DNA of 64,000 nucleotides, taken from assembly GCF_000368065.1 (NCBI RefSeq), contig NZ_KB851203.1, positions 1 through 64,000 of the forward strand. Direction: 5' to 3'. This document shows, piece by piece, positions 1 through 64,000 of this stretch (positions are counted from its first letter, which is position 1; each line of letters opens with the position of its first letter). This stretch comes from Acinetobacter seifertii. Lineage in GTDB: Bacteria; Pseudomonadota; Gammaproteobacteria; Pseudomonadales; Moraxellaceae. A program made the position numbers and the translations under genes. The notes beneath the pieces were generated by a model, which saw only the letters and a program-made list of their open reading frames with translations, was not told where the DNA came from and did not search any database.

Positions 1-75
1 CGAACTCAGAAGTGAAACCTCTTAGCGCTGATGGTAGTGTGGGGTTACCCATGTGAGAGTAAGTCATCGCCAGCT
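1..75 (+). rRNA. rrf: 5S ribosomal RNA, 3' part (window starts inside the gene)
   Basis: The first ~75 bases match the conserved 3' half of bacterial 5S rRNA: the CGAACTCAGAAGTGAAAC block, then GGTAGTGTGGGG and the closing GAGAGTAAG...GCCAGC arm. The 5' half lies outside the window, so the end of an rrn operon enters from the left. The exact mature 3' end is uncertain by a few bases. A strong intrinsic terminator follows at once. Confidence 0.95.
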
Positions 76-84
76 CATTATTCA

Positions 85-120
85 AACACCCCGGTTTCGA
101 AAGAAACCGGGGTGTTGCTT
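85..120 (+). terminator. rrn operon intrinsic terminator
   Basis: A perfect 14-bp stem (85-98 with 103-116) closes on a GAAA tetraloop. The stem contains CACCCCGG/CCGGGGTG, and a short T-rich tail (gctttat) follows. It lies directly after the 5S rRNA, as expected for the end of the rRNA operon. Confidence 0.9.
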
Positions 121-261
121 TATGGCTAAAATTAAAATAAATATAAAACTCTGAATAAAGTAGACAATAAAAGCAGATATATATTAATTCTAAGAAAGAG
201 TTTTGTTATAAATAACAAGAAAATTAATCTTTTAAGTAAGCATAATAAGGGAAGTGAATCG

Positions 262-858
262 ATGATAATTTATGGTGATGTAGGTTCTGGTAACTGTTAT
301 AAAATTAAATTATTACTTTCCTTATTAAAAATTAATCATACATGGATCCATGTTGATATTTTAAACAAAGAAACTCAAACAGATGATTTTTTGTCGTTAA
401 ATCCGAATGGAAAAATACCTGTATTAGTGCTGGATGATGGTCGTGTTTTGAGTGAATCCAATGCTATTTTAGGTTATGTGGCTGAAGGAACAAAATTTAT
501 TCCTACAGATCCTTTTATTAAAGCAAAAATGTACCAATGGTTGTTCTTTGAACAATATAGCCATGAACCGTTTATTGCAGTTGCTCGTTTTATTAATAAA
601 TATTTAGGTTTACCAGCAGAAAGAATAGATGAATATCATAATTTACAACCAAAAGGGCATAAAGCGTTATCAATTATGGATAAAACTTTAGTAGAGTATG
701 ATTATCTTGTTGGAAATCAATTAACCATTGCTGATATTGCTTTATATGCATACACACATGTCGCTGAGGAAGGCGGCTTTGATTTAAATTTATACCCAAA
801 TATTCGAGCATGGTGTCAAAGAATTCGAGAATATTCAGGTTATGTAGATATGATTTAA
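262..858 (+). CDS. Glutathione S-transferase family protein
   Basis: 198 aa with a canonical two-domain GST architecture. An N-terminal thioredoxin-like domain (residues 1-~75) contains the NPNGKIPVL cis-proline segment (48-56) and the glutathione gamma-glutamyl-binding SESNAI motif (64-69). A helical C-terminal domain includes LTIADIALYAY near 153-163, the conserved N-capping/hydrophobic staple region. Ser8/Gly9 or Asn11 would lie near the thiol; the class and substrate cannot be told from sequence. An AGGGAAGTGA ribosome binding region precedes the ATG. It is a single-gene unit between the rrn operon and a convergent outer-membrane protein gene, and ends in a shared terminator. Confidence 0.85.
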   Translation: MIIYGDVGSGNCYKIKLLLSLLKINHTWIHVDILNKETQTDDFLSLNPNGKIPVLVLDDGRVLSESNAILGYVAEGTKFIPTDPFIKAKMYQWLFFEQYSHEPFIAVARFINKYLGLPAERIDEYHNLQPKGHKALSIMDKTLVEYDYLVGNQLTIADIALYAYTHVAEEGGFDLNLYPNIRAWCQRIREYSGYVDMI

Positions 859-860
859 AT

Positions 861-889
861 AAAAAAGAACTCATATAGAGTTCTTTTTT
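861..889. terminator. Bidirectional intrinsic terminator
   Basis: GAACTC (867-872) pairs with GAGTTC (878-883) around an ATATA loop. An A6 run flanks it on the left and a T6 run on the right, so it can stop transcription from both the GST gene and the convergent gene ending at 905. Confidence 0.8.
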
Positions 890-904
890 ATATCTGAATC
901 TGAT

Positions 905-1603
905 TTAGAAATGTGCTTCTAAGCCTACATAAGGACCTTTAAACTCAAATTTTAGGTCATTATTATCGTAATCATCTAAGTCAATATTGAGTAGGCGGTA
1001 GCCAGCTTTCAAGCCTAAATCAACTGCTAAATTATCGATAAATTTATACTTTACCTCTGCTAATGCATCAGTAATTTTTGCATCATTAAAGTTTGTATAG
1101 GTTGCTTCGCCTTTAGCACTTAAACCTGTGAATGGAAGTTTTACTTCGCCTGACAAATAAGCGATAGGATATGTTTTATCTATATCCACACGTTTGCCAG
1201 TATAAGCAGTGATATCACCATTTAATACAGTTGCACCAAGACCAGCGTCTACACTCACAATATTATCTAATAATTCGTAGTAAAGAATAAAATCGCTATG
1301 ATCTAAATTAATTTTATAGTTAGCTTGGCCTAAGGTTTCTGACTTAGTTTGCGTATCTAGATTTACATAGCGAATTTTTGCATTTGGAATAAATGGAATT
1401 GGGTGCTCAAAAGCTAATGATAGTTGAGCACTACCTTTTCGATCTAAATCTTGGTCATCTGGTAATTGTGAAGACATGTTTGCTTTACCATCGTAAAACC
1501 AGTAACTCACGTCTCCTTTAACCCCTATAAAATCCGCTTGAGCAAATCCGCTAAGACTCATCCCGAGTGCTAAAAAAGACATTTTTAATATCTTCATCAT
1601 CAT
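905..1603 (-). CDS. Outer membrane beta-barrel protein, TIGR04219-like
   Basis: 232 aa. Residues 1-~23 form a Sec signal peptide (KILKMSF, hydrophobic core, then GFAQA before DF). The mature protein alternates polar and hydrophobic residues in beta-hairpin style (e.g. SAQLSLAFEH, DFILYYELL, YPIAYLSGEVKL) and ends in Phe, the usual C-terminal OMP signal recognised by the BAM machinery. The length, the opening 'GVKGDVSYWFYDGKA' and the ending 'YVGLEAHF' fit the TIGR04219 outer membrane family, whose role is unknown. Three ATGs in a row at the start (1603, 1600, 1597) leave the exact N-terminus ambiguous; a TAGGAT sequence lies just upstream. Confidence 0.75.
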   Translation of the reverse strand: MMMKILKMSFLALGMSLSGFAQADFIGVKGDVSYWFYDGKANMSSQLPDDQDLDRKGSAQLSLAFEHPIPFIPNAKIRYVNLDTQTKSETLGQANYKINLDHSDFILYYELLDNIVSVDAGLGATVLNGDITAYTGKRVDIDKTYPIAYLSGEVKLPFTGLSAKGEATYTNFNDAKITDALAEVKYKFIDNLAVDLGLKAGYRLLNIDLDDYDNNDLKFEFKGPYVGLEAHF

Positions 1604-2228
1604 ATCCTAAGAAAAAGAAATCTTTGAGCGCATGATATAGATATCTGGGTAGTTATGCATTGATGAAAAATAGTGTATAAAAAAACTTATAGAGCTTTAA
1701 TTTTTTTAAATACTATATGTTTTTGATTTTTATATAAAAATATGTATTTTGTTGTGGAAATTATTTTATAGAACTTAGTATAAATTTTGTGAAAACAGAA
1801 AATGATGTTTTGCTCATTATTATGAGAAAAATTAGTTGATATATCCACTTTGTGAAATCTAAAAGAATTTAAATGGTAGAAAATATCATTGTATATAGCA
1901 GCACAATAATATGCTTTAAAATACTAATATCAGTTAAAAAATGATCAGACTAGATCAAAATTTCTAAAAAAACGTAAAATTTCAGATGGAAATTACAGTA
2001 AAAAGAAATAAAAACAGGTATTGTTCAGCTATATAGGGGCAAAAAATGGACAAAAATCTTTAAGGAAGAATTTTCTATTTTTGCTTGTTTGTTTAGGGAA
2101 GAAAAATACTCAAAAGGTTCATTTTATTTTCTACAAACACAAAAGTATTTTTTGGTTCTTTTTTTGCATGCGGAATAACAATCAACAATAGCAGTAAAAA
2201 TAAGTAATCTCTTAACATTAGGTGTTCT
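1604..2228. other. Long AT-rich intergenic region
   Basis: About 625 bases between divergent genes (outer-membrane protein on minus, transporter on plus). It is very AT-rich with many A and T runs. No ORF with a credible ribosome binding site, no tRNA and no clear riboswitch fold were seen. It must contain the promoters of both flanking genes; no single -35/-10 pair stands out enough to call. Confidence 0.5.
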
Positions 2229-3707
2229 ATGACAGATTCTCGTGAAAACTGGACGTCACGATCTGGTTTTATTATTGCAGCCGTTGGTTCGGCTGTAGGC
2301 TTAGGTAATATTTGGCGCTTTCCATACGTTGCATATGAAAATGGTGGTGGTGCGTTTCTTATTCCTTACTTACTTGCACTGATTACTGCTGGTTTACCGT
2401 TACTATTTTTAGATTATGCGGTAGGTCATCGTAGTACAGGTTCACCTCCTAAAGCCTATAGAGCTTTGTTTAAGGGTGGAGAAACTTTAGGATGGTGGCA
2501 GGTTTGTGTTTGTATCATCATCGGTTTGTACTACGCAAGTGTACTGACTTGGGCTGGCAGTTATATTTATTTCTCTATTGGTCAAATGTGGGGAAGCGAC
2601 CCAGAAGGCTTCTTCTTCAATACTTACTTACAGACCTCAAAAGCAACAGGCTTTGATTTGCAATTTGTAAGTCATCTATTTTGGCCAATTGTAGGAATTT
2701 GGGCACTGACTTTAATCATTTTATATGGTGGAGTGAAAAAAGGTGTTGAATTATCGAATAAGATTTTCATGCCTTTATTATTTGTTTTATTTACTATTCT
2801 AGTGATTCAGTCATTGCGTTTACCTGGTGCGGCACAAGGTTTAAATGCATTCTTTACCCCAAACTGGTCTGCTATGATGGACTATAAAGTTTGGTTAGCT
2901 GCTTACGGTCATACCTTCTTTTCACTTTCTGTTGGTTTCGGGATCATGGTGACCTATGCATCCTATTTAAAACCAAAAACCAATTTAACAGGTTCTGGTC
3001 TTATTGTTGGTTTTGCCAATGCATCGACAGAGATTTTAGCGGGTATTGGTATTTTTGCTGCGCTTGGTTTTATGGCGCATGCGGCAGGTACTGAAGTTAA
3101 AGATGTTGTGAGTGGTGGTATTGGACTCGCATTTATTGCATTTCCTAAAATTATTTCAAGTTTAGGTTCTGGTGCTGACCTATTTGGTCTTTTGTTCTTC
3201 TCTTCATTATTTGTAGCTGGTATTTCTTCAATGGTGAGTATTTTGGAAGTGCCGATTGCAGCGATGCAAGATAAGTTAAAGTGGGGACGTAAGAAAGCTG
3301 TAACCATTATTGGTGGTGGTAGTGCGCTTGTATCAATTATTTTATTCTCAAGTGTAAATGCAATTAAGCTTGTTGATATTGTTGACCACTTTATTAATAA
3401 CATTGGGATTATTGGTGGTGCATTGATCTCAATTATTAGTGTAGCTTGGTTTAAACGTTCAGCACTTAAAGAGCTTCGTGACCATGTAAACCGAATTTCA
3501 ACTATTCAATTGGGTAAAGGTTGGGACTTCACTTTAACTGTTATTACCTCTTTAATCTTATTAACAACACTTTCTATGACTGTTTTTAATTTGATCAAAA
3601 ATGGCTATGATACTTATAGTATGAGCTTACAAGGTATATTCGGCTGGGGCAGTGTGATTTTCTGTGCAGTCGTTGCTATCGTGTTAAGCAAAATGAAAGA
3701 TCGCTAG
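2229..3707 (+). CDS. Sodium-dependent transporter, NSS/SNF family (MetP/MhsT-like)
   Basis: 492 aa integral membrane protein with about 12 hydrophobic segments. The N-terminus NWTSRSGFIIAAVGSAVGLGN (residues 7-27) followed by IWRFPY is the hallmark NSS motif: unwound TM1 carries the Na+ and substrate sites. The family imports amino acids by Na+ symport across the inner membrane. The next gene, a 47-aa MetS-like small subunit, begins 12 bp downstream with its Shine-Dalgarno overlapping this stop codon. In MetP/MetS systems (Corynebacterium) such a pair imports methionine/alanine, so an amino acid of that type is the best guess; the substrate is inferred. Confidence 0.88.
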   Translation: MTDSRENWTSRSGFIIAAVGSAVGLGNIWRFPYVAYENGGGAFLIPYLLALITAGLPLLFLDYAVGHRSTGSPPKAYRALFKGGETLGWWQVCVCIIIGLYYASVLTWAGSYIYFSIGQMWGSDPEGFFFNTYLQTSKATGFDLQFVSHLFWPIVGIWALTLIILYGGVKKGVELSNKIFMPLLFVLFTILVIQSLRLPGAAQGLNAFFTPNWSAMMDYKVWLAAYGHTFFSLSVGFGIMVTYASYLKPKTNLTGSGLIVGFANASTEILAGIGIFAALGFMAHAAGTEVKDVVSGGIGLAFIAFPKIISSLGSGADLFGLLFFSSLFVAGISSMVSILEVPIAAMQDKLKWGRKKAVTIIGGGSALVSIILFSSVNAIKLVDIVDHFINNIGIIGGALISIISVAWFKRSALKELRDHVNRISTIQLGKGWDFTLTVITSLILLTTLSMTVFNLIKNGYDTYSMSLQGIFGWGSVIFCAVVAIVLSKMKDR

Positions 3708-3719
3708 GAGGATAAAGGA

Positions 3720-3863
3720 ATGAATACTTCGGCAATCGTGATGATGATCATTTCAATGGTGTTTGTGTGGGGTGGGCTGGCTTTATCCATCTTACATTTA
3801 TCTAAGCATCCTGAAGAGTTAGATGAAGTTTTAGAAGAAGTAAAAGACCAGCACACACTTTGA
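3720..3863 (+). CDS. Small subunit of NSS amino-acid transporter, MetS family (47 aa)
   Basis: ATG at 3720, TGA at 3861-3863. The 47-aa product has one transmembrane helix (about AIVMMIISMVFVWGGLALSI, residues 5-24) followed by an acidic tail (HPEELDEVLEEVKD). This is the length and build of the MetS small subunit of methionine/alanine NSS importers. The ribosome binding site AGGAGG (3706-3711) overlaps the TAG of the transporter gene, so translation is probably coupled. A strong terminator follows at 3875-3907. Family assignment rests on size, topology and context. Confidence 0.82.
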   Translation: MNTSAIVMMIISMVFVWGGLALSILHLSKHPEELDEVLEEVKDQHTL

Positions 3864-3874
3864 TATTGGTCTAG

Positions 3875-3907
3875 AAAAAAAAGCAGGCTTTTAAGCCTGC
3901 TTTTTTT
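3875..3907. terminator. Bidirectional intrinsic terminator
   Basis: AAGCAGGCTT (3881-3890) pairs with AAGCCTGCTT (3893-3902). An A8 run precedes it and a T7 run follows. It separates the small transporter subunit from convergent rsmB, whose stop codon lies inside the T tract. Confidence 0.85.
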
Positions 3908-5210
3908 ATGCGATTTTTTGGATTTTACAATAATAAAATCCATCACCAGATTGAGCTTGTGGCAACAATTGTTTGCCATGAGTTTGTTCAACTCCCCAAG
4001 CTGCTTCGATTTTCACTTCTTTTGCATCGGTATGTTCTGCAAAGAAGTCGATCATCTGTTGTTCATTTTCAGCTTTTAAAATTGAACAAGTGATGTAGAG
4101 CAATGTGCCACCAACTTTAAGTTGTTGCCACATGTGTTCCAAAATCTGCTTTTGTAGCTCAATGGTTTGCGCTATATCGGTGGATTGACGTAATAGGCGT
4201 ATGTCAGGGTGACGTCGAATGACACCTGTCGCAGAACAAGGTGCATCAAGCACGATACAATCTACTGGTTCAGTCGGAGTCCACTCGGTTGCATCGGCAG
4301 CCAGAATTTCAGTATGGCTTTGATCTAGTGCTAGTCGGTTTAAGTTTTCAGTCACGCGGACTAAACGACTCGCGTCCTGATCAATTGCGATTAACTGTGC
4401 TGGTTTAAATTTTTCTAGCAAGTGAGCTGTTTTACCACCTGGAGCAGCACAAGCATCAATCACTATTTTATTGTTTAAATCAGGCAATAGAGTTGCACAT
4501 AGCTGTGCATGTTCATCTTGTACAGAAAACCATCCATCTTCAAAACCAGGCAGCTGGGTAATTTGTACAGATTGCTCAAGAACAATACCTGCTTCAGATA
4601 GAGCACATGCACGTGCCTGAATATCTAGACTTTGTAGTTTTGCTAAATAAGCATCTCGACCAATGTGTCGCTGGTTCACTCGTAAAGTTAAAGGTGCAAC
4701 TTGTTTTAATGATTGGCAGAGTGCTTCGGTTTGTTCACCCCAATCTTTTTTTAGTCGCTTAAAGAGCCAACTTGGTAAGCCATGCGCTTGCTGTAAACCT
4801 TGCTGAAAATCATCAGTTTCACGAGTAGCTCGGCGTAAAATAGCATTTACAATGCCACTGAGTGCAGGGAATCCAAGTTGTTTGGTCGCATCTACTGTTT
4901 CCGAAATGGCAGCATGTGCTGCAATACGCGTACATAAAACTTGATAAAGACCAACGTATAGGCAGGTTTCTACTGTCTCATTATTTAAAGGCTTACTGAG
5001 TAGAGGTAAGCTAATTGATTTAAGGGCAAACCATTGACGCAATGTACCTAATACAAGCTCATGGAATAAAGCACGGTCACGCTCTGCCACTTGATTGAGC
5101 TGTGTATTTAAAATACTAGCAAGTGATTGTCCTTGCTGAACTTTTAATAACGTCTGGACGACTTGAGAACGTAGGTTAAAACGTGATGAATTTGAATTAA
5201 CCTGACTCAT
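3906..5210 (-). CDS. rsmB: 16S rRNA (cytosine(967)-C(5))-methyltransferase RsmB
   Basis: 434 aa. The N-terminal NusB-like RNA-binding domain (about 1-140) is followed by a Rossmann-fold SAM methyltransferase domain. Motif I IDACAAPGGKT lies at 251-261. The two RNA m5C methyltransferase cysteines are C325 in LDAPCSATG and C375 in YITCS, the same positions as the E. coli catalytic pair. It methylates C967 of 16S rRNA in the cytoplasm. Its ATG overlaps the fmt stop codon by 4 bases, the usual fmt-rsmB operon. The def gene that often precedes fmt is not adjacent here. Confidence 0.95.
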   Translation of the reverse strand: MSQVNSNSSRFNLRSQVVQTLLKVQQGQSLASILNTQLNQVAERDRALFHELVLGTLRQWFALKSISLPLLSKPLNNETVETCLYVGLYQVLCTRIAAHAAISETVDATKQLGFPALSGIVNAILRRATRETDDFQQGLQQAHGLPSWLFKRLKKDWGEQTEALCQSLKQVAPLTLRVNQRHIGRDAYLAKLQSLDIQARACALSEAGIVLEQSVQITQLPGFEDGWFSVQDEHAQLCATLLPDLNNKIVIDACAAPGGKTAHLLEKFKPAQLIAIDQDASRLVRVTENLNRLALDQSHTEILAADATEWTPTEPVDCIVLDAPCSATGVIRRHPDIRLLRQSTDIAQTIELQKQILEHMWQQLKVGGTLLYITCSILKAENEQQMIDFFAEHTDAKEVKIEAAWGVEQTHGKQLLPQAQSGDGFYYCKIQKIA

Positions 5211-6169
5211 GGCAAAATCTGTCCTACGTGAAGTTTTTGAGTTTGTGCAATTTGTTGAGCATTTAATGCTTTACCACCCGGCCATTGCACACTCGTCAAA
5301 CAAACAAATGTATTTTCACCGCAAGCAACATGCACGCCTTGTTTATCAATTGCAATAATTTCACCAGCTTGGGCATCTGCTTTGCTTTGACTAGAAACTG
5401 TTGAGTTCCAAACACGCAGTGCATTATTTTCATCAAGTTGAACAAAAGCGACTGGCCAAGGGTTAAATGCACGGATATTTCGGTCAATTTGAACAGCATC
5501 AATTGACCAATCAATACGAGCTTCTGACTTTACGAGTTTATGAGCATAGACCGTTAAGCTTTCGTCTTGAACTTCGCGTTCTGCCAAATATTTTTGTAGT
5601 GTTTCTTCTGACTCAAGTACTGCACAAATTGCTGTTGCACCTTGATCTGCAAGTTTGTCATGCAAAGTCGCAGAAGTATCTTCGGCAGTGATTGGGCAAT
5701 AGGTTTTATACATCATATCGCCTGTATCTAAACCGGCAGCCATTTGCATGATGGTGATACCAGTTTCTTCATCACCTGTTGCAATCGCACGTTGAATTGG
5801 CGCTGCACCACGCCAGCGTGGTAATAATGAGCCGTGAATATTTAAACAGCCATATTTAGGTGTATCGAGTACAGCTTGTGGAAGAATCAAACCATAGGCT
5901 GCAACCACCATCACATCAGCGCCTAAAGCAGCCAATTCTTGTTGAGCAGCCAAGCCTTCTTCGGTGGAAGCTTTGAAGTGGAGTGGTTGATAAACAGGAA
6001 TATTGTGTTCAAGTGCAAGCTGTTTCACAGGGGATGGCGTTAATTTTTGTCCACGACCCGATTTACGATCTGGCTGAGTATAAACCGCGATAATTTCATG
6101 GGAAGTTTTTAATAAAGCCGCCAATGCTGTTGCAGCAAATTCGGGGGTGCCAGCAAAAATAATTTTCAC
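5207..6169 (-). CDS. fmt: Methionyl-tRNA formyltransferase
   Basis: 320 aa. It transfers the formyl group from 10-formyl-THF to Met-tRNA(fMet) to make the initiator tRNA. The N-terminal formyltransferase domain (1-~205) carries the catalytic set N110, H112 and D149 (in LNIHGSLLPRWRGAAP and GLDTGDM), and the C-terminal OB-like tRNA-binding domain follows. The start ATG is supported by the conserved MKIIFAGTPEFA opening. It overlaps rsmB by 4 bp and is divergent from ilvD across about 350 bp. Confidence 0.96.
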   Translation of the reverse strand: MKIIFAGTPEFAATALAALLKTSHEIIAVYTQPDRKSGRGQKLTPSPVKQLALEHNIPVYQPLHFKASTEEGLAAQQELAALGADVMVVAAYGLILPQAVLDTPKYGCLNIHGSLLPRWRGAAPIQRAIATGDEETGITIMQMAAGLDTGDMMYKTYCPITAEDTSATLHDKLADQGATAICAVLESEETLQKYLAEREVQDESLTVYAHKLVKSEARIDWSIDAVQIDRNIRAFNPWPVAFVQLDENNALRVWNSTVSSQSKADAQAGEIIAIDKQGVHVACGENTFVCLTSVQWPGGKALNAQQIAQTQKLHVGQILP

Positions 6170-6517
6170 AAATGCAATCCAAAAAGAGTTTATGGGTAGT
6201 ATACGTGAAAAACGTTTGAAGCCCTAAACTCATAGCGATCGAGCGTTTTAGTTTTTTAATAGTGAACAAAAAATTATTGAAAAAATTTTATTGATAAAAA
6301 AAGGTTATAAAAAAATAAAAAATTATTCATGTAAGTTTTGTTAAATATTGACTGAGTATTATCGTTATTGGCTTTCCCTATATTATTTGCTTCTATAGAA
6401 TGGAGAATGATCAAATTATGATGATGAGTCAATATTCCGACTGATCTAACGCTATATCAGTATCATTCAGCTAGAGTGGAAGAAATTCCGCTCAAGCACA
6501 ACTTGTTGGAAACACAA
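6170..6517. other. Divergent intergenic region fmt/ilvD
   Basis: About 350 bases, strongly AT-rich in the middle. It must hold the fmt and ilvD promoters. A TTGACT at about 6348 and AT-rich blocks downstream are possible promoter parts, but the spacing is not good enough to call. No branched-chain leader peptide with Val/Leu/Ile codon runs was seen. Confidence 0.4.
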
Positions 6518-8347
6518 ATGCCTGACTATCGTTCAAAAACATCGACACACGGAAGAAATATGGCTGGCGCACGTGGCTTATGGCGTGCAACAGGAATGAA
6601 AGATGAAGATTTCGGCAAACCGATTATTGCGGTGGTCAATTCATTTACTCAATTTGTTCCGGGCCATGTCCATCTAAAAGATCTAGGGCAGCTTGTCGCA
6701 GCAGAAATTCAGGCAGCAGGTGGTGTTGCTAAAGAGTTCAATACAATTGCAGTGGACGACGGTATCGCAATGGGGCATGACGGCATGCTTTATTCATTAC
6801 CTTCACGTGATTTGATTGCAGACTCGGTTGAATACATGGTGAATGCACACTGTGCAGATGCCATGGTGTGTATTTCTAACTGTGACAAAATTACACCGGG
6901 AATGTTGATGGCTGCGATGCGCCTAAATATTCCAGTAGTTTTTGTTTCTGGCGGACCAATGGAAGCGGGTAAGGTTAAATTCCGCGGTAATGAAAAAGCG
7001 ATTGACCTTGTTGATGCCATGGTTGTTGCGGCTGATGAAAGTTATACAGACGAAGAAGTTGCAGAATTTGAACGTTCAGCATGTCCAACCTGTGGTTCAT
7101 GTTCAGGTATGTTTACTGCAAACTCAATGAACTGTTTAACCGAAGCTTTAGGCTTATCTTTACCGGGTAATGGTTCGATTGTTGCGACGCATGCAAACCG
7201 TAAAAAATTATTCTTAAAAGCAGGTCAGCTTATTGTCGAATTGGCTAAGCGCTATTACGAACAAGAAGATGCAAGTATTTTACCTCGTTCAATTGCAACT
7301 AAGGCTGCATTTAAAAATGCGATGACGCTTGATATTGCAATGGGTGGTTCAACCAATACAGTTCTACATTTATTGGCTGCGGCAAGTGAAGCTGAAGTTG
7401 ATTTCACCATGGATGACATCGACGAATTATCACGTCGAGTTCCTGTACTTTCAAAAGTAGCACCTGCAAAACAAGATGTTCATATGGAAGATGTTCACCG
7501 TGCGGGCGGCATTATGGCGATCTTAGGTGAGCTTGATCGTGCGAATTTACTTGATGTATCTGTACCGACTGTACATGAGAAAACTTTAAAAGATGCATTA
7601 GATAAGTGGGACATTATTCGTACTGAAGATGCCGACGTTTATGAGTTCTATCGTTCATCTCCGGGTGGCGTACCAACTCAAGTGGCATTCTCACAAAACC
7701 GTTACTACTCAACTTTAGATGGTGACCGTGAAAAAGGCGTGATTCGTAATGCAGAGCATGCATTCTCTAAAGATGGTGGTTTAGCAGTTCTATACGGCAA
7801 CATCGCGCTTGATGGTTGTATCGTGAAAACTGCGGGTGTAGATGAATCGATCCTTAAATTTACGGGTACAGCACGCGTATTTGAAAGCCAAGATGCCGCT
7901 GTAGATGCAATTTTGGGCCATGAAATTAAAGCTGGTGACGTTGTGGTGATTCGTTACGAAGGTCCACGTGGTGGTCCGGGTATGCAAGAAATGCTTTACC
8001 CAACCAGCTATCTTAAATCGAAAGGTTTAGGAAAAGACTGTGCATTGGTGACAGATGGTCGTTTCTCTGGTGGTTCATCAGGTCTTTCCATTGGACATGT
8101 TTCGCCGGAAGCTGCGGAAGGCGGTGCAATTGGTTTAGTTGAAGATGGCGATACCATTGAAATTGATATTCCAAACCGTACGATTCACTTGAACGTTGAT
8201 GATGCGACTATGGCGCACCGCCGTACAGTTCAGGAAGCGAAAGGCTGGCATCCGAAAGAAGAACGTAAACGTAAAGTATCAAAAGCGTTAAAAGTTTATG
8301 CAATGCATACAACAAGTGCGGCAAAAGGAGCTGTACGCGTTCTATAA
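6518..8347 (+). CDS. ilvD: Dihydroxy-acid dehydratase
   Basis: 609 aa from ATG 6518. The opening [20 protein letters not shown] matches known IlvD N-termini, so an upstream in-frame GTG at 6476 is not needed. The enzyme dehydrates 2,3-dihydroxy-isovalerate and -methylvalerate, the third common step of valine and isoleucine synthesis. Fe-S and active-site residues are visible: C122 in [12 protein letters not shown]195 in [19 protein letters not shown], and acidic Mg2+ ligand D81 in VDDGIAMGH. The region near the C-terminus carries the GRFSGGSSG motif. It is monocistronic with its own terminator. Confidence 0.96.
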
Positions 8348-8378
8348 AATGTTCAATTTTAATAATTGAATAGGAAAC

Positions 8379-8428
8379 ATGCACCCATTAACACGATGAA
8401 TTGCTATCATGTTATGGGTGCATTTTTT
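8379..8428 (+). terminator. ilvD intrinsic terminator
   Basis: ATGCACCCATTAACA (8379-8393) pairs with TGTTATGGGTGCAT (8410-8423) with one bulged T. The loop is 16 nt and a T5 tract follows. Confidence 0.8.
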
Positions 8429-8660
8429 ATGTCTGGTAAAAAAAATCCGCTTGTAGAAAAAGGTGTTTTCAGATCATTCTATGGGTTTGCCATAAAATGG
8501 TGATAAAATCTTCACCTACGCAGAAACTCGCGAAATAACATGACATATTTTCTGCGCGAACTTAGGTAGTCATTTTTCTATCTCGACTACTGTTTAACCT
8601 TGCACTATGATCAAATAACTTTTGATCTCGCTTAGGATTTATTTTTTAGAGGCACTACTC
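8429..8660. other. Intergenic region with extended hairpin potential
   Basis: CGCAGAAA (8519-8526) can pair with TTTCTGCG (8549-8556). Flanking CCTA (8515-8518) can pair with TAGG (8563-8566) across a bulge. A second short stem GTAGTC/GACTAC lies just after (8567-8590). This may be the structured 5' leader of the next gene or an uncharacterised RNA. No ORF is supported here. Confidence 0.3.
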
Positions 8661-9950
8661 ATGTCACTGCTACGCCGTTGGTTTGACCCTATCCGATCGA
8701 GCTGGTTTTACCAAAAACCTTCTCGTCAAGCGGTGTTACCCACGGAAAATGGTTTAAGTATTTATTTACGACTTGATGATGTGTATAGCTATCTGGCTGT
8801 TCAGCAATTGTCTCAGCTAGATGAAATTTTAAGTGATGAGCTTAAACCTTTAAAAATTATTATTTCTCATACAGCTTCTGAACCTCCAAACAGCATGACG
8901 CATGAGGAGTGGCAGAATTATTGTTTAAATGATGCCAAGATTTTAGCAAATCAGCATCGTTTTGCTTTTGATGAGTTCCCAGAAATCCCAAGCCAAGAAG
9001 CTTTAAAACAAGCCACTGTCATACTAAAAAGAACTCCATTACAAGGTCGGAACTTCTTCCATTTACTTGAAGATATCTTTCACATGCTTTGGCAACAGCA
9101 ATATGGAAAGTTACGTACTTTACATGCCATGGCGGTGAAGCATCAGATGCCACAGCATTTCCCAGAACGTATTTTTACAGATGAGCCTGTACAGGCAGCG
9201 TACTTTGAATTTGGTGGACGTAAATATCACGCAGTGGATGATTTATTACGTCTAACCCGTCGTTTAAAACAACAAAAGTTACTGACAGGTATTCCGATTT
9301 TTTTAATTAATCATATCGAATGGCGTGAACATTTGATTAATGATGCTGAAGCACTCAATGAAATTCAGGCTCTTCACCCTGAGCTTGATGTATTTATTGC
9401 TTTAGAAGATCCAATGAGCTGGTTACTTCTCGCATATATTAAAGAAGAACTCGCAGACTATTATGATATTCAGTTAAAAGTCTATCCGCTTAGTTACCAA
9501 GGCAGAGACTGGTTTGACTGGAGCTTGGCAACCCGTGTTTCTAAACGTACTGAGGTGGCTTTTACACCTTTTTGTCGTCCTACAGAAGAAAGTACGCTTG
9601 AGATGGCAAAGCTTTTTTATAGTGTGCCGGAAAGTCAGCAACTCGATGCAATTTTTACTATTTTGCAGGCAGTTTGGACGAAAGGAAAAGACCTATCTTT
9701 CCAGAGGCATTTTCAAGAGTTACAACAGCAACTCGGTATTGAGCACTTAACCGAACAGGATGTCCCTTCTCTCTTGGAACAAAATGATGCACTTTGCAAA
9801 GACAAGCATCAGCCTGATCTGCCGGTTTTAGAACTACGTATTGATGGTCACAGCTATGTGTTTAATAGCTTGTACCGAGTTTGGATGATTGAAAGTATTT
9901 TTAGTAATGTTTTAGAAGAAAAATACAAGACGGCCTCAACTTCTAATTGA
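8661..9950 (+). CDS. Tandem DsbA/HCCA-isomerase-like (kappa-GST fold) protein
   Basis: 429 aa from ATG 8661 (MSLLRRWFDP), preceded by AGAGGCACTACTC; an in-frame upstream start at 8622 has no support. Two halves look homologous. SIYLRLDDVYSYLA (33-46) resembles VFIALEDPMSWLLL (244-257), and each half ends in a similar segment: FEFGGRKYHAVDDLLRL (182-198) versus ELRIDGHSYVFNSLYRV (391-407). The D-x-x-S-Y/W-L-A pattern is typical of 2-hydroxychromene-2-carboxylate isomerase/DsbA-like proteins. No CXXC redox motif is seen, so a disulfide oxidase role is unlikely. The substrate is unknown. It is followed after 78 bp by a TauE-like permease gene in the same direction. Confidence 0.6.
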   Translation: MSLLRRWFDPIRSSWFYQKPSRQAVLPTENGLSIYLRLDDVYSYLAVQQLSQLDEILSDELKPLKIIISHTASEPPNSMTHEEWQNYCLNDAKILANQHRFAFDEFPEIPSQEALKQATVILKRTPLQGRNFFHLLEDIFHMLWQQQYGKLRTLHAMAVKHQMPQHFPERIFTDEPVQAAYFEFGGRKYHAVDDLLRLTRRLKQQKLLTGIPIFLINHIEWREHLINDAEALNEIQALHPELDVFIALEDPMSWLLLAYIKEELADYYDIQLKVYPLSYQGRDWFDWSLATRVSKRTEVAFTPFCRPTEESTLEMAKLFYSVPESQQLDAIFTILQAVWTKGKDLSFQRHFQELQQQLGIEHLTEQDVPSLLEQNDALCKDKHQPDLPVLELRIDGHSYVFNSLYRVWMIESIFSNVLEEKYKTASTSN

Positions 9951-9954
9951 GGCC
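9932..9954 (+). other. Hairpin overlapping the stop codon
   Basis: GGCCTCAA (9932-9939) pairs perfectly with TTGAGGCC (9947-9954). The stop codon TGA (9948-9950) lies in the right arm. No T-run follows, so it is more likely an mRNA-stabilising or weak attenuating hairpin between the two genes than a full terminator. Confidence 0.45.
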
Positions 9955-10028
9955 TACTCCTAAAAACAAGAATAGGGCAAAACCTGTTTTTTCCGTAGCA
10001 TAACCATGTAGGGAATCGGAGATAAACA

Positions 10029-10760
10029 GTGACTTTTTTAGCAATTATTATGATGGTGTTTGCCTTTGCTGGCATGATCAAAGGCATGATTGGCCTAGGT
10101 TTGCCCGCAGTATCAATGGGTTTACTCACCATCGCAATGAGCCCTTTTCAGGCTGCATCTCTTTTGATTGTTCCTTCAATGGTCACCAATGTTTGGCAGC
10201 TTTTTGCTGAGGGGCATGTTTGGGCTTTTATTCGCCGTTTCTGGACCTTACTCGTAGGCATTGTGGTTGGTTCAATATGGAGCTTTCTACCCACTTTAAG
10301 TCAAAGTCATGGGCACAGTAGTGAGATTTTATTAGGCTGTATGTTGGCTTTATATGGGCTTTATGGACTGAGTGTCAAAAAGCTTCCACACTTAGGGAAA
10401 CATGAGCGCTGGTTATCGCCGATTATTGGATATATTGGTGGGGCAGTCACCGTAGCCACAGGCGTTATTATCATTCCTGTGGTGCCATATTTGCAGTCTT
10501 TACATTTAAAACGTGACGAGCTGGTTCAGGCTTTGGGATTAACGTTTACGGTTTCTACCATTTGTCTTGCAGTCTTTTTACACCATAACCCGATGTCTGG
10601 AGTAACACTGGACTATCGTTTTTCTTTTGCTGCATTGTTGGCTGCACTCATTGGAATGTGGATCGGTAAAAAAATCCGTTATCGACTCAATGAGCAGTTA
10701 TTTCGCCGTATCTTTTTTATAGGTTTGGTGTCATTAGGTCTTTATATGATTTTGCACTAA
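10029..10760 (+). CDS. TauE/SafE-family membrane permease
   Basis: 243 aa with about eight hydrophobic segments. It begins at a GTG preceded by a GGAGATAAACA ribosome binding site. The opening repeat GMIKGMIGLGLPAVSMGLL is the N-terminal TauE/SafE motif, and the second half carries GYIGGAVTVATG(V)IIIPVVPYL, the matching repeat-2 motif. The family exports sulfite or organosulfonates in some bacteria, but many members have unknown substrates, and nothing nearby points to sulfur metabolism. Inner membrane. Confidence 0.82.
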   Translation: MTFLAIIMMVFAFAGMIKGMIGLGLPAVSMGLLTIAMSPFQAASLLIVPSMVTNVWQLFAEGHVWAFIRRFWTLLVGIVVGSIWSFLPTLSQSHGHSSEILLGCMLALYGLYGLSVKKLPHLGKHERWLSPIIGYIGGAVTVATGVIIIPVVPYLQSLHLKRDELVQALGLTFTVSTICLAVFLHHNPMSGVTLDYRFSFAALLAALIGMWIGKKIRYRLNEQLFRRIFFIGLVSLGLYMILH

Positions 10761-10769
10761 ACCAAATTT

Positions 10770-11660
10770 CTAAGGGCGATGCTCTAATAGAAAATCTGCA
10801 AATTGCTTATAACTGCTAGGCAGCTGGTTGAAATTTTGTGTTGCCAAAAGTAGTTTTCGGTTTGCCCATGCGCCGAGTAATTGGATCGAATGGAAATTGT
10901 AGTCCGATTGCAAGCGCTGTGCCGCACGGGCAGGCATAATTGCAATACCAACGCCTTTGGCAACGACTTCAGCAATTGCGCTAAAGTTAGGCAAGCGCAA
11001 ACGATACTGTATATTAAAGCTTAATAATTTAGCTTGAGTTTCAATGGACTGTTGCAAAGAGTGGTGGGCTTTAAGGCCAATAAAACCATAGCTTAAAGCC
11101 TCTACCAAATTCAACTGTTGATATTGTGCTAACTCATGTGTAGCAGGACAAATCAAAACTAGAGGATCACTCGCAAATTCTTTAGTTTGCAAATGTCGGG
11201 TATCAAAAAAACTTGAGACCAAGCCAAGGCTCGCAATTCCTTGGGTTAATGCATCTACAATTTCTGAACTTTCTGCTTCGTGCAAATCGATATTCATTTC
11301 GGGATGAAGCACTAAATATTGCGGTAATAACGGAGGCAAATATTCGCTTTGAGCAGAAGAGTTACACCAAAGCGTTAAGGCTTGTATTGTAGAAGACTTA
11401 AAGCGCTGCATTTCTTGTTCGAGTTGATCTTTTTGTGCTAAAAGCTGACGAGCATGTTCTACAAAAGCATGTCCTGCTGTGGTGAGTTCTACACCTGTGG
11501 TTTGGCGAATAAATAAAGGTGTTTCAAAATACTGTTCGAGTTTTTTTATACGCTCACTCGCTGCTTGAAGAGAAATAGCAGAGCGGTCCGCACCTTTAGT
11601 TAGGCTACCAGTCGAGACAATATGAAGGACCAGCTGTAAATCAAAAAAATCAAAACGCAT
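10770..11660 (-). CDS. LysR-family transcriptional regulator
   Basis: 296 aa. The N-terminal winged helix-turn-helix (residues about 5-65) has the LysR pattern VLHIVSTGSLTKGADR..ISLQAASERIKKLEQYFETPLF, then a linker helix and a two-lobed periplasmic-binding-protein-like effector domain. The start is well placed (MRFDFFDLQLVLHIV). It converges with the TauE-like permease gene, leaving 9 bp between the stop codons. Targets are unknown. No divergent partner gene exists, so it may act on an unlinked gene. Confidence 0.88.
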   Translation of the reverse strand: MRFDFFDLQLVLHIVSTGSLTKGADRSAISLQAASERIKKLEQYFETPLFIRQTTGVELTTAGHAFVEHARQLLAQKDQLEQEMQRFKSSTIQALTLWCNSSAQSEYLPPLLPQYLVLHPEMNIDLHEAESSEIVDALTQGIASLGLVSSFFDTRHLQTKEFASDPLVLICPATHELAQYQQLNLVEALSYGFIGLKAHHSLQQSIETQAKLLSFNIQYRLRLPNFSAIAEVVAKGVGIAIMPARAAQRLQSDYNFHSIQLLGAWANRKLLLATQNFNQLPSSYKQFADFLLEHRP

Positions 11661-11709
11661 GATAGGAACGCATTGAAACGCAAAAATTCATCATACTAAA
11701 TCGGAATGA

Positions 11710-11735
11710 AAAAAGGCAGCTTACGCTGCCTTTTT
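11710..11735 (-). terminator. Intrinsic terminator of the pyrimidine permease gene
   Basis: GGCAGC (11715-11720) pairs with GCTGCC (11725-11730) around TTAC. A T-run on the minus strand (A5 at 11710-11714 on plus) follows the stem. A T5 run on the plus side makes it potentially bidirectional. Confidence 0.8.
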
Positions 11736-11739
11736 GAAT

Positions 11740-13035
11740 TTAAGTTTTATCTTTTAAACTGAACAACCAATTGAGAATAATGGCCGCAAATGTTGCTGTA
11801 CCAATACCCCCTAAATTGAAATTACCGAACAATAATTCAAAGTTACCAGCACCTAAAATAATCGTCACAGAAGCAACAATCAGGTTTTTATTGTTAGAAA
11901 AATCAACTTTGTTCTCGATCCAGATTTTTGCACCGGCAATGGTAATTAGACCAAATACGACAATAGATGCACCTGTTAAAACTGCGCTTGGAATGGTACT
12001 AATTACCGCGCCAAATTTTGGAGATAGACCTAAGAAAATTGCAAAGACGCCTGCAATCACAAATACAATAGTTGAGTACACACGAGTGACTGCCATCACA
12101 CCAATGTTTTCACCGTAAGTGGTCATCCCCGGCGCGCCGACACTACCAGAAAGCGTTGTTGCCAAACCATCTGCAACAAATGCTTTGCCTAATTGTGGCG
12201 TTAGGTTTTCACCAGTCATTGCACCTACAGCTTTAATATGGCCTAAGTTCTCTGCTACTAAAATAAGTGCAACTGGCGCAATAATTAGCATAGCTTTAGT
12301 ATCAAAAGTAGGATGTGAAAAGCTTGGAATACCGAACCATGCAGCCTGTGAGATCTGGCTAAAATCGATTGGTTTACCTAGACCTAAACCATTGGTCGTG
12401 ACGGCATAAATTGCATAAGCTAAGATTAAACCAACCAACAGAAGTAGACGTTGTAATAAACCACGGGTAAAGACTGCAATACTGCCCATACAAAGCACAG
12501 TAATTAATGCCATCCACATTTCAAATGGTTGACCAGCAACGCCTTTAATGGTAACAGGTGCAAGGTTTAGACCAATAATCATCACAATTGCGCCAGTCAC
12601 GACAGGCGGCATGAGTTTTTCAATCCAGCGCGTACCCGTAAGCATGACAATAAAACCGATGAGTGCGTAAAAGATACCGCACGCTACGATTCCACCTAAA
12701 GCCATAGACAGATTTGGATTGGCACCCGAACCTGTAATGTGCCCAGTCGCTGCTGCAACCACACCAATAAAGGCAAAACTTGATCCTAAGTAACTTGGAA
12801 CACGACCACCTGTAATTAAGAAAAACAGGATGGTACAGATACCGGACATTAAAATAGCAAGGTTAGGATTAAAACCCATGAGTAGCGGCGCTAAAACAGT
12901 GGCTCCAAACATGGCAAATGCATGTTGGATACCTAAAACGGCACTTTGAACTGGTGGGAGATATTCATTGGTAGAGACCGGTCGATGGTCAACATCACCT
13001 TGGTAAGGCTGCCATTTTGGAAACCAGTTGGACAT
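11740..13035 (-). CDS. RutG-like uracil/pyrimidine permease (NCS2 family)
   Basis: 431 aa polytopic NCS2 (uracil-xanthine) permease. The protein follows E. coli RutG closely by eye: GIQHAFAMFGATVLAPLLMG, ITGGRVPSYLGSSFAFIGVV, MPPVVTGAIVMIIGLNLAPV, and the substrate motif region VALILVAENLGHIKAVGAMTG with its key Glu (ENLGH). It probably imports uracil or thymine by proton symport. No rut catabolic genes are adjacent, so a general salvage role is as likely as pyrimidine degradation. It is monocistronic, with a terminator at 11710 and a 297-bp AT-rich upstream region without recognised elements. Confidence 0.85.
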   Translation of the reverse strand: MSNWFPKWQPYQGDVDHRPVSTNEYLPPVQSAVLGIQHAFAMFGATVLAPLLMGFNPNLAILMSGICTILFFLITGGRVPSYLGSSFAFIGVVAAATGHITGSGANPNLSMALGGIVACGIFYALIGFIVMLTGTRWIEKLMPPVVTGAIVMIIGLNLAPVTIKGVAGQPFEMWMALITVLCMGSIAVFTRGLLQRLLLLVGLILAYAIYAVTTNGLGLGKPIDFSQISQAAWFGIPSFSHPTFDTKAMLIIAPVALILVAENLGHIKAVGAMTGENLTPQLGKAFVADGLATTLSGSVGAPGMTTYGENIGVMAVTRVYSTIVFVIAGVFAIFLGLSPKFGAVISTIPSAVLTGASIVVFGLITIAGAKIWIENKVDFSNNKNLIVASVTIILGAGNFELLFGNFNLGGIGTATFAAIILNWLFSLKDKT

Positions 13036-13281
13036 AAAATAAGCTCATTATTCTTTAATTGGTGCAATCATACCCTTTCTTGGGAAGGCATTTAATCTCT
13101 AGAGAGAAGTATATGGGAGAAAAGTAATTATTTTTTAACGATTGGTATAATCTTAATAATTCTAAATATGCGGAATTAGTTATTTTTTTATAATAAAGCT
13201 TAATTTTATGATTTTAAAAAAATTTTTAAAAAAATAAAAAATCGGGGAAAATTTATGAAAAATGGGGAACTTTGCAAGTAA

Positions 13282-13310
13282 AAAGCAGCACATCTGTGAT
13301 GTGCTGCTTT
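13282..13310 (-). terminator. ppc intrinsic terminator
   Basis: AAAGCAGCACATC (13282-13294) pairs perfectly with GATGTGCTGCTTT (13298-13310) around a TGT loop. A TTTTTAC tail follows on the minus strand. It ends the ppc transcript. Confidence 0.8.
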
Positions 13311-13332
13311 GTCAAACGATTGGTAAAAAAGC

Positions 13333-16017
13333 TTAACCCGTATTGCGTAAACCAGCAGCAATACCCGCAATACTGACCATCAGTGCATGGTCAACGGGGG
13401 TATTCTCTGCCTGACGCTCCGCTAGGTAATCGCGGCGGCGTTTCATGAGTTCAGCCTGTAAAAGATGCAAAGGAAGTAAGTATGGTTTGCGAACCTGCAT
13501 AGATTGATCAAGAACATCATTATTGCTAAGAAGTTTTGACTCATCTTTTAAGGTTAATAAAGTTTGTACAGCATCTTTTAGGCGCTGACGTAACTGGTTG
13601 CCGAGTACTTTTAAATCTTCATCTTCGGTTAAATGAGATTCGTAGTAGAGTGCAATGTTGGCATCGGCTTTAGACAATACCATTTCCAACATATCAATGA
13701 GCGTTTGGAAATAAGGCCATTGCTGAAGCATTTCATCAAGTGTTGCTTTTTGTTGGTCGGCAATCACTTCATTAATGGCAGCACCTGTACCTAACCATGC
13801 AGGTAACATCAAACGGATTTGAGTCCATGCAAATACCCATGGGATGGCTCGTAAAGACTCGATGCCGCCACTCACTTTACGTTTTGCTGGACGCGAGCCT
13901 AGAGGCAACATTTGTAATTCAAGCTCAGGCGTGACAGTACGTAAATACTTCACAAAATGTGGATTTTCACGAACTGTTTGACGATAAACCTTCACAGAAT
14001 GATCTGTCATACGGTTCATGAGTTCACGCCATTCTGCTTTAGGCTCTGGTGGTGGCAACAGTGTCGCTTCAAGTGTTGCTGCGGTATAGATTTCAAGGTT
14101 TTGCATTGCAATACCTTCTAGACCGAATTTGAAGCGGATCATTTCACCTTGTTCTGTCACACGAATTGCGCCAGAGATTGAACCTGGTGGTTGTGAGAAT
14201 AGTGCCTGTTGGGTTGGGGCACCACCACGGCTAATTGAGCCGCCACGACCATGGAATAGGGTCAACTGTACGCCGTGTGTACGAGCAATAGCAGTCAGTT
14301 CTTCTTGAGCACGATATTGCGCCCAGTTGGCAGACATAAAGCCAGCATCTTTTGCTGAGTCGGAGTAACCGATCATCACTTCGTGTTTACCCTGAATGTG
14401 CTGCTTATACCAATGCATATTGAACAGCGTATTCATGGTTGTTGCAGCGCCATCTAAATCTTTTAAAGTTTCAAACAGAGGCACCACACGTAAAGGGTGC
14501 TGAATACCTGCTTCTTTTTGCAGTAACAATACAGCTAAAACATCGCTTGGATATTCAGCCATCGAAATAATATAAGCGCCTAACGACTCAGGCGGTTGGT
14601 CAGCCAAAGTACGCATAGTTGCAAATACTTCTTGAACATCTGGGTGGCCAATCAAACTACCTTCTGGCTCATTAATATATTTCGGTAGAAGTGGACGTTT
14701 GCTTTGTAGTTCCTGAATGAGGAAGTTTTGGCGTGCTTGCTCAGTCCATGACTCAAAATTACCTAAACCTAAATATTCGGTAATGGCTGAAATGGCTTGG
14801 CGATGACGACCTGATTCTTGGCGAATATCAAGTTTAAGTAATTCAATACCAAAACAGTTCACACGGTAGATAAAGTCAAGAAGTTGACCATTTGCAATTT
14901 CTGGAAGGTTACTGTCAATTAAAGAGCGATAGCACAGCAATAATGGTTGTAATAGCTCATCTTTGCTTTTAATTACATTGCTGTCATCTGCTTCTAAACC
15001 TTGTAGACGCTGCGCTAACCAGTGACGAGTTGCTTTTAAGCGTTCACGTGTAGCACGTAAATACTCACGATAAGGTTCTGCATGTTGGCTACCAATCGCT
15101 TGAATCATTTCTTCGGAACAGGTCTGAATTGAAAGTTCCCAACGTAAATTTTCAATATCTCTCAGGTAAAGGTCAGCAGCTTGCCAGCGTGATAACCACA
15201 GCACTTCTTGAGTGATTTGATGAGTAACGTTCGGGTTACCATCACGGTCTCCACCCATCCAAGAAGCAAAGCGCACTGGCGCAATATTGAGTGGTAAGTT
15301 TTGTTGGCAATTGTCTTGAACTAATTCATTTAATTCACGAATGAATTTAGGTACAGCATTCCAAAGTGTTTGCTCAATGGTTGCAAAGCCCCATTTTGCC
15401 TCATCGACAGGAGTCGGGCGGTGCTGACGAATTTCATCTGTCTGCCAAGCCGAACTAATTTGCTGTTTTAAGTTCGCAAGTGCGTTTTGACGTTCACGTG
15501 GAGTAAGCTTTTGCTGATCTAGCTGTGAAAGACAAGCGTTGATATCGTCATATTTTTGAATGAGGGTACGACGGCTGACTTCGGTTGGGTGCGCCGTAAG
15601 TACCAGTTCAATATTTAAATCACAAATTTGCTGAAATAGTTTTTCTGTCGAAATACTTTTATCTTTAAATTTTTGAAATAAGTGAACAAGTGGATTTGGA
15701 GAATTAGCCTCCGAATCAAATTCTGCCTGTCTGCGGCTACGCACGACATGGTATTGCTCGGCAATATTGGCAAAATTGAGGAAGTGAGAAAAAGCGCGGG
15801 TGAGAGGTAATAGCTCTTCATCGGGCAGTTCTAAAAATAATTGTTCTAATTGCTTTTCGGCTTCAGCTTGACCATCACGTGCACCTTTGGCAAGCGCACG
15901 GATTTGCTCGATCTGATTAAACAGTTCCTGTCCTGCATGTTGTTTTAGGGTTTCACCTAACAAATTGCCAAGTAAGCGGACATCCTCACGCAGTGGCGCA
16001 TCGATTTGCTGAACCAT
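13333..16017 (-). CDS. ppc: Phosphoenolpyruvate carboxylase
   Basis: 894 aa. It carboxylates PEP to oxaloacetate to refill the TCA cycle. Signatures are visible: LVLTAHPTEVSRRT (catalytic His), GYSDSAKDAGF (catalytic Lys), the Gly-rich LFHGRGGSISRGGAPT loop, and a C-terminus ending GLRNTG, the typical RNTG/QNTG tail that binds the aspartate effector region. The start ATG follows a GGAG site (CAGGAGAAAAATAGC). It is a single gene; the upstream region lies against the TetR gene, which reads the same way. Confidence 0.97.
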   Translation of the reverse strand: MVQQIDAPLREDVRLLGNLLGETLKQHAGQELFNQIEQIRALAKGARDGQAEAEKQLEQLFLELPDEELLPLTRAFSHFLNFANIAEQYHVVRSRRQAEFDSEANSPNPLVHLFQKFKDKSISTEKLFQQICDLNIELVLTAHPTEVSRRTLIQKYDDINACLSQLDQQKLTPRERQNALANLKQQISSAWQTDEIRQHRPTPVDEAKWGFATIEQTLWNAVPKFIRELNELVQDNCQQNLPLNIAPVRFASWMGGDRDGNPNVTHQITQEVLWLSRWQAADLYLRDIENLRWELSIQTCSEEMIQAIGSQHAEPYREYLRATRERLKATRHWLAQRLQGLEADDSNVIKSKDELLQPLLLCYRSLIDSNLPEIANGQLLDFIYRVNCFGIELLKLDIRQESGRHRQAISAITEYLGLGNFESWTEQARQNFLIQELQSKRPLLPKYINEPEGSLIGHPDVQEVFATMRTLADQPPESLGAYIISMAEYPSDVLAVLLLQKEAGIQHPLRVVPLFETLKDLDGAATTMNTLFNMHWYKQHIQGKHEVMIGYSDSAKDAGFMSANWAQYRAQEELTAIARTHGVQLTLFHGRGGSISRGGAPTQQALFSQPPGSISGAIRVTEQGEMIRFKFGLEGIAMQNLEIYTAATLEATLLPPPEPKAEWRELMNRMTDHSVKVYRQTVRENPHFVKYLRTVTPELELQMLPLGSRPAKRKVSGGIESLRAIPWVFAWTQIRLMLPAWLGTGAAINEVIADQQKATLDEMLQQWPYFQTLIDMLEMVLSKADANIALYYESHLTEDEDLKVLGNQLRQRLKDAVQTLLTLKDESKLLSNNDVLDQSMQVRKPYLLPLHLLQAELMKRRRDYLAERQAENTPVDHALMVSIAGIAAGLRNTG

Positions 16018-16188
16018 GCTATTTTTCTCCTGTTCTTATTCTTATCGAATATAGCGCGATTAACAAACATTCCAAGCTTTGAGCGTAAGAAAATGTGAAT
16101 TTTTGCTTAAAAAATAACATTTAATTCGCTTATAGCGACTTAAAAGATGACATGCACTCAGTGCAACTTTTGGCAATCGGACTTTGGT

Positions 16189-16812
16189 TTAATTCCGATA
16201 TTTAAGCAGGAATAAATGAATTGCATCTTGAATAATCTGGTCTAACTCTTGCGCATTTGGTACAGCAATAATCCTAAGTAGAACTTTATGGTGACGTACA
16301 CCAAGCAACAACGTTAAAAGAAGCTCTGTTTGATAAACGGGATTATCGGCCTGAATAAAACCTAGCTCAGCTGCTTTTTGGAAGAACGCGGCTAACAGAT
16401 TTTGAAGTCGGGTATGGGATGCCGTGAAAAATTGTTCAGCTAAAGGGCTCTGTTCTGCTGCGAGTTCAAATAACACATGTTCAAGCTTTAATGCTTCAGG
16501 TGAATAAATAATCTGCAAGGCACGCGAACACACCATATATAGTGTTTGATAAAAATCTGCCGATGCATCTAATTCAAATGGTTTAGTGCCTAGAGTCTCT
16601 TCGCAAGTTTCTGTAATCGCGCAGATAAACAGGTTTGCTTTGTCTTGAAAGTGGTTATAAACCGTGAGTTTAGTAACTCCGGCTTCCTGTGCAATCTGGT
16701 TCATGCTGGTACCGTGATAACCAGATTTTAAAAAAATAGCTTTAGCGGCTTGTAAGATACGAGCACGCTTTTCCAGATCTTTAGGACGACCACTTTGATT
16801 AACTGTTTGCAC
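16189..16812 (-). CDS. TetR-family repressor, probable regulator of the divergent RND pump
   Basis: 207 aa. The N-terminal TetR HTH covers about residues 12-60 (ARILQAAKAIFLKSGYHGTSMNQIAQEAGVTKLTVYNHFQDKANLF). The C-terminal helical ligand domain carries a TetR_C AcrR-like pattern. The gene is divergent from an RND adaptor/pump operon, and the 150-bp gap holds a near-perfect 35-bp palindrome (16861-16895). By analogy with AcrR/MexR-type loci it probably represses the pump and itself; that is inference. Confidence 0.85.
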   Translation of the reverse strand: MQTVNQSGRPKDLEKRARILQAAKAIFLKSGYHGTSMNQIAQEAGVTKLTVYNHFQDKANLFICAITETCEETLGTKPFELDASADFYQTLYMVCSRALQIIYSPEALKLEHVLFELAAEQSPLAEQFFTASHTRLQNLLAAFFQKAAELGFIQADNPVYQTELLLTLLLGVRHHKVLLRIIAVPNAQELDQIIQDAIHLFLLKYRN

Positions 16813-16860
16813 AAAACCCTCTAATAAAAGTTTAAAAAAATAGATATTTATAAGTTTTTC

Positions 16861-16895
16861 TTTAATTAATGTACCCCATGGGTATATTAATTAAA
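16861..16895. promoter_or_regulatory. Palindromic operator candidate between tetR and RND operon
   Basis: An odd-centred inverted repeat around A16878: left arm TTTAATTAATGTACCC, right arm GGGTATATTAATTAAA. All arm positions pair except 71/85. The core TACCC...GGGTA with AT-rich wings is a typical TetR-type site. It lies about 50 bp from the regulator start and 68 bp from the pump start. Confidence 0.7.
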
Positions 16896-16962
16896 AAACA
16901 AACAAACTATGATGCAAGCATATTGTGCCTTAAAAAATCAGTTTGAATAAGAGCGATAAGAT

Positions 16963-18069
16963 ATGAATCTGTTAAAACCTCTCATCATGAGTATGGTGAT
17001 TGTTTGCACGGTCACATTAATGGGGTGTAGTAAAGAGGCTCCCAAAACAGAAGAAATACCCTATGTGATGGTGACGCAGCCTTCGACCACACTAAACGAA
17101 TTAAAAAGCTATGCAGGAGATGTACAGGCTCGACAACAAACTGCCTTGGCATTTCGGGTGGGTGGGCAAGTTACGGCTCGCTATGTCGATGTCGGCGACC
17201 GAGTTAAAGTTGGACAAGTATTAGCAAAGCTCGATGTAGCAGATGCTCAGCTACAATTAAATGCTGCCAAAGCTCAATTACAAAATGCACAGGCAGCAGC
17301 GAAAACAGCATCAGATGAACTTAAACGTTTTCAACAATTATTACCTGTCAATGCAGTAAGCCGTTCACAATTTGATACGGTCAAAAATCAGTACGACGCG
17401 GCTCAAGCAGCGTTACAACAAGCCCGCTCTAACTATGAAGTTTCTGCAAACCAAACTGGTTATAACCAACTCATTTCTAATAAAAACGGGGTGATTACAG
17501 CGCGTAATATTGAAATTGGACAAGTCGTTTCAGCAGGTCAAGCAGCTTATCAATTGGCGATTGATGGTGAGCGTGAAGTGGTCATTGGTGTACCTGAACA
17601 AGCAGTTGCCGAGATTAAAGTTGGTCAAGCGGCTTGGATTACTTTGTGGTCTAAACCGAATGAAAAATTTGCCGGATATGTACGTGAAGTTTCTCCTGCG
17701 GCTGATCAGTCTCGTACCTTTACTGTGAAAGTTGCACTCAAAGAAGGCCAATCTGCTATTCAGCTTGGACAAAGTGCACGTGTATTTTTTAGCTCGACTC
17801 AAACTAATGTCATGAGTGTTCCTCTTTCGAGTGTTTCAGCTACAGATAATCAAGCTTATGTATGGGTAGTCAATGCCAACCAAACTTTACGTAAAGTACC
17901 TGTAACCGTTGGGGCATATGGCAGAGATAGTGTGCCAGTATTATCGGGTTTAACACCAAATGATTGGGTTGTGATTGGTGGGGTTCATTTGCTACGCGAT
18001 AAGCAGAAGATTCATCCGATTGACCGTGAAAACCGTGCGGTGAAAATTCAGGGGGCAACGAAGCCATGA
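16963..18069 (+). CDS. RND efflux periplasmic adaptor (membrane fusion) lipoprotein
   Basis: 368 aa. A lipoprotein signal has lipobox LMGC (cleavage before C22), so the protein is anchored in the inner membrane facing the periplasm. An N-terminal beta-barrel/lipoyl half (VGGQVTARYVDVGDRVKVGQVLAKLD) leads to a coiled-coil hairpin (about residues 85-155, rich in Ala/Gln/Leu heptads), then the second lipoyl half and the beta-barrel. It bridges the RND pump to an outer-membrane channel. It shares a 4-bp overlap with the pump gene. No TolC-like gene is adjacent, so an unlinked channel must be used. Confidence 0.9.
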   Translation: MNLLKPLIMSMVIVCTVTLMGCSKEAPKTEEIPYVMVTQPSTTLNELKSYAGDVQARQQTALAFRVGGQVTARYVDVGDRVKVGQVLAKLDVADAQLQLNAAKAQLQNAQAAAKTASDELKRFQQLLPVNAVSRSQFDTVKNQYDAAQAALQQARSNYEVSANQTGYNQLISNKNGVITARNIEIGQVVSAGQAAYQLAIDGEREVVIGVPEQAVAEIKVGQAAWITLWSKPNEKFAGYVREVSPAADQSRTFTVKVALKEGQSAIQLGQSARVFFSSTQTNVMSVPLSSVSATDNQAYVWVVNANQTLRKVPVTVGAYGRDSVPVLSGLTPNDWVVIGGVHLLRDKQKIHPIDRENRAVKIQGATKP

Positions 18070-21000
18070 AATTCAATCTCTCGGAATGGGCACTGAATAA
18101 TAAAAGCATTGTCCTTTATTTCATGCTGTTGCTTGGCATTATCGGTGCAATCTCTTATTCAAAACTATCACAAAGTGAAGATCCGCCTTTTACCTTTAAA
18201 GTGATGGTCGTCAAAACCTACTGGCCTGGAGCGACTGCCAAAGAAGTTTCAACGTTGGTAACTGATCGCATTGAAAAGGAACTGATGACCACAGGGCAGT
18301 ATGAAAAGATTATGGCCTACTCCCGCCCGGGTGAGTCTATGGTTACTTTCTTTGCCAAGGATTCATTGAAGTCGGCACAGATTCCTGATGTTTGGTACAA
18401 CGTTCGTAAAAAGGTCAATGACATTCGCACTGAACTCCCAAGCGGTGTACAAGGCCCTTTTTTCAATGATGAGTTCGGTGATACTTTCGGTAATATTTAT
18501 GTACTGACAGGCAAGGACTTTGACTATGCACTTTTGAAAGAATATGCCGATCGTTTGCAATTACAGCTGCAACGCGTCAAGGATGTTAGCAAAGTCGAAT
18601 TGGTTGGCTTACAAGACCAAAAAATCTGGATTGAGATTTCAAACACTAAAGCAGTTCAGCTCGGTATTCCTCTCTCTGCAATTCAAGAAGCCTTACAAAA
18701 GCAAAATAGTATGGCAAGCGCTGGCTTCTTTGAAACCGGTACGGATCGTATTCAAATTCGTGTAAGTGGACATTTACAGAGCGTTGATGAAATTAAGAAA
18801 ACGCCTTTACTGGTAGGCAACAAAACCATTCAACTTGGTGATGTCGCTGATGTTTACCGCGGTTTTAGTCAACCGGCTCAACCTCGTATGCGTTTTATGG
18901 GTGAAAATGGTATTGGCCTTGCCGTATCAATGCGTAAGGGCGGTGACATTATTGCCTTGGGTAAAAATCTGGAAACGGAATTTGCCCAACTGCAAAAGAC
19001 TCTACCTTTAGGTATGAAACTGCAGAAGGTGTCTGATCAACCAGTAGCTGTGCAACGCAGTATTCATGAGTTTGTGAAAGTACTTGCTGAAGCAGTCATT
19101 ATTGTTTTGTTAGTGAGCTTTTTCTCTTTAGGTTTCCGTACAGGTTTAGTGGTCGCTTTTTCCATTCCTTTGGTTTTAGCAATGACTTTTGCCGGCATGA
19201 ATGTATTCGATGTCGGACTACATAAGATTTCTCTGGGTGCTCTGATTTTGGCTTTAGGCTTACTGGTCGATGACGCGATTATTGCGGTCGAGATGATGGC
19301 AATTAAGATGGAGCAGGGCTATAGCCGAATTAAGGCCGCTGGATTTGCGTGGAAAACCACAGCATTTCCAATGCTGACAGGGACACTCATTACGGCAGCG
19401 GGCTTTTTACCTATTGCTACGGCACAGTCTAGTACAGGTGAATACACGCGTTCGATCTTTCAGGTAGTGACCATTGCCTTATTGGTGTCTTGGGTTGCCG
19501 CAGTTTTATTTGTGCCTTATTTGGGTGAAAAACTACTGCCTGATTTTACTAAGACAGGACATCAAGCACCTTGGTATGTTCGTTTATGGGCAAGATTAAC
19601 GAAAAAACCGCAAGCACAAACTATCGAGATTTCACAGGACCATCATTACGATCCTTATCAGTCTAGTTTCTATTTACGTTTTAGGAAAATGGTCGAGTTT
19701 TGCGTGACCTATCGTAAAACTGTAATTGCAACGACAGTCGGGATATTCGTGCTCTCTGTGCTGATGTTTAAAATGGTTCCTCAGCAATTTTTCCCACCTT
19801 CAAACCGTACCGAGATTTTAGTCGATTTAAAACTTGAAGAAGGGGCTTCATTAACCGCTACAGAACAAGCGGTGAAAAAGGTTGAACAGTTTCTGTCTAA
19901 ACAAAAAGGTATTGATAACTATGTGGCTTATGTGGGTACAGGTTCACCGCGTTTTTATTTACCGTTAGACCAGCAATTGCCACAGGCTAGTTTTGCACAA
20001 TTTGTGGTTTTAGCGACCTCACTTGATGACCGTGATGAAATTCGTCGCTCTTTAGAAACCCAAATTAAACAGCTGCTTCCACAAGTTCGTACTCGTGTGT
20101 CATTACTAGAAAATGGTCCACCTGTGGGTTATCCATTGCAGTATCGCGTGTCAGGTGAAGATCTCAATCTGGTACGTAAAGAGGCGCAGCAGGTTGCGAA
20201 GGTCATTAGTGAGAACCCGAATACCACCAATGTGCATTTGGACTGGGGTGAGCCAAGTAAGATTATTGCAATTCAGATTGATCAAGACCGTGCTCGACAA
20301 ATGGGTGTCTCTAGTGTGGATTTGGCGAACTTCCTGAACGCTTCAATTACAGGTAGTGCAATTGAACAGTATCGTGAAAAGCGTGAACTCATTGAAATCC
20401 GTTTACGTGGAGATCAAGCTGAGCGTGTTGAAGTCGCTTCACTGGCAAGTTTAGCAGTCCCAACAGCCAATGGAACGACAGTACCGTTAGCCCAGATTGC
20501 GAAAATTGAATATAAGTTTGAGGATGGCCTGATTTGGCACCGTAACCGTTTACCAACGATTACTGTGCGTGCAGATATTCGTACTAAATTACAGCCAGCA
20601 ACTGTTGTGGGTGAGTTAGCCGAATCAATGGACAAGTTACGCGCTGAGTTACCAAGTGGTTATCTGATTGAAGTGGGTGGAACTGTCGAAGAGTCGGCAC
20701 GTGGGCAAAGTTCAGTTAATGCGGGTATGCCACTGTTTTTAGCGGTTGTGATGACATTACTGATGATTCAGCTGAAGAGTCTGTCTCGGGCAACGATTGT
20801 GTTCTTGACTGCGCCATTAGGTTTAATCGGTGTTGTTCTGTTCTTACTTCTATTTAATAAACCATTTGGTTTTGTGGCTATGCTAGGAACCATTGCCTTG
20901 TCCGGTATGATTATGCGTAACTCGCTCATTTTGATTGATCAGATTGAACAAGATAGGCAAGCAGGGCATCCAACATGGGAAGCGATTATTGATGCAACAG

Positions 21001-21191
21001 TACGCCGTTTCCGTCCAATTATTCTGACGGCTTTGGCAGCTGTATTAGCGATGATTCCACTTTCGCGGAGTATTTTCTTCGGTCCAATGGCTGTTGCAAT
21101 TATGGGCGGACTGATTGTAGCGACCATGCTGACATTATTTTTCCTACCTGCATTGTATGCTGCGTGGTTTAAGGTGAAAAAAACCGCATAA
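18066..21191 (+). CDS. RND-family efflux permease
   Basis: 1041 aa, the normal RND length. There are 12 TM segments: one N-terminal, then a periplasmic porter loop, TM2-7, a second loop, and TM8-12. The proton-relay pair is visible in LILALGLLVDDAIIAVEMM (TM4). The protein belongs to the AcrB/MexF-like hydrophobe/amphiphile exporters but opens with the shorter FNLSEWALNNKSIVLYFML seen in the divergent group related to MexK/VexF and similar pumps. It exports drugs or lipophilic metabolites by proton antiport; the substrate cannot be told. It is translationally coupled to the adaptor gene. Confidence 0.9.
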   Translation: MKFNLSEWALNNKSIVLYFMLLLGIIGAISYSKLSQSEDPPFTFKVMVVKTYWPGATAKEVSTLVTDRIEKELMTTGQYEKIMAYSRPGESMVTFFAKDSLKSAQIPDVWYNVRKKVNDIRTELPSGVQGPFFNDEFGDTFGNIYVLTGKDFDYALLKEYADRLQLQLQRVKDVSKVELVGLQDQKIWIEISNTKAVQLGIPLSAIQEALQKQNSMASAGFFETGTDRIQIRVSGHLQSVDEIKKTPLLVGNKTIQLGDVADVYRGFSQPAQPRMRFMGENGIGLAVSMRKGGDIIALGKNLETEFAQLQKTLPLGMKLQKVSDQPVAVQRSIHEFVKVLAEAVIIVLLVSFFSLGFRTGLVVAFSIPLVLAMTFAGMNVFDVGLHKISLGALILALGLLVDDAIIAVEMMAIKMEQGYSRIKAAGFAWKTTAFPMLTGTLITAAGFLPIATAQSSTGEYTRSIFQVVTIALLVSWVAAVLFVPYLGEKLLPDFTKTGHQAPWYVRLWARLTKKPQAQTIEISQDHHYDPYQSSFYLRFRKMVEFCVTYRKTVIATTVGIFVLSVLMFKMVPQQFFPPSNRTEILVDLKLEEGASLTATEQAVKKVEQFLSKQKGIDNYVAYVGTGSPRFYLPLDQQLPQASFAQFVVLATSLDDRDEIRRSLETQIKQLLPQVRTRVSLLENGPPVGYPLQYRVSGEDLNLVRKEAQQVAKVISENPNTTNVHLDWGEPSKIIAIQIDQDRARQMGVSSVDLANFLNASITGSAIEQYREKRELIEIRLRGDQAERVEVASLASLAVPTANGTTVPLAQIAKIEYKFEDGLIWHRNRLPTITVRADIRTKLQPATVVGELAESMDKLRAELPSGYLIEVGGTVEESARGQSSVNAGMPLFLAVVMTLLMIQLKSLSRATIVFLTAPLGLIGVVLFLLLFNKPFGFVAMLGTIALSGMIMRNSLILIDQIEQDRQAGHPTWEAIIDATVRRFRPIILTALAAVLAMIPLSRSIFFGPMAVAIMGGLIVATMLTLFFLPALYAAWFKVKKTA

Positions 21192-21280
21192 AATACATAA
21201 TTTTTTTGTGAATAAAGGTGCGAAATATTGAAAACTCCAATATAGTAGCACCTGTCTTTACACAAAAAATACAGGATTAC

Positions 21281-21314
21281 TTCGCTGCATAAAAAATAGG
21301 CATAGTGCAGCGAA
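21281..21314 (+). other. Leader hairpin upstream of the 125-aa membrane protein gene
   Basis: TTCGCTGCA (21281-21289) pairs perfectly with TGCAGCGAA (21306-21314). The loop is 16 nt and the stem ends just before the GAGGTGA ribosome binding site. No T-run follows, so it is not a canonical terminator. It may be an mRNA leader structure or the 3' hairpin of the RND transcript. Confidence 0.35.
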
Positions 21315-21330
21315 TTGAGGTGAAATACAG

Positions 21331-21708
21331 ATGGGGCAAGACCATATCGAACAGCATCGCCGTTATATTGTAATTTCTTATGCGTTCATGTTTCTTGCAT
21401 TGTTTACGGTTATTTTCGCGGCCTTTGCTTATCTGGTCGCTCGTAAAGTAGCTGTTGTGGATAATGCTGAAGTTTGGATTCATGCCCATGCGCTCTGGAT
21501 TATGCGCAATGGTATTCTATTCCTCTTCATGTCAGTTTTTGCTGTTGTTTGGTTTATTCCTCTCTTCTTTTTTGCATGGAACAGCAATCTTTGGGTAACG
21601 GCATCAACAGTTGCTGGTGTTGTTTTTAGCGCTATTGCTTGGTTATTTTTATTAAATGCATGGTTAAAAGGCTTGTCTAAATATTTAAAAAATAAGGCAG
21701 TTTTTTAA
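21331..21708 (+). CDS. Conserved membrane protein of unknown function (125 aa)
   Basis: The ATG follows a strong GAGGTGA site. The 125-aa product has three hydrophobic segments (about 13-37, 56-78 and 87-108) and short charged ends. Codon use is like the neighbours and the reading frame is clean, so the gene is real. I do not recognise a family. It lies in the same direction as dnaJ with about 100 bp between them, which include dnaJ's own likely promoter, so no functional link follows. Confidence 0.7.
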   Translation: MGQDHIEQHRRYIVISYAFMFLALFTVIFAAFAYLVARKVAVVDNAEVWIHAHALWIMRNGILFLFMSVFAVVWFIPLFFFAWNSNLWVTASTVAGVVFSAIAWLFLLNAWLKGLSKYLKNKAVF

Positions 21709-21812
21709 TATATCTATTTTTTAAACATTTTCCCCTTGTAAATTCGGCTAAAGCCCCCCATTTAGTCGGCAATAGAGTATTGATAAAATTTCCGTGAGGA
21801 GCACCGCCAAAC

Positions 21813-22925
21813 ATGGCTAAACGTGATTATTATGAGGTTTTAGGCGTTTCAAAAACCGCAAGTGATGATGAGATCAAAAAAGCCTATCGTAAATTGGCGA
21901 TGAAATATCATCCTGACAGAAACCCTGACAATGCCGAGGCTGAAGAAAAGTTTAAAGAAGCTTCTGAAGCTTATGAGATTTTATCCGACAGCGAAAAGCG
22001 CAGCATGTATGACCGTATGGGACATAATGCATTTGAAGGCGGCTTTGGTGGCGCTGGTGGTGGCTTTGGCGGTTTCAGTGCAGAAGATATTTTCAGCCAG
22101 TTCGGTGATATCTTTGGTGGAGCGTTTGGTGGCGGCGGACGTCAGCAACGCCAACGTCGCGGTTCAGACTTACGCTATGTCATGGAACTTACCCTTGAAG
22201 AAGCTGTAAAAGGGGTTAAAAAAACAATTACCTTTACTGCTCCGGCACCATGTGATGTGTGTGATGGTAAAGGCTCTCAAAATCCAAAAGATGTAGAAAC
22301 CTGTAAAACTTGTCATGGTTCAGGACAAGTACGTATGCAGCAAGGTTTCTTCTCTGTACAACAAACTTGTGGCACATGTCGTGGCCAAGGCAAAATTATT
22401 AAAAACCCATGCCATGCATGTCATGGTTCAGGCGTAGCTGATCGCCAGCAAACATTAGAAGTTACTATTCCTGCCGGTGTAGATAATGGCGACCGCGTTC
22501 GTTTAAGTGGTAAAGGCGAGGCGATCCGTGATGGTCAAGCGGGTGACTTATACGTTGAAGTGGTTGTTCGTGAACACGAAATTTTCCAACGTGATGGCGC
22601 CGATTTATATATGGACGTACCAGTAAGCATTGCGGATGCTGCACTTGGTAAAGAAATTGAAATCCCGACTTTAGAAGGTCGTGTTAGCTTGAAGATCCCT
22701 GAGGGAACTCAAACAGGTAAATTATTCCGTTTACGTGGCAAGGGTGTTCGCCCTGTACGTAGCAGCATGGTGGGTGATTTACTTTGCCGTATCGTCATAG
22801 AAACACCAGTCAACTTAACGTCTCGTCAACGTGAGTTACTCAAAGAATTACAAGCATCTTTCGATGGCGAAGACAGTGCTTCTTCACCAAAGAAAAAATC
22901 ATTCTTTGATCGTTTATTCGATTAA
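21813..22925 (+). CDS. dnaJ: Chaperone protein DnaJ
   Basis: 370 aa. The J domain (1-~70) has the invariant HPD in KYHPDRNP. A Gly/Phe-rich linker (about 75-115) follows, then four CXXCXGXG zinc motifs ([32 protein letters not shown]) and the C-terminal substrate-binding domains. It is the Hsp40 partner that stimulates DnaK ATPase. A GAGGAGCACC site precedes the ATG. dnaK is not adjacent in this window. A terminator follows. Confidence 0.97.
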
Positions 22926-22952
22926 TGCTTGATTAGATCGTAAATTAAAAAG

Positions 22953-22984
22953 AAGGCGGATATTCAAAAATATCCGCCTTTTTA
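22953..22984 (+). terminator. dnaJ intrinsic terminator
   Basis: AAGGCGGATATT (22953-22964) pairs with AATATCCGCCTT (22969-22980) around CAAA. A T-run follows, and an A-run precedes it, so it may also serve the convergent small gene. Confidence 0.85.
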
Positions 22985-23038
22985 TTGCGCTGATTCATCT
23001 TATTATTTTTATTCTGCTTAAAAGAAAATTACGTCTGC

Positions 23039-23362
23039 TTACTCTGTAGGGTGAGCAACATCGATGTCGTCAACACTTACAATAAGTTCGCTTGATGCAA
23101 CTGGAGCTACTTTTACTGTTTCTACATCGGCAGTTTTTTCTTCAATGATTGGGTCAATATCTTCAACTTTAACTTCAGCAGTAGTATTGCTTGCTATGCT
23201 TGTTTGAGCTGTAGATATCGCCGCTTTCGCATTTACATTCGTGATAATGCGTGCTTTAGATAAGCTTTCTAGTGTGTCCCCTGGTTGGATTGCAGGCTCT
23301 GCAAATGCCATTGAACTCATCATCCCCATAACGGCTATTAAGCCCATAATTTTCGAATGCAT
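23039..23362 (-). CDS. Small exported protein of unknown function (107 aa)
   Basis: The ATG follows an AAGGAG site. Residues 1-~21 form a clear signal peptide (MHSKIMGLIAVMGMMSSMAFA, cleavage before EP). The mature part is acidic and rich in Val/Ala/Thr/Glu with low complexity (e.g. VKVEDIDPIIEEKTADVETV), so it is probably disordered and periplasmic. No family is recognised. It converges with dnaJ and diverges from dapB. Confidence 0.65.
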   Translation of the reverse strand: MHSKIMGLIAVMGMMSSMAFAEPAIQPGDTLESLSKARIITNVNAKAAISTAQTSIASNTTAEVKVEDIDPIIEEKTADVETVKVAPVASSELIVSVDDIDVAHPTE

Positions 23363-23525
23363 GCTGAACTCCTTATAGTCATCTTTTTTTCATTCGTGGC
23401 TCGGTAGTGTGCAGATCAATTCTTTAACTTTTGTGAAAACTGATTAAATTTCGGTTCATCTTAAAAAATATTTTTTACTTTTTATTGTGAGCAAAGAGTT
23501 TTGATATAGTAAGCCAATTACGTAA

Positions 23526-24368
<843 letters not shown>

Positions 24369-24419
24369 GCCATCTGTACACGTCCTACATGTGGCGAGAA
24401 AAACAAGATAGAGCAGAAC

Positions 24420-25073
24420 ATGAATAAAAAACAAATTGCTTTGACCACTCTTCTTTGCTTAAGCAGCCTCTATGCAGGGGCTGCCTCTACAGACAAGGCG
24501 AAACTCAGCCTTGACCGTAATCATATTAAAGTGTGGACCTATCAGAAGGCTGATAACCCTGTCTTTCAGTACAAAGCTGAAACAACATTTGATGTACCCA
24601 TTGAGCGTGCGGTGGCGGTGATTTTAGATGTAAATCGCGCAGCGCAGTGGGTGCCTTATATGGGTAAAGTTGAAATGCTTTCTCAGGATGAGAAGAAGGG
24701 CGAATTTACGTTATATATGGTGTTGGATTTTCCTTTTCCGCTAAAAGACCGCGATGTTGTGGTGAAAGGGAAAATGAGTAAAGCCGCTAATGGCACTATT
24801 ACGATTAAGAACACAGCGATTAATAGTAATTATCCGATTCAGCCCGATGTGGTTCGTTTAACTCGTTATGAAGGTGAATGGACATTCCAGAAACTAGCGA
24901 ATAACAAAGTTAAAGTAACCACGAGTGGTTATGCTGACCCAGCAGGTTCAATTCCTTTAAGCTTTGTAAATATGTTTGTTCAGCAGCAACCATATCAGAT
25001 GCTGCTTAAAATGAAGCGGGAAGTAATGAACCCGATTTATGAGCAACCTAAATTGCCCGATATTTTAAAATAA
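24420..25073 (+). CDS. Exported START-domain (SRPBCC fold) lipid-binding-like protein
   Basis: 217 aa. A signal peptide covers residues 1-~22 (KKQIALTTLLCLSSLYAGAAS). The rest resembles StAR-related lipid-transfer domains: FDVPIERAVAVILDVNRAAQWVPYMGKVEML near the front, then LDFPFPLKDRDVVVKGKM, then a C-terminal amphipathic helix (PYQMLLKMKREVMNP). Bacterial homologues are annotated only as START domain-containing. The export signal places it in the periplasm, where it could bind a lipid or hydrophobic ligand; the ligand is unknown. It lies about 50 bp downstream of dapB and may share its transcript. A strong terminator follows. Confidence 0.7.
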   Translation: MNKKQIALTTLLCLSSLYAGAASTDKAKLSLDRNHIKVWTYQKADNPVFQYKAETTFDVPIERAVAVILDVNRAAQWVPYMGKVEMLSQDEKKGEFTLYMVLDFPFPLKDRDVVVKGKMSKAANGTITIKNTAINSNYPIQPDVVRLTRYEGEWTFQKLANNKVKVTTSGYADPAGSIPLSFVNMFVQQQPYQMLLKMKREVMNPIYEQPKLPDILK

Positions 25074-25081
25074 TAAGCAAT

Positions 25082-25113
25082 AAAAAAAGCGCCTGAGATG
25101 AGGCGCTTTTTTT
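25082..25113. terminator. Bidirectional intrinsic terminator
   Basis: AGCGCCT (25088-25094) pairs with AGGCGCT (25101-25107) around GAGATG. An A7 run precedes and a T7 run follows. It lies between the convergent START-domain and MFS genes. Confidence 0.85.
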
Positions 25114-25114
25114 A

Positions 25115-26305
25115 TTAGTCGGAACATTGCTGCAAACTTTGTGCAGAGCTGCTTTCGCGTTTGATTTGAAATAAAACTAACAACAAACCTAACCCAGCCA
25201 GTAATGCGCCAGCAAATGATACTGCGTTATAACCCAAACCTAAATCGAGTACTACCGCACCTGCTGCCGCACCGACTGCGTTACCTAGATTAAACGCACC
25301 GATATTTACCGAGGAGGCAAGTCCTGGTGCTTCATGAACAACTGACATTACACGCATTTGTAATGGCGGTACTAAAGCAAAGGTTGCGGCACCCCAGATT
25401 ACTAAGGCAATGGCTGCTCCAGCCTGACTTTGTGCAAGCACTGGGAAAATCACCATCATGACAATCAACAAAATGAAAAAACCGATTAGAGTTTTGTTGA
25501 TGGACAAGTCTGCAAAACGACCACCTAAATGGTTACCGATTGAGAAACCAACACCAATTAATACCAACATGAACGTAATGAAGGTCGGTGAAGCATGGGT
25601 AAACTCAGTCAAACTTGGCGCAATATAGGTATATAGCGTAAACATTGCACCCGCACTGAGCACTGTGGTGAGTAGAGCCAGTACTACAGGAGTACGTGTT
25701 AATACTTTTAACTCAGCTTTCACATTTGGTTTTTGGGCAACCATACCTTGTGGCAGTGCCTTCCATAAAGTGAGCATGGTAATCACACCAAGCAAAGAGA
25801 TTGCAAGGAAAGACATACGCCAGCCAATGTTTTGTCCTACCCATGTTGCCAAAGGTACACCACCAATATTAGCAATGGTTAAACCCATAAACATGGTGGC
25901 GACAGCACTGGCTTGTTTATGTGCGGGCACAATGCTAGCTGCTACAACAGAACCAATCCCAAAGAAGGCGCCGTGGTTAAGGCTAGTAATGAGACGTGCA
26001 CCTAATAAACTCATATAGCTTGGAGCAAATGCTGCAAGCAGGTTCCCGACCGTAAAGATCGCCATAAGAAAAATCAGTGCATTACGTCTAGCAAAACCAC
26101 CAAACCATAGGGTCATGAACGGAGCACCTAACATCACGCCAAGTGCATAACCCGTAATTAACATTCCGGCTGTTGGAATTGAAATACCTAAATCATGAGC
26201 GATATTCGGCAATAATCCCATTGGAGAAAATTCCGTCGTGCCAATGGCAAAGGCACCAATTGCCAATGCCAGTAACGAGAACGCCGTATTTGATTGAGTG
26301 TTCAT
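25115..26305 (-). CDS. MFS transporter, AraJ/DHA1-type efflux
   Basis: 396 aa from ATG 26305 (MNTQSNTAFSLLALAIGAF). A longer in-frame start overlaps the upstream gene and is not supported. About 12 TM helices are visible; the motif-A region reads GYALGVMLGAPFMTLWFGGFARRNALIF. The opening AIGAFAIGTTEFSPMGLLPNIA is typical of AraJ/YdhP/PbuE-type DHA1 exporters. It begins 4 bp after the dkgB stop codon and is thus in one operon with it. The substrate is unknown; it could be an inhibitor or metabolite handled by the reductase. Confidence 0.85.
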   Translation of the reverse strand: MNTQSNTAFSLLALAIGAFAIGTTEFSPMGLLPNIAHDLGISIPTAGMLITGYALGVMLGAPFMTLWFGGFARRNALIFLMAIFTVGNLLAAFAPSYMSLLGARLITSLNHGAFFGIGSVVAASIVPAHKQASAVATMFMGLTIANIGGVPLATWVGQNIGWRMSFLAISLLGVITMLTLWKALPQGMVAQKPNVKAELKVLTRTPVVLALLTTVLSAGAMFTLYTYIAPSLTEFTHASPTFITFMLVLIGVGFSIGNHLGGRFADLSINKTLIGFFILLIVMMVIFPVLAQSQAGAAIALVIWGAATFALVPPLQMRVMSVVHEAPGLASSVNIGAFNLGNAVGAAAGAVVLDLGLGYNAVSFAGALLAGLGLLLVLFQIKRESSSAQSLQQCSD

Positions 26306-26309
26306 GAGT

Positions 26310-27113
26310 TTAGTCCCAAACTGGTGCCCATGGCTCTGGGCTAACTTCACGACTGTTACGGTCGAGTTCAGCAATCATTTGCATTTCAGCTGGAGTTAAC
26401 TCGATATCCTGTGCTTTTAAGTTGCTAATCAGGTTTTCACGTTTAGTCGAAGATGGAATGACTGCAAAACCTCGTTGCAATGCCCATGCCAATGCAATTT
26501 GTGCTGTTGTTGCTTTATGCGCTGCTGCAATTTCAGCTAGAACGGGGTCTTGAAGCACTTTGCCATATGCCAGTGTCATGTAGGAAGTGACATCTATATT
26601 CTTGTCTTGTAAGAAATTTACAAGGTTATGGTTTTGAAGATAAGGACTTAGCTCAATCTGATTTGTCGCAATATGCTCTACACCGATTGTGTCAATGGCT
26701 TGCTGGGTAAGCTCAATATTGAAGTTTGAAATACCAATTTGTTTGGTAAGACCTTGTTGTTTCGCTTCAAGTAAAAGCTGCATAATTTCAGGAATAGAAA
26801 CCCCTAAATCTGGTGCTGGCCAGTGAATCAAAGTAAGATCGACATAGTCAGTACGAAGTTTTTGTAAGCTCTCTTTTAAGCTCGGAATAAACTTATCTTG
26901 CGCAAAATTATCTACCCAGATTTTTGTGGTTAGAAATAAGTCCTGACGCGCTACACCACTTTCAGCAATGGTTTGTCCAATCGCAGCTTCATTTTCATAG
27001 ATTTGAGCTGTATCAATTACACGGTAACCTACTTCTAAAGCTGTTTTAACAGAATCAATCACCGCTTGTTCTTTAAGGCGGAAAGTTCCTAGACCAAAAC
27101 GTGGGATATTCAT
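26310..27113 (-). CDS. dkgB: Aldo/keto reductase, DkgB-like (2,5-diketo-D-gluconate reductase B)
   Basis: 267 aa from ATG 27113, which has an AGGTG ribosome binding site and gives exactly the E. coli DkgB length. The AKR catalytic set is visible: Asp and Tyr in [15 protein letters not shown], Lys in TTKIW, and His in LIHWPAP. The NADPH-binding [17 protein letters not shown] motif is C-terminal. It reduces aldehydes and ketones such as methylglyoxal or 2,5-diketogluconate in the cytoplasm. It is the first gene of a two-gene unit with an MFS pump and is divergent from a LysR regulator. Confidence 0.88.
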
Positions 27114-27233
27114 GCGTTCACCTAAATTTGAATAATCATTTAACTTGAGGTGCATTTTGCTTGGATTATTGTTGCGAAAAAATAGATGAATAAGCAAAAT
27201 ATCTTTGATGATTAGTCAATAATAGAATAAGTC

Positions 27234-28136
27234 ATGAAATCAACAATTGAAGAACTGGTTGCCTTTATCACAATTGTTGATACAGGTTCCTTTGTAGCCG
27301 CAGCAGAACACTTAAAACAAACGCCTTCAGGAATGAGTCGCTCTCTTACACGTTTAGAAGCAAAGTTAGGCGTGACTTTATTAGAGCGAACAACACGTAA
27401 GTTGAAACTCACACAAGAAGGGCAACAGTTTCTTATCAAGGCTCGTAAAATTTTAAATGAGCTGAATGCTGCCGAAGAAGATTTGCAAAAGTCTGATCAG
27501 GGTACCGCGGGACTGATTCGTATTGATTCTGCAACGCCGTTTGTTTTGCACGTGATTGCACCATTAATGCATAAGTTTCGTAAGTGCTATCCCGACATTG
27601 AAATCGAAATAAATAGTAATGATCAGGTGATTGATCTATTACAACATAAGACCGATGTGGCATTTCGATTTGGGGAACTCAATGATTCGAGTCTTCATGC
27701 CAAGTTAGTGTGTAAGAGTCGTTTATATATTGTGGCAAGTCCAGAATATTTGGCGATCAAAGGTACACCGACTCAACCTGAACAACTTGAGCATCATGAT
27801 TTGATTGGTTTTACCAGACCTGATTATATTAATAACTGGCCGATTAAAGTCGGAGATGAATATTTTTTCGCACAAGCACACATTAAAGCTTCAAGTGGTG
27901 AGACTGTGCGTCAGCTTACAGTTAGAGGACATGGTATTGCACGGCTATCTGAATTTGAAATTTGGAAAGATATTCAAGAGGGACGATTGACCGCGTTATT
28001 TGAAGATCAAATAGAACATCAATATCAAAGCATCCATGCTGTCTATTATCAACAAGAGCATCTACCAAAACGAATCCGTTTATTCATTGAGTTTTTGGCA
28101 GATCAATTAAAAGATGGTTTTAAAACCTGTCTCTGA
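27234..28136 (+). CDS. LysR-family regulator divergent from dkgB-MFS
   Basis: 300 aa. The N-terminal winged HTH (VDTGSFVAAAEHLKQTPSGMSRSLTRLEAKLGVTLLERTTR) is followed by an effector domain (about 90-295) of the subgroup often annotated DsdC/YafC-like. The start is supported by MKSTIEELVAFITIV. The 120-bp gap to divergent dkgB is the normal place for a LysR operator, so control of dkgB and the MFS pump is likely. Its 3' end overlaps a convergent lipoprotein gene by 17 bp. Confidence 0.88.
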   Translation: MKSTIEELVAFITIVDTGSFVAAAEHLKQTPSGMSRSLTRLEAKLGVTLLERTTRKLKLTQEGQQFLIKARKILNELNAAEEDLQKSDQGTAGLIRIDSATPFVLHVIAPLMHKFRKCYPDIEIEINSNDQVIDLLQHKTDVAFRFGELNDSSLHAKLVCKSRLYIVASPEYLAIKGTPTQPEQLEHHDLIGFTRPDYINNWPIKVGDEYFFAQAHIKASSGETVRQLTVRGHGIARLSEFEIWKDIQEGRLTALFEDQIEHQYQSIHAVYYQQEHLPKRIRLFIEFLADQLKDGFKTCL

Positions 28137-28494
28137 ACCTACCATAAGCATCACTTGGAAAATGAACTTCTAAAATAGGAGTCGTTTGTCCTTGTGATGA
28201 ATGTTGAGACAGAAAATAGCTTTGTTGCTGTTCTCGACAACTAAAATATAAGTTTGAATAAACCGAATTTACCATGACAACTTCGTTTGAGTTATTACGT
28301 TTGTATTGATAATGAGAAATTGTATTGGCTTTATCATCACTGCGCTGCTCTAGTTTGTAGTCTTGTTGGTTGGTCATTTTTAAATAACCTTCAATTAAAC
28401 TCTGGCAAACCGTATGTCTGTGCTGTTCAGTTTTGGGTTGTGACTGGCAACCTGTCAAAATAATGGTAAACAATAATATAGCTTTTAATTTCAT
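28120..28494 (-). CDS. Small lipoprotein of unknown function (124 aa)
   Basis: The N-terminus MKLKAILLFTIILTGC has a lipobox LTGC with lipidation at C16, so the product is a membrane-anchored lipoprotein. The mature region is polar and Gln/Ser/Tyr-rich with two further cysteines (in HTVCQSLIEGYL and LYFSCREQQ) that could form a disulfide. No family is recognised. It overlaps the LysR gene tail by 17 bp on the opposite strand and is divergent from the MocR-type gene. Confidence 0.65.
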   Translation of the reverse strand: MKLKAILLFTIILTGCQSQPKTEQHRHTVCQSLIEGYLKMTNQQDYKLEQRSDDKANTISHYQYKRNNSNEVVMVNSVYSNLYFSCREQQQSYFLSQHSSQGQTTPILEVHFPSDAYGRFRDRF

Positions 28495-28584
28495 TATCTT
28501 ACTACTCTTGGAGTTGATTTCTATAGCCTAAAGGTGTTCTATAAAGCAGTACAGATACAGAAATTTTTAAAAAAGCAGCACAGA

Positions 28585-30009
28585 ATGACTTTTCAATATC
28601 AGGTTCTTGCCAATCAATTAGCACATCGTATTTATCAAGATGAGCTGAAACCGCATCAGAAGCTTATTTCGTTACGAGATTTTGCCCGTCAGCACAGCAT
28701 TAGTTTAAGTACAGCAAAAAGTTGCTATGAATTGCTTGAGGCAAGGGGACTTATTTATGTAAAGCCAAAGTCAGGTTATTTTGTGGTTGCTCGTACCCGA
28801 TCTAGTCCTATTCCGGATAGTCCAGATTTCTTATCTTTGCCGCGAAAAGTCTCCAATCTGGAGTTACATAACCAAATTCAGGAGGCTGCCTTACAAAGTC
28901 ATCTTGTACCATTAGGCTCTATTCAGTTGACACCTCATTTTATTCCTGTTGAGGGTTTACGCCGCTCTATTCAACGCGCTTTAAAAAATTGTCAGCCCCA
29001 AGATTTTCTTTATTGTAATAAACAGGGTCATGAGCAGTTAAGAAAAGCACTATCTGATCATTGGCGTGAAGATGGGATTTTTATCGCGGCAGAAGATATT
29101 TTTATTACCAATGGCTGCATGCCTGCTTTATCTTTGGTGATTCAACATCTAACAGAAGTAGGCGATAGTATTTTAATTCCGACGCCTACTTTTAATGGAC
29201 AACTACAGCTTATAGCCAGTTTAAAACGACAGATTATTGAGATTCCAGCGCATCATCGTGGTATCGATCTTGAGCGCTTAGAATCATTTATGAAGCAGGG
29301 TTTAGCTAAAGTTTGCTTAATGACAGCCAACTATCAGAACCCATTGGGATACTGTTTAAGTAATGCAGAAAAACAAAAGATTGCCGAATTAGCAGCAAAG
29401 TATCAGTGTTTTATTATTGAAGACGATATTTATGGAGAGTGTGGCTACAGTGGTGAGCGACCATTACCTATTCGCTATTGGGACCGTGAAGGCTATGTAA
29501 TTTGGTGTGGATCGGTTTCTAAGTCATTATCGAGTGCATATCGCGTAGGATGGTTCTGTTTAAGCGCGAAGCTACAGCATTTAAGGCTTGAGCTGGTAGC
29601 CAGTAATATTGGGGTTAATACACCGCTACAATTAGGCCTAGCTGATTTTATTTATAGTCGTGGTTACAGGGAGCATTTAGAGCAGTTAAGACCGAATTTG
29701 ATGCGGCAAGTCGAGGAGTATCGTAGTTGTATTTTAAATGCTTTCGAAGGTATTCCAATTGCATTGAGCCAACCAGAAGGAGGTTATGCCTTATGGATGC
29801 AGTTACCTAAAACTGTAGATAGTTTGGCGCTCTATTACACTGCAAAATCTCACGGAATTACCGTAGTTCCCGGGCATGTTTTTGGTGAGGATGAACGCTA
29901 TAGACATTTTATTCGTTTAAATGCAGGTCATGAGTTAACAGTAGATGTCCGCCAAGCGATTAAACACTTGGCGGACTGGTCACGGCAACAGATTAAAACA
30001 GCGAGTTAG
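28585..30009 (+). CDS. MocR-type regulator: GntR HTH fused to aminotransferase-like domain
   Basis: 474 aa from ATG 28585 (MTFQYQVLANQLAHRIYQ); an in-frame GTG at 28534 is possible but less typical. The N-terminal GntR winged helix (about 10-75) reads SLRDFARQHSISLSTAKSCYELLEARGLIYVKPKSGYFV. The C-terminal fold-type I PLP domain has MTANYQNPLGYCLS, IIEDDIYGE and the PLP lysine in WCGSVSKSLSSAYRVGW. MocR proteins act as PLP-dependent transcription factors rather than enzymes. Targets are unknown. It is convergent with ahr, with 2 bp between the stop codons. Confidence 0.88.
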   Translation: MTFQYQVLANQLAHRIYQDELKPHQKLISLRDFARQHSISLSTAKSCYELLEARGLIYVKPKSGYFVVARTRSSPIPDSPDFLSLPRKVSNLELHNQIQEAALQSHLVPLGSIQLTPHFIPVEGLRRSIQRALKNCQPQDFLYCNKQGHEQLRKALSDHWREDGIFIAAEDIFITNGCMPALSLVIQHLTEVGDSILIPTPTFNGQLQLIASLKRQIIEIPAHHRGIDLERLESFMKQGLAKVCLMTANYQNPLGYCLSNAEKQKIAELAAKYQCFIIEDDIYGECGYSGERPLPIRYWDREGYVIWCGSVSKSLSSAYRVGWFCLSAKLQHLRLELVASNIGVNTPLQLGLADFIYSRGYREHLEQLRPNLMRQVEEYRSCILNAFEGIPIALSQPEGGYALWMQLPKTVDSLALYYTAKSHGITVVPGHVFGEDERYRHFIRLNAGHELTVDVRQAIKHLADWSRQQIKTAS

Positions 30010-30011
30010 TT

Positions 30012-31040
30012 TTATTCTGCAAAGTCTGCTTTAAGTACAATCCGGTAACGTGCTTGACCTGAGTGTAGACGTTCAATTGCTTCATTGAGCTGTGACATTG
30101 GAAACAGCTCAATTTGAGGCGCAATTTTTTTGCGTGCAGCAAACTTTAAAAGCTGACGTAGTGCAGCAGGTGAGCCTGTAGGTGAACCAGTCACTGACTT
30201 AGCACCACCAATAAGAGAGCCAACAGAAACAGGAACAGGCTCAAGCGTAAGACCTAAGAAATGTAAGGTTCCGTTTGGTGCCAGTGTTGCAATAAAAGCA
30301 GACCAATTTAGAGTCACATTCACGGTACTCAGCAATAAATCGAATTTACCTTTTTGAGCTTTTACTGCGTTGGTATCGCGGCTATTGACGACATGGTCGG
30401 CTCCCATTGCTTTGAGCTCTTCTGTTTTGTCTGGGTTAGAACTAAATGCCGTGATTTCACAACCCCAAGCTTTAAGGAGCTTAATCGCCATATGACCTAA
30501 ACCGCCAATGCCAATCACACCCACATGATGGGTTGCCTGAATCTTGTGTTTGAGGAGTGGATCAAAAACGGTAATTCCGCCACAAAGTAGAGGACCTGCA
30601 CTTGCGGGGTCTAAATCTTCAGGAAGGGGAATTGCCCACTGCCAACCTGCACGAACTTTATCGGCAAAACCACCAGCATGCCCGACGATTGTTGCAACAT
30701 TTTTGCCCGTACAAAGTACTTGCTGACCACCAATACATTCATCACACGATTGGCAACTTTCAGCTGTCCAACCGATACCGACACGTTGCCCGATTTGTAG
30801 ACCTTTGGCTTCTGAACCTAAAGCTACAATTCTTCCAATAATTTCATGACCTGCAACCACAGGGTAGACAGTCGAGCGCCATTCATTATTCAGAACTGAA
30901 ATATCAGAATGACATAAACCACAGTATTCAACTTTTACTTCAACCTGATGCGGCTGTAATTCACCTGCGTCAAATTGGTAAGGAACCAGTTTTTCACCTG
31001 CTTGCATTGCAGCATAGGCCTGAATCGTATTGTTGCTCAT
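30012..31040 (-). CDS. ahr: Zinc-dependent NADP(H) aldehyde reductase, Ahr (YjgB)-like
   Basis: 342 aa medium-chain dehydrogenase. Catalytic zinc ligands lie in CGLCHSD and AGHE; the structural zinc Cys set lies in [15 protein letters not shown]. The coenzyme domain carries [20 protein letters not shown], followed by FSSNPDK, which favours NADP. It follows E. coli Ahr closely by eye ([52 protein letters not shown]), so reduction of a broad range of aldehydes to alcohols is expected. A GGAGTTTCC region precedes the ATG. Confidence 0.88.
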
Positions 31041-31078
31041 CGGAAACTCCTTAAGCGGATTTGAACCGTTCTGGTGGG

Positions 31079-31639
31079 TTATGAAGCTTTAAATTGACAA
31101 TCGTTTTCATGATCATCGACCATACCTACAGCCTGCATAAACGCGTAGCAAGTGGTTGGACCGACAAATTTAAAACCATTCTTTTTAAGAGTCTTGGAAA
31201 GTTTTACACTGAGTTCAGTCTGTGCTGGAGCCTGACGGTAGTCTGCAACATCATTGTTTTGTGTAACTGCATCTACAAACTGCCAAAGCCATGTCGGTAC
31301 ATCACCAACTAGTGCTTTGAGCGCTTGCCAAGCAATCGCATTATCACGAATGGCTTTGAGTTTACCCAAGTGACGAATTAAGCCTGCATCGGATAATTTT
31401 AGTTCTAAAAAGTCATCAGTAAATGAAGCAATATCTTCAATTGGATGATTAAAAAAGTGTTGACGGTAGCTTTCTCTTTTTTTTAGTACGGTAATCCATG
31501 ATAAGCCAGCTTGCTGACCTTCGAGGCAAAGCATTTCAAATAACCGTGCTTCGTCGTGTTCCGGTTTGCCCCATTCTTCATCATGATAGGCAATATAAAG
31601 GGGATCGTCGGAACACCATCCGCAACGTTGAGTTTTCAT
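31079..31639 (-). CDS. tag: DNA-3-methyladenine glycosylase I
   Basis: 186 aa. It excises 3-methyladenine from alkylated DNA. The N-terminal [22 protein letters not shown] and C-terminal [22 protein letters not shown] hold the Cys/His zinc ligands of the TAG family. The HhH-like core includes [23 protein letters not shown]. It starts at an ATG preceded by AAGGAGC. It is the distal part of a minus-strand run with the M23 lipoprotein and mutY. Confidence 0.95.
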
Positions 31640-31669
31640 GATAATGCTCCTTATATTTATCTTAGAATT

Positions 31670-31915
31670 TTAAAGTTTAAATAACACCCATTCATTTGGG
31701 CGAGTATCCCAATAATACAGTTCAGCTTGAGTTAAGTCTTCAAACTTTAGCCAAAAGTCTTTGCCTACTTTATCTGAAAAACCGGTACTGATTAGCAGGG
31801 CATCATCACTGATTTCCATGATCCAGCCTTGATAGCTATTGCCATTTAAAATGATCTTTTGCTGGTTGCCCGACTCGGCAAACTCTACTAAGCGATTGAT
31901 CAGCGCTTCCGACAT
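31670..31915 (-). CDS. Small protein of unknown function coupled to the M23 lipoprotein gene
   Basis: 81 aa with no signal peptide or membrane segment. It is acidic and Trp/Leu-rich with an alternating pattern suggesting a small beta-barrel or beta sheet (GNSYQGWIMEISDDALLISTG, then LYYWDTRPNEWVLFKL). The ribosome binding site (AGGAAC) begins within the TAG stop of the M23 gene, so the two are probably translationally coupled. I do not recognise the family. The pattern 'NGNSYQGWIMEISDDALLISTG' loosely recalls Sm-like/WG-type small folds, but that is not enough to name it. Confidence 0.65.
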   Translation of the reverse strand: MSEALINRLVEFAESGNQQKIILNGNSYQGWIMEISDDALLISTGFSDKVGKDFWLKFEDLTQAELYYWDTRPNEWVLFKL

Positions 31916-31924
31916 AAAATGTTC

Positions 31925-32461
31925 CTAGCGTAAATATAAATAAGGGTTAACGGCACCACGTCCTTTACCATCTAGATAAAGACCATAGTGGAGATGAGGT
32001 GAAGTATAACGTGCATTGCCCGTGTTGCCGACATATCCAATTAAATCGCCCTTTTTGACATAGTCACCTACATTTAGGCCACGTTTATGACCGTCAAGAT
32101 GAGCATAATAATGCCATGTTCCTGCTGGACCTAAAATCCAGATGACTTTGCCGCCGAGGTTATTATTACGAAGATCAGCAACGAGTCCTTCGGTTGTGCT
32201 ATACACTTTGGTTCCACGTGGAGCCAAAATATCAATGCCTTCATGGCTACGGCCTTGACTACGAGCAGCTCCCCACGTGTCTTTTAGTTCATCTCGATCG
32301 ACACCTTTTACAGGTACAGGTAGTCGATTTGGAAGCTGCATACTTTTGAGCTTACTGACTTGAGTGGGGGAAAGTGGTGTAGGTTTTTTAGGTGCACTGG
32401 CACAAGCTGCCAATAGAATAATGAGAAAACCAAGTGAGAGATGAGAAACAAAACGTCGCAC
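31925..32461 (-). CDS. M23-family metallopeptidase lipoprotein
   Basis: 178 aa from a GTG start preceded by AGGGAG. Lipobox LAAC is lipidated at C20. The LytM/M23 domain has zinc ligands in GRSHEGIDILAP (HxxxD) and SPHLHYGLY (HxH), with a further HYYAH. All catalytic residues look present, so it may be an active peptidoglycan endopeptidase, or an EnvC/NlpD-like amidase activator. Length and single domain suggest a peptidase. It lies between mutY upstream and a coupled small gene downstream. Confidence 0.88.
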   Translation of the reverse strand: MRRFVSHLSLGFLIILLAACASAPKKPTPLSPTQVSKLKSMQLPNRLPVPVKGVDRDELKDTWGAARSQGRSHEGIDILAPRGTKVYSTTEGLVADLRNNNLGGKVIWILGPAGTWHYYAHLDGHKRGLNVGDYVKKGDLIGYVGNTGNARYTSPHLHYGLYLDGKGRGAVNPYLYLR

Positions 32462-32508
32462 GAAATACTCCCTGTCATAGTTATATCAAAATTATTTTGA
32501 CCACTATG

Positions 32509-33543
32509 TCATGAACGGCTAGTCGAGATCAATTTTTTCATTGCAGTTGGTACACCTTTGGAAATTGCTTGTTCTGGCGTCAGCCATTGGCCTTTAAGTT
32601 CAATCGCCAGATGTTCTTTTTGATCAGGTTCCACGTGGAACACGTGAGCATTAAGTAGCCATGTGAAATGAGTGAAGCTATGACTAATCTGAAAAGTTTG
32701 TGCTTGAGGCTGTAATTTAAATTGCTGGCTTATGCTCAGTCGTTCATGTTCATTTTCTAAAATAGGTAAACAGAATAAACCACCCCATAGACCATGGGCT
32801 TGGCGTTGTTGCCAGAACCATTCATCTTCACACTGAATAATAAGAACGTCTGCCGTTTTAACAGGCGGAGTTTTTTTAGGTTTTTTAAAAGGTAGTTCTT
32901 GTTCTAAACCTTGTTGGTAGGCCTGACAATGAGTTTGCATTGGACAATATAAACACAGCGGTTTTTTAGGCGTACAGATAGTTGCACCTAAGTCCATTAT
33001 GGCTTGAGTATAGTCATGGTTACGATGCGTAGGGCAAAGCTCTTCAGCAAGTTTCCACATTTCACGTTCATGCTGCGGCTTACTTAAGTCATCTTCAATG
33101 GCAAAGAAACGCGCTAGAACACGTTTCACATTGCCGTCCATAATCACACCGTACTGACGCAAACCTAAAGACATAAGTGCGCCTGCTGTAGAGCGTCCAA
33201 TGCCGGGTAGAGCAATCCATTCTTCTAGGATTTCAGGAAATTTACCTTGTTGTGCTACAAGGCCAGCGGCTTTATGCAAATTGCGAGCACGAGCGTAATA
33301 GCCAAGGCCAGCCCAATAAGGAGCGACATCATCCCAAGTTGCATGACCTAAAGCTTCTACCGTTGGGAAGCGCTCCATAAAGCGGTCAAAATATTGCAGA
33401 ACCGTTTTCACCTGAGTCTGCTGTAACATAATTTCAGAAACCCAAACCTTGTATGGATCATCTGCAACTTGCCAAGGCAAATCGTGACGACCATGTTGAT
33501 CGAACCAGTTTAAGAGGGCATCAGAAAAAGAAAATTCAGGCAT
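32509..33543 (-). CDS. mutY: A/G-specific adenine DNA glycosylase
   Basis: 344 aa. It removes adenine mispaired with 8-oxoG. The HhH-GPD core has the catalytic Glu in VSEIMLQQTQV and the Asp in GVIMDGNVKRVLARF. The [4Fe-4S] cluster cysteines lie in CTPKKPLCLYCPMQTHC (C-x6-C-x2-C-x5-C). The C-terminal NUDIX-like domain that recognises 8-oxoG starts around residue 225. It is the first gene of the run mutY - M23 - small protein - tag. Confidence 0.96.
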   Translation of the reverse strand: MPEFSFSDALLNWFDQHGRHDLPWQVADDPYKVWVSEIMLQQTQVKTVLQYFDRFMERFPTVEALGHATWDDVAPYWAGLGYYARARNLHKAAGLVAQQGKFPEILEEWIALPGIGRSTAGALMSLGLRQYGVIMDGNVKRVLARFFAIEDDLSKPQHEREMWKLAEELCPTHRNHDYTQAIMDLGATICTPKKPLCLYCPMQTHCQAYQQGLEQELPFKKPKKTPPVKTADVLIIQCEDEWFWQQRQAHGLWGGLFCLPILENEHERLSISQQFKLQPQAQTFQISHSFTHFTWLLNAHVFHVEPDQKEHLAIELKGQWLTPEQAISKGVPTAMKKLISTSRS

Positions 33544-33636
33544 GAACAGCTATAGAAGAAAAGTAAGGGCTAAATTATAGCTGAAATTGGAGAGAAGTTT
33601 TGTTTAAAGCAAGCAACCAGAACGAGCCTGTTAAAA

Positions 33637-33666
33637 CAGAGATCACTTGAAAATAAGTGGTCTCTG
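33637..33666 (-). terminator. Probable terminator of the HIT gene
   Basis: CAGAGATCACTT (33637-33648) pairs with AAGTGGTCTCTG (33655-33666) with one G-T pair. On the minus strand a TTTTAA tail follows. It lies just downstream of the HIT gene and upstream of mutY. Confidence 0.6.
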
Positions 33667-33684
33667 CTTCAAGCATAAAGAGGA

Positions 33685-34047
33685 TTAATCCTCTTTTACG
33701 CCCCAACGTTGATCAAGTTTCAACGGTTGGTTTTTGTAGTATGGAATGACATGAATGTGGAAATGGTCAGAGCTTTGGCCAAACACTTCACCATCATTAA
33801 AGCCGATATGAAAACCAGCAGGCTGATGACGAAGCTGGGTTTCGTGGCGGGCAATTTCAAGAAGTGTAAGTAAGCTTTCATGCTCTTTAGAGGTAATGTC
33901 AAAAAACGAGCTTACATGGCGCAGTGGAGTCACTACACAGTGGCCTTTAGACAACGGATTTGGGTCAGGTAAAATTACAGCAAATTCATTCTTATCAATG
34001 ATGTCATATTCATCAAATTCGCAATACGGACATTTCTTGTCAGCCAT
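33685..34047 (-). CDS. HIT-family nucleotide-binding hydrolase
   Basis: 120 aa. The histidine triad HFHIHVIPYY is near residue 96-105. The N-terminal CPYCEFDEYD and the CVVTPLRHVSSFFDI block are typical of HIT/FHIT-like hydrolases that split nucleoside phosphoramidates or dinucleotides. The start ATG follows GAGGA. The C-terminal WGVKED is encoded by part of an AAGAGGATTAATCCTCTT palindrome. The physiological substrate is unknown. Confidence 0.88.
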   Translation of the reverse strand: MADKKCPYCEFDEYDIIDKNEFAVILPDPNPLSKGHCVVTPLRHVSSFFDITSKEHESLLTLLEIARHETQLRHQPAGFHIGFNDGEVFGQSSDHFHIHVIPYYKNQPLKLDQRWGVKED

Positions 34048-34189
34048 TGTTGTATCCTCTCATGTTATTCCATTAAACCCCGAGTGCGGGAAATAAGACT
34101 AGGCTTTGCTCTAGCTCAACGGGAGTATAGTTATTGAAGTATGGTTTAAAAAATACAGTAAAAATATTGCAAAGTCATAAACATTTAAG

Positions 34190-34216
34190 GGAGCAAATGC
34201 AAAAAACATTTGCTCC
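34190..34216 (-). terminator. Probable terminator of the dienelactone hydrolase gene
   Basis: GGAGCAAATG (34190-34199) pairs perfectly with CATTTGCTCC (34207-34216) around a 7-nt loop. The tail on the minus strand is only weakly T-rich. Confidence 0.55.
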
Positions 34217-34229
34217 AAATTTGCTTCTT

Positions 34230-34967
34230 TTATTTTAAAGTACGTTCTAACAAAGCGTACATTTTAGCAAGGCCTTGTTTCTCCGCTTCGCTGTTGTAGC
34301 CAAGGTCTACACCATTTGCTTTCGCTTTTTCATCTGCAAGCGGGTTACTAAAGCCATGTTTAGCACCTTTTAAAACCACTACCTCATGTTTAACTTCAGC
34401 AGCTTGCATCTCTTTTTCAAAATTAGCAACATCTTCTAAGGTGACCATGGTGTCTTGTTCACCATGTAGAACTAAAACCTCACCTTGAATGTTGCCTTTT
34501 TGAGCAGGTGCTTTCGGTGCTAATGTAGCATGGAATGTCACAACTGCTTTAAGTGGTGCACCTGAGCGCGCAAGGTCTAATACAACTTTACCACCATAGC
34601 AAAAGCCAATTGCAGCCAGTTTTTCACTATTTACTTCTGGTTGTGCAGCAAGTGTCTGAAGTGCTGCATTGGCACGATCAGTCACCGTGTCTAACTCTTC
34701 AAATGTCTGCATCATCCATTCATATGCTTGAGCTGCAGTTGATGTGACTTTTTTATCGCCATACATGTCAATCGCAAGAGCCGCATAGCCGTGTTCAGCA
34801 AGTTCACGTGCGCGTTGTTCAGTATATTCATTACGGCCCCACCATTCAGGACCAATAATAATACCTGGTACAGGTGTTTCACTTTCTGGAGCTGCAAAAT
34901 AACCAATTAAATGGCTGCCGTCTGGTGCAGTATATTGAATTTCACGGGTTTTAATTGCTGTACTCAT
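34230..34967 (-). CDS. Dienelactone hydrolase family protein
   Basis: 245 aa alpha/beta hydrolase. The nucleophile elbow has Cys in IGFCYGGKV, and the Asp and His of the triad lie in LHGEQDTMV and GAKHGFSN. The family includes enzymes of the chlorocatechol pathway and many general esterases. No chlorocatechol genes are adjacent, so a general carboxymethylenebutenolidase-like esterase role is more likely. ATG preceded by AGGA. Cytoplasmic, as no signal peptide is seen. Confidence 0.88.
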   Translation of the reverse strand: MSTAIKTREIQYTAPDGSHLIGYFAAPESETPVPGIIIGPEWWGRNEYTEQRARELAEHGYAALAIDMYGDKKVTSTAAQAYEWMMQTFEELDTVTDRANAALQTLAAQPEVNSEKLAAIGFCYGGKVVLDLARSGAPLKAVVTFHATLAPKAPAQKGNIQGEVLVLHGEQDTMVTLEDVANFEKEMQAAEVKHEVVVLKGAKHGFSNPLADEKAKANGVDLGYNSEAEKQGLAKMYALLERTLK

Positions 34968-35091
34968 GACATTAATCCTGAAATTAAACTTGGTTTAAAC
35001 ACGCTTGATTAAAGCATAAAAAAATAAAATTCATATTAATAACTATGTAAAAATCTACGTCAAAAGAAAAAGATAGAAACATTTAGGCAAT

Positions 35092-35124
35092 AAAAAAAGA
35101 AGGAAACAAGTTCCTTCTTTTTAT
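35092..35124. terminator. Bidirectional intrinsic terminator
   Basis: AAGAAGGAA (35097-35105) pairs with TTCCTTCTT (35111-35119) around ACAAG. It is flanked by A and T runs. It follows the DUF1328 gene on the minus strand. Confidence 0.75.
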
Positions 35125-35139
35125 GTAGTCATGATTGAA

Positions 35140-35298
35140 TTAGGTTCGGCCTCGCGAAATAAAACCAATAACTGCGAGAATTACAGCCACAACCAATAAA
35201 ATCACGGCAAAGTCTTTAGATAACCCTGCAACACCACCAAACCCTAATAGACTGGCAATGAGTGCAATCACTGCAAAAATTATTGCCCAACGGAACAT
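35140..35298 (-). CDS. DUF1328 (YtjA-like) small membrane protein, 52 aa
   Basis: Start ATG at 35298, with an AAGGAGGACAACA site just upstream; a longer in-frame reading is not needed. The 52-aa product [20 protein letters not shown]... has two hydrophobic segments and the Gly-Gly turn [13 protein letters not shown], and ends GFISRGRT. This is the DUF1328/YtjA pattern of tiny inner-membrane proteins, often stress-induced, with unknown function. A single gene with its own terminator. Confidence 0.88.
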
Positions 35299-35491
35299 AA
35301 TGTTGTCCTCCTTATTTTTCATTGTGTTTTTACTATATAGTGGCTTTTTTGCACGGAATGTGTCGTTTATGTGGTTGAAATGTATATTAAACAATCATTT
35401 TGTGATGCTAAAAATACAGTTTCTTTCCTTAAGCACACTGCCTTCAATGCTATAATCTGACTTTGATTTATGTATACAGCTGTTAAAACCT

Positions 35492-35950
35492 ATGTCTACC
35501 GAGACCTCACTTCGTCCATTATTTTGGAAAAATTACACGCTAGAGCAGCTTAGTCAGGCTGAGTGGGAAGCTTTGTGCGATGGGTGTGGTTTATGCTGCT
35601 TGGTCAAGCTAGAAGATGAAGATACTCATGAGGTTGCTTACACCAAGGTAGCGTGTAAATTGCTTGATTGTGGTACAGGGCGTTGCTCAGATTATTCAAA
35701 TCGTCAGCAGCAAGTGCCTGACTGTTTACAGTTGACGCCAGAAAGCTTAAAAACAATTCACTGGTTACCTTCAAGTTGTGCGTATAAACGGTTGAATGAG
35801 GGTAAAAATTTACCTTCTTGGCATTATTTAAATACAGGTACGAGACAAAGCGTAGTTAAGGCAAAAAAGTCTGTTGCAGGGCGTTGTATTCCTGAAACTG
35901 ATGTACATGAAGATGATCTTGAAGATTATGTGGTACGTTGGGTGCGTTAA
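35492..35950 (+). CDS. YcgN-family cysteine cluster protein
   Basis: 152 aa. Cysteines cluster in CDGCGLCCLVKLED, ACKLLDCGTGRCSDY and VPDCL, the pattern of the YcgN/UPF0260 family (zinc/iron-chelating cluster). It starts PLFWKNYTLEQLSQAEWEALCDGCG, as in E. coli YcgN. Function is unknown; the cluster may bind Fe-S or zinc. A single gene, divergent from the DUF1328 gene. Confidence 0.85.
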   Translation: MSTETSLRPLFWKNYTLEQLSQAEWEALCDGCGLCCLVKLEDEDTHEVAYTKVACKLLDCGTGRCSDYSNRQQQVPDCLQLTPESLKTIHWLPSSCAYKRLNEGKNLPSWHYLNTGTRQSVVKAKKSVAGRCIPETDVHEDDLEDYVVRWVR

Positions 35951-36058
35951 TACGCTCCCAATGGACATTTTTAATTACAGCGTATAATAAAGTAACATTT
36001 TAATCGTAAAGTTTTTAACCATCTCCGTTATATAAAAATAAAAGCGAAGGAGATAAAA

Positions 36059-37231
36059 ATGATGAAACGACTAGCAGCCCCCTTATTATGTAGTAGCTTT
36101 TTCTTATTAATGGCTTGTGGTTCTAACAATACCAACTCAAAAAATCCTGAACAAAATACAACTGCAAAAACAGAGCAAACTAGTGCTGCCAAACAAATTT
36201 ATCAGGTCGAGACAGTCGCACATTTTAATGAACCTTGGGCGATTACCAGTTTGCCAGACCATCGTTTATTAGTCACTGAGCGACAAGGTAAGTTAAAACT
36301 TTTTAACCCCCAAAATAAACAAATGTTAGATGTTCAAGGTGTTCCAGCGGTGAACTATGGCGGACAGGGTGGTTTAGGCGATGTTGTTTTACATCCTGAC
36401 TTTGCCAAAAATCATTGGATATATCTCAGTTATGCAGCTAAAGGGCAAGGTGGATCTGGTGCAGTGATTTCACGTGCGAAATTAGACTTATCTAACCCTA
36501 ATCAGCCAAAACTTATAGAGGTGAAACAGATTTGGCAGCAGGTGCCTAAAGTCTCAGGACAAGGCCATTATGGACATCGTATGCTCTTTGATGCAGATGG
36601 TAAGCTTTGGGCCAGTTCAGGTGAGCGCCAAAAGTTTGATCCTGCCCAAGACATGAAGAGTAATTTGGGCAAAGTCTTGCGTTTAAATGAGGATGGTTCA
36701 GCAGCCGTAGGTAATCCTTTTTATAAACAAGGTGGGGTTACTGCGGAAATATGGTCACTTGGACACCGTAACCCCTTAGGTATGGCTTTTGACCGCAAAG
36801 GACAACTTTGGGTAGTTGAAATGGGGCCTAAAGGTGGTGATGAGCTTAATATTATTACCAAAGGTGAAAATTATGGTTACCCAATCGTTTCAAATGGAGA
36901 CCACTACTCGGGTGAGCCTATTCCAGACCACCATACTCGCCCTGAATTTAAAGCACCTGAGATTGATTGGACACCTGTCATTTCACCGTCGAGCCTAATC
37001 ATTTATCGAGGCCAACAATTTCCTGCATGGCAAAATAAAGCCTTAATTGGTGGGTTATCTTCCAAAGCCATTGTGGTTGTAGATTTAGAGCATAAACCCG
37101 TAAAAGAAATACAAAGATTAGAGATGAAGCAACGTATTCGTGGTTTACATGAAGCACAAGACCGTTCAATTTGGGTAATTGAAGATGGCCCGGATGCACG
37201 TTTGCTGAAACTCAGTGATAAACCATCTTAA
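36059..37231 (+). CDS. PQQ-dependent soluble sugar dehydrogenase-like lipoprotein
   Basis: 390 aa. Lipobox LMAC is lipidated at C20, so the protein is anchored in the envelope. A six-bladed beta-propeller of the GSDH family follows: the N-terminal blade FNEPWAITSLPDHRLLVTERQGKLKL, then GGLGDVVLHPDF, GQGHYGHRMLFDADGKLW, SLGHRNPLGMAFD, and VEMGPKGGDELN. The conserved His and Arg for PQQ/substrate are visible in GHYGHR and GHRNPLG. It resembles E. coli YliI/Asd aldose dehydrogenase. Two adjacent ATGs (36059/36062) follow an AAGGAGAT site. Confidence 0.87.
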   Translation: MMKRLAAPLLCSSFFLLMACGSNNTNSKNPEQNTTAKTEQTSAAKQIYQVETVAHFNEPWAITSLPDHRLLVTERQGKLKLFNPQNKQMLDVQGVPAVNYGGQGGLGDVVLHPDFAKNHWIYLSYAAKGQGGSGAVISRAKLDLSNPNQPKLIEVKQIWQQVPKVSGQGHYGHRMLFDADGKLWASSGERQKFDPAQDMKSNLGKVLRLNEDGSAAVGNPFYKQGGVTAEIWSLGHRNPLGMAFDRKGQLWVVEMGPKGGDELNIITKGENYGYPIVSNGDHYSGEPIPDHHTRPEFKAPEIDWTPVISPSSLIIYRGQQFPAWQNKALIGGLSSKAIVVVDLEHKPVKEIQRLEMKQRIRGLHEAQDRSIWVIEDGPDARLLKLSDKPS

Positions 37232-37336
37232 TGCTACGAGTTAGCCTGTAAATAAAGAACGTGTCTCATAGATTCAAATTGTAGATTTCTGTGAGACGCA
37301 ATAGACTATAGTGAAAAGACGATAAAGCTATTTGAG

Positions 37337-38602
37337 ATGTCAGACACCCATATTCCACTTCCTGAACGCCTGCGCCCGAGAGATTTGTCTGAAATTATTG
37401 GGCAAGATCATTTGTTAGGTGAACACGCACCACTGCGTCAAATGATTGATCAGGGGCATTTACCTTCTATTATTTTTTGGGGACCGCCAGGTGTTGGTAA
37501 AACAACAATTGCTTTACTTTTGGCGCAAGCAATAGACCGCCCATTTGTGAGTTTGTCTGCTCTGAATACGGGCGTAAAAGAATTACGTGAAGTAATTGCA
37601 GAAAGTGGTGACTTACTAACACCAGTCGTTTTTATTGATGAAATCCATCGCTTTAATAAATCACAGCAAGATGCATTACTAGGGGCTGTAGAAAAAGGAA
37701 AAATTACCTTAATAGGTGCGACCACAGAAAACCCGTCTTTTGAAGTCAATAGTGCGCTTTTATCTCGTTGTCAGGTCTATACCTTAAACAGTTTAGACAG
37801 CGAGGCAATTCAAACGCTACTCAACAATGCTCTCCAAGCCGATAAATTCTTAAAAGAACGTTACATTCATATTGAAGAGTACGATGCCCTTTTGCAGTTT
37901 GCAGCAGGCGATGCCCGTAAAGCGCTTAATTTACTAGACTTAATTGCGAGTACTTTTGAGCCAGAAATTGAAAATACCATTACCAATGCTGTGGTGGTAA
38001 AAGTTGCCCAGCAAAACATTGCACGTTATGACAAATCGGGTGAGCAGCATTACGACCTCGTGTCTGCATTTATTAAATCGATTCGTGGTAGTGATCCAGA
38101 TGCAGCTCTGTACTGGATGGCTCGTATGCTTAAAGGCGGAGAAGATCCAGTTTTTATTGCAAGACGTATGTTGATTGCAGCCTCAGAAGACATTGGGAAT
38201 TCGAATCCAAATGCGCTTTTACTTGCAGGTGAATGTTTCCGCTCTGTTCAAGCAGTGGGTATGCCTGAAGGCCGAATTATTTTGGGCCAAACCGCGGTTT
38301 ATTTAGCAACAAGTGCAAAAAGTAATAGTACTTATTTAGCAATTAACAAAGCATTGGAACTTGCCGAGAAAACGGCAAATTTACCAGTGCCTTTACACTT
38401 GAGAAATGCACCAACCAAGCTGATGAAACAGCAAGGCTATGGCATCAATTATCTCTATCCTCATGATTACCCAGAGCACTTTGTGTTGCAAGACTATTTG
38501 CCACCTGAGTTGAAGGGAACCAAACTCTACGAGTCCGCGAGAAATAAGCGTGAGGTTGAAGGCGAACGCTTACAGCAACGCAGATGGCAGCAGGAACAAT
38601 AG
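37337..38602 (+). CDS. rarA: Replication-associated recombination protein A
   Basis: 421 aa AAA+ ATPase of the RarA/MgsA/WRNIP1 family, acting at stalled replication forks. Walker A GPPGVGKTTI is near residue 49. Walker B VVFIDEIHRFNKSQQDALL, sensor 1 GATTENPSFEVN and the arginine-finger region LLSRCQVY follow. The C-terminal tetramerisation part holds LPVPLHLRNAPTKLMKQQGYG. A decayed second copy of its 3' end lies downstream at 39660-39784. Confidence 0.95.
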   Translation: MSDTHIPLPERLRPRDLSEIIGQDHLLGEHAPLRQMIDQGHLPSIIFWGPPGVGKTTIALLLAQAIDRPFVSLSALNTGVKELREVIAESGDLLTPVVFIDEIHRFNKSQQDALLGAVEKGKITLIGATTENPSFEVNSALLSRCQVYTLNSLDSEAIQTLLNNALQADKFLKERYIHIEEYDALLQFAAGDARKALNLLDLIASTFEPEIENTITNAVVVKVAQQNIARYDKSGEQHYDLVSAFIKSIRGSDPDAALYWMARMLKGGEDPVFIARRMLIAASEDIGNSNPNALLLAGECFRSVQAVGMPEGRIILGQTAVYLATSAKSNSTYLAINKALELAEKTANLPVPLHLRNAPTKLMKQQGYGINYLYPHDYPEHFVLQDYLPPELKGTKLYESARNKREVEGERLQQRRWQQEQ

Positions 38603-38617
38603 TTTTATTGAGTCCTG

Positions 38618-39460
38618 CTATTGTTCCAATTCCTCAGTAACCTGACCATAAATCAGCAGGGTAAACACGCCTGTACCACCAATAATATTTCCAATGGTGG
38701 TTGGAATCAGGAAATTAAAAATATATTCACTAATAGAGGCATCTCCTTGCCAAACTAGATAAGACATTTCGGTAGAACCTACTACTACATGGGTAAAGTC
38801 ACCGAGTCCTATCAAATATGTCATGAAAAAGATGAGTAGGAATTTATTGCTAACTGAAGGCAGCATCCAGACTAGTGCAGCAATTAACAGCCCTGACATA
38901 ATACCTTTCAGCAAGTTTTCGGTCGCAGAAAAAGACGCAACATGATGTGCTAGCTCGTCGAGTGCCTTGTCAATATCGGGTGTAAACAGGTGAGTAGTGA
39001 GGAAAAATAAACTCGCTAAAGCTGTTCCAATGATGTTGCATAAAATCACAATCCCCCATAATCGGCCTACAGCTTGTAATTTTTCGAGAGTAAAGGGCTT
39101 GAATAGAGGTACAACTGTGGTGATGGTATTTTCGGTAAAGAGTTGCATATGGCCCAAAATAGCGATCAAAAAACCAATGGTATAACCGACATTGGTGATT
39201 AAATCGGTCCAGACTACATCAGCTGGAAGATAAGAAGCGATAATCGCCTTAAACACAAAAGAAAAACTGATGACTAGACCTGCCGCAATTCCTGAAAAGA
39301 TCAGTGCAGCCGTTGGCCGATCCAGCTCTTCAGCACCATCACGGCGGATAATTTCATAGACTAAACGGGGTGACAGTTTTTCATGTTCTTCGACTGCCAT
39401 TTTTTCACGCCAGCTTAAGGTTTGCTCGACCTTTTTTTCCTCTATTTCATGGTCCATCAT
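38618..39460 (-). CDS. Formate/nitrite transporter (FNT) family, YfdC-like channel
   Basis: 280 aa with six TM helices after a ~55-residue charged cytoplasmic N-terminus (EKKVEQTLSWREKMAVEEHEKL). FNT repeat features are seen in AALIFSGIAAGLVISFSFVF, AILGHMQLFTENTI and IIGTALASLFFL. The extended N-terminus fits the YfdC subgroup, whose substrate is unknown, rather than FocA. The gene converges with rarA and lies between rarA and a rarA-tail relic, so it may have been placed there by recombination. Confidence 0.83.
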   Translation of the reverse strand: MMDHEIEEKKVEQTLSWREKMAVEEHEKLSPRLVYEIIRRDGAEELDRPTAALIFSGIAAGLVISFSFVFKAIIASYLPADVVWTDLITNVGYTIGFLIAILGHMQLFTENTITTVVPLFKPFTLEKLQAVGRLWGIVILCNIIGTALASLFFLTTHLFTPDIDKALDELAHHVASFSATENLLKGIMSGLLIAALVWMLPSVSNKFLLIFFMTYLIGLGDFTHVVVGSTEMSYLVWQGDASISEYIFNFLIPTTIGNIIGGTGVFTLLIYGQVTEELEQ

Positions 39461-39659
39461 GCTTACTCCTCATAGAATAAATATTTTCTACTTATTATTT
39501 TTGTTTATTGTTAAGGCAGCATTCAGAATAAATCTAGTTGATTCATAACAGCTTTATGTATCTTTTTATAAATTGAATGATACGACGCTAAGGAAAATAC
39601 TATGCGAATAAAAGCAATTAACCAGATAGGACAGCTAAATATAAGAAGAGGTCGATAAA

Positions 39660-39784
39660 ACTTTGGATGACAAGACGAATTGCCGCCTGAGTTAAAGGGG
39701 AGCAATTATGATGAAGAAGTCAGAAATCGGTATAGGGTTGACGCTAAAGATTTACGGCAAATCAGATAACAGCAGTAACAATAA
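39660..39784 (+). pseudogene. Decayed duplicate of the rarA 3' end
   Basis: Ungapped, in-register alignment of 39660-39784 with 38478-38602 (constant offset 1182) gives about 83 of 125 identical bases by my hand count, ending on TAA against the rarA TAG. In frame it reads QDELPPELKGS against rarA QDYLPPELKGT, and later VRNRYRVDAKDLRQ against ARNKREVEGERLQQ. It has internal stops (at the rarA Trp and Leu codons), so it cannot be expressed as RarA. Upstream of 39660 similarity fades. Both copies flank the FNT gene. Confidence 0.7.
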
Positions 39785-39988
39785 TTAAAGTAAGGTATAT
39801 GTTCTCAAAGTCCTTATGAGTTTCATATAGTCACCTTGAGAAGCTTCAGAAATGACGGTTTCCACTTCAGCTTCGCTCCAACCTTGTTTCAAAGCAGAGT
39901 CGCTAAAATTAGATAAAATCACTAATGGATTTTCACCAAACTGTATCGAGTGATTCATTAATCTCTTTTCAGGCTTAAGTAGTTCCAT
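39785..39988 (-). CDS. Small protein of unknown function (67 aa)
   Basis: ATG 39988 (MELLKPEKRLMNHSIQFG) is preceded by GGTGAG; a start at 40000 four codons earlier is also possible. The protein is soluble and mixed in charge, with the central NFSDSALKQGWSEAEVETVISEASQGDYMKLIRTL looking like a helical pair. I do not recognise a family. The stop codon directly abuts the end of the rarA relic. No terminator is obvious. Confidence 0.5.
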   Translation of the reverse strand: MELLKPEKRLMNHSIQFGENPLVILSNFSDSALKQGWSEAEVETVISEASQGDYMKLIRTLRTYTLL

Positions 39989-40134
39989 AGGGCTCACCAT
40001 ACTTTAAATTTAATTATTGTGATGCAATTAATGTTTTTTTAGATTTTAGTGCTTTGCTTTTATATTGTGCAAGTAATAATTTAATTAAATATACAGATCT
40101 GTCTACTTTCCCTGAATTTTAGTGCCTAGAAAAT

Positions 40135-40164
40135 AAAAAACCGAGCAATTCAGCTCGGTTTCTT
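40135..40164 (-). terminator. purC intrinsic terminator
   Basis: CCGAGC (40141-40146) pairs with GCTCGG (40153-40158) around AATTCA. On the minus strand a T6 tail follows (A6 at 40135-40140 on plus). Confidence 0.8.
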
Positions 40165-40180
40165 ACTAAAGTCTGGCTAA

Positions 40181-40900
40181 TTAGATGTCAGATAAATCTA
40201 CGCCTAAACGAGCTGCAACTTCTTCATAAGCTTCAACAACACCGCCTAAACCTTGACGGAAACGGTCTTTGTCGAGTTTCTTCTTAGAGTCTTTGTCCCA
40301 TAAACGGCAACCGTCTGGAGAGAATTCGTCACCAAGTACGATACGGTCATGGAAAACACCAAATTCAAGTTTGAAGTCCACCAAGATCATGTTGCCTTCA
40401 GCAAATAATGCTTTCAATACATCATTTACTTTATAAGTTAACACTTTCATTTGTTCTAACTGTTCAGCAGTCGCCCAACCTAAAGCAATCGCTTGAGATT
40501 CGTTAACCATTGGATCGCCTAGGCCATCATCTTTGTAGAACAATTCAAATGTAGGAGGAGTAAGTTCTTTACCCTCTTCTACACCTAAACGACGGCATAG
40601 AGAACCAGCTGCATAGTTACGAATTACGCATTCAACAGGAATCATTTGAAGTTTTTTAACAAGAACTTCAGTTGGAGAAAGCAATTTTTCAAAATGCGTT
40701 TCAATACCCGCAGCAGCAAGTTTTTCCATGATGAAGGCGTTAAAACGGTTGTTCACCTTGCCTTTACGATCTAGTTGTTCGATTTTTTCGCCATTGAACG
40801 CAGAGGCATCATCACGAAAGACTAAAATCAGATGGTCGGCATTGTCTGTTTCATATACAGATTTTGCTTTACCAGTATAGAGCAAGGTTTGTTTTAACAT
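40181..40900 (-). CDS. purC: Phosphoribosylaminoimidazole-succinocarboxamide synthase
   Basis: 239 aa. It joins aspartate to CAIR in purine synthesis. The N-terminal [15 protein letters not shown] is the SAICAR synthetase ATP-site opening. [36 protein letters not shown] and LVDFKLEFG (SAICAR synthetase signature 2 region) follow. It is the last gene of dapA-bamC-purC, an order shared with many gammaproteobacteria. Confidence 0.97.
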
Positions 40901-40936
40901 GAGGGAACCTTTTAAAAAAAAATGCCTAGTAAACGA

Positions 40937-41539
40937 CTAGGCTGGCCAATTTTGGTAAATCTGGTTTAACACTTCTGCCGCAACTTCAGGGCTTGCAAAA
41001 GTGTTGTCTGGATTAAAGAGAGCAAGGCTATGACTAGAGCCAACACCAGTCAGTTTAAGCACATAAGTTTTGTCATTTACTTTAATCGTCGCTTGATTAC
41101 TGCCTTGAGCGATGATGTTGTAATTTAACGTGCTTAGGGTTGCTTTGGTGTATTGCCAAATTTCAGCAGTACTTCCATCAATTTTTAACAGTGGGTTTTT
41201 ATTACCATCTGTTACAAGTTGAGGGCGACTAAGCGCGCTACCTGATTGAGCAGATGTATCTGCTGTATCACCTTGAGTTTGTTCAGGGCGAGGCAATGCA
41301 AAACGATTGCCACGCTTGTTTTCAAACTTCGGTGCGTGATCGATAGCGAGCTGGTCTACTGTTGGTGCAGGATACAAAGGCGTCGCTGGTCGTACAGTTG
41401 CATCGGCAGGATACTCAAGCGGGGCGAGTTGCTTTGCTTTTTTATAATCTAAAGAGTGATTATTGAGTGCGAAGCGACCACAGCCAGCTAAACTTAAGGC
41501 TGAAACTGCAAGGACTAAACCAAGACGTAATTGCATCAT
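40937..41539 (-). CDS. bamC: BamC-like outer membrane assembly lipoprotein
   Basis: 200 aa. Lipobox LAGC with lipidation at C20. The N-terminal mature stretch LDYKKAKQLAPLEYPADATVRP resembles the unstructured BamC segment that binds BamD, and one helix-grip-like domain follows (IDGSTAEIWQYTKATLSTLNYNIIAQGSNQATIKV). It is much shorter than E. coli BamC (344 aa), so it appears to have one grip domain rather than two. The position between dapA and purC supports the name. BAM complex, periplasmic face of the outer membrane. Confidence 0.75.
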   Translation of the reverse strand: MMQLRLGLVLAVSALSLAGCGRFALNNHSLDYKKAKQLAPLEYPADATVRPATPLYPAPTVDQLAIDHAPKFENKRGNRFALPRPEQTQGDTADTSAQSGSALSRPQLVTDGNKNPLLKIDGSTAEIWQYTKATLSTLNYNIIAQGSNQATIKVNDKTYVLKLTGVGSSHSLALFNPDNTFASPEVAAEVLNQIYQNWPA

Positions 41540-41551
41540 AAATTGCTCTTA

Positions 41552-42445
41552 TTAAATAATTCCCGCATCTTTTAGGGCATTGCGGAGAGGTTCGCGATAT
41601 TGCTCAGCGAGAGGAGTGAGTGGTAAACGAATACCAGTATCAATCAGTCCCATCTCATGTAGTGCCCATTTCACAGGAATTGGGTTAGATTCGCAAAATA
41701 GAATATTGTGTAAATTTGCAATCTTATTGTTAAGCGTCTTCGCTTGTGGCTCATCTTTAGCAATTGCAACCGCACATACTTCGCTCATTGCCTTAGGTGC
41801 AATGTTTGCAGTAACCGAGATATTACCATCTGCGCCAAGAAGCATAAGTTCCCATGCAGTTTCATCGTCACCTGAGTAAACAGCCATTTTGCCGTTTAAA
41901 GCATCGATTAAAGCTTTACCACGAGGCACATCACCTGTTGCGTCTTTAATACCTACAATGTTAGGAATTTCTGCTAAACGTACCGCTGTATCGTTTGACA
42001 AGTCTACGCCTGTACGACCCGGTACGTTATAAAGAATAAGAGGTAATTCAACAGCTTCGGCAACCGCTTTATAGTGTTGGAAAAGGCCTTCTTGGGTTGG
42101 TTTGTTATAGTATGGTGTTACAAGTAAAGCGGCATCAGCACCGAGGTCTTTAGCTGCTTTAGTTAATTCGATTGCTTCGCGGGTTGAGTTTGCACCAGTA
42201 CCGGCAATAATTGGAATACGTTTATTGGCTACACGAATAATTTCTTTAATAACCTGTGTGTGCTCTTCCATGCTCAATGTTGAGGCTTCGCCGGTTGTAC
42301 CGACGGCTACAATACTGTTTGTACCTTGTTCTATGTGCCACTCAACCAGCTTCTCAAGACCCTTCCAATCTACACCGCCATCTTTCAACATGGGAGTGAC
42401 AATTGCGACGATTGAGCCTTGAATGGTCTGTGCTTGCTGAGTCAT
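41552..42445 (-). CDS. dapA: 4-hydroxy-tetrahydrodipicolinate synthase
   Basis: 297 aa TIM barrel. It condenses pyruvate and aspartate semialdehyde in lysine synthesis. The Schiff-base lysine is K167 in IVGIKDATGD, with Y139 in LILYNVPGRTG and the GTTGE motif (49-53). An AGGA site precedes the ATG. It heads dapA-bamC-purC, with 12 bp between dapA and bamC. Confidence 0.97.
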   Translation of the reverse strand: MTQQAQTIQGSIVAIVTPMLKDGGVDWKGLEKLVEWHIEQGTNSIVAVGTTGEASTLSMEEHTQVIKEIIRVANKRIPIIAGTGANSTREAIELTKAAKDLGADAALLVTPYYNKPTQEGLFQHYKAVAEAVELPLILYNVPGRTGVDLSNDTAVRLAEIPNIVGIKDATGDVPRGKALIDALNGKMAVYSGDDETAWELMLLGADGNISVTANIAPKAMSEVCAVAIAKDEPQAKTLNNKIANLHNILFCESNPIPVKWALHEMGLIDTGIRLPLTPLAEQYREPLRNALKDAGII

Positions 42446-42774
42446 TTTAAAAAATATCCTATTTATCCATCCGAATCTGAGGTAAGAAAAACAAAATGTG
42501 GGATGGTTGCAGTATTTTGATTGTCCAGTTCTAACAATAACAGATTGTTGAATGACAATTATGCAAATTATGACTGATCAGACGCATAAGAACAATATGC
42601 TTAACTGATAAACCCTATGTAAACTTGAGCAAAACATAGAATGCCAATTTGATCATTTCAAGTAAAAGACAGTAAATATGACAATATGGTTCAATTCTGC
42701 GAATCCTTACTTGCTACGGTCTTTTTTATGGCAAGATAAAATGCATATTTTTCCCGAATGGGACTTAAGATGGC
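42446..42774. other. Divergent intergenic region dapA/pncA with a small overlapping ORF
   Basis: 329 bases holding the promoters of both genes. A 47-codon ORF (ATG 42678 to TGA 42821) runs into the pncA start in another frame. It encodes a Trp-rich peptide (IWFNSANPYLLRSFLWQDKM...) but has no good ribosome binding site and no recognised family, so I do not call it a gene. Confidence 0.35.
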
Positions 42775-43419
42775 ATGAAAATGAAGAAACAACCACAAAA
42801 TTCGGCTTTAGTCGTAGTTGATGTACAAAATGGTTTTACGCCGGGTGGAAATTTAGCAGTTGCCGACGCCGATACAATTATTCCAACCATTAACCAATTG
42901 GCGCGTTGTTTTGAAAATGTCGTTCTGACACAAGATTGGCATCCAGATAATCATATTTCTTTTGCTACCAACCATGTGGGTAAACAGCCATTTGAAACCA
43001 TTGAGCTCGATTATGGACCGCAAGTGCTTTGGCCTAAACATTGTGTAGAAGGTAGCCATGATGCCGAATTTCATCCAGATTTGAATATCCCAACGGCCCA
43101 GCTGATTATCCGAAAAGGCTTTCATGCTCATATTGATAGCTACTCGGCTTTTATGGAAGCAGACCACAGTACAATGACGGGTTTAACGGGTTACTTAAAA
43201 GAGCGCGGCATTGATACGGTTTATGTGGTCGGAATTGCTACGGACTTTTGTGTCGCATGGACTGCTTTAGATGCAGTTCAACTCGGCTTTAAAACTTTAG
43301 TGATTGAAGATGCCTGTAAAGGTATTAATCTGAACGGCTCTTTAGAACAGGCATGGCAAGCGATGCAGCAACAGGGTGTTGTCCGTATTCAATCGACTGA
43401 TTTGTTGAGTGAATGTTAG
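42775..43419 (+). CDS. pncA: Nicotinamidase/pyrazinamidase (isochorismatase fold)
   Basis: 214 aa. It hydrolyses nicotinamide to nicotinate for NAD salvage and would also activate pyrazinamide. The catalytic Asp lies in VVDVQNGFTPGG, the metal site in TQDWHPDNHISF, and the nucleophile Cys in VVGIATDFCVAWTA. An ATG at 42781 is an alternative start. Cytoplasmic. It is followed after 45 bp by a BASS transporter gene in the same direction. Confidence 0.93.
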   Translation: MKMKKQPQNSALVVVDVQNGFTPGGNLAVADADTIIPTINQLARCFENVVLTQDWHPDNHISFATNHVGKQPFETIELDYGPQVLWPKHCVEGSHDAEFHPDLNIPTAQLIIRKGFHAHIDSYSAFMEADHSTMTGLTGYLKERGIDTVYVVGIATDFCVAWTALDAVQLGFKTLVIEDACKGINLNGSLEQAWQAMQQQGVVRIQSTDLLSEC

Positions 43420-43464
43420 AGAGAGTGCTCATGTTGTTTGGGCTTTAATTGCGATTTGATATGG

Positions 43465-44412
43465 ATGAACAGCATGTCTGGATTATTACGTTTTACTCAA
43501 TTTGTTCAGAAAACGTTTGCTTTATGGGTCATCGTTTTTGCGGCTCTAGCACTATGGCAACCTGAGTTTTTTGTCTGGCTTAAAGCGTACATCCCATGGA
43601 TCTTAGGGATTATTATGCTCGGTATGGGAATGACCATGACCGTTGATGACTTTAAAGGGGTATTGCAAAGCCCTAAAGCGGTGTTGATTGGAGTGGTTGC
43701 CCAGTTTGTGGTGATGCCCGGTTTAGCATTTATTCTGTGTAAATTATTTGATTTACCGCCTGAAATTGCAGTCGGCGTTATTTTAGTGGGGTGTTGCCCA
43801 GGCGGAACAGCTTCAAACGTGATTACCTATATGGCCAAGGGCAACGTGGCTTTATCGGTCGCCTGTACATCGGTATCAACACTTTTAGCACCTCTATTAA
43901 CTCCTGCAATTTTCTATCTGCTGGCCAGCCAATGGTTAAAGATTGATGCAGCTTCGATGTTTATTTCAATTTTGCAGGTGGTGCTACTGCCTATTGTGAT
44001 TGGTCTGATTTTGCGAACTTGGCTTAAACGTCAGGTCGAGTCCTATATTCAAGTTATGCCGTTAGTTTCAGTGATTGCAATTGTCGCGATTGTGGCAGCC
44101 ATTATTGGTGGGAGCAAAGCAGCTATTTTTCAATCCGGCTTGCTTATTTTGGCGGTAGTGATACTGCATAATGGATTTGGTTATTTATTAGGTTTTACCG
44201 CAGCTCGTTTCTTTAAATTGCCTTATGCAGACAGTAAAGCAATTGCGGTAGAAGTCGGTATGCAAAACTCAGGCTTAGGCGTGGCGCTTGCAGCAGTGCA
44301 TTTTGCGGCTTCCCCGATTACGGCTGTACCAAGCGCAATTTTCAGCCTTTGGCACAATATTTCTGGTCCTGCGCTTGCCACTTATTGGGCAAGTAAACAC
44401 AAACAAGAATAA
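43465..44412 (+). CDS. Bile acid:sodium symporter (BASS) family transporter
   Basis: 315 aa from ATG 43465 (43474 is an alternative); an upstream TTG reading is less likely. About nine to ten hydrophobic segments. BASS motifs are [58 protein letters not shown] (the Na+-binding crossover region) and [18 protein letters not shown]. Bacterial members import pantothenate-like acids, pyruvate or other organic anions with Na+. The substrate is unknown. pncA upstream might be co-transcribed. A strong terminator follows. Confidence 0.87.
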
Positions 44413-44441
44413 CTGTAGAAAAACATACATTGCAAAAGAAG

Positions 44442-44466
44442 GCCAAACGAATAGTTTGGCTTTTTT
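44442..44466 (+). terminator. Intrinsic terminator after the BASS gene
   Basis: GCCAAAC (44442-44448) pairs with GTTTGGC (44454-44460) around GAATA. A T6 run follows. Confidence 0.85.
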
Positions 44467-44589
44467 ATTTAAAGAATATTTTAGAGGAAGCTGAATTTAG
44501 AACTGGTATGTCTTTTGCTTTGAATTGATGCACTAAAAATAACGTGAATATCAACATAAATCGCAAAGAAAAAAATAAGGCTTTTTTTG

Positions 44590-45933
44590 ATGAACCAGAT
44601 TTTTAAATTATTTATTCCCATGCTCTCAAGCAATTTAATTCTAGTTTTAAGTGGATTGGTTGATATTGCTTATGTAGGGCATTTTAGTAATGACCATGTC
44701 GCCGCATTATCGGTAGCCTTATCTTTATATACAGTGATTTATGTTATTGGGATGGGTGTTTTGCAAGGTGTGATACTCAAGCTCTCACAAGCATATGGTT
44801 GCCACGACATACCCCATATTCGTCAAATCTTTATTCAAGGCATTTGGCTGATGTTATGTTCGGCATTGGTGAGTATTGGCTTGCTTTACTTGTTCCGTGA
44901 TTTACCAAAATTATTTGGTGCATCTGAACATGTGGTTTCAATTACTAAAAACTGTATTTGGGTCTTGGTATTTATTTTACCTGCGCATTTACTGATGCGC
45001 CTATGTACAGCTTTGTCTCAGGTCACTGAAAATGCGCATAAGGTTTTACTATCAGATAGCATTTTTTTCATTCTTAAAATTATTTTGTCCTATCTTTTGA
45101 TTTATGGTGTCGCTTCATTTTCAATTCCACCACTCGGTGCAATAGGGGCTTTGTTAGCCACTCTCATTGTACGGTGGTTTATGTTGGCTGTTTATTACCT
45201 GTTTTTCCTAGAGAAAAGCTACATTTTTATTGAGCAACCAGAACGTTCGGTTGAAGATGGCCGACAAAGTCTGCGTATGATTTTAAAAATAGGAATACCT
45301 ACCGCGATCATGGCGTTGATGGATGTTGTTGCATTTTGTTCGGTGGCTATTTTGATTTTGCCTTTTGGGAGTGTGGTGTCAGCAGCCCATCAAATTGTCG
45401 CGAGCACGGGTGGTTTTATGTTTATTTTTCCCTCCTCAATTGCCTCGGCTTATAGCATTTTGGTGTCGCGATCTATGGGCAGTGGCAACATGGAAGAAGC
45501 AAACAAAATTGCCAGACAAAGTATATGGGTAATTATGGCAGTGAGTGGCAGTCTGTCCCTAGGTTTATGGTTGGAGCGGGACTTAATTGTCACCTTCTAT
45601 TCAGATGATTTGGCTGTGCAGGTTTTGGCTGCATCACTGCTGTTAATTGTCTGTATATCTCATTTTCTAGATGGCTTCATGACCTTACTCACCTCTTTGC
45701 TGCGCTGTTGGGATGTCTCAATTTTACCCATGCTGATTTTTTTAGTCGTGGTGCTATGTTTCGGATTGGGTGGTGGCTGGTGGATGGCCTATAAAGGGCT
45801 GTATTGGGGGAGTCATTCGATTTCTGCAATGGGAATTTATGGTTTCTGGAGTATGGCAGTCATAAGCTATTTAGTAGCTTGTATATTGAGTGCTTTGTGT
45901 TTCCGTTTTAGAAAACAATTAAGAGGACTTTGA
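44590..45933 (+). CDS. MATE-family efflux transporter
   Basis: 447 aa from ATG 44590. Twelve hydrophobic segments in two repeats. The N-terminal LFIPMLSSNLILVLSGLVDIAYVGHFS is the MatE opening; repeat 2 starts near IGIPTAIMALMDVVAFCSVAILILPFG. The family exports cationic drugs or metabolites by Na+ or H+ antiport. Substrates are unknown, and this is not obviously AbeM. It converges with the DUF523 gene, leaving 15 bp. Confidence 0.87.
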   Translation: MNQIFKLFIPMLSSNLILVLSGLVDIAYVGHFSNDHVAALSVALSLYTVIYVIGMGVLQGVILKLSQAYGCHDIPHIRQIFIQGIWLMLCSALVSIGLLYLFRDLPKLFGASEHVVSITKNCIWVLVFILPAHLLMRLCTALSQVTENAHKVLLSDSIFFILKIILSYLLIYGVASFSIPPLGAIGALLATLIVRWFMLAVYYLFFLEKSYIFIEQPERSVEDGRQSLRMILKIGIPTAIMALMDVVAFCSVAILILPFGSVVSAAHQIVASTGGFMFIFPSSIASAYSILVSRSMGSGNMEEANKIARQSIWVIMAVSGSLSLGLWLERDLIVTFYSDDLAVQVLAASLLLIVCISHFLDGFMTLLTSLLRCWDVSILPMLIFLVVVLCFGLGGGWWMAYKGLYWGSHSISAMGIYGFWSMAVISYLVACILSALCFRFRKQLRGL

Positions 45934-45948
45934 TTGAGCAGACAATGG

Positions 45949-46419
45949 TTAAAGGGGATGTGCTGCTAACCATTCTTCAATTTCGTTTTCAGAAATCACT
46001 TTAAAACCATGGCGCTGTAACAGTGCTGTGGTAATCCCAACACCCGTAATCTTCTCGCCTTGAAAAGTACCGTTATAAATTTTTTGACTGCCACAAGATG
46101 GACTGTTTTCTTTTAAAACCACACAACTTGCTTTTATTTGCTGTGCAATTTCCAAAGTGCGGTAGGCGCCTTTTAAATATAGCTCGGTTACATCTAAACC
46201 AGATGAATCAGTAATTTTTGCCTTGCCATCAAGCACATCTTGACCTGTTCCTCCCACAATTTCTGCGGGTAGACGAGGGGTGCTAAATCCACCTAATAAC
46301 TCTGGGCAAAGTGCGTGGGCTTTTTTATTTAAAAATAATTGCTGAAGTGTAGTGTGCAGGCATGATTGACCATCATAACGTACAGGTTCACCAATTAAAC
46401 AGGCACTGATTAAAAGCAT
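45949..46419 (-). CDS. DUF523 domain protein
   Basis: 156 aa. It starts MLLISACLIGEPVRYDG, the DUF523 signature with the conserved Cys, and contains ALCPELLGGFSTPRLPAEIVGG and VLKENSPSCGSQKIYNGTFQG. The Cys residues (C7, ALCPE, SPSCG) suggest a metal or Fe-S binding site. Function is not established; the domain is also found in YbgA fusions. ATG preceded by GGCGGA. Confidence 0.9.
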   Translation of the reverse strand: MLLISACLIGEPVRYDGQSCLHTTLQQLFLNKKAHALCPELLGGFSTPRLPAEIVGGTGQDVLDGKAKITDSSGLDVTELYLKGAYRTLEIAQQIKASCVVLKENSPSCGSQKIYNGTFQGEKITGVGITTALLQRHGFKVISENEIEEWLAAHPL

Positions 46420-46523
46420 GAGTTTTCCGCCGTTAGAACTTTAAAAGCCATGTGAGTGTACCCAATGATTTATAAAATATGAAATCTAAATCAGGCGCAA
46501 ACAAACGGCGTAATTTGATTAAT

Positions 46524-46564
46524 AAATTACACAATTCATAATTAAATTATGTATTGCATAATTT
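46524..46564. promoter_or_regulatory. Tandem 21-bp operator pair upstream of hpd (IclR sites?)
   Basis: Two copies of AAATTA-N7-CATAATT(T/A) lie at 46524-46544 and 46544-46564, exactly 20 bp apart. The second sits in a perfect 12-bp inverted repeat (46540-46551 and 46557-46568) with a 5-nt spacer. The same element occurs as a 20-bp-spaced pair upstream of fahA. The IclR regulator encoded at 48060-48839 is the natural candidate ligand; that is inference. Confidence 0.65.
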
Positions 46565-46604
46565 AATTGTTTTTAGTAGCATCTGTTTTAAGGTAAATGG
46601 CCAT

Positions 46605-46633
46605 TGGAGGTCCAACAAGGATGTTGGCCTCCA
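46605..46633 (+). other. Strong hairpin in the hpd upstream region
   Basis: TGGAGGTCCAACA (46605-46617) pairs with TGTTGGCCTCCA (46622-46633) around AGGA, with one bulged base. No T-run follows. It could be part of a structured hpd leader; it is not a standard terminator. Confidence 0.45.
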
Positions 46634-46723
46634 TAAATCTAGGAATGACTTTAGGAAAAGGCGATTTTTAAAGGTTTATTGAAAAATCTCAATCGTACTT
46701 TTAGATAAGAAAGGACTGTGTGT

Positions 46724-46920
46724 ATGGAAAATAAACACCATATAGAAGGGAAATTAATCATTGGCTTTGTGCTCACTCAATCATCGTTTTAATTATTGGT
46801 TTTTTTCTCATAGGATGCGTTGGGCTAAGGCATTTTGACGGTTCAAACACTCTCCCAGCAAATGCGTATTCTATAGAGAAAGGAGCTGACCAGATCAGCA
46901 GAAATAAACGGATCAGGTAA
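46724..46920 (+). pseudogene. Possible frameshifted small membrane-protein gene upstream of hpd
   Basis: ATG 46724 has a good AAGGA site eight bases upstream and runs in frame to TAA 46790-46792 (MENKHHIEGKLIIGFVLTQ...). A frame change in 46771-46786 would join it to a second open frame (IIVLIIGFFLIGCVGLRHF...) ending at TAA 46918. The joined product would be about 65 aa with one TM helix. It may be a decayed or frameshifted small gene, or leader sequence that is open by chance. No family is recognised. Confidence 0.3.
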
Positions 46921-46938
46921 TCACCAGAGGGAAACTAG

Positions 46939-47994
46939 ATGGATATTTTAGAGAACCCATTAGAACTATGCGGTTTTGCATTTATTGAGTTTGTTTCAAA
47001 AGAAAATGAATTAGATACAATTTTTGAAACCATCGGCTTTTCAAAAGTAGCCAAGCATAAATCGAAAAAAGTGTACTTATGGCGTCAAGGAAATATCAAT
47101 ATTATCCTGAATTATCAGCCAGAATCTTATGCTTCATTCTTCTTTAATGAGCATGGTCCATCTGCTTGCGCAATGGGATTCAAAACACGTGATGCGGCAA
47201 AAGCTTTTAAAAAGGCTGTTGAGCTTGGTGCAGAACCAATGCAATCTAATATTGGGCCGATGGAGCTTAACATTCCGGCAATTAAAGGTATTGGTGGCAT
47301 GCCAATCTTCTTGGTTGACCGTGACATTTATGAAAATGACTTTGTTTTCTTTGATGATGCACAGCGTCACCCAGAAGGTGCTGGTTTAAATGAAATTGAC
47401 CACTTAACTCATAACGTCTACAAAGGCCGTATGGAGTACTGGGCGAACTTCTACGAGAAGATTTTTAACTTCCAAGAAATTCGTTACTTCGACATTAAAG
47501 GCGAATATACAGGTTTAACATCTAAAGCGTTAACTGCTCCAGATGGCATGATCCGTATTCCTTTAAATGAGGACTCAGACAAGGGTAACGGTCAAATTGC
47601 AGAATTCTTAGCTGATTTTAATGGCGAAGGTATTCAACATATTGCGTTTATTTGTGATGACTTAATTTCGACTTGGGATAAGTTAAAAGGTTTGGGTCTT
47701 CAATTTATGACTCCACCACCAAACACGTATTATGAAATGTTGGAAGACCGTTTACCTGAGCATGGCGAACCGACTAATGAATTACAGCAGCGCGGTATTT
47801 TGCTTGATGGTAATACTAAAGATGGTCAGAAGAAGCTTTTATTGCAAATCTTCTCTCAAAACATGATTGGACCAGTATTCTTCGAATTCATTCAACGTAA
47901 AGATGACGACGGTTTTGGTGAAGGTAACTTCAAGGCACTGTTTGAATCGATTGAACGTGACCAAATTCGCCGTGGCGTTCTCGAAGCAAAATAA
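46939..47994 (+). CDS. hpd: 4-hydroxyphenylpyruvate dioxygenase
   Basis: 351 aa. It turns 4-hydroxyphenylpyruvate into homogentisate in tyrosine/phenylalanine catabolism. The Fe(II) triad is visible as H155 ([10 protein letters not shown]), H234 (GIQHIAF) and E316 (FFEFIQR), equal to the known HPPD ligands with an offset of 6. The C-terminal [15 protein letters not shown]...[18 protein letters not shown] is diagnostic. A GAGGG site precedes the ATG. Convergent with the IclR gene. A tandem operator lies about 375-415 bp upstream, so a long leader is present. Confidence 0.97.
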
Positions 47995-48015
47995 GTTTTG
48001 CTTTGTCTCTAATCT

Positions 48016-48048
48016 AAAAAAACCAAGAGCAGTGCTCTTGGTTTTTTT
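48016..48048. terminator. Bidirectional terminator hpd/iclR
   Basis: AACCAAGAGC (48021-48030) pairs with GCTCTTGGTT (48034-48043) around AGT. An A7 run precedes and a T7 run follows. It lies between convergent genes. Confidence 0.88.
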
Positions 48049-48059
48049 ATGGCTATTGA

Positions 48060-48839
48060 TTAGCGGCTTTTAATATATTGATTAATTAAATTAATCTCAT
48101 TTTTAAGCGTTTCAATAATTTTACTTTGTGGGTCGACGGGTAAAAACATTTCGCTATCCAGTGCCACAATACAAAACTCAATGCTCTGGTTTGAGTTAAA
48201 TACTGGTAGACCTACTGCGTTAATACCTGTGAGTAAATCACCTTTCGCTGCTGACATTTGTTGCTGGCGAATGGTTTCTTTAAGTTCTAAAAATTCTTGC
48301 CAGTTGTGCGGCGCAATATTTAGTCCAAGTTCATGGTGCTTTTGCCATTCGGCTTCCATTAAGGGACGAACAAAATGCTCTGGAAGATAAGAAGCAAATA
48401 AACGTCCCGCAGCAGAATTGACTAAAGGCATAATCGAGCCGACTTTAGTAACAATCGAAATAGGGTGGTTAGACTCAATTGACTGAACCACGACAGGGCC
48501 TTTAGGCGACCATTTACTAATTTGTATGCCGCAACCAATTTTGTTTTGTAGGTCGTAAATTAAATGCTGTACGAGCTGTAGTGTGTCGCTATGTTGAACA
48601 CAGTTTAGACCTAAGCGCCATGCCTGATCGCCTAGGGCGTATTGACCATCATCAAGCTGTTTTGCATATTCCATACGAATAAGGCTAACCAGATAGCGGT
48701 GTACTTTAGCCGGATGCATTTCTAGCTTGCTAGATAGATCTTTGAGAATAATAGGTTGATTGTGTTCCAAAAGGGCGTTTAGTACAGATAAACCGACTTC
48801 AAGTGATTGAACCCCCCCAGATACTTTTTCTTCAATCAT
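48060..48839 (-). CDS. IclR-family regulator of the tyrosine/homogentisate locus
   Basis: 259 aa. The N-terminal winged HTH (about 12-70) reads LEVGLSVLNALLEHNQPIILKDLSSKLEMHPAKVHRYLVSLIR. The C-terminal IclR effector domain includes AAGRLFASYLPE. Its position between hpd and fahA-maiA matches HmgR of Pseudomonas putida, an IclR regulator that responds to homogentisate. It likely binds the 21-bp tandem sites at 46524 and 51794. Effector and mode are inferred from HmgR. Confidence 0.87.
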   Translation of the reverse strand: MIEEKVSGGVQSLEVGLSVLNALLEHNQPIILKDLSSKLEMHPAKVHRYLVSLIRMEYAKQLDDGQYALGDQAWRLGLNCVQHSDTLQLVQHLIYDLQNKIGCGIQISKWSPKGPVVVQSIESNHPISIVTKVGSIMPLVNSAAGRLFASYLPEHFVRPLMEAEWQKHHELGLNIAPHNWQEFLELKETIRQQQMSAAKGDLLTGINAVGLPVFNSNQSIEFCIVALDSEMFLPVDPQSKIIETLKNEINLINQYIKSR

Positions 48840-49060
48840 TTAAATACCCTTAATAAATTTACTTCAGCTGTTAAACAGTGACGATCAAAACATAAATTGA
48901 AATTGCTGCGATTTACATCATGCCTGAGCCTCGCGAGAAATAGAAATCACCTTTTTCTATTAGCGAAATTGGCATGTTTAATAATCAACAATTTTCTAAA
49001 ATCACTATGCTCTCATTTATAGCGCAATTTTCTAGAAATTTAGCGTTTTTAAATAATATA

Positions 49061-49113
49061 AATCGGCATTGATATAGAAACGTTTATTCAAACAATTCTA
49101 ATCAATGCCGATT
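49061..49113 (-). terminator. Long-loop terminator-like hairpin after the VOC gene
   Basis: AATCGGCATTGAT (49061-49073) pairs perfectly with ATCAATGCCGATT (49101-49113) around a 27-nt loop. On the minus strand the tail is TATATTATT, only moderately T-rich. It ends the fahA-maiA-VOC operon. Confidence 0.6.
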
Positions 49114-49134
49114 TTTTAGTTTGCTGTTTTAAAA

Positions 49135-49683
49135 TTAGGTTCCTAACTCTTCTTCATGTAAGAAGTGAGTGTGGTGTGGAGCGCGTTTGGTTTTGCTCCA
49201 TTCATCTAACATTTCAGCTTTCATTTCTTCAGTAATTTTTGCAATTTTTTCTTCAGCATGAACATCGTTATAAGTCAGTTCTAAACGATGGCCATTTGGG
49301 TCGAAGAAATAAATTGAGTGGAAAATTCCATGGTTTGTCACGCCCAACACTTTCACGCCATTTTCTTCTAAATGTTGTTTCGCAGCCATTAGGGCATTTA
49401 AATCTTCAACTTCAAAAGCAATGTGTTGGACCCATTGAGGTGTATTTTCGTCTCGACCCATTTCTGGTTGAGTTGGTAATTCAAAAAATGCCAAAACGTT
49501 GCCTTGACCAGCATCTAGGAATAGATGCATATAAGGGTCAAAGGCTTTCGTTGAAGGAACATGGTCTTCAGCAAAAGCTAAGATAAAGTCCATGTTGAGC
49601 ATTTTTTTATACCACTCAACAGTTTCTTTCGCATCCTTACAACGATATGCAACGTGATGTATTTTTTTAATGGCAAATGTCAT
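49135..49683 (-). CDS. VOC-family protein; candidate homogentisate ring-cleavage dioxygenase
   Basis: 182 aa from ATG 49683, with an AAGGAG site; an in-frame upstream extension overlaps maiA and is unsupported. The two beta-alpha-beta modules of one VOC domain are visible. Metal ligand candidates are H10 (HHVAYRC), H87 (VQHIAFEV) and E135 (HRLEL). H118, Y125, DPNG (128-131) and E135 follow the spacing of the type I extradiol dioxygenase signature as I remember it. It is the last gene of fahA-maiA-VOC, 16 bp after maiA. hmgA, the usual enzyme between hpd and maiA in the pathway, is missing here, so this protein may do that step. Alternatives are a glyoxalase-like or accessory isomerase. Cytoplasmic. 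Confidence 0.6.
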   Translation of the reverse strand: MTFAIKKIHHVAYRCKDAKETVEWYKKMLNMDFILAFAEDHVPSTKAFDPYMHLFLDAGQGNVLAFFELPTQPEMGRDENTPQWVQHIAFEVEDLNALMAAKQHLEENGVKVLGVTNHGIFHSIYFFDPNGHRLELTYNDVHAEEKIAKITEEMKAEMLDEWSKTKRAPHHTHFLHEEELGT

Positions 49684-49699
49684 GTTGAAACTCCTTTTA

Positions 49700-50332
49700 C
49701 TATTCCCAATCTGGTTGTTGTTCTGGCGCCGCGTTATAGAAGGCTGGGATAGACAAACAATGTTGATAAATTGATTCAATTTTTGGAAACGCAGATAAAT
49801 CTATCTTGAAGCGTTTCGCGTTGTAGACTTGTGGAATCAGGCAGCAATCGGCAATCGTTGCTTGTTCTCCAAAGCAAAATTGTCCGTTTGAATCTTGAAG
49901 TTGCTGCTCAAGACTTTGAAAGCCTTCAATAATCCAGTGCTGATACCAATAATTTTTCTGCTCATCTGAAACATTTAAGTCATTTTTTAAATATTTCAGT
50001 ACGCGTAAGTTGTTTAAGGGGTGAATATCGCAAGCGATTGCTTGTGCAAAAGCACGGATTTTGGCTCTCTCTTTCACATCATTTGGAAGTAGTTTGGTTT
50101 CTGGATATTGTTCATCCAGATATTCCAAAATACTTAATGACTGTGACAAGGTTAAATCGCCGTCCACTAAAGTTGGCACTAAGGCACTGCGATTTAACTT
50201 TAAATAGTCTTCACTTTGCTGCTCATTTTTAACCAAATGAACTGGTGCAGTTTCATAAGCGAGACTTTTAATGTTGAGACCAATCCGTACTCTGTAAGCT
50301 GCAGAGCTACGAAAGTAACTATACAGCTTCAT
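49700..50332 (-). CDS. maiA: Maleylacetoacetate isomerase (zeta-class GST)
   Basis: 210 aa from ATG 50332, with GGAG upstream. It isomerises maleylacetoacetate to fumarylacetoacetate using glutathione. The N-terminal zeta motif reads YFRSSAAYRVRIGLNIK; the motif Cys is Ala, as in other bacterial members. LVDGDLTLSQSLSILEYLDE and the C-terminal FGEQATIADCCLIPQVYNAKRF are typical. It overlaps the fahA 3' end by 14 bp. Confidence 0.93.
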   Translation of the reverse strand: MKLYSYFRSSAAYRVRIGLNIKSLAYETAPVHLVKNEQQSEDYLKLNRSALVPTLVDGDLTLSQSLSILEYLDEQYPETKLLPNDVKERAKIRAFAQAIACDIHPLNNLRVLKYLKNDLNVSDEQKNYWYQHWIIEGFQSLEQQLQDSNGQFCFGEQATIADCCLIPQVYNAKRFKIDLSAFPKIESIYQHCLSIPAFYNAAPEQQPDWE

Positions 50333-51626
50333 AATCTGGCTCCGAAGTTTCTGCAAAATCAAAATCTAATGCAGGAAGTACAGTGTTTCGGACTTCACCA
50401 AAGCCAATACGGATACCATTTTTCTCACAGTGACCTTTCATAATGAGCGTATCGCCGTCTTGTAAGAAACCACGAGTTTCACCATTGGCAAGTGTTAAAG
50501 GCTTGGTGGTATTCCAAGTCAGCTCAAGCAAGCTGCCATAAGAGTCAGGTGTAGAACCTGAAATGGTACCCGAACCCATTAAGTCACCAACCTGAACGTT
50601 ACAGCCAGCAATCGTGTGGTGAGTCAGCTGCTGAGACATAGACCAATACATATATTTAAAATTGGTTTTACAGATCACATCAGCTTGTGCTGATTTAGGT
50701 GTTTGAATCTCAACACTCAAGTTAATGTCATAACTATTTGCGACATTTTCTTGTAAATAAGCCAGTGGTTTTGGTTCTTGTTTCGGGCCTTCAACTTTAA
50801 ATGGCTCAAGTGCTTCAAGCGTTACCACCCAAGGTGAAATTGAACTTGCAAAAGTTTTCGCATTGAATGGGCCAAGAGGAACATATTCCCATTGCTGAAT
50901 ATCACGTGCTGACCAGTCGTTTAGCAGAACCATTCCAAAAATATGGTCCCAAGCATTTTCAATCGAGATAGGCTGTCCCAATTGAGTTGGTTTACCCACA
51001 ATAAATGCTGTTTCAAGTTCGAAATCGAGTTTACGCGTTGCAGAAAAAACTGGACGTTCTTCATTTGGAAGTTTGATTTGACCTGATGGGCGTACCACTT
51101 GAGTTCCGCTCACTACAACAGAGCTAGCACGACCGTTATAACCTACAGGTAATTCGGTCCAGTTTGGAAGCAAGGCATTTTTAGGGTCACGGAACATACA
51201 GCCGACATTGGTCGCGTGTTCTTTGGAAGAATAAAAATCGGTATAGCCAGGTACGCGAACAGGTAAATGTAAAGTCACGCTGTCTTGCTTAACTAGAACT
51301 TCCTGACGTAATGCTTCATTTTCTTGAAGCGTTAAATTTTCAACTGAAAGAAGAGACTGTAATGTTTTACGAACTTTAGACCAGTTAGCTTTGCCGGATT
51401 CAATAAATTTATTCAGTGTAGGCTGGTTAAAGTATGTGTCTTGATCTGAAAGTTTTAAAAGACCGTGCTTTTCAAGAGCAGCGAGATCAATGACCCAATC
51501 ACCAATAGCTACACCGACCTGACGCTCGCCTTCGGCTGTTCTACTAAAAATACCATAAGGCAAATTATGAATAGTGAAATCAGATTGAGGTGAAACTTCA
51601 ATAAAAGAGTTTAGTTTTTGTTCCAT
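50319..51626 (-). CDS. fahA: Fumarylacetoacetase
   Basis: 435 aa from ATG 51626 (MEQKLNSFIEVSPQSDF), with AAGGAAG upstream. It splits fumarylacetoacetate to fumarate and acetoacetate, the last step of tyrosine degradation. Metal and active-site regions are TDFYSSKEHATNVG, LDFELETAFIVG (Glu pair), LNDWSARDIQQWEYVPLGPF, and VGDLMGSGTISG. It heads fahA-maiA-VOC. Its promoter region is shared with the divergent AroP-type gene and holds tandem operator sites. Confidence 0.95.
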   Translation of the reverse strand: MEQKLNSFIEVSPQSDFTIHNLPYGIFSRTAEGERQVGVAIGDWVIDLAALEKHGLLKLSDQDTYFNQPTLNKFIESGKANWSKVRKTLQSLLSVENLTLQENEALRQEVLVKQDSVTLHLPVRVPGYTDFYSSKEHATNVGCMFRDPKNALLPNWTELPVGYNGRASSVVVSGTQVVRPSGQIKLPNEERPVFSATRKLDFELETAFIVGKPTQLGQPISIENAWDHIFGMVLLNDWSARDIQQWEYVPLGPFNAKTFASSISPWVVTLEALEPFKVEGPKQEPKPLAYLQENVANSYDINLSVEIQTPKSAQADVICKTNFKYMYWSMSQQLTHHTIAGCNVQVGDLMGSGTISGSTPDSYGSLLELTWNTTKPLTLANGETRGFLQDGDTLIMKGHCEKNGIRIGFGEVRNTVLPALDFDFAETSEPDYEAV

Positions 51627-51793
51627 TTTCGCTTCCTTGTCTTCATCTCGTGTCTTATACAAATAAAAGTTCGGTCTAGGGACTGAGCTACTCAATAAGT
51701 TTTAACCTTGGTTAGATCATTTTTTTACTTATGAGTTTGATATAGACCGAGCACAACCAATTGCTTCATGGTTCTTATAATACTGAATTCATA

Positions 51794-51834
51794 AAATTAC
51801 GCAATACATAATTTAATTACACATTGCATAATAA
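51794..51834. promoter_or_regulatory. Tandem 21-bp operator pair upstream of fahA
   Basis: AAATTA-N7-CATAATTT at 51794-51814 and TAATTA-N7-CATAATAA at 51814-51834, again exactly 20 bp apart. This matches the pair upstream of hpd in sequence and spacing. It is a likely binding site for the local IclR regulator. Confidence 0.65.
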
Positions 51835-51923
51835 TTGTTATTTCTTGCATTTTCTGTTTTCATGCGCGGTTATGAGAAAAGTAACGCAATTATTTTTTCA
51901 TCAATCTCTATGAAAATCTGATC

Positions 51924-51944
51924 AATTTATGATATACGTAATTT
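51924..51944. promoter_or_regulatory. Third operator-like site near the aroP start
   Basis: AATTTA-N7-CGTAATTT at 51924-51944 is a weaker copy of the same 21-bp element. It lies about 40 bp before the permease ATG and could repress that gene. It is single rather than paired. Confidence 0.45.
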
Positions 51945-51983
51945 ATTGGAAAAAAATTACGTGACAAGGATGAGAATAATCAT

Positions 51984-53372
51984 ATGTCAACACAAGAGCA
52001 AGGAAACCTGAAACACGGTTTGAGTAATCGTCACATCCAGCTGATTGCATTGGGTGGAGCGATTGGTACAGGGCTGTTTCTTGGTATATCACAATCGATT
52101 AAATTGGCAGGTCCATCGGTAATCTTGGGTTATGCGATTGCAGGATTTATTGCTTTTTTAATGATGCGCCAGCTCGGTGAAATGGTGGTCGAAGAGCCAG
52201 TAAGTGGTTCTTTTAGTCATTTTGCTTATAAATATTGGGGACCATTTGCAGGCTTCATGTCAGGATGGAACTACTGGGTACTTAACGTACTGGTATGTAT
52301 GGCAGAGTTAAGTGCAATTGGTCTGTATATTCAATATTGGTGGCCGCAAATCCCAACGTGGGCATCCGCGCTAACGTTCTTTATTCTCATTAATGGTATT
52401 AATTTATTGCACGTTAAGTTTTTTGGCGAAATGGAATTTTGGTTTTCCATTGTTAAAATCTTAGCAATTTTAGCCATGATTGCTTTCGGTTCGTATTTAC
52501 TTGCAACCGATACAGCAGGGCCACAAGCAAGTATCAGTAACCTTTGGGCATTAGGCGGTTTCTTCCCGTTTGGTGTTGAAGGCTTGGTGATGGCAATGGC
52601 AGTCATTATTTTTGCTTTTGGCGGTATCGAGCTTTTCGGTATTACTGCGGCTGAAGCACGTGACCCAGACAAAACCTTACCTAAAGCGGTAAATCAGATT
52701 ATCTATCGTATTTTGATTTTCTATATTGCAACGCTTCTTGTTTTATTCTCATTATTCCCTTGGAATCAAATGGCACAAGGTGGCAGTCCTTTTGTAATGG
52801 TGTTTGCTTCTTTAGACAGCCAAGGTGTTGCGACTTTACTTAACTTCGTGATTTTGACTGCTGCGGTTTCAGTTTATAACGGTACAAGCTATTGCAGTAG
52901 CCGTATGTTGTTAGGCCTTGCTCAGCAAGGAAATGCACCAAAAGTATTTGCACGTATTAATAAACGCGGTATTCCAACCAATGCAGTGATCCTTTCTGCG
53001 GCAGTCACTATTTTATGTGTGTTGTTAAATTACATTTTCCCTGAAAAAGCGTTTGGCTTACTCATGATGCTCGTGGTTGCAGCGATTGTGATTAACTGGG
53101 TCGTAATTTCATGGACACATTTAAAATTCCGTAAGTTTATGATGCGCCAAGGTCAAACTACGAAATTCCCAAGTTTCATGTACCCATTTAGCAACTATCT
53201 CTGCATGGTATTTATGCTTGGAATTTTAGTTGTCATGTCGCTAACGCCAGATATGCGTGTGGCTGTGATGATGATTCCGGGATGGATTTTGTGCTTAATG
53301 GTGGCTTATCAATTTAAACGCCGTAAGTTAAAAGCTGAGCAGCCTGTACATGCTTTAGAAGCAGATATGTAA
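51984..53372 (+). CDS. aroP: Aromatic amino acid permease, AroP-like (APC family)
   Basis: 462 aa with 12 TM segments. It follows E. coli AroP closely by eye: [58 protein letters not shown] and VKFFGEMEFWFSIVKI. It is a proton-coupled importer of Phe, Tyr or Trp in the inner membrane. Its position divergent from fahA supports import of tyrosine/phenylalanine for the pathway. A strong terminator follows. Confidence 0.88.
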   Translation: MSTQEQGNLKHGLSNRHIQLIALGGAIGTGLFLGISQSIKLAGPSVILGYAIAGFIAFLMMRQLGEMVVEEPVSGSFSHFAYKYWGPFAGFMSGWNYWVLNVLVCMAELSAIGLYIQYWWPQIPTWASALTFFILINGINLLHVKFFGEMEFWFSIVKILAILAMIAFGSYLLATDTAGPQASISNLWALGGFFPFGVEGLVMAMAVIIFAFGGIELFGITAAEARDPDKTLPKAVNQIIYRILIFYIATLLVLFSLFPWNQMAQGGSPFVMVFASLDSQGVATLLNFVILTAAVSVYNGTSYCSSRMLLGLAQQGNAPKVFARINKRGIPTNAVILSAAVTILCVLLNYIFPEKAFGLLMMLVVAAIVINWVVISWTHLKFRKFMMRQGQTTKFPSFMYPFSNYLCMVFMLGILVVMSLTPDMRVAVMMIPGWILCLMVAYQFKRRKLKAEQPVHALEADM

Positions 53373-53392
53373 TCAGGTCTGAGTTAGAAACT

Positions 53393-53425
53393 AAAAAGGA
53401 CGTATTAATACGTCCTTTTTTATTT
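53393..53425 (+). terminator. aroP intrinsic terminator
   Basis: AAAAAGGACGTATT (53393-53406) and AATACGTCCTTTTT (53407-53420) form a perfect inverted repeat, followed by more T. Confidence 0.88.
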
Positions 53426-53461
53426 TTAAAATTTACAACAGAAATTAAAGGACTTTATAAT

Positions 53462-53476
53462 TGTTATATTATAACA
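53462..53476. promoter_or_regulatory. Zur box upstream of zrlA
   Basis: TGTTATATTATAACA is a perfect 15-bp palindrome with a central T. It equals the gammaproteobacterial Zur-box core TGTTATA-N-TATAACA as I recall it. It lies 55 bp before the zrlA start, so zrlA should be derepressed in zinc starvation. Confidence 0.85.
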
Positions 53477-53530
53477 TCTGTTGAATGAATAACTAAGGCT
53501 TCCCGATGTTGAGGGAGGAGCAACATATTT

Positions 53531-54211
53531 ATGAAATATTCCTATTTAGGTTTAATCTTACTTTCTCTTACCGCGTGTACGACTCAAACACCTAAGCCAA
53601 CGGTTTCTAAGCATCCTCACTCTTTGCCTCAGCCATCTAAAACAGTGGTAAGAATAAAACAACAACCCGAAGATTATATTGTTTGGATTGCAACCGCAGA
53701 TCATGCGCAGTCTGTACAAGCTTATAAGCAATTTCTTAAGCAAAAAGGGCTTGCCAATTTAGTCCCAGATTATGAGTTATTGCGTTCAGCTCGTGACTGG
53801 CAAAAATGTGGAGTCGAGCCTTATGCGGTGCCACCGAGAGAGATTTGGTCCAACATCGTTCCTACGCTTAGCATTTTAAAAGCATTGGTTGATGATGGTG
53901 TGATTAATGATTTTGAAGTGACATCAGCCTATCGAGCTTTATCTTTAAACCGCTGTGCAGGTGGTGCAGATGCTTCTCGACATGTCTTTAATGCAGCGCT
54001 TGATTTTCGAATTGGACCAGAACAGCCTAGCGACTTAGACCAATTCAATATTCAGCAAACCAAAACTAAACTTTGTCAGTTCTGGGAAACCAAGGGACAA
54101 GCTCTTAATATGGGTCTGGGTGTTTATGCTTCGGGACAAATTCATATTGATAGCCAAGGCTTCCGATCATGGGGACCTGACCATCACTATAGAACCTCGA
54201 TTTGTCAGTGA
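53531..54211 (+). CDS. zrlA: Zinc-regulated M15-type peptidase lipoprotein ZrlA
   Basis: 226 aa. Lipobox LTAC is lipidated at C16. The M15A-like domain carries SRHVFNAALDF (SxHxxGxAxD-type zinc site, with Asn for the Gly) and the second His in GQIHIDSQGF. It would trim peptidoglycan peptides in the periplasm. A perfect Zur box lies upstream. In A. baumannii the zinc-regulated lipoprotein ZrlA next to zigA is reported to protect the envelope during zinc limitation. GGGAGGAGC precedes the ATG. Confidence 0.85.
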   Translation: MKYSYLGLILLSLTACTTQTPKPTVSKHPHSLPQPSKTVVRIKQQPEDYIVWIATADHAQSVQAYKQFLKQKGLANLVPDYELLRSARDWQKCGVEPYAVPPREIWSNIVPTLSILKALVDDGVINDFEVTSAYRALSLNRCAGGADASRHVFNAALDFRIGPEQPSDLDQFNIQQTKTKLCQFWETKGQALNMGLGVYASGQIHIDSQGFRSWGPDHHYRTSICQ

Positions 54212-54282
54212 CTATAAAAGCAATTCTTTCAAAGACTAAATGAGTTGGTTTGAATAAAAGCAGAATAAAAACTTGATCAATA

Positions 54283-54300
54283 GTTATGTTATAACATAAC
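54283..54300. promoter_or_regulatory. Zur-box-like palindrome upstream of zigA
   Basis: GTTATGTTATAACATAAC is a perfect 18-bp palindrome. It contains two overlapping 13-mers (54283-54295 and its complement) that each match GTTATA-N-TATAAC at all but one position. It lies about 96 bp before the chosen zigA start. Confidence 0.75.
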
Positions 54301-54395
54301 ATTATTGTGGTTTAGAAATAGATTACGCCTGTGATCTGGCCATATTTCAATGGCCAGCCATGATCAGTTTAAATATTATTCGAAGAGATCAAGCC

Positions 54396-55625
54396 ATGCA
54401 CACTGCAATCGCCAACTCATTTGCCAAGCTTCCAGTCACTGTTTTATCAGGCTTTTTGGGTGCAGGAAAGACCACATTACTCAACCATATTTTAAATAAT
54501 CGTGAAGGCCGCCGTATTGCCGTGATTGTTAATGATATGTCTGAGGTAAATATTGATGCGGCATTAGTACGCGAAGGTGGGGCGGAGCTTTCAAGGACAG
54601 ATGAAAAACTGGTTGAAATGAGTAACGGTTGTATCTGCTGCACGCTACGAGAAGATTTGCTGGTTGAGGTGAGACGCTTAGCCGATGAAGGGCGCTTTGA
54701 CCAATTGGTGATTGAGTCGACGGGTATTTCAGAACCACTGCCTGTTGCAGAAACCTTTACCTTTGAAGATGAAGATGGAAACTCACTCAATGAGTTTGCT
54801 CGACTTGATACTATGGTCACGGTAGTCGATGCTTTTAACTTTCTGAAAGATTACAGTTCAATAGACTCCCTGCAACAACGTGGCGAGTCCTTGGGTGAGC
54901 ATGATGAAAGAACTGTGGTTGACCTTCTGATTGATCAGATCGAGTTTTGTGATGTAATTGTGCTGAATAAAATTGATTTGATTGATCAGGCGCAGCAAGA
55001 CCAGCTCATCGCAATTTTAAAAACTTTAAACCCGCGTGCCCGAATTGAGATTGCTCAATTTGGAAAGATCGCTTTAGATAAAATCTTAGATACACAGTTA
55101 TTTGACTTTGATGAAGCCGCACAAGCGCCGGGCTGGTTAAAAGAGTTACGTGGCGAGCATACGCCAGAGACTGAAGAGTATGGCATCAGTAGCTTTGTTT
55201 ACCGTGCCCGCCGACCTTTCCATCCAGAGCGTTTTTATGATTTGGTTCAGTCAGAATGGCCAGGAGTCGTGCGTTCTAAAGGTTTTTTCTGGTTGGCTGC
55301 TGACCCTACCTTAGCTTATTCATGGTCGCAAGCGGGTGCAATGGCTCGACACGGCCTAGCAGGTTATTGGTGGGCTGCTGTTTCAGAAGAAGATTGGCCG
55401 AGTGACCTAGCCAGCATTGAGCAAATTAAGAAAAATTGGGACGCTCGTACAGGTGATGCACGTCAGGAACTGGTTTTAATTGGTATGCAAATGGATGAGC
55501 AAGCCTTAATAGAACGCTTAGACCGTTGTTTATTAAGTGATGAAGAAATGGCTTTAGGACCACAAGCTTGGCAGAACTGGTCGAACCCTTTTAAGCAAGA
55601 TGATGAAACTATGTTGATCGCTTAA
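54396..55625 (+). CDS. zigA: COG0523 GTPase, zinc metallochaperone ZigA
   Basis: 409 aa from ATG 54396 with an AAGAGATC site; the longer reading from 54360 has no ribosome binding site. Walker [10 protein letters not shown] is at 19-27, the zinc-binding CXCC is C79-I-C81-C82 in [12 protein letters not shown], and the G4 motif is VLNKIDLI. The C-terminal CobW_C domain begins near [20 protein letters not shown]. In A. baumannii ZigA is reported to deliver zinc and support histidine use under zinc starvation. A Zur-like palindrome lies upstream and hut genes lie downstream. Confidence 0.9.
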
Positions 55626-55633
55626 TAAAACAA

Positions 55634-55662
55634 AAGCCCCTGATTTAAAGGGGCTTATTTTT
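55634..55662. terminator. Terminator between zigA and the acyltransferase gene
   Basis: AAGCCCC (55634-55640) pairs with GGGGCTT (55650-55656) around a 9-nt loop. TATTTTTA follows on plus and a T-rich tail follows on minus, so it may act both ways. Confidence 0.75.
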
Positions 55663-56773
55663 ATGATTTGTCTTTAATGAAAATCTTTCGAATATAGCTG
55701 TTAAGCGGTGTCGAATAATATTTTTCAATCGCTGCGCTAATAACAAAAGTTAGAACTAGATAGCCAATTAAAAGCATAATTTTGATGCTAGCGTCGGTTT
55801 GAGCCGGAACAAAGGCAACTTTCATAAGACCCAGTACAACCAGATGAAACAAATAAGTTTCATAACTTCTTTGCCCTAACCAGACCATCACTTTAGTCAA
55901 TGGGTTATGCGCCTGTGTTTCGGAAGGGTGCTGAAAACACAAAATCAGTAAGCCTGTGGCAAGAGCAAATAAGCTAATACCCCATGTGCTGACTTCTTTA
56001 ATTGGCGCATATAAATATAGCGCGGTCATGCTCAAAATAATTAGCCATGAAAGAGGTTTTTTATAAGTCCAGTTTGGTCGATATGTATGAGAAAAAATCG
56101 CCGTTAAACAGCCAATCGCTATACCATCAAAACTTGAAAAATAATGATATAAATAGGCGCCGCTTTCTTCCCCAAAATGCAGAGATCTAAAATAAGGTCC
56201 ATATAAAATCACTCCAGCAAGTACAGCAATAAAGACCTTATTACTACGTGTGAACAGGCACAATAATGGAAAAACAAAGTAAAAAACTTCTTCTACAGAG
56301 AGTGACCACAACACACCCAAAGCATAGTTTACCCAACCGAATTTAATAATCAGGATATTCATCCAGAAGGTTAAAGCTGCAAATATGGTTAAGGGATAGG
56401 AAACCTCAATGCCATTGGGTGCTTGGTTCATAAAGGGTTTTAAGTCAAATGACCCAAGTATGCTGACCCCTAAAATGAGTAATATCAGACACGGTAAAAT
56501 ACGTGCTGCCCGTCGGATATAAAAATGCTTGAGGTTAATTGCAGAAAACTGTTTGTCTCGTTTTAACGTGTGATGGGTAATTAAAAAACCTGAAATCACA
56601 AAAAACATAGTGACGCCATAATTTCCATTTCTTGCGATGACAGTACTAAATGCTTCACCTAAAAAATCAAAACCTAACCATGTATCTTTAAGTTTATAAG
56701 GAATATTAAAATGATGTAAAAGAACCAACAGGATAGACATTCCACGCAGAATATCTATTTTATAATTACGCAT
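55661..56773 (-). CDS. Membrane acyltransferase 3 (OafA/YrhL-type)
   Basis: 370 aa with about ten TM helices. The N-terminus MRNYKIDILRGMSILLVLLHHFNIPY carries the family's R-G-x-A/S-I-L-L-V-L-x-H-H motif, with the catalytic His in HHF. GNYGVTMFFVISGFLITHH, FYIRRAARILP and LGVLWSLSVEEVFYF are further diagnostic blocks. It moves acyl groups (often acetyl) onto a surface or periplasmic glycan. The acceptor is unknown. It lies opposite to zigA and hutC and splits the zinc and histidine blocks. Confidence 0.88.
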   Translation of the reverse strand: MRNYKIDILRGMSILLVLLHHFNIPYKLKDTWLGFDFLGEAFSTVIARNGNYGVTMFFVISGFLITHHTLKRDKQFSAINLKHFYIRRAARILPCLILLILGVSILGSFDLKPFMNQAPNGIEVSYPLTIFAALTFWMNILIIKFGWVNYALGVLWSLSVEEVFYFVFPLLCLFTRSNKVFIAVLAGVILYGPYFRSLHFGEESGAYLYHYFSSFDGIAIGCLTAIFSHTYRPNWTYKKPLSWLIILSMTALYLYAPIKEVSTWGISLFALATGLLILCFQHPSETQAHNPLTKVMVWLGQRSYETYLFHLVVLGLMKVAFVPAQTDASIKIMLLIGYLVLTFVISAAIEKYYSTPLNSYIRKIFIKDKS

Positions 56774-57128
56774 TGGATGTGCTTCCAGCTTTATTAATAT
56801 ACTGTGTGGCAGAAGAATACTATCGATCAGTTATTTTAAATAAAAATTTTAAGCAGCATTTGGTAAACCAGAAAAGCCTATACTTTTTACATCCATGAAT
56901 TGGGCACAGGCATAGCAGAAATCACTATTAAATAAATATTGATAAATCCCTTATATATTTGAATTTCTCTACATAAAACTTTAAATTAGCTCTTATTGAG
57001 CTATGTTTATTTTTTAAACTTTTTAAAATCTATTTAATTCATAAATTAACATGTTGTATGTGGTTGTATATACATAGCATGTCAACTAAAATACTGTTTT
57101 GCCTGCTGCCTTTTTTGAGTAATTAGTT
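56774..57128. other. Intergenic region upstream of hutC
   Basis: About 355 AT-rich bases between divergent genes. The only clear element is a HutC-type decamer at 57065-57074. No ORF or RNA gene was seen. Confidence 0.5.
57065..57074. promoter_or_regulatory. HutC operator candidate upstream of hutC
   Basis: TGTATATACA, a perfect palindrome of the form TGTA-N2-TACA, lies 55 bp before hutC. An identical decamer is upstream of hutU. It suggests autoregulation by HutC. Confidence 0.7.
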
Positions 57129-57881
57129 ATGCCCAGAACATCAAAACAAGAACATACTGAGCTTTCGATTGAAGCTGATAGTCCAGTTCCTTTATATCAA
57201 CGCGTAAAACAACTGATTTCACAAAAGATTTATGAAGGCTCTTGGGCTGTAAATAAAAAAATTCCTTCTGAAAGTGAACTGGTTAATCAACTCGGCTGTA
57301 GCCGTATGACGGTAAACCGTGCGCTACGTGAATTAACAACTGAAGGTTTATTGGTACGTATTCAAGGTGTTGGTTCTTTCGTTGCTGAAGGGCAAGGTCG
57401 AACTGCACTTTTTCAAATTAATAATATCGCTGATGAGATTATTGCACGAAACCATAAGCACCATGCTGAAGTTTTAGTCTTAGAACAAATTTATGCAAAT
57501 GCAGAGCAAAGCGTTTTAATGCAGACTCGTGAAGGGCAAAGATTATTTCACTCGATTATTGTGCATTATGAAAATGATGTACCTGTTCAGGTCGAAGATC
57601 GTTTGGTTGATGCAGCGCTTATTCCAGATTATCTACAACAAGATTTTAAAACCATTACCCCAAATGCTTACCTCATGGCAAAAGCGCCTGTGTCAGAAGG
57701 TGAACACATTGTTGAGGCGGTTTTAGCATCTACTCAAGAGTGTAAATGGTTGAAGATTACTAAAGCTGAACCGTGTTTACTCATCCGTCGCCGTACATGG
57801 TCAAACAAACAGCTCATTTCAAGTGCACGTCTGATTTATCCGGGTAGTCGTTATTATCTCGAAGGGAAATTTAATCCATGA
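57129..57881 (+). CDS. hutC: Histidine utilization repressor HutC (GntR/UTRA)
   Basis: 250 aa. The GntR winged HTH (about 20-90) reads PLYQRVKQLISQKIYEG, then IPSESELVNQLGCSRMTVNRALRELTTEGLLVRIQGVGSFV. The UTRA effector domain (about 110-245) contains HSIIVHYENDVPVQVEDRLV and ends ARLIYPGSRYYLEGKF. It represses hut genes until urocanate binds. It overlaps hutD by 4 bp. Confidence 0.95.
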   Translation: MPRTSKQEHTELSIEADSPVPLYQRVKQLISQKIYEGSWAVNKKIPSESELVNQLGCSRMTVNRALRELTTEGLLVRIQGVGSFVAEGQGRTALFQINNIADEIIARNHKHHAEVLVLEQIYANAEQSVLMQTREGQRLFHSIIVHYENDVPVQVEDRLVDAALIPDYLQQDFKTITPNAYLMAKAPVSEGEHIVEAVLASTQECKWLKITKAEPCLLIRRRTWSNKQLISSARLIYPGSRYYLEGKFNP

Positions 57882-58453
57882 TTGAATTGATCAGGGCCGA
57901 TCAATATACAAAAATGCTTTGGAAAAACGGTGCGGGTTTCACTTTAGAAATTGCCAGAAGCCAAGGTGAAGCCGATTTCGATTGGCGCATTTCGATGGCA
58001 GATGTGACCACTTCCGGACCATTTTCGTTTTTTCCAAATAAGCAACGCATTATTAGCGTACTCGATGGACAGGGCATGGTATTGCATGTCGATGATCTTC
58101 CAGCCAAAACGCTAAACCAAGGCGATATTTTTGCTTTTCATGGTGAGAGTCAGGTTCAAAGTGAACTTGTAAATGGGGTAATTCGAGATTTAAATTTAAT
58201 TTATGATCCTTCAAAGTTTCATGCCCGTTTTCAGTGGTTGAATGATGCAGCGGAGCAGACATTTATAAGTTCGGCAGACCTGATTTTTATTTTTAATCAG
58301 GGTAGTGAAACACAAGTAAATGTGGATGATCATTCCGTTCAGATTGCTGCTCATGAGACATTAAAAATTGAGAAAAAATCTGGTGTCACATCAATCAATT
58401 TTCCCAAAAAACAACTTAAAAGCTGCTATGTCATTGAGTTAATTCAACGATAA
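57878..58453 (+). CDS. hutD: HutD-family protein
   Basis: 191 aa cupin-like (HutD/Ves) protein. The opening LIRADQYTKMLWKNGAGFTLEIA and FDWRISMADVTTSGPFSFFPNKQRIISVLDGQGM are diagnostic. HutD is thought to limit or tune hut expression rather than act as an enzyme. It starts within the hutC stop (ATGA overlap). A terminator follows, so hutCD form their own unit. Confidence 0.92.
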   Translation: MIELIRADQYTKMLWKNGAGFTLEIARSQGEADFDWRISMADVTTSGPFSFFPNKQRIISVLDGQGMVLHVDDLPAKTLNQGDIFAFHGESQVQSELVNGVIRDLNLIYDPSKFHARFQWLNDAAEQTFISSADLIFIFNQGSETQVNVDDHSVQIAAHETLKIEKKSGVTSINFPKKQLKSCYVIELIQR

Positions 58454-58473
58454 AAAGACATTATTTACGTCTT

Positions 58474-58512
58474 AAAAAGCACATGTCTTATTAGAGGATA
58501 TGTGCTTTTTTT
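58474..58512 (+). terminator. hutCD intrinsic terminator
   Basis: AAAAAGCACAT (58474-58484) pairs with ATGTGCTTTTT (58500-58510) around a 15-nt loop, with T tail. It separates hutCD from hutUHTI. Confidence 0.8.
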
Positions 58513-58601
58513 ATGCTAGATATAAAAATAAATTAATTTAATTCATAAGCTTATTCAATTTTATTAAAAAAATATGAGTCACCCTCTTCACGGCGGAAAA
58601 T

Positions 58602-58652
58602 ATTTGTGTAGTATATGGATGTATATACAAGTTAATACATTACTATACAAAT
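58602..58652. promoter_or_regulatory. HutC operator region upstream of hutU
   Basis: A central TGTATATACA (58620-58629) is flanked by an imperfect inverted pair ATTTGTGTAGTA (58602-58613) and TACTATACAAAT (58641-58652), 11 of 12 matching. The flanks contain HutC-like half-sites. The region lies about 50-100 bp before hutU, where it would block its promoter. Confidence 0.65.
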
Positions 58653-58704
58653 GCAGAAACAAGTGATGTTCTGCTGATGTAAGCTCAAAGGAAGGAGTCC
58701 GACT

Positions 58705-60381
58705 GTGACAACAACGACAACAAAATTTCGTGATGTAGAAATTCGTGCACCACGCGGCACTGAATTAACGGCTAAGAGTTGGTTAACTGAAGCCCCATTA
58801 CGTATGTTGATGAATAACCTTGATCCGGATGTTGCAGAAAACCCGAAAGAGTTAGTTGTATACGGCGGTATTGGTCGTGCAGCACGAAACTGGGAATGTT
58901 TCGACAAAATTGTAGATACGCTAAAAAATCTTGAAACTGACGAAACTTTATTGGTTCAATCAGGCAAACCAGTTGGTGTGTTTAAAACTCATAAAGATGC
59001 ACCACGCGTTTTAATTGCAAACTCAAACCTTGTACCACACTGGGCAAACTGGGAACACTTCAACGAGTTAGATGCAAAAGCACTAGCAATGTACGGTCAA
59101 ATGACAGCAGGTTCATGGATCTACATTGGTAGCCAAGGCATTGTACAAGGTACATATGAAACTTTCGTTGAAGCAGGCCGCCAACACTACAACGGTGATT
59201 TAAAAGGTCGTTGGGTGCTTACTGCTGGTTTAGGTGGTATGGGTGGCGCTCAGCCTCTAGCTGCAACACTTGCAGGTGCATGTTCTTTAAACATCGAATG
59301 CCAACAAGCAAGTATCGATTTCCGTTTACGTACTCGTTATGTAGACGAACAAGCGACTGATTTAGACGACGCTTTAGCACGTATTGACCGCTATACAAAA
59401 GAAGGTAAAGCAATTTCAATTGCGCTTCATGGTAACGCTGCTGAAATTTTACCTGAGCTTGTTCGCCGTGGTGTACGTCCAGACATGGTGACTGATCAAA
59501 CAAGTGCACACGATCCACTCAATGGCTACTTACCAGTAGGTTGGACTTGGGATGAATACCGTGAACGCGCGAAAACTGAACCGGAAGCTGTGGTAAAAGC
59601 TGCAAAACAGTCGATGGCGAAGCACGTACAAGCGATGCTTGATTTCCAAAAAATGGGTGTCCCAACATTTGACTATGGTAATAACATCCGTCAAATGGCG
59701 AAAGATGAAGGCGTAGCAAACGCTTTTGATTTCCCAGGCTTCGTACCTGCATACATCCGTCCATTGTTCTGCCGTGGTATTGGTCCATTCCGTTGGGCAG
59801 CACTTTCTGGTGACCCAGAAGACATTTATAAAACAGATGCCAAAGTTAAAGAGTTAATTCCTGATGATGAGCATTTACATCACTGGTTAGACATGGCGCG
59901 TGAACGCATTAGCTTCCAAGGCTTACCAGCGCGTATTTGCTGGGTTGGTTTAGGCTTACGTGCAAAACTTGGTTTGGCATTTAACGAAATGGTTCGTAGC
60001 GGTGAATTGTCTGCACCAGTTGTGATTGGTCGTGACCATTTAGACTCAGGTTCGGTTGCAAGTCCAAACCGTGAAACTGAAGCAATGCAAGACGGCTCAG
60101 ACGCAGTATCAGACTGGCCTTTATTAAATGCGTTGTTAAATACAGCAGGCGGCGCAACTTGGGTGTCTTTACATCACGGTGGTGGTGTAGGTATGGGCTT
60201 CTCTCAACACTCAGGCGTTGTGATTGTGTGTGATGGTACAGATGAAGCTGCTGCACGTATTGCTCGCGTACTGACCAATGACCCTGCAACAGGTGTTATG
60301 CGTCATGCCGATGCAGGTTATGAAATTGCGATTAACTGTGCCAAAGAGCAAGGCTTACACTTGCCAATGATCACGCAATAA
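58705..60381 (+). CDS. hutU: Urocanate hydratase
   Basis: 558 aa from a GTG preceded by GAAGGAGTCC. It hydrates urocanate to imidazolonepropionate using tightly bound NAD+. The opening [16 protein letters not shown], then [28 protein letters not shown] (NAD loop), [19 protein letters not shown], and [10 protein letters not shown] are diagnostic. It is the first gene of hutU-hutH-hutT-hutI. Confidence 0.97.
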
Positions 60382-60400
60382 AAATACATGGAAGAACTAG

Positions 60401-60430
60401 CGGTGCTTTTTGCAATTGTGAAAAGCACCG
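60401..60430 (+). other. Intercistronic hairpin hutU/hutH
   Basis: CGGTGCTTTT (60401-60410) pairs perfectly with AAAAGCACCG (60421-60430) around a 10-nt loop. No T-run follows. Probably an mRNA-stabilising or processing element. Confidence 0.5.
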
Positions 60431-60468
60431 TCTCAGCAGAATATAGTGCAAAAAATTAGGAAGCCAAC

Positions 60469-62007
60469 ATGGAATTACTTATCCAACCGGGAAAACTGAC
60501 CTTAGCCGATTTACGTCAAGCGTACCTCAACCCGATCAAAGTGAAATTGGATGAAAGTGCTTCATCTGCAATTGATGCAAGTGTGGCTTGCGTTGAGAAA
60601 ATTGTAAATGAAGGGCGTACAGCTTACGGTATTAACACAGGCTTTGGCTTACTCGCGTCAACCAAAATCGCTCCTGAAGATTTAGAAAAGTTACAACGTT
60701 CATTGGTTCTTTCGCATGCAGCAGGTGTAGGTGAAGCACTTGATGATGCAATGGTTCGTTTAATTATTCTATTAAAAGCAAATAGCTTGGCGCGTGGCTT
60801 CTCTGGTATTCGTCGTAAAGTAATTGATGCTTTGTTGGCTTTAATTAATGCTGAAGTTTACCCACACATTCCACTAAAAGGTTCAGTAGGTGCTTCAGGT
60901 GACTTGGCACCACTTGCACACATGTCTTTAGTGTTACTTGGTGAAGGTAAGGCGCGTTATAAGGGTGAATGGTTACCAGCCGTTGAAGCTTTAAAAGTTG
61001 CAGGTTTAGAACCAATTTCTTTAGCTGCTAAAGAAGGTTTGGCACTTTTAAACGGTACACAAGTGTCAACTGCTTATGCATTACGTGGCTTGTTTGAAGC
61101 TGAAGACTTGTTTGCTGCTGCAACGGTTTGTGGTGGTTTAAGTGTTGAAGCAATGTTGGGTTCACGTGCCCCATTCGATGCTCGTATTCACGAAGTACGT
61201 GGCCAACGTGGTCAAATTGATGTAGCTGCGGCTTATCGTGACCTATTAACAGACTCAAGTGAAATTGCACATTCACATGAAGACTGTAGCAAAGTTCAAG
61301 ACCCGTACTCTTTACGTTGCCAACCACAGGTGATGGGTGCATGTTTGACGCAAATCCGTCAGGCTGCTGAAGTATTAGAAATTGAAGCAAATGCTGTATC
61401 GGATAACCCGCTTGTTTTTGCTGAACAAGGTGATGTGATTTCTGGAGGTAACTTCCACGCAGAACCTGTTGCAATGGCGGCAGATAATTTAGCATTGGCG
61501 ATCGCTGAAATTGGTTCACTGTCTGAACGTCGTATTTCGATGATGATGGACCGCCACATGTCACAACTTCCACCATTCTTGGTTGCAAATGGCGGTGTTA
61601 ACTCAGGCTTTATGATTGCACAAGTGACAGCTGCTGCACTTGCGAGCGATAATAAAGCACTTGCACATCCTGCAAGCGTTGATAGCTTACCAACTTCTGC
61701 CAATCAAGAAGACCACGTATCGATGGCTCCGAATGCCGGTAAGCGTCTTTGGTACATGGCTGACAACGTTCGTGGCATTTTAGCTGTTGAATGGTTAGGC
61801 GCTTGTCAGGGTTTAGACTTCCGTGAAGGTTTAAAAAGCTCGCCTAAACTTGAACAAGCTCGTAAAATCTTGCGCGATCAAGTTCCTTACTACAGCGAAG
61901 ATCGTTTCTTTGCTCCGGATATCGAACAAGCTAGCGAATTGCTTGCGAGTGGTTGCCTAAACAAGTTACTCATTCCAAAACTGCTCCCTAGTTTATCTGA
62001 AGTGTGA
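60469..62007 (+). CDS. hutH: Histidine ammonia-lyase
   Basis: 512 aa. It deaminates histidine to urocanate. The MIO cofactor forms from A142-S143-G144 in [14 protein letters not shown], the same positions as in Pseudomonas putida. The N-terminal tyrosine loop is [10 protein letters not shown] (Y53). [17 protein letters not shown] is the C-terminal diagnostic block. It lies in the hut operon after hutU, with a hairpin between. Confidence 0.97.
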
Positions 62008-62071
62008 TTGATAAAACGGTCACATGGAGTGGCCGAATCCAACTAAATTTCCTCAAGGATTGGAGATTAAA

Positions 62072-63484
62072 ATGTCACAAAACTCCACACTACAGCGGGG
62101 TTTAAACACCCGCCATATTCGTTTCTTGGCATTGGGCTCAGCAATTGGAACTGGGCTTTTCTATGGTTCGGCAACTGCCATCAAAATGGCAGGGCCTTCA
62201 GTATTACTTGCGTATATCGTTGCAGGGATTGCAATTTATATCGTTATGCGCGCACTGGGTGAAATGGCTGTCCATAACCCTGTCTCTGGCTCATTCAGCC
62301 ACTATGCATCTCAGTACATTGGTCCATTGGCTGGTTTTACCACAGGATGGACTTACGTTTTTGAGATGGTGATTGTTGCAATTGCCGATGTCACTGCGTT
62401 TGGTATTTATATGGGGTTCTGGTATCCCGATGTACCGCGGTGGATCTGGATTTTGTCTCTTATTATGTTCCTAGGCGCAATCAACCTTATTCATGTAAAA
62501 GTCTTTGGTGAACTCGAATTTTGGCTTTCAATTGTCAAAGTCAGTGCCATTGTTGCCATGATTATCGGTGGTTTAGGCCTTATGTTTTATGGCTTCCATG
62601 TTGATCACAGCAATGTTGTACCGGGGCTTCAAAACCTATGGATTTATGATGGTTTCATGCCGCATGGTATTGCAGGTTTAGTGGCATGTTTATCTGTAGT
62701 TGTATTTGCCTTTGGCGGTATCGAAATCATTGGTTTAACTGCAGGTGAGTCACAAGACCCAAAAACCACCTTACCAAAAGCAATTAATGCTGTTCCAGTC
62801 CGTATTTTACTATTCTATGTACTCACTATTTTTGTACTGATGTCGATTTTCCCATGGAACCAGATTGGTAGCCAAGGCAGTCCGTTTGTACAAATTTTTG
62901 AAAACTTAGGCATTAAATCTGCTGCAAATATTTTAAACGTTGTGGTGGTAACTGCTGCAATTTCAGCAATTAACAGTGATGTATTTGGTGCAGGCCGTAT
63001 GTTGTACGGTATGGCAAATCGTGGTCAAGCACCGCAAGTGTTCAAGAAACTTTCACGTAATGGTGTGCCTTGGATGACTGTTGTGGTTATGGCTGGCGTG
63101 CTGTTAATTGGTGTGGTGCTGAACTACCTGATTCCTGAAAATGTATTTGTCATCATTGCATCAATTGCAACGTTTGCAACTGTTTGGGTATGGCTCATGA
63201 TCTTGCTTTCGCAAGTGGCAATGCGCCGTAAATTATCTACTGCTGAAATTAAGGCACTTGATTTCCCTGTATTTGGCTGGCCATATGCTCCTGCTTTCGC
63301 AATCGGGTTTATGGTGTTCATTTTAGTGATGATGGGTTACTTCCCAGACTCGCGTCCTGCAATTTATGTAGGTGCGGCATGGCTTGCTCTGTTAACCATT
63401 GCGTATCGCATTTGGGTAAAGCCGGAGCAAAGCTTGGGAAAGGAAAGTGAGCCTGTCCAGCAAAACATAGAAATGGAAAGCTAA
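62072..63484 (+). CDS. hutT: Histidine permease HutT-like (APC family)
   Basis: 470 aa from ATG 62072 with GGAG upstream; an upstream in-frame ATG at 62024 lacks support. 12 TM segments. The opening [21 protein letters not shown] with [22 protein letters not shown] matches ProY/HutT-type permeases. The place between hutH and hutI argues for histidine import. ProY-like proline transport is the alternative. Confidence 0.85.
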
Positions 63485-63490
63485 CAAATC

Positions 63491-63521
63491 AACTGCCCAA
63501 TGGTTTTACTGTTGGGCAGTT
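63491..63521 (+). other. Intercistronic hairpin hutT/hutI
   Basis: AACTGCCCAA (63491-63500) pairs perfectly with TTGGGCAGTT (63512-63521) around an 11-nt loop. The tail is TCGAGG rather than T-rich, so read-through into hutI is expected. Confidence 0.5.
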
Positions 63522-63535
63522 TCGAGGATAGGCTA

Positions 63536-64000
63536 ATGAAAAAACTTTGGCAGAACTGCCATATTGCCACCATGCAAAATGGGCAATATTCTTATATCGA
63601 AGATGCTGCAATTGTTACCGAAGGGCATCTCATCCATTGGATTGGAAAACAACAACAACTTCCTGCCGACACTTACTCCGAAACAGTTGACTTAAATGGC
63701 GCTTGGGTAACCCCAGGTTTCATCGACTGTCATACGCATAGTGTTTTTGGTGGCAACCGTAGTGTTGAGTTTGAAAAGCGCTTAGAAGGCGTAAGTTATG
63801 CTGAAATTGCAGCGAGCGGTGGCGGTATTGCAAGTACAGTACGCGCAACGCGTGAAGCTAGCGAAGAACAATTACTTAAATCAGCCCTTAAGCGTATTCG
63901 CTGTATGCAGCAAGACGGTGTAACGACTATCGAAATTAAGTCTGGTTACGGACTCAATTATGAAAATGAACGCAAGATGTTGCGTGTGATCCGTCAAATT
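63536..64000 (+). CDS. hutI: Imidazolonepropionase, 5' part (cut by window end)
   Basis: ATG 63536, GAGGATAGGCTA upstream. The first 155 codons are in the window and open throughout. It hydrolyses imidazolonepropionate to formiminoglutamate. The metal-binding HxH lies in [22 protein letters not shown], followed by [22 protein letters not shown] and [12 protein letters not shown], all typical of HutI. hutG is expected further downstream. Confidence 0.95.

Follow-up and report, generated by a model that had tools for sequence, protein, structure and literature searches.

A single-domain VOC-superfamily protein as the likely homogentisate 1,2-dioxygenase of the Acinetobacter tyrosine operon

Which enzyme opens the homogentisate ring in Acinetobacter? 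The question is raised by a tyrosine breakdown cluster in the 64-kb stretch of Acinetobacter seifertii DNA analyzed here (the window). Homogentisate-forming 4-hydroxyphenylpyruvate dioxygenase (HPPD) is encoded by hpd (positions 46939 to 47994, plus strand; TIGR01263, 383 bits), maleylacetoacetate isomerase by maiA (49700 to 50332, minus strand, 633 bp from the ATG at 50332; TIGR01262, 296 bits), and fumarylacetoacetase by fahA (50319 to 51626, minus strand, 1308 bp from the ATG at 51626; TIGR01266, 588 bits); all three proteins score above the curated cutoffs. The first gene of the operon, fahA, overlaps maiA by 14 bases, and a 16-base gap with an AAAGGAG-type ribosome site separates maiA from the last gene, which spans 49135 to 49683 on the minus strand and encodes a 182-residue VOC-fold protein (P0001, ATG to stop), the predicted homogentisate 1,2-dioxygenase. 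To the left of this gene lie an IclR-family regulator gene on the same strand (48060 to 48839; PF09339 and PF01614), HmgR-like by context, and then hpd; to the right of fahA, on the plus strand, is a gene for an AroP-like aromatic amino acid permease (51984 to 53372; PRK10238, 687 bits, below the cutoff of 848). The original prediction, which proposed that the VOC protein replaces HmgA, had named HPPD, MaiA, FahA, the IclR regulator, and the permease at this locus, and profile matches agree; it had also placed the VOC gene at the end of the fahA-maiA operon, as coordinates and spacing confirm, and to this we add the strand. Between the VOC and IclR genes (48840 to 49134), an inverted repeat, AATCGGCATTGAT...ATCAATGCCGATT, followed by a T-rich stretch, was noticed by eye; it is possibly a terminator, acting in either direction.

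The canonical ring-cleavage enzyme, cupin-type HmgA, is the one lost in human alkaptonuria, and its fold is unrelated to the VOC fold. It shares with the VOC protein a reaction and a pathway position, as far as these can be deduced for the latter, but it is unrelated in sequence and has about 430 residues rather than 182. A genome-wide search for canonical hmgA, the check that accompanied the original prediction, found no match to the HmgA profiles PF04209 and PF20510 in the whole genome from which the window comes (a 4.23-Mb draft of 16 contigs with a completeness rating of 100%). The profile search was run with 14 control genomes, among which Caulobacter was positive. Likewise, PF04209 had no match in any of 149 Acinetobacter genomes.

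A public structure bears directly on the identity of the VOC protein. PDB entry 9U42 (release date 2025-07-23) bears the title "Crystal Structure of Homogentisate 1,2-Dioxygenase from Acinetobacter in Complex with Zn ion" and gives the molecule name as Glyoxalase; the metal in the crystal is Zn, not Fe, and the function is named in the entry title. Our protein is from the same genus, has the same fold, and is 98% identical to 9U42 over all 182 residues; the three substitutions in the alignment are not expected to alter function. Homogentisate dioxygenase function has thus already been assigned to this protein type in a public database, and the claim itself is not new. We found no paper on 9U42 or on a VOC-type homogentisate dioxygenase among the best-ranked open-access titles. 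The available excerpts of the GapMind paper (PMC9007349), PMC5343134, and PMC12718150 do not name such an enzyme, and PMC6449761 lacks all six terms sought in it. Given end-to-end orthology to 9U42 and an operon for the homogentisate pathway in a genome lacking HmgA, together with the evidence below, we put the probability at roughly 93% that the VOC protein acts as a single-domain homogentisate 1,2-dioxygenase of the VOC superfamily, in place of cupin-type HmgA.

The protein belongs to the VOC superfamily by its PF00903 score (65.1 bits against a cutoff of 20.6) and by the two E-H-E-E-E units of its structural model; glyoxalase-type models were the only ones for which it passed a Pfam cutoff, so that it falls outside the cupin-type HmgA family. 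Type I extradiol dioxygenases carry the PROSITE signature H-x(5,7)-[LIVMF]-Y-x2-[DENTA]-P-x-[GP]-x(2,3)-E, and LinE and PcpA are members that act on hydroquinones. As originally predicted, the 182-residue translation contains the triad H10/H87/E135 and the motif H118-x6-Y125-x2-DPNG-x3-E135 exactly as described. By sequence, H10, H87, and E135 would supply the 2-His-1-carboxylate site of this enzyme type in all 74 aligned sequences, and the signature with its second-sphere histidine and tyrosine is present in 101 of 101 distinct close sequences. H10, H53, H87, H118, Y125, and E135 are invariant in those 101 sequences (the window's included) and throughout the 74-row alignment, which reaches down to 31% identity; such invariance argues that the H10/H87/H118/Y125/E135 pattern is not due to chance. 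A profile alignment places H118, Y125, and E135 on the motif RHGITRG-TIYFFDPSGNR-E of catechol 2,3-dioxygenase. The protein differs from classical type I extradiol dioxygenases such as catechol 2,3-dioxygenase and BphC, which are two-domain proteins of about 290 to 320 residues, in having 182 residues and one VOC domain pair.

FosA/FosB thiol transferases and glyoxalase I have the VOC fold as well, and FosB even has the DP-x-G-x3-E element. Of the two residues on which the original prediction had relied, H118 retains most of the weight, while Y125 discriminates little: in our alignments the tyrosine of (I/L)YF-DPNG/DPDG is found in FosB and in an integron protein too. H118 is common to catechol 2,3-dioxygenase and has no counterpart in FosB or the integron protein in the printed alignments; because FosB lacks this histidine despite having the tyrosine and DPDG, H118 is the informative residue. 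NCBIfam scores also fall far short of the equivalog cutoffs, at 41 bits against 171 for FosB (PRK04101) and 28 against 120 for glyox_I.

An AlphaFold model built on the 74-row alignment had a pLDDT of 94.1; a model based on a narrower alignment of 38 rows reached a pLDDT of just 53 and was set aside. The best fold match of the model is 9U42 (TM 0.89, rmsd 1.5, VIA Z 21.4). Foldseek ranks 6ON1 second (TM 0.61), and VIA-align places other glyoxalase-type proteins ahead of it. 6ON1 is the L-DOPA dioxygenase of Streptomyces sclerotialus (also 6ON3), likewise a small ring-cleaving dioxygenase of VOC fold, with a catechol-type substrate; it is the best named dioxygenase after 9U42 among the fold matches listed, with a query-based TM of 0.61 for chain A of 6ON1 and 17 to 18% identity for 6ON1/6ON3. 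LinE and PcpA are not among the 50 fold matches listed, which excludes nothing.

Fosfomycin thiol transferases and glyoxalases are among the nearest matches in both sequence and structure, as would be expected if the VOC protein had an accessory, glyoxalase- or thiol transferase-like role in the tyrosine operon and homogentisate were excreted by Acinetobacter. The excerpt of Fonseca et al. (2020; PMC7646211) leans in a similar direction: it reports no hmgA homologue in A. baumannii, describes a gene with a type I ring-cleaving domain between hmgC and hmgR, and judges that gene to be a distant HmgA homologue that is probably nonfunctional. We nevertheless consider an accessory role highly unlikely. 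It would leave MaiA and FahA without a substrate and is at odds with the title of 9U42 and with an invariant H118 that matches catechol 2,3-dioxygenase rather than FosB; moreover, according to the parts available of PMC9431530 and PMC7646211, pigmented A. baumannii strains are rare and pale colonies are usual.

Published pigment genetics probably concern the same gene. In the excerpt of PMC9431530 (2022), Tn2006 in "hmgA" of A. baumannii DETAB-R21 is reported together with pyomelanin production, and pigment was lost when hmgA was supplied; the target duplication, called 11-bp but printed with nine letters, is CATTTTTTT. With no PF04209 match in any of the 149 Acinetobacter genomes, the gene called hmgA in that report is probably a different one. 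In the window, the duplication sequence coincides with VOC codons 26 to 28 (49600 to 49608, plus strand); every one of the 17 Acinetobacter loci examined has it at these codons, and neither maiA nor fahA of the window contains it. A second copy, by position in fahA, is present in three of the 17 loci (L008, L011, and L012), and L008 has a third, by position in the IclR gene. The window holds four copies, one of them just upstream of fahA, against 5.3 expected by chance. From these matches, "hmgA" of DETAB-R21 is very probably the VOC gene, a step that we infer rather than demonstrate, as a 9-mer alone is common. Because the VOC gene is last in its operon, an insertion in it should have no polar effect on the other two genes, maiA and fahA. 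Gene names in this literature call for care: in the part available of a 2025 outbreak paper (PMC11945678), the interval used as hmgA reference is 633 bp long and shares 14 bases with an hmgB of 1308 bp. Both sizes and the overlap are exactly those of the window's maiA and fahA, so the hmgA reference in that paper is very probably maiA and its label very probably wrong.

Candidate operators would link hpd to the fahA operon. The Pseudomonas putida HmgR site is given in an excerpt of PMC8222616 as ATTACGTTATTCGTAAT; this exact site, allowing up to 3 mismatches, has no match in the window. Two HmgR-like operators lie in the fahA-aroP intergenic region, ATTACGCAATACATAAT (51796 to 51812, plus strand) and ATTACACATTGCATAAT (51816 to 51832, plus strand), and a third, ATTACACAATTCATAAT, is upstream of hpd (46526 to 46542, plus strand). 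All were identified by pattern match: ATTAC-N6-C-N-TAAT matches at three places in the 64-kb window, none of them outside this cluster, against 0.22 expected, and 1 of 100 shuffles reached three. The pattern was drawn up after the two fahA-aroP sites had been seen, so only the match before hpd is independent. Among 13 other loci, fahA and hpd are each preceded by such sites in L032 to L035; in L031 the fahA pair alone is found, L036 and L155 have one site each, and L037 to L042 have none.

Co-occurrence across the genus fits a functional unit of FahA and the VOC protein. At a threshold of 330 bits or more, a full-length VOC orthologue is present in 71 of 149 Acinetobacter genomes, with weaker matches in three more, and FahA exceeds its cutoff in 72. 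Both genes are present in 71 genomes and neither in 77; fahA occurs without the VOC gene in one (G093), and the VOC gene never occurs without fahA. The two lie 684 to 718 bp apart in all 71 genomes that have both. HPPD is found in 64 of the 149 genomes, 63 of which have the VOC gene (63 of the 71 VOC genomes); the remaining one (G110) is 64% complete. In the genome that has FahA alone, the FahA-type gene lies in a different cluster, which matches the cluster around a second copy in G087, and HPPD is absent; its match was counted with one internal stop, which looks like the gene's own end, since the frame is open for 432 residues. In two Acinetobacter loci (L176 and L177), a FahA-type gene about 43% identical to that of the window lies in a separate cluster with an SDR-like protein and a 381-residue FAD-type protein. 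In another Acinetobacter (G121), both fahA and the VOC gene are decayed. Finally, in a record titled Acinetobacter baumannii ACIN00150 (L032), the VOC protein is only 91% identical to that of the window, where 9U42 and several relatives are 97 to 99% identical; the species name on this record may be wrong.

Eight Acinetobacter genomes with the VOC gene lack HPPD and retain FahA-MaiA-VOC, with FahA shortened in G051. In seven (L187 to L193), a gene for an FAD monooxygenase lies near the cluster, along with an IclR gene in most; the eighth (L186) has no such monooxygenase. These monooxygenases are 33 to 39% identical to one found beside the VOC gene in Alphaproteobacteria and are 568 to 569 residues long in four cases and 428 in G051, the other two being cut by the end of the stretch analyzed. 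Four of the eight clusters include two genes that, judged by eye on their first residues, resemble an acetoacetate coenzyme A-transferase pair. The HPPD-less clusters fit a pathway fed by another hydroxylase, with fumarate and acetoacetate as its end products, and those with the FAD monooxygenase are likely a second entry route to homogentisate.

Does the VOC protein stand in for HmgA beyond Acinetobacter? Among 398 Pseudomonadota genomes, 68 have FahA, of which 54 have HmgA and 14 do not. With a threshold of 200 bits or more, the VOC protein is present in 10 of the 14 genomes with FahA and without HmgA versus 7 of the 54 with both (Fisher P = 4e-5). Six genomes with HmgA matches below 50 bits were scored as HmgA negative in this count; when one of them (G373) is moved to the HmgA-positive class, the VOC protein is found in 8 of 55 HmgA-positive and 9 of 13 HmgA-negative genomes (P = 2e-4). 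Overall, 41 of the 398 genomes have the VOC protein; 38 of these have HPPD and 30 lack HmgA. TIGR01266 FahA is missing from 20 of the 30; in some of these 20, another FAA-hydrolase family protein adjoins the VOC protein (by Pfam in L127, and in more by sequence clustering).

Four genomes with FahA and HPPD (G201, G264, G378, and G571; loci L179 to L185) have neither enzyme; they contain just 40 to 45% identical VOC relatives located away from FahA, that of G201 beside an FAD monooxygenase-like gene. Missing HmgA therefore does not always mean replacement by the VOC protein. A gap that neither enzyme fills, and the fact that the window's genome is a 16-contig draft, would suit a canonical or third kind of HmgA elsewhere in the Acinetobacter genome, with the VOC protein serving some other pathway role. 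Set against the lack of PF04209 and PF20510 matches in a genome rated 100% complete, and of PF04209 matches throughout the genus set, this explanation seems to us extremely unlikely.

Gene order ties the VOC protein to HPPD. In 30 of 150 VOC loci, HPPD lies directly upstream on the same strand, with gaps between the aligned parts of 13 to 75 bp in 28 and 239 bp in two; 30 of the 150 loci extend only 1.5 kb to each side, and hpd has the opposite orientation in the group to which the window belongs. At one locus, from a metagenome assembly of Rhodoferax (L053, positions 4849 to 6534), HPPD and VOC form one in-frame, 561-residue open frame with a short linker, which is possibly a natural fusion or possibly an assembly error. 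One operon (L127) has the order HPPD-VOC-FAA hydrolase-MaiA-phenylalanine 4-hydroxylase, and its genome (G485) has no HmgA match. The original proposal that the VOC protein replaces HmgA is supported by these operons and the single fusion frame, by the phylogenetic profiles and the title of 9U42, and further by the shared operator-like site and, insofar as the 9-mer identifies the gene, by the Tn2006 and complementation genetics in the excerpt of PMC9431530.

The relationship between the two enzymes is not a simple exchange. Among 34 VOC genomes reached via named loci, chosen from a set of 80 loci, 18 also have canonical HmgA, often in the same cluster, and a pure one-for-one replacement of HmgA was accordingly dropped. 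In many Alphaproteobacteria (within L051 to L103), canonical HmgA and the VOC protein share a cluster that also encodes an MBL-fold protein and an FAD monooxygenase, in the order HmgA-FahA-MBL protein-FAD monooxygenase-VOC-MaiA in Ruegeria and Leisingera. Such coexistence indicates that the VOC protein does not serve only where HmgA is missing. It may act on a second substrate; in Alphaproteobacteria it may do so or be redundant with HmgA.

A broader role, in which the VOC protein cleaves hydroquinone-type acids generally, or mainly a homogentisate relative made by an FAD hydroxylase, with homogentisate as one substrate, would be compatible with our main reading. It is suggested by the Ruegeria-type clusters, by a PF01494 FAD monooxygenase within 2.5 kb of the VOC gene in 46 of 120 loci, and by the related monooxygenases near the cluster in seven of the eight HPPD-less Acinetobacter. 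In a tree built from 117 distinct VOC proteins plus six outgroup rows, Ruegeria-type and Rhizobium-type proteins are nearly all monooxygenase linked where the context was recognized. However, HPPD-linked and monooxygenase-linked members are mixed in several parts of the tree (L054 with L079, L073 with L088, and L107 with L149), the six key residues are the same across VOC sequences, and FahA and MaiA accompany the VOC protein in both settings. The last point fits maleylacetoacetate as the product in both, and hence a monooxygenase that makes homogentisate. We therefore think a broad or different substrate range unlikely, though worth keeping in mind, and take the VOC protein to catalyze the same reaction in both settings, with its substrate supplied by HPPD in one and by the FAD monooxygenase in the other.

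As a homogentisate 1,2-dioxygenase, the VOC protein would use H10, H87, and E135 to bind a divalent metal, which in vivo is most likely Fe(II). Homogentisate from HPPD would bind beside the metal. As in type I extradiol dioxygenases, the second sphere would include H118 and Y125, and perhaps also H53. O2 would be activated at the metal and the ring cut, presumably between C1 and C2, to yield maleylacetoacetate, which MaiA would isomerize and FahA, in turn, would hydrolyze to fumarate and acetoacetate. For this assignment, our analysis contributes the gene, the operon, the absence of HmgA, residue invariance, the predicted fold, and co-occurrence; the work of others contributes the 9U42 title and, in the part of PMC9431530 available, the pigment genetics of the gene called hmgA.

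Judging by the open-access literature searched, what seems to have been little noticed is the spread of the VOC family, its links to HPPD through operons and a fusion frame, and its coexistence with HmgA in Alphaproteobacteria. Taken together, the data make it probable that Pseudomonadota have two unrelated homogentisate dioxygenase families and that the VOC type is old, widespread, and often coupled to HPPD or to an FAD monooxygenase that makes homogentisate from a different phenol. If so, annotation and pathway tools that know HmgA only would wrongly call the tyrosine pathway broken in these bacteria. The VOC enzyme would close a gap in tyrosine breakdown for which the literature on pigmented A. 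baumannii treated the gene as nonfunctional or mislabeled it, and it would represent an independent protein family that answers the same ring-cleavage problem as HmgA. Its recognition would allow prediction of the gene losses that cause pyomelanin formation in Acinetobacter, Psychrobacter, and others, and annotation of the many genomes that seemingly lack the homogentisate ring-cleavage step.
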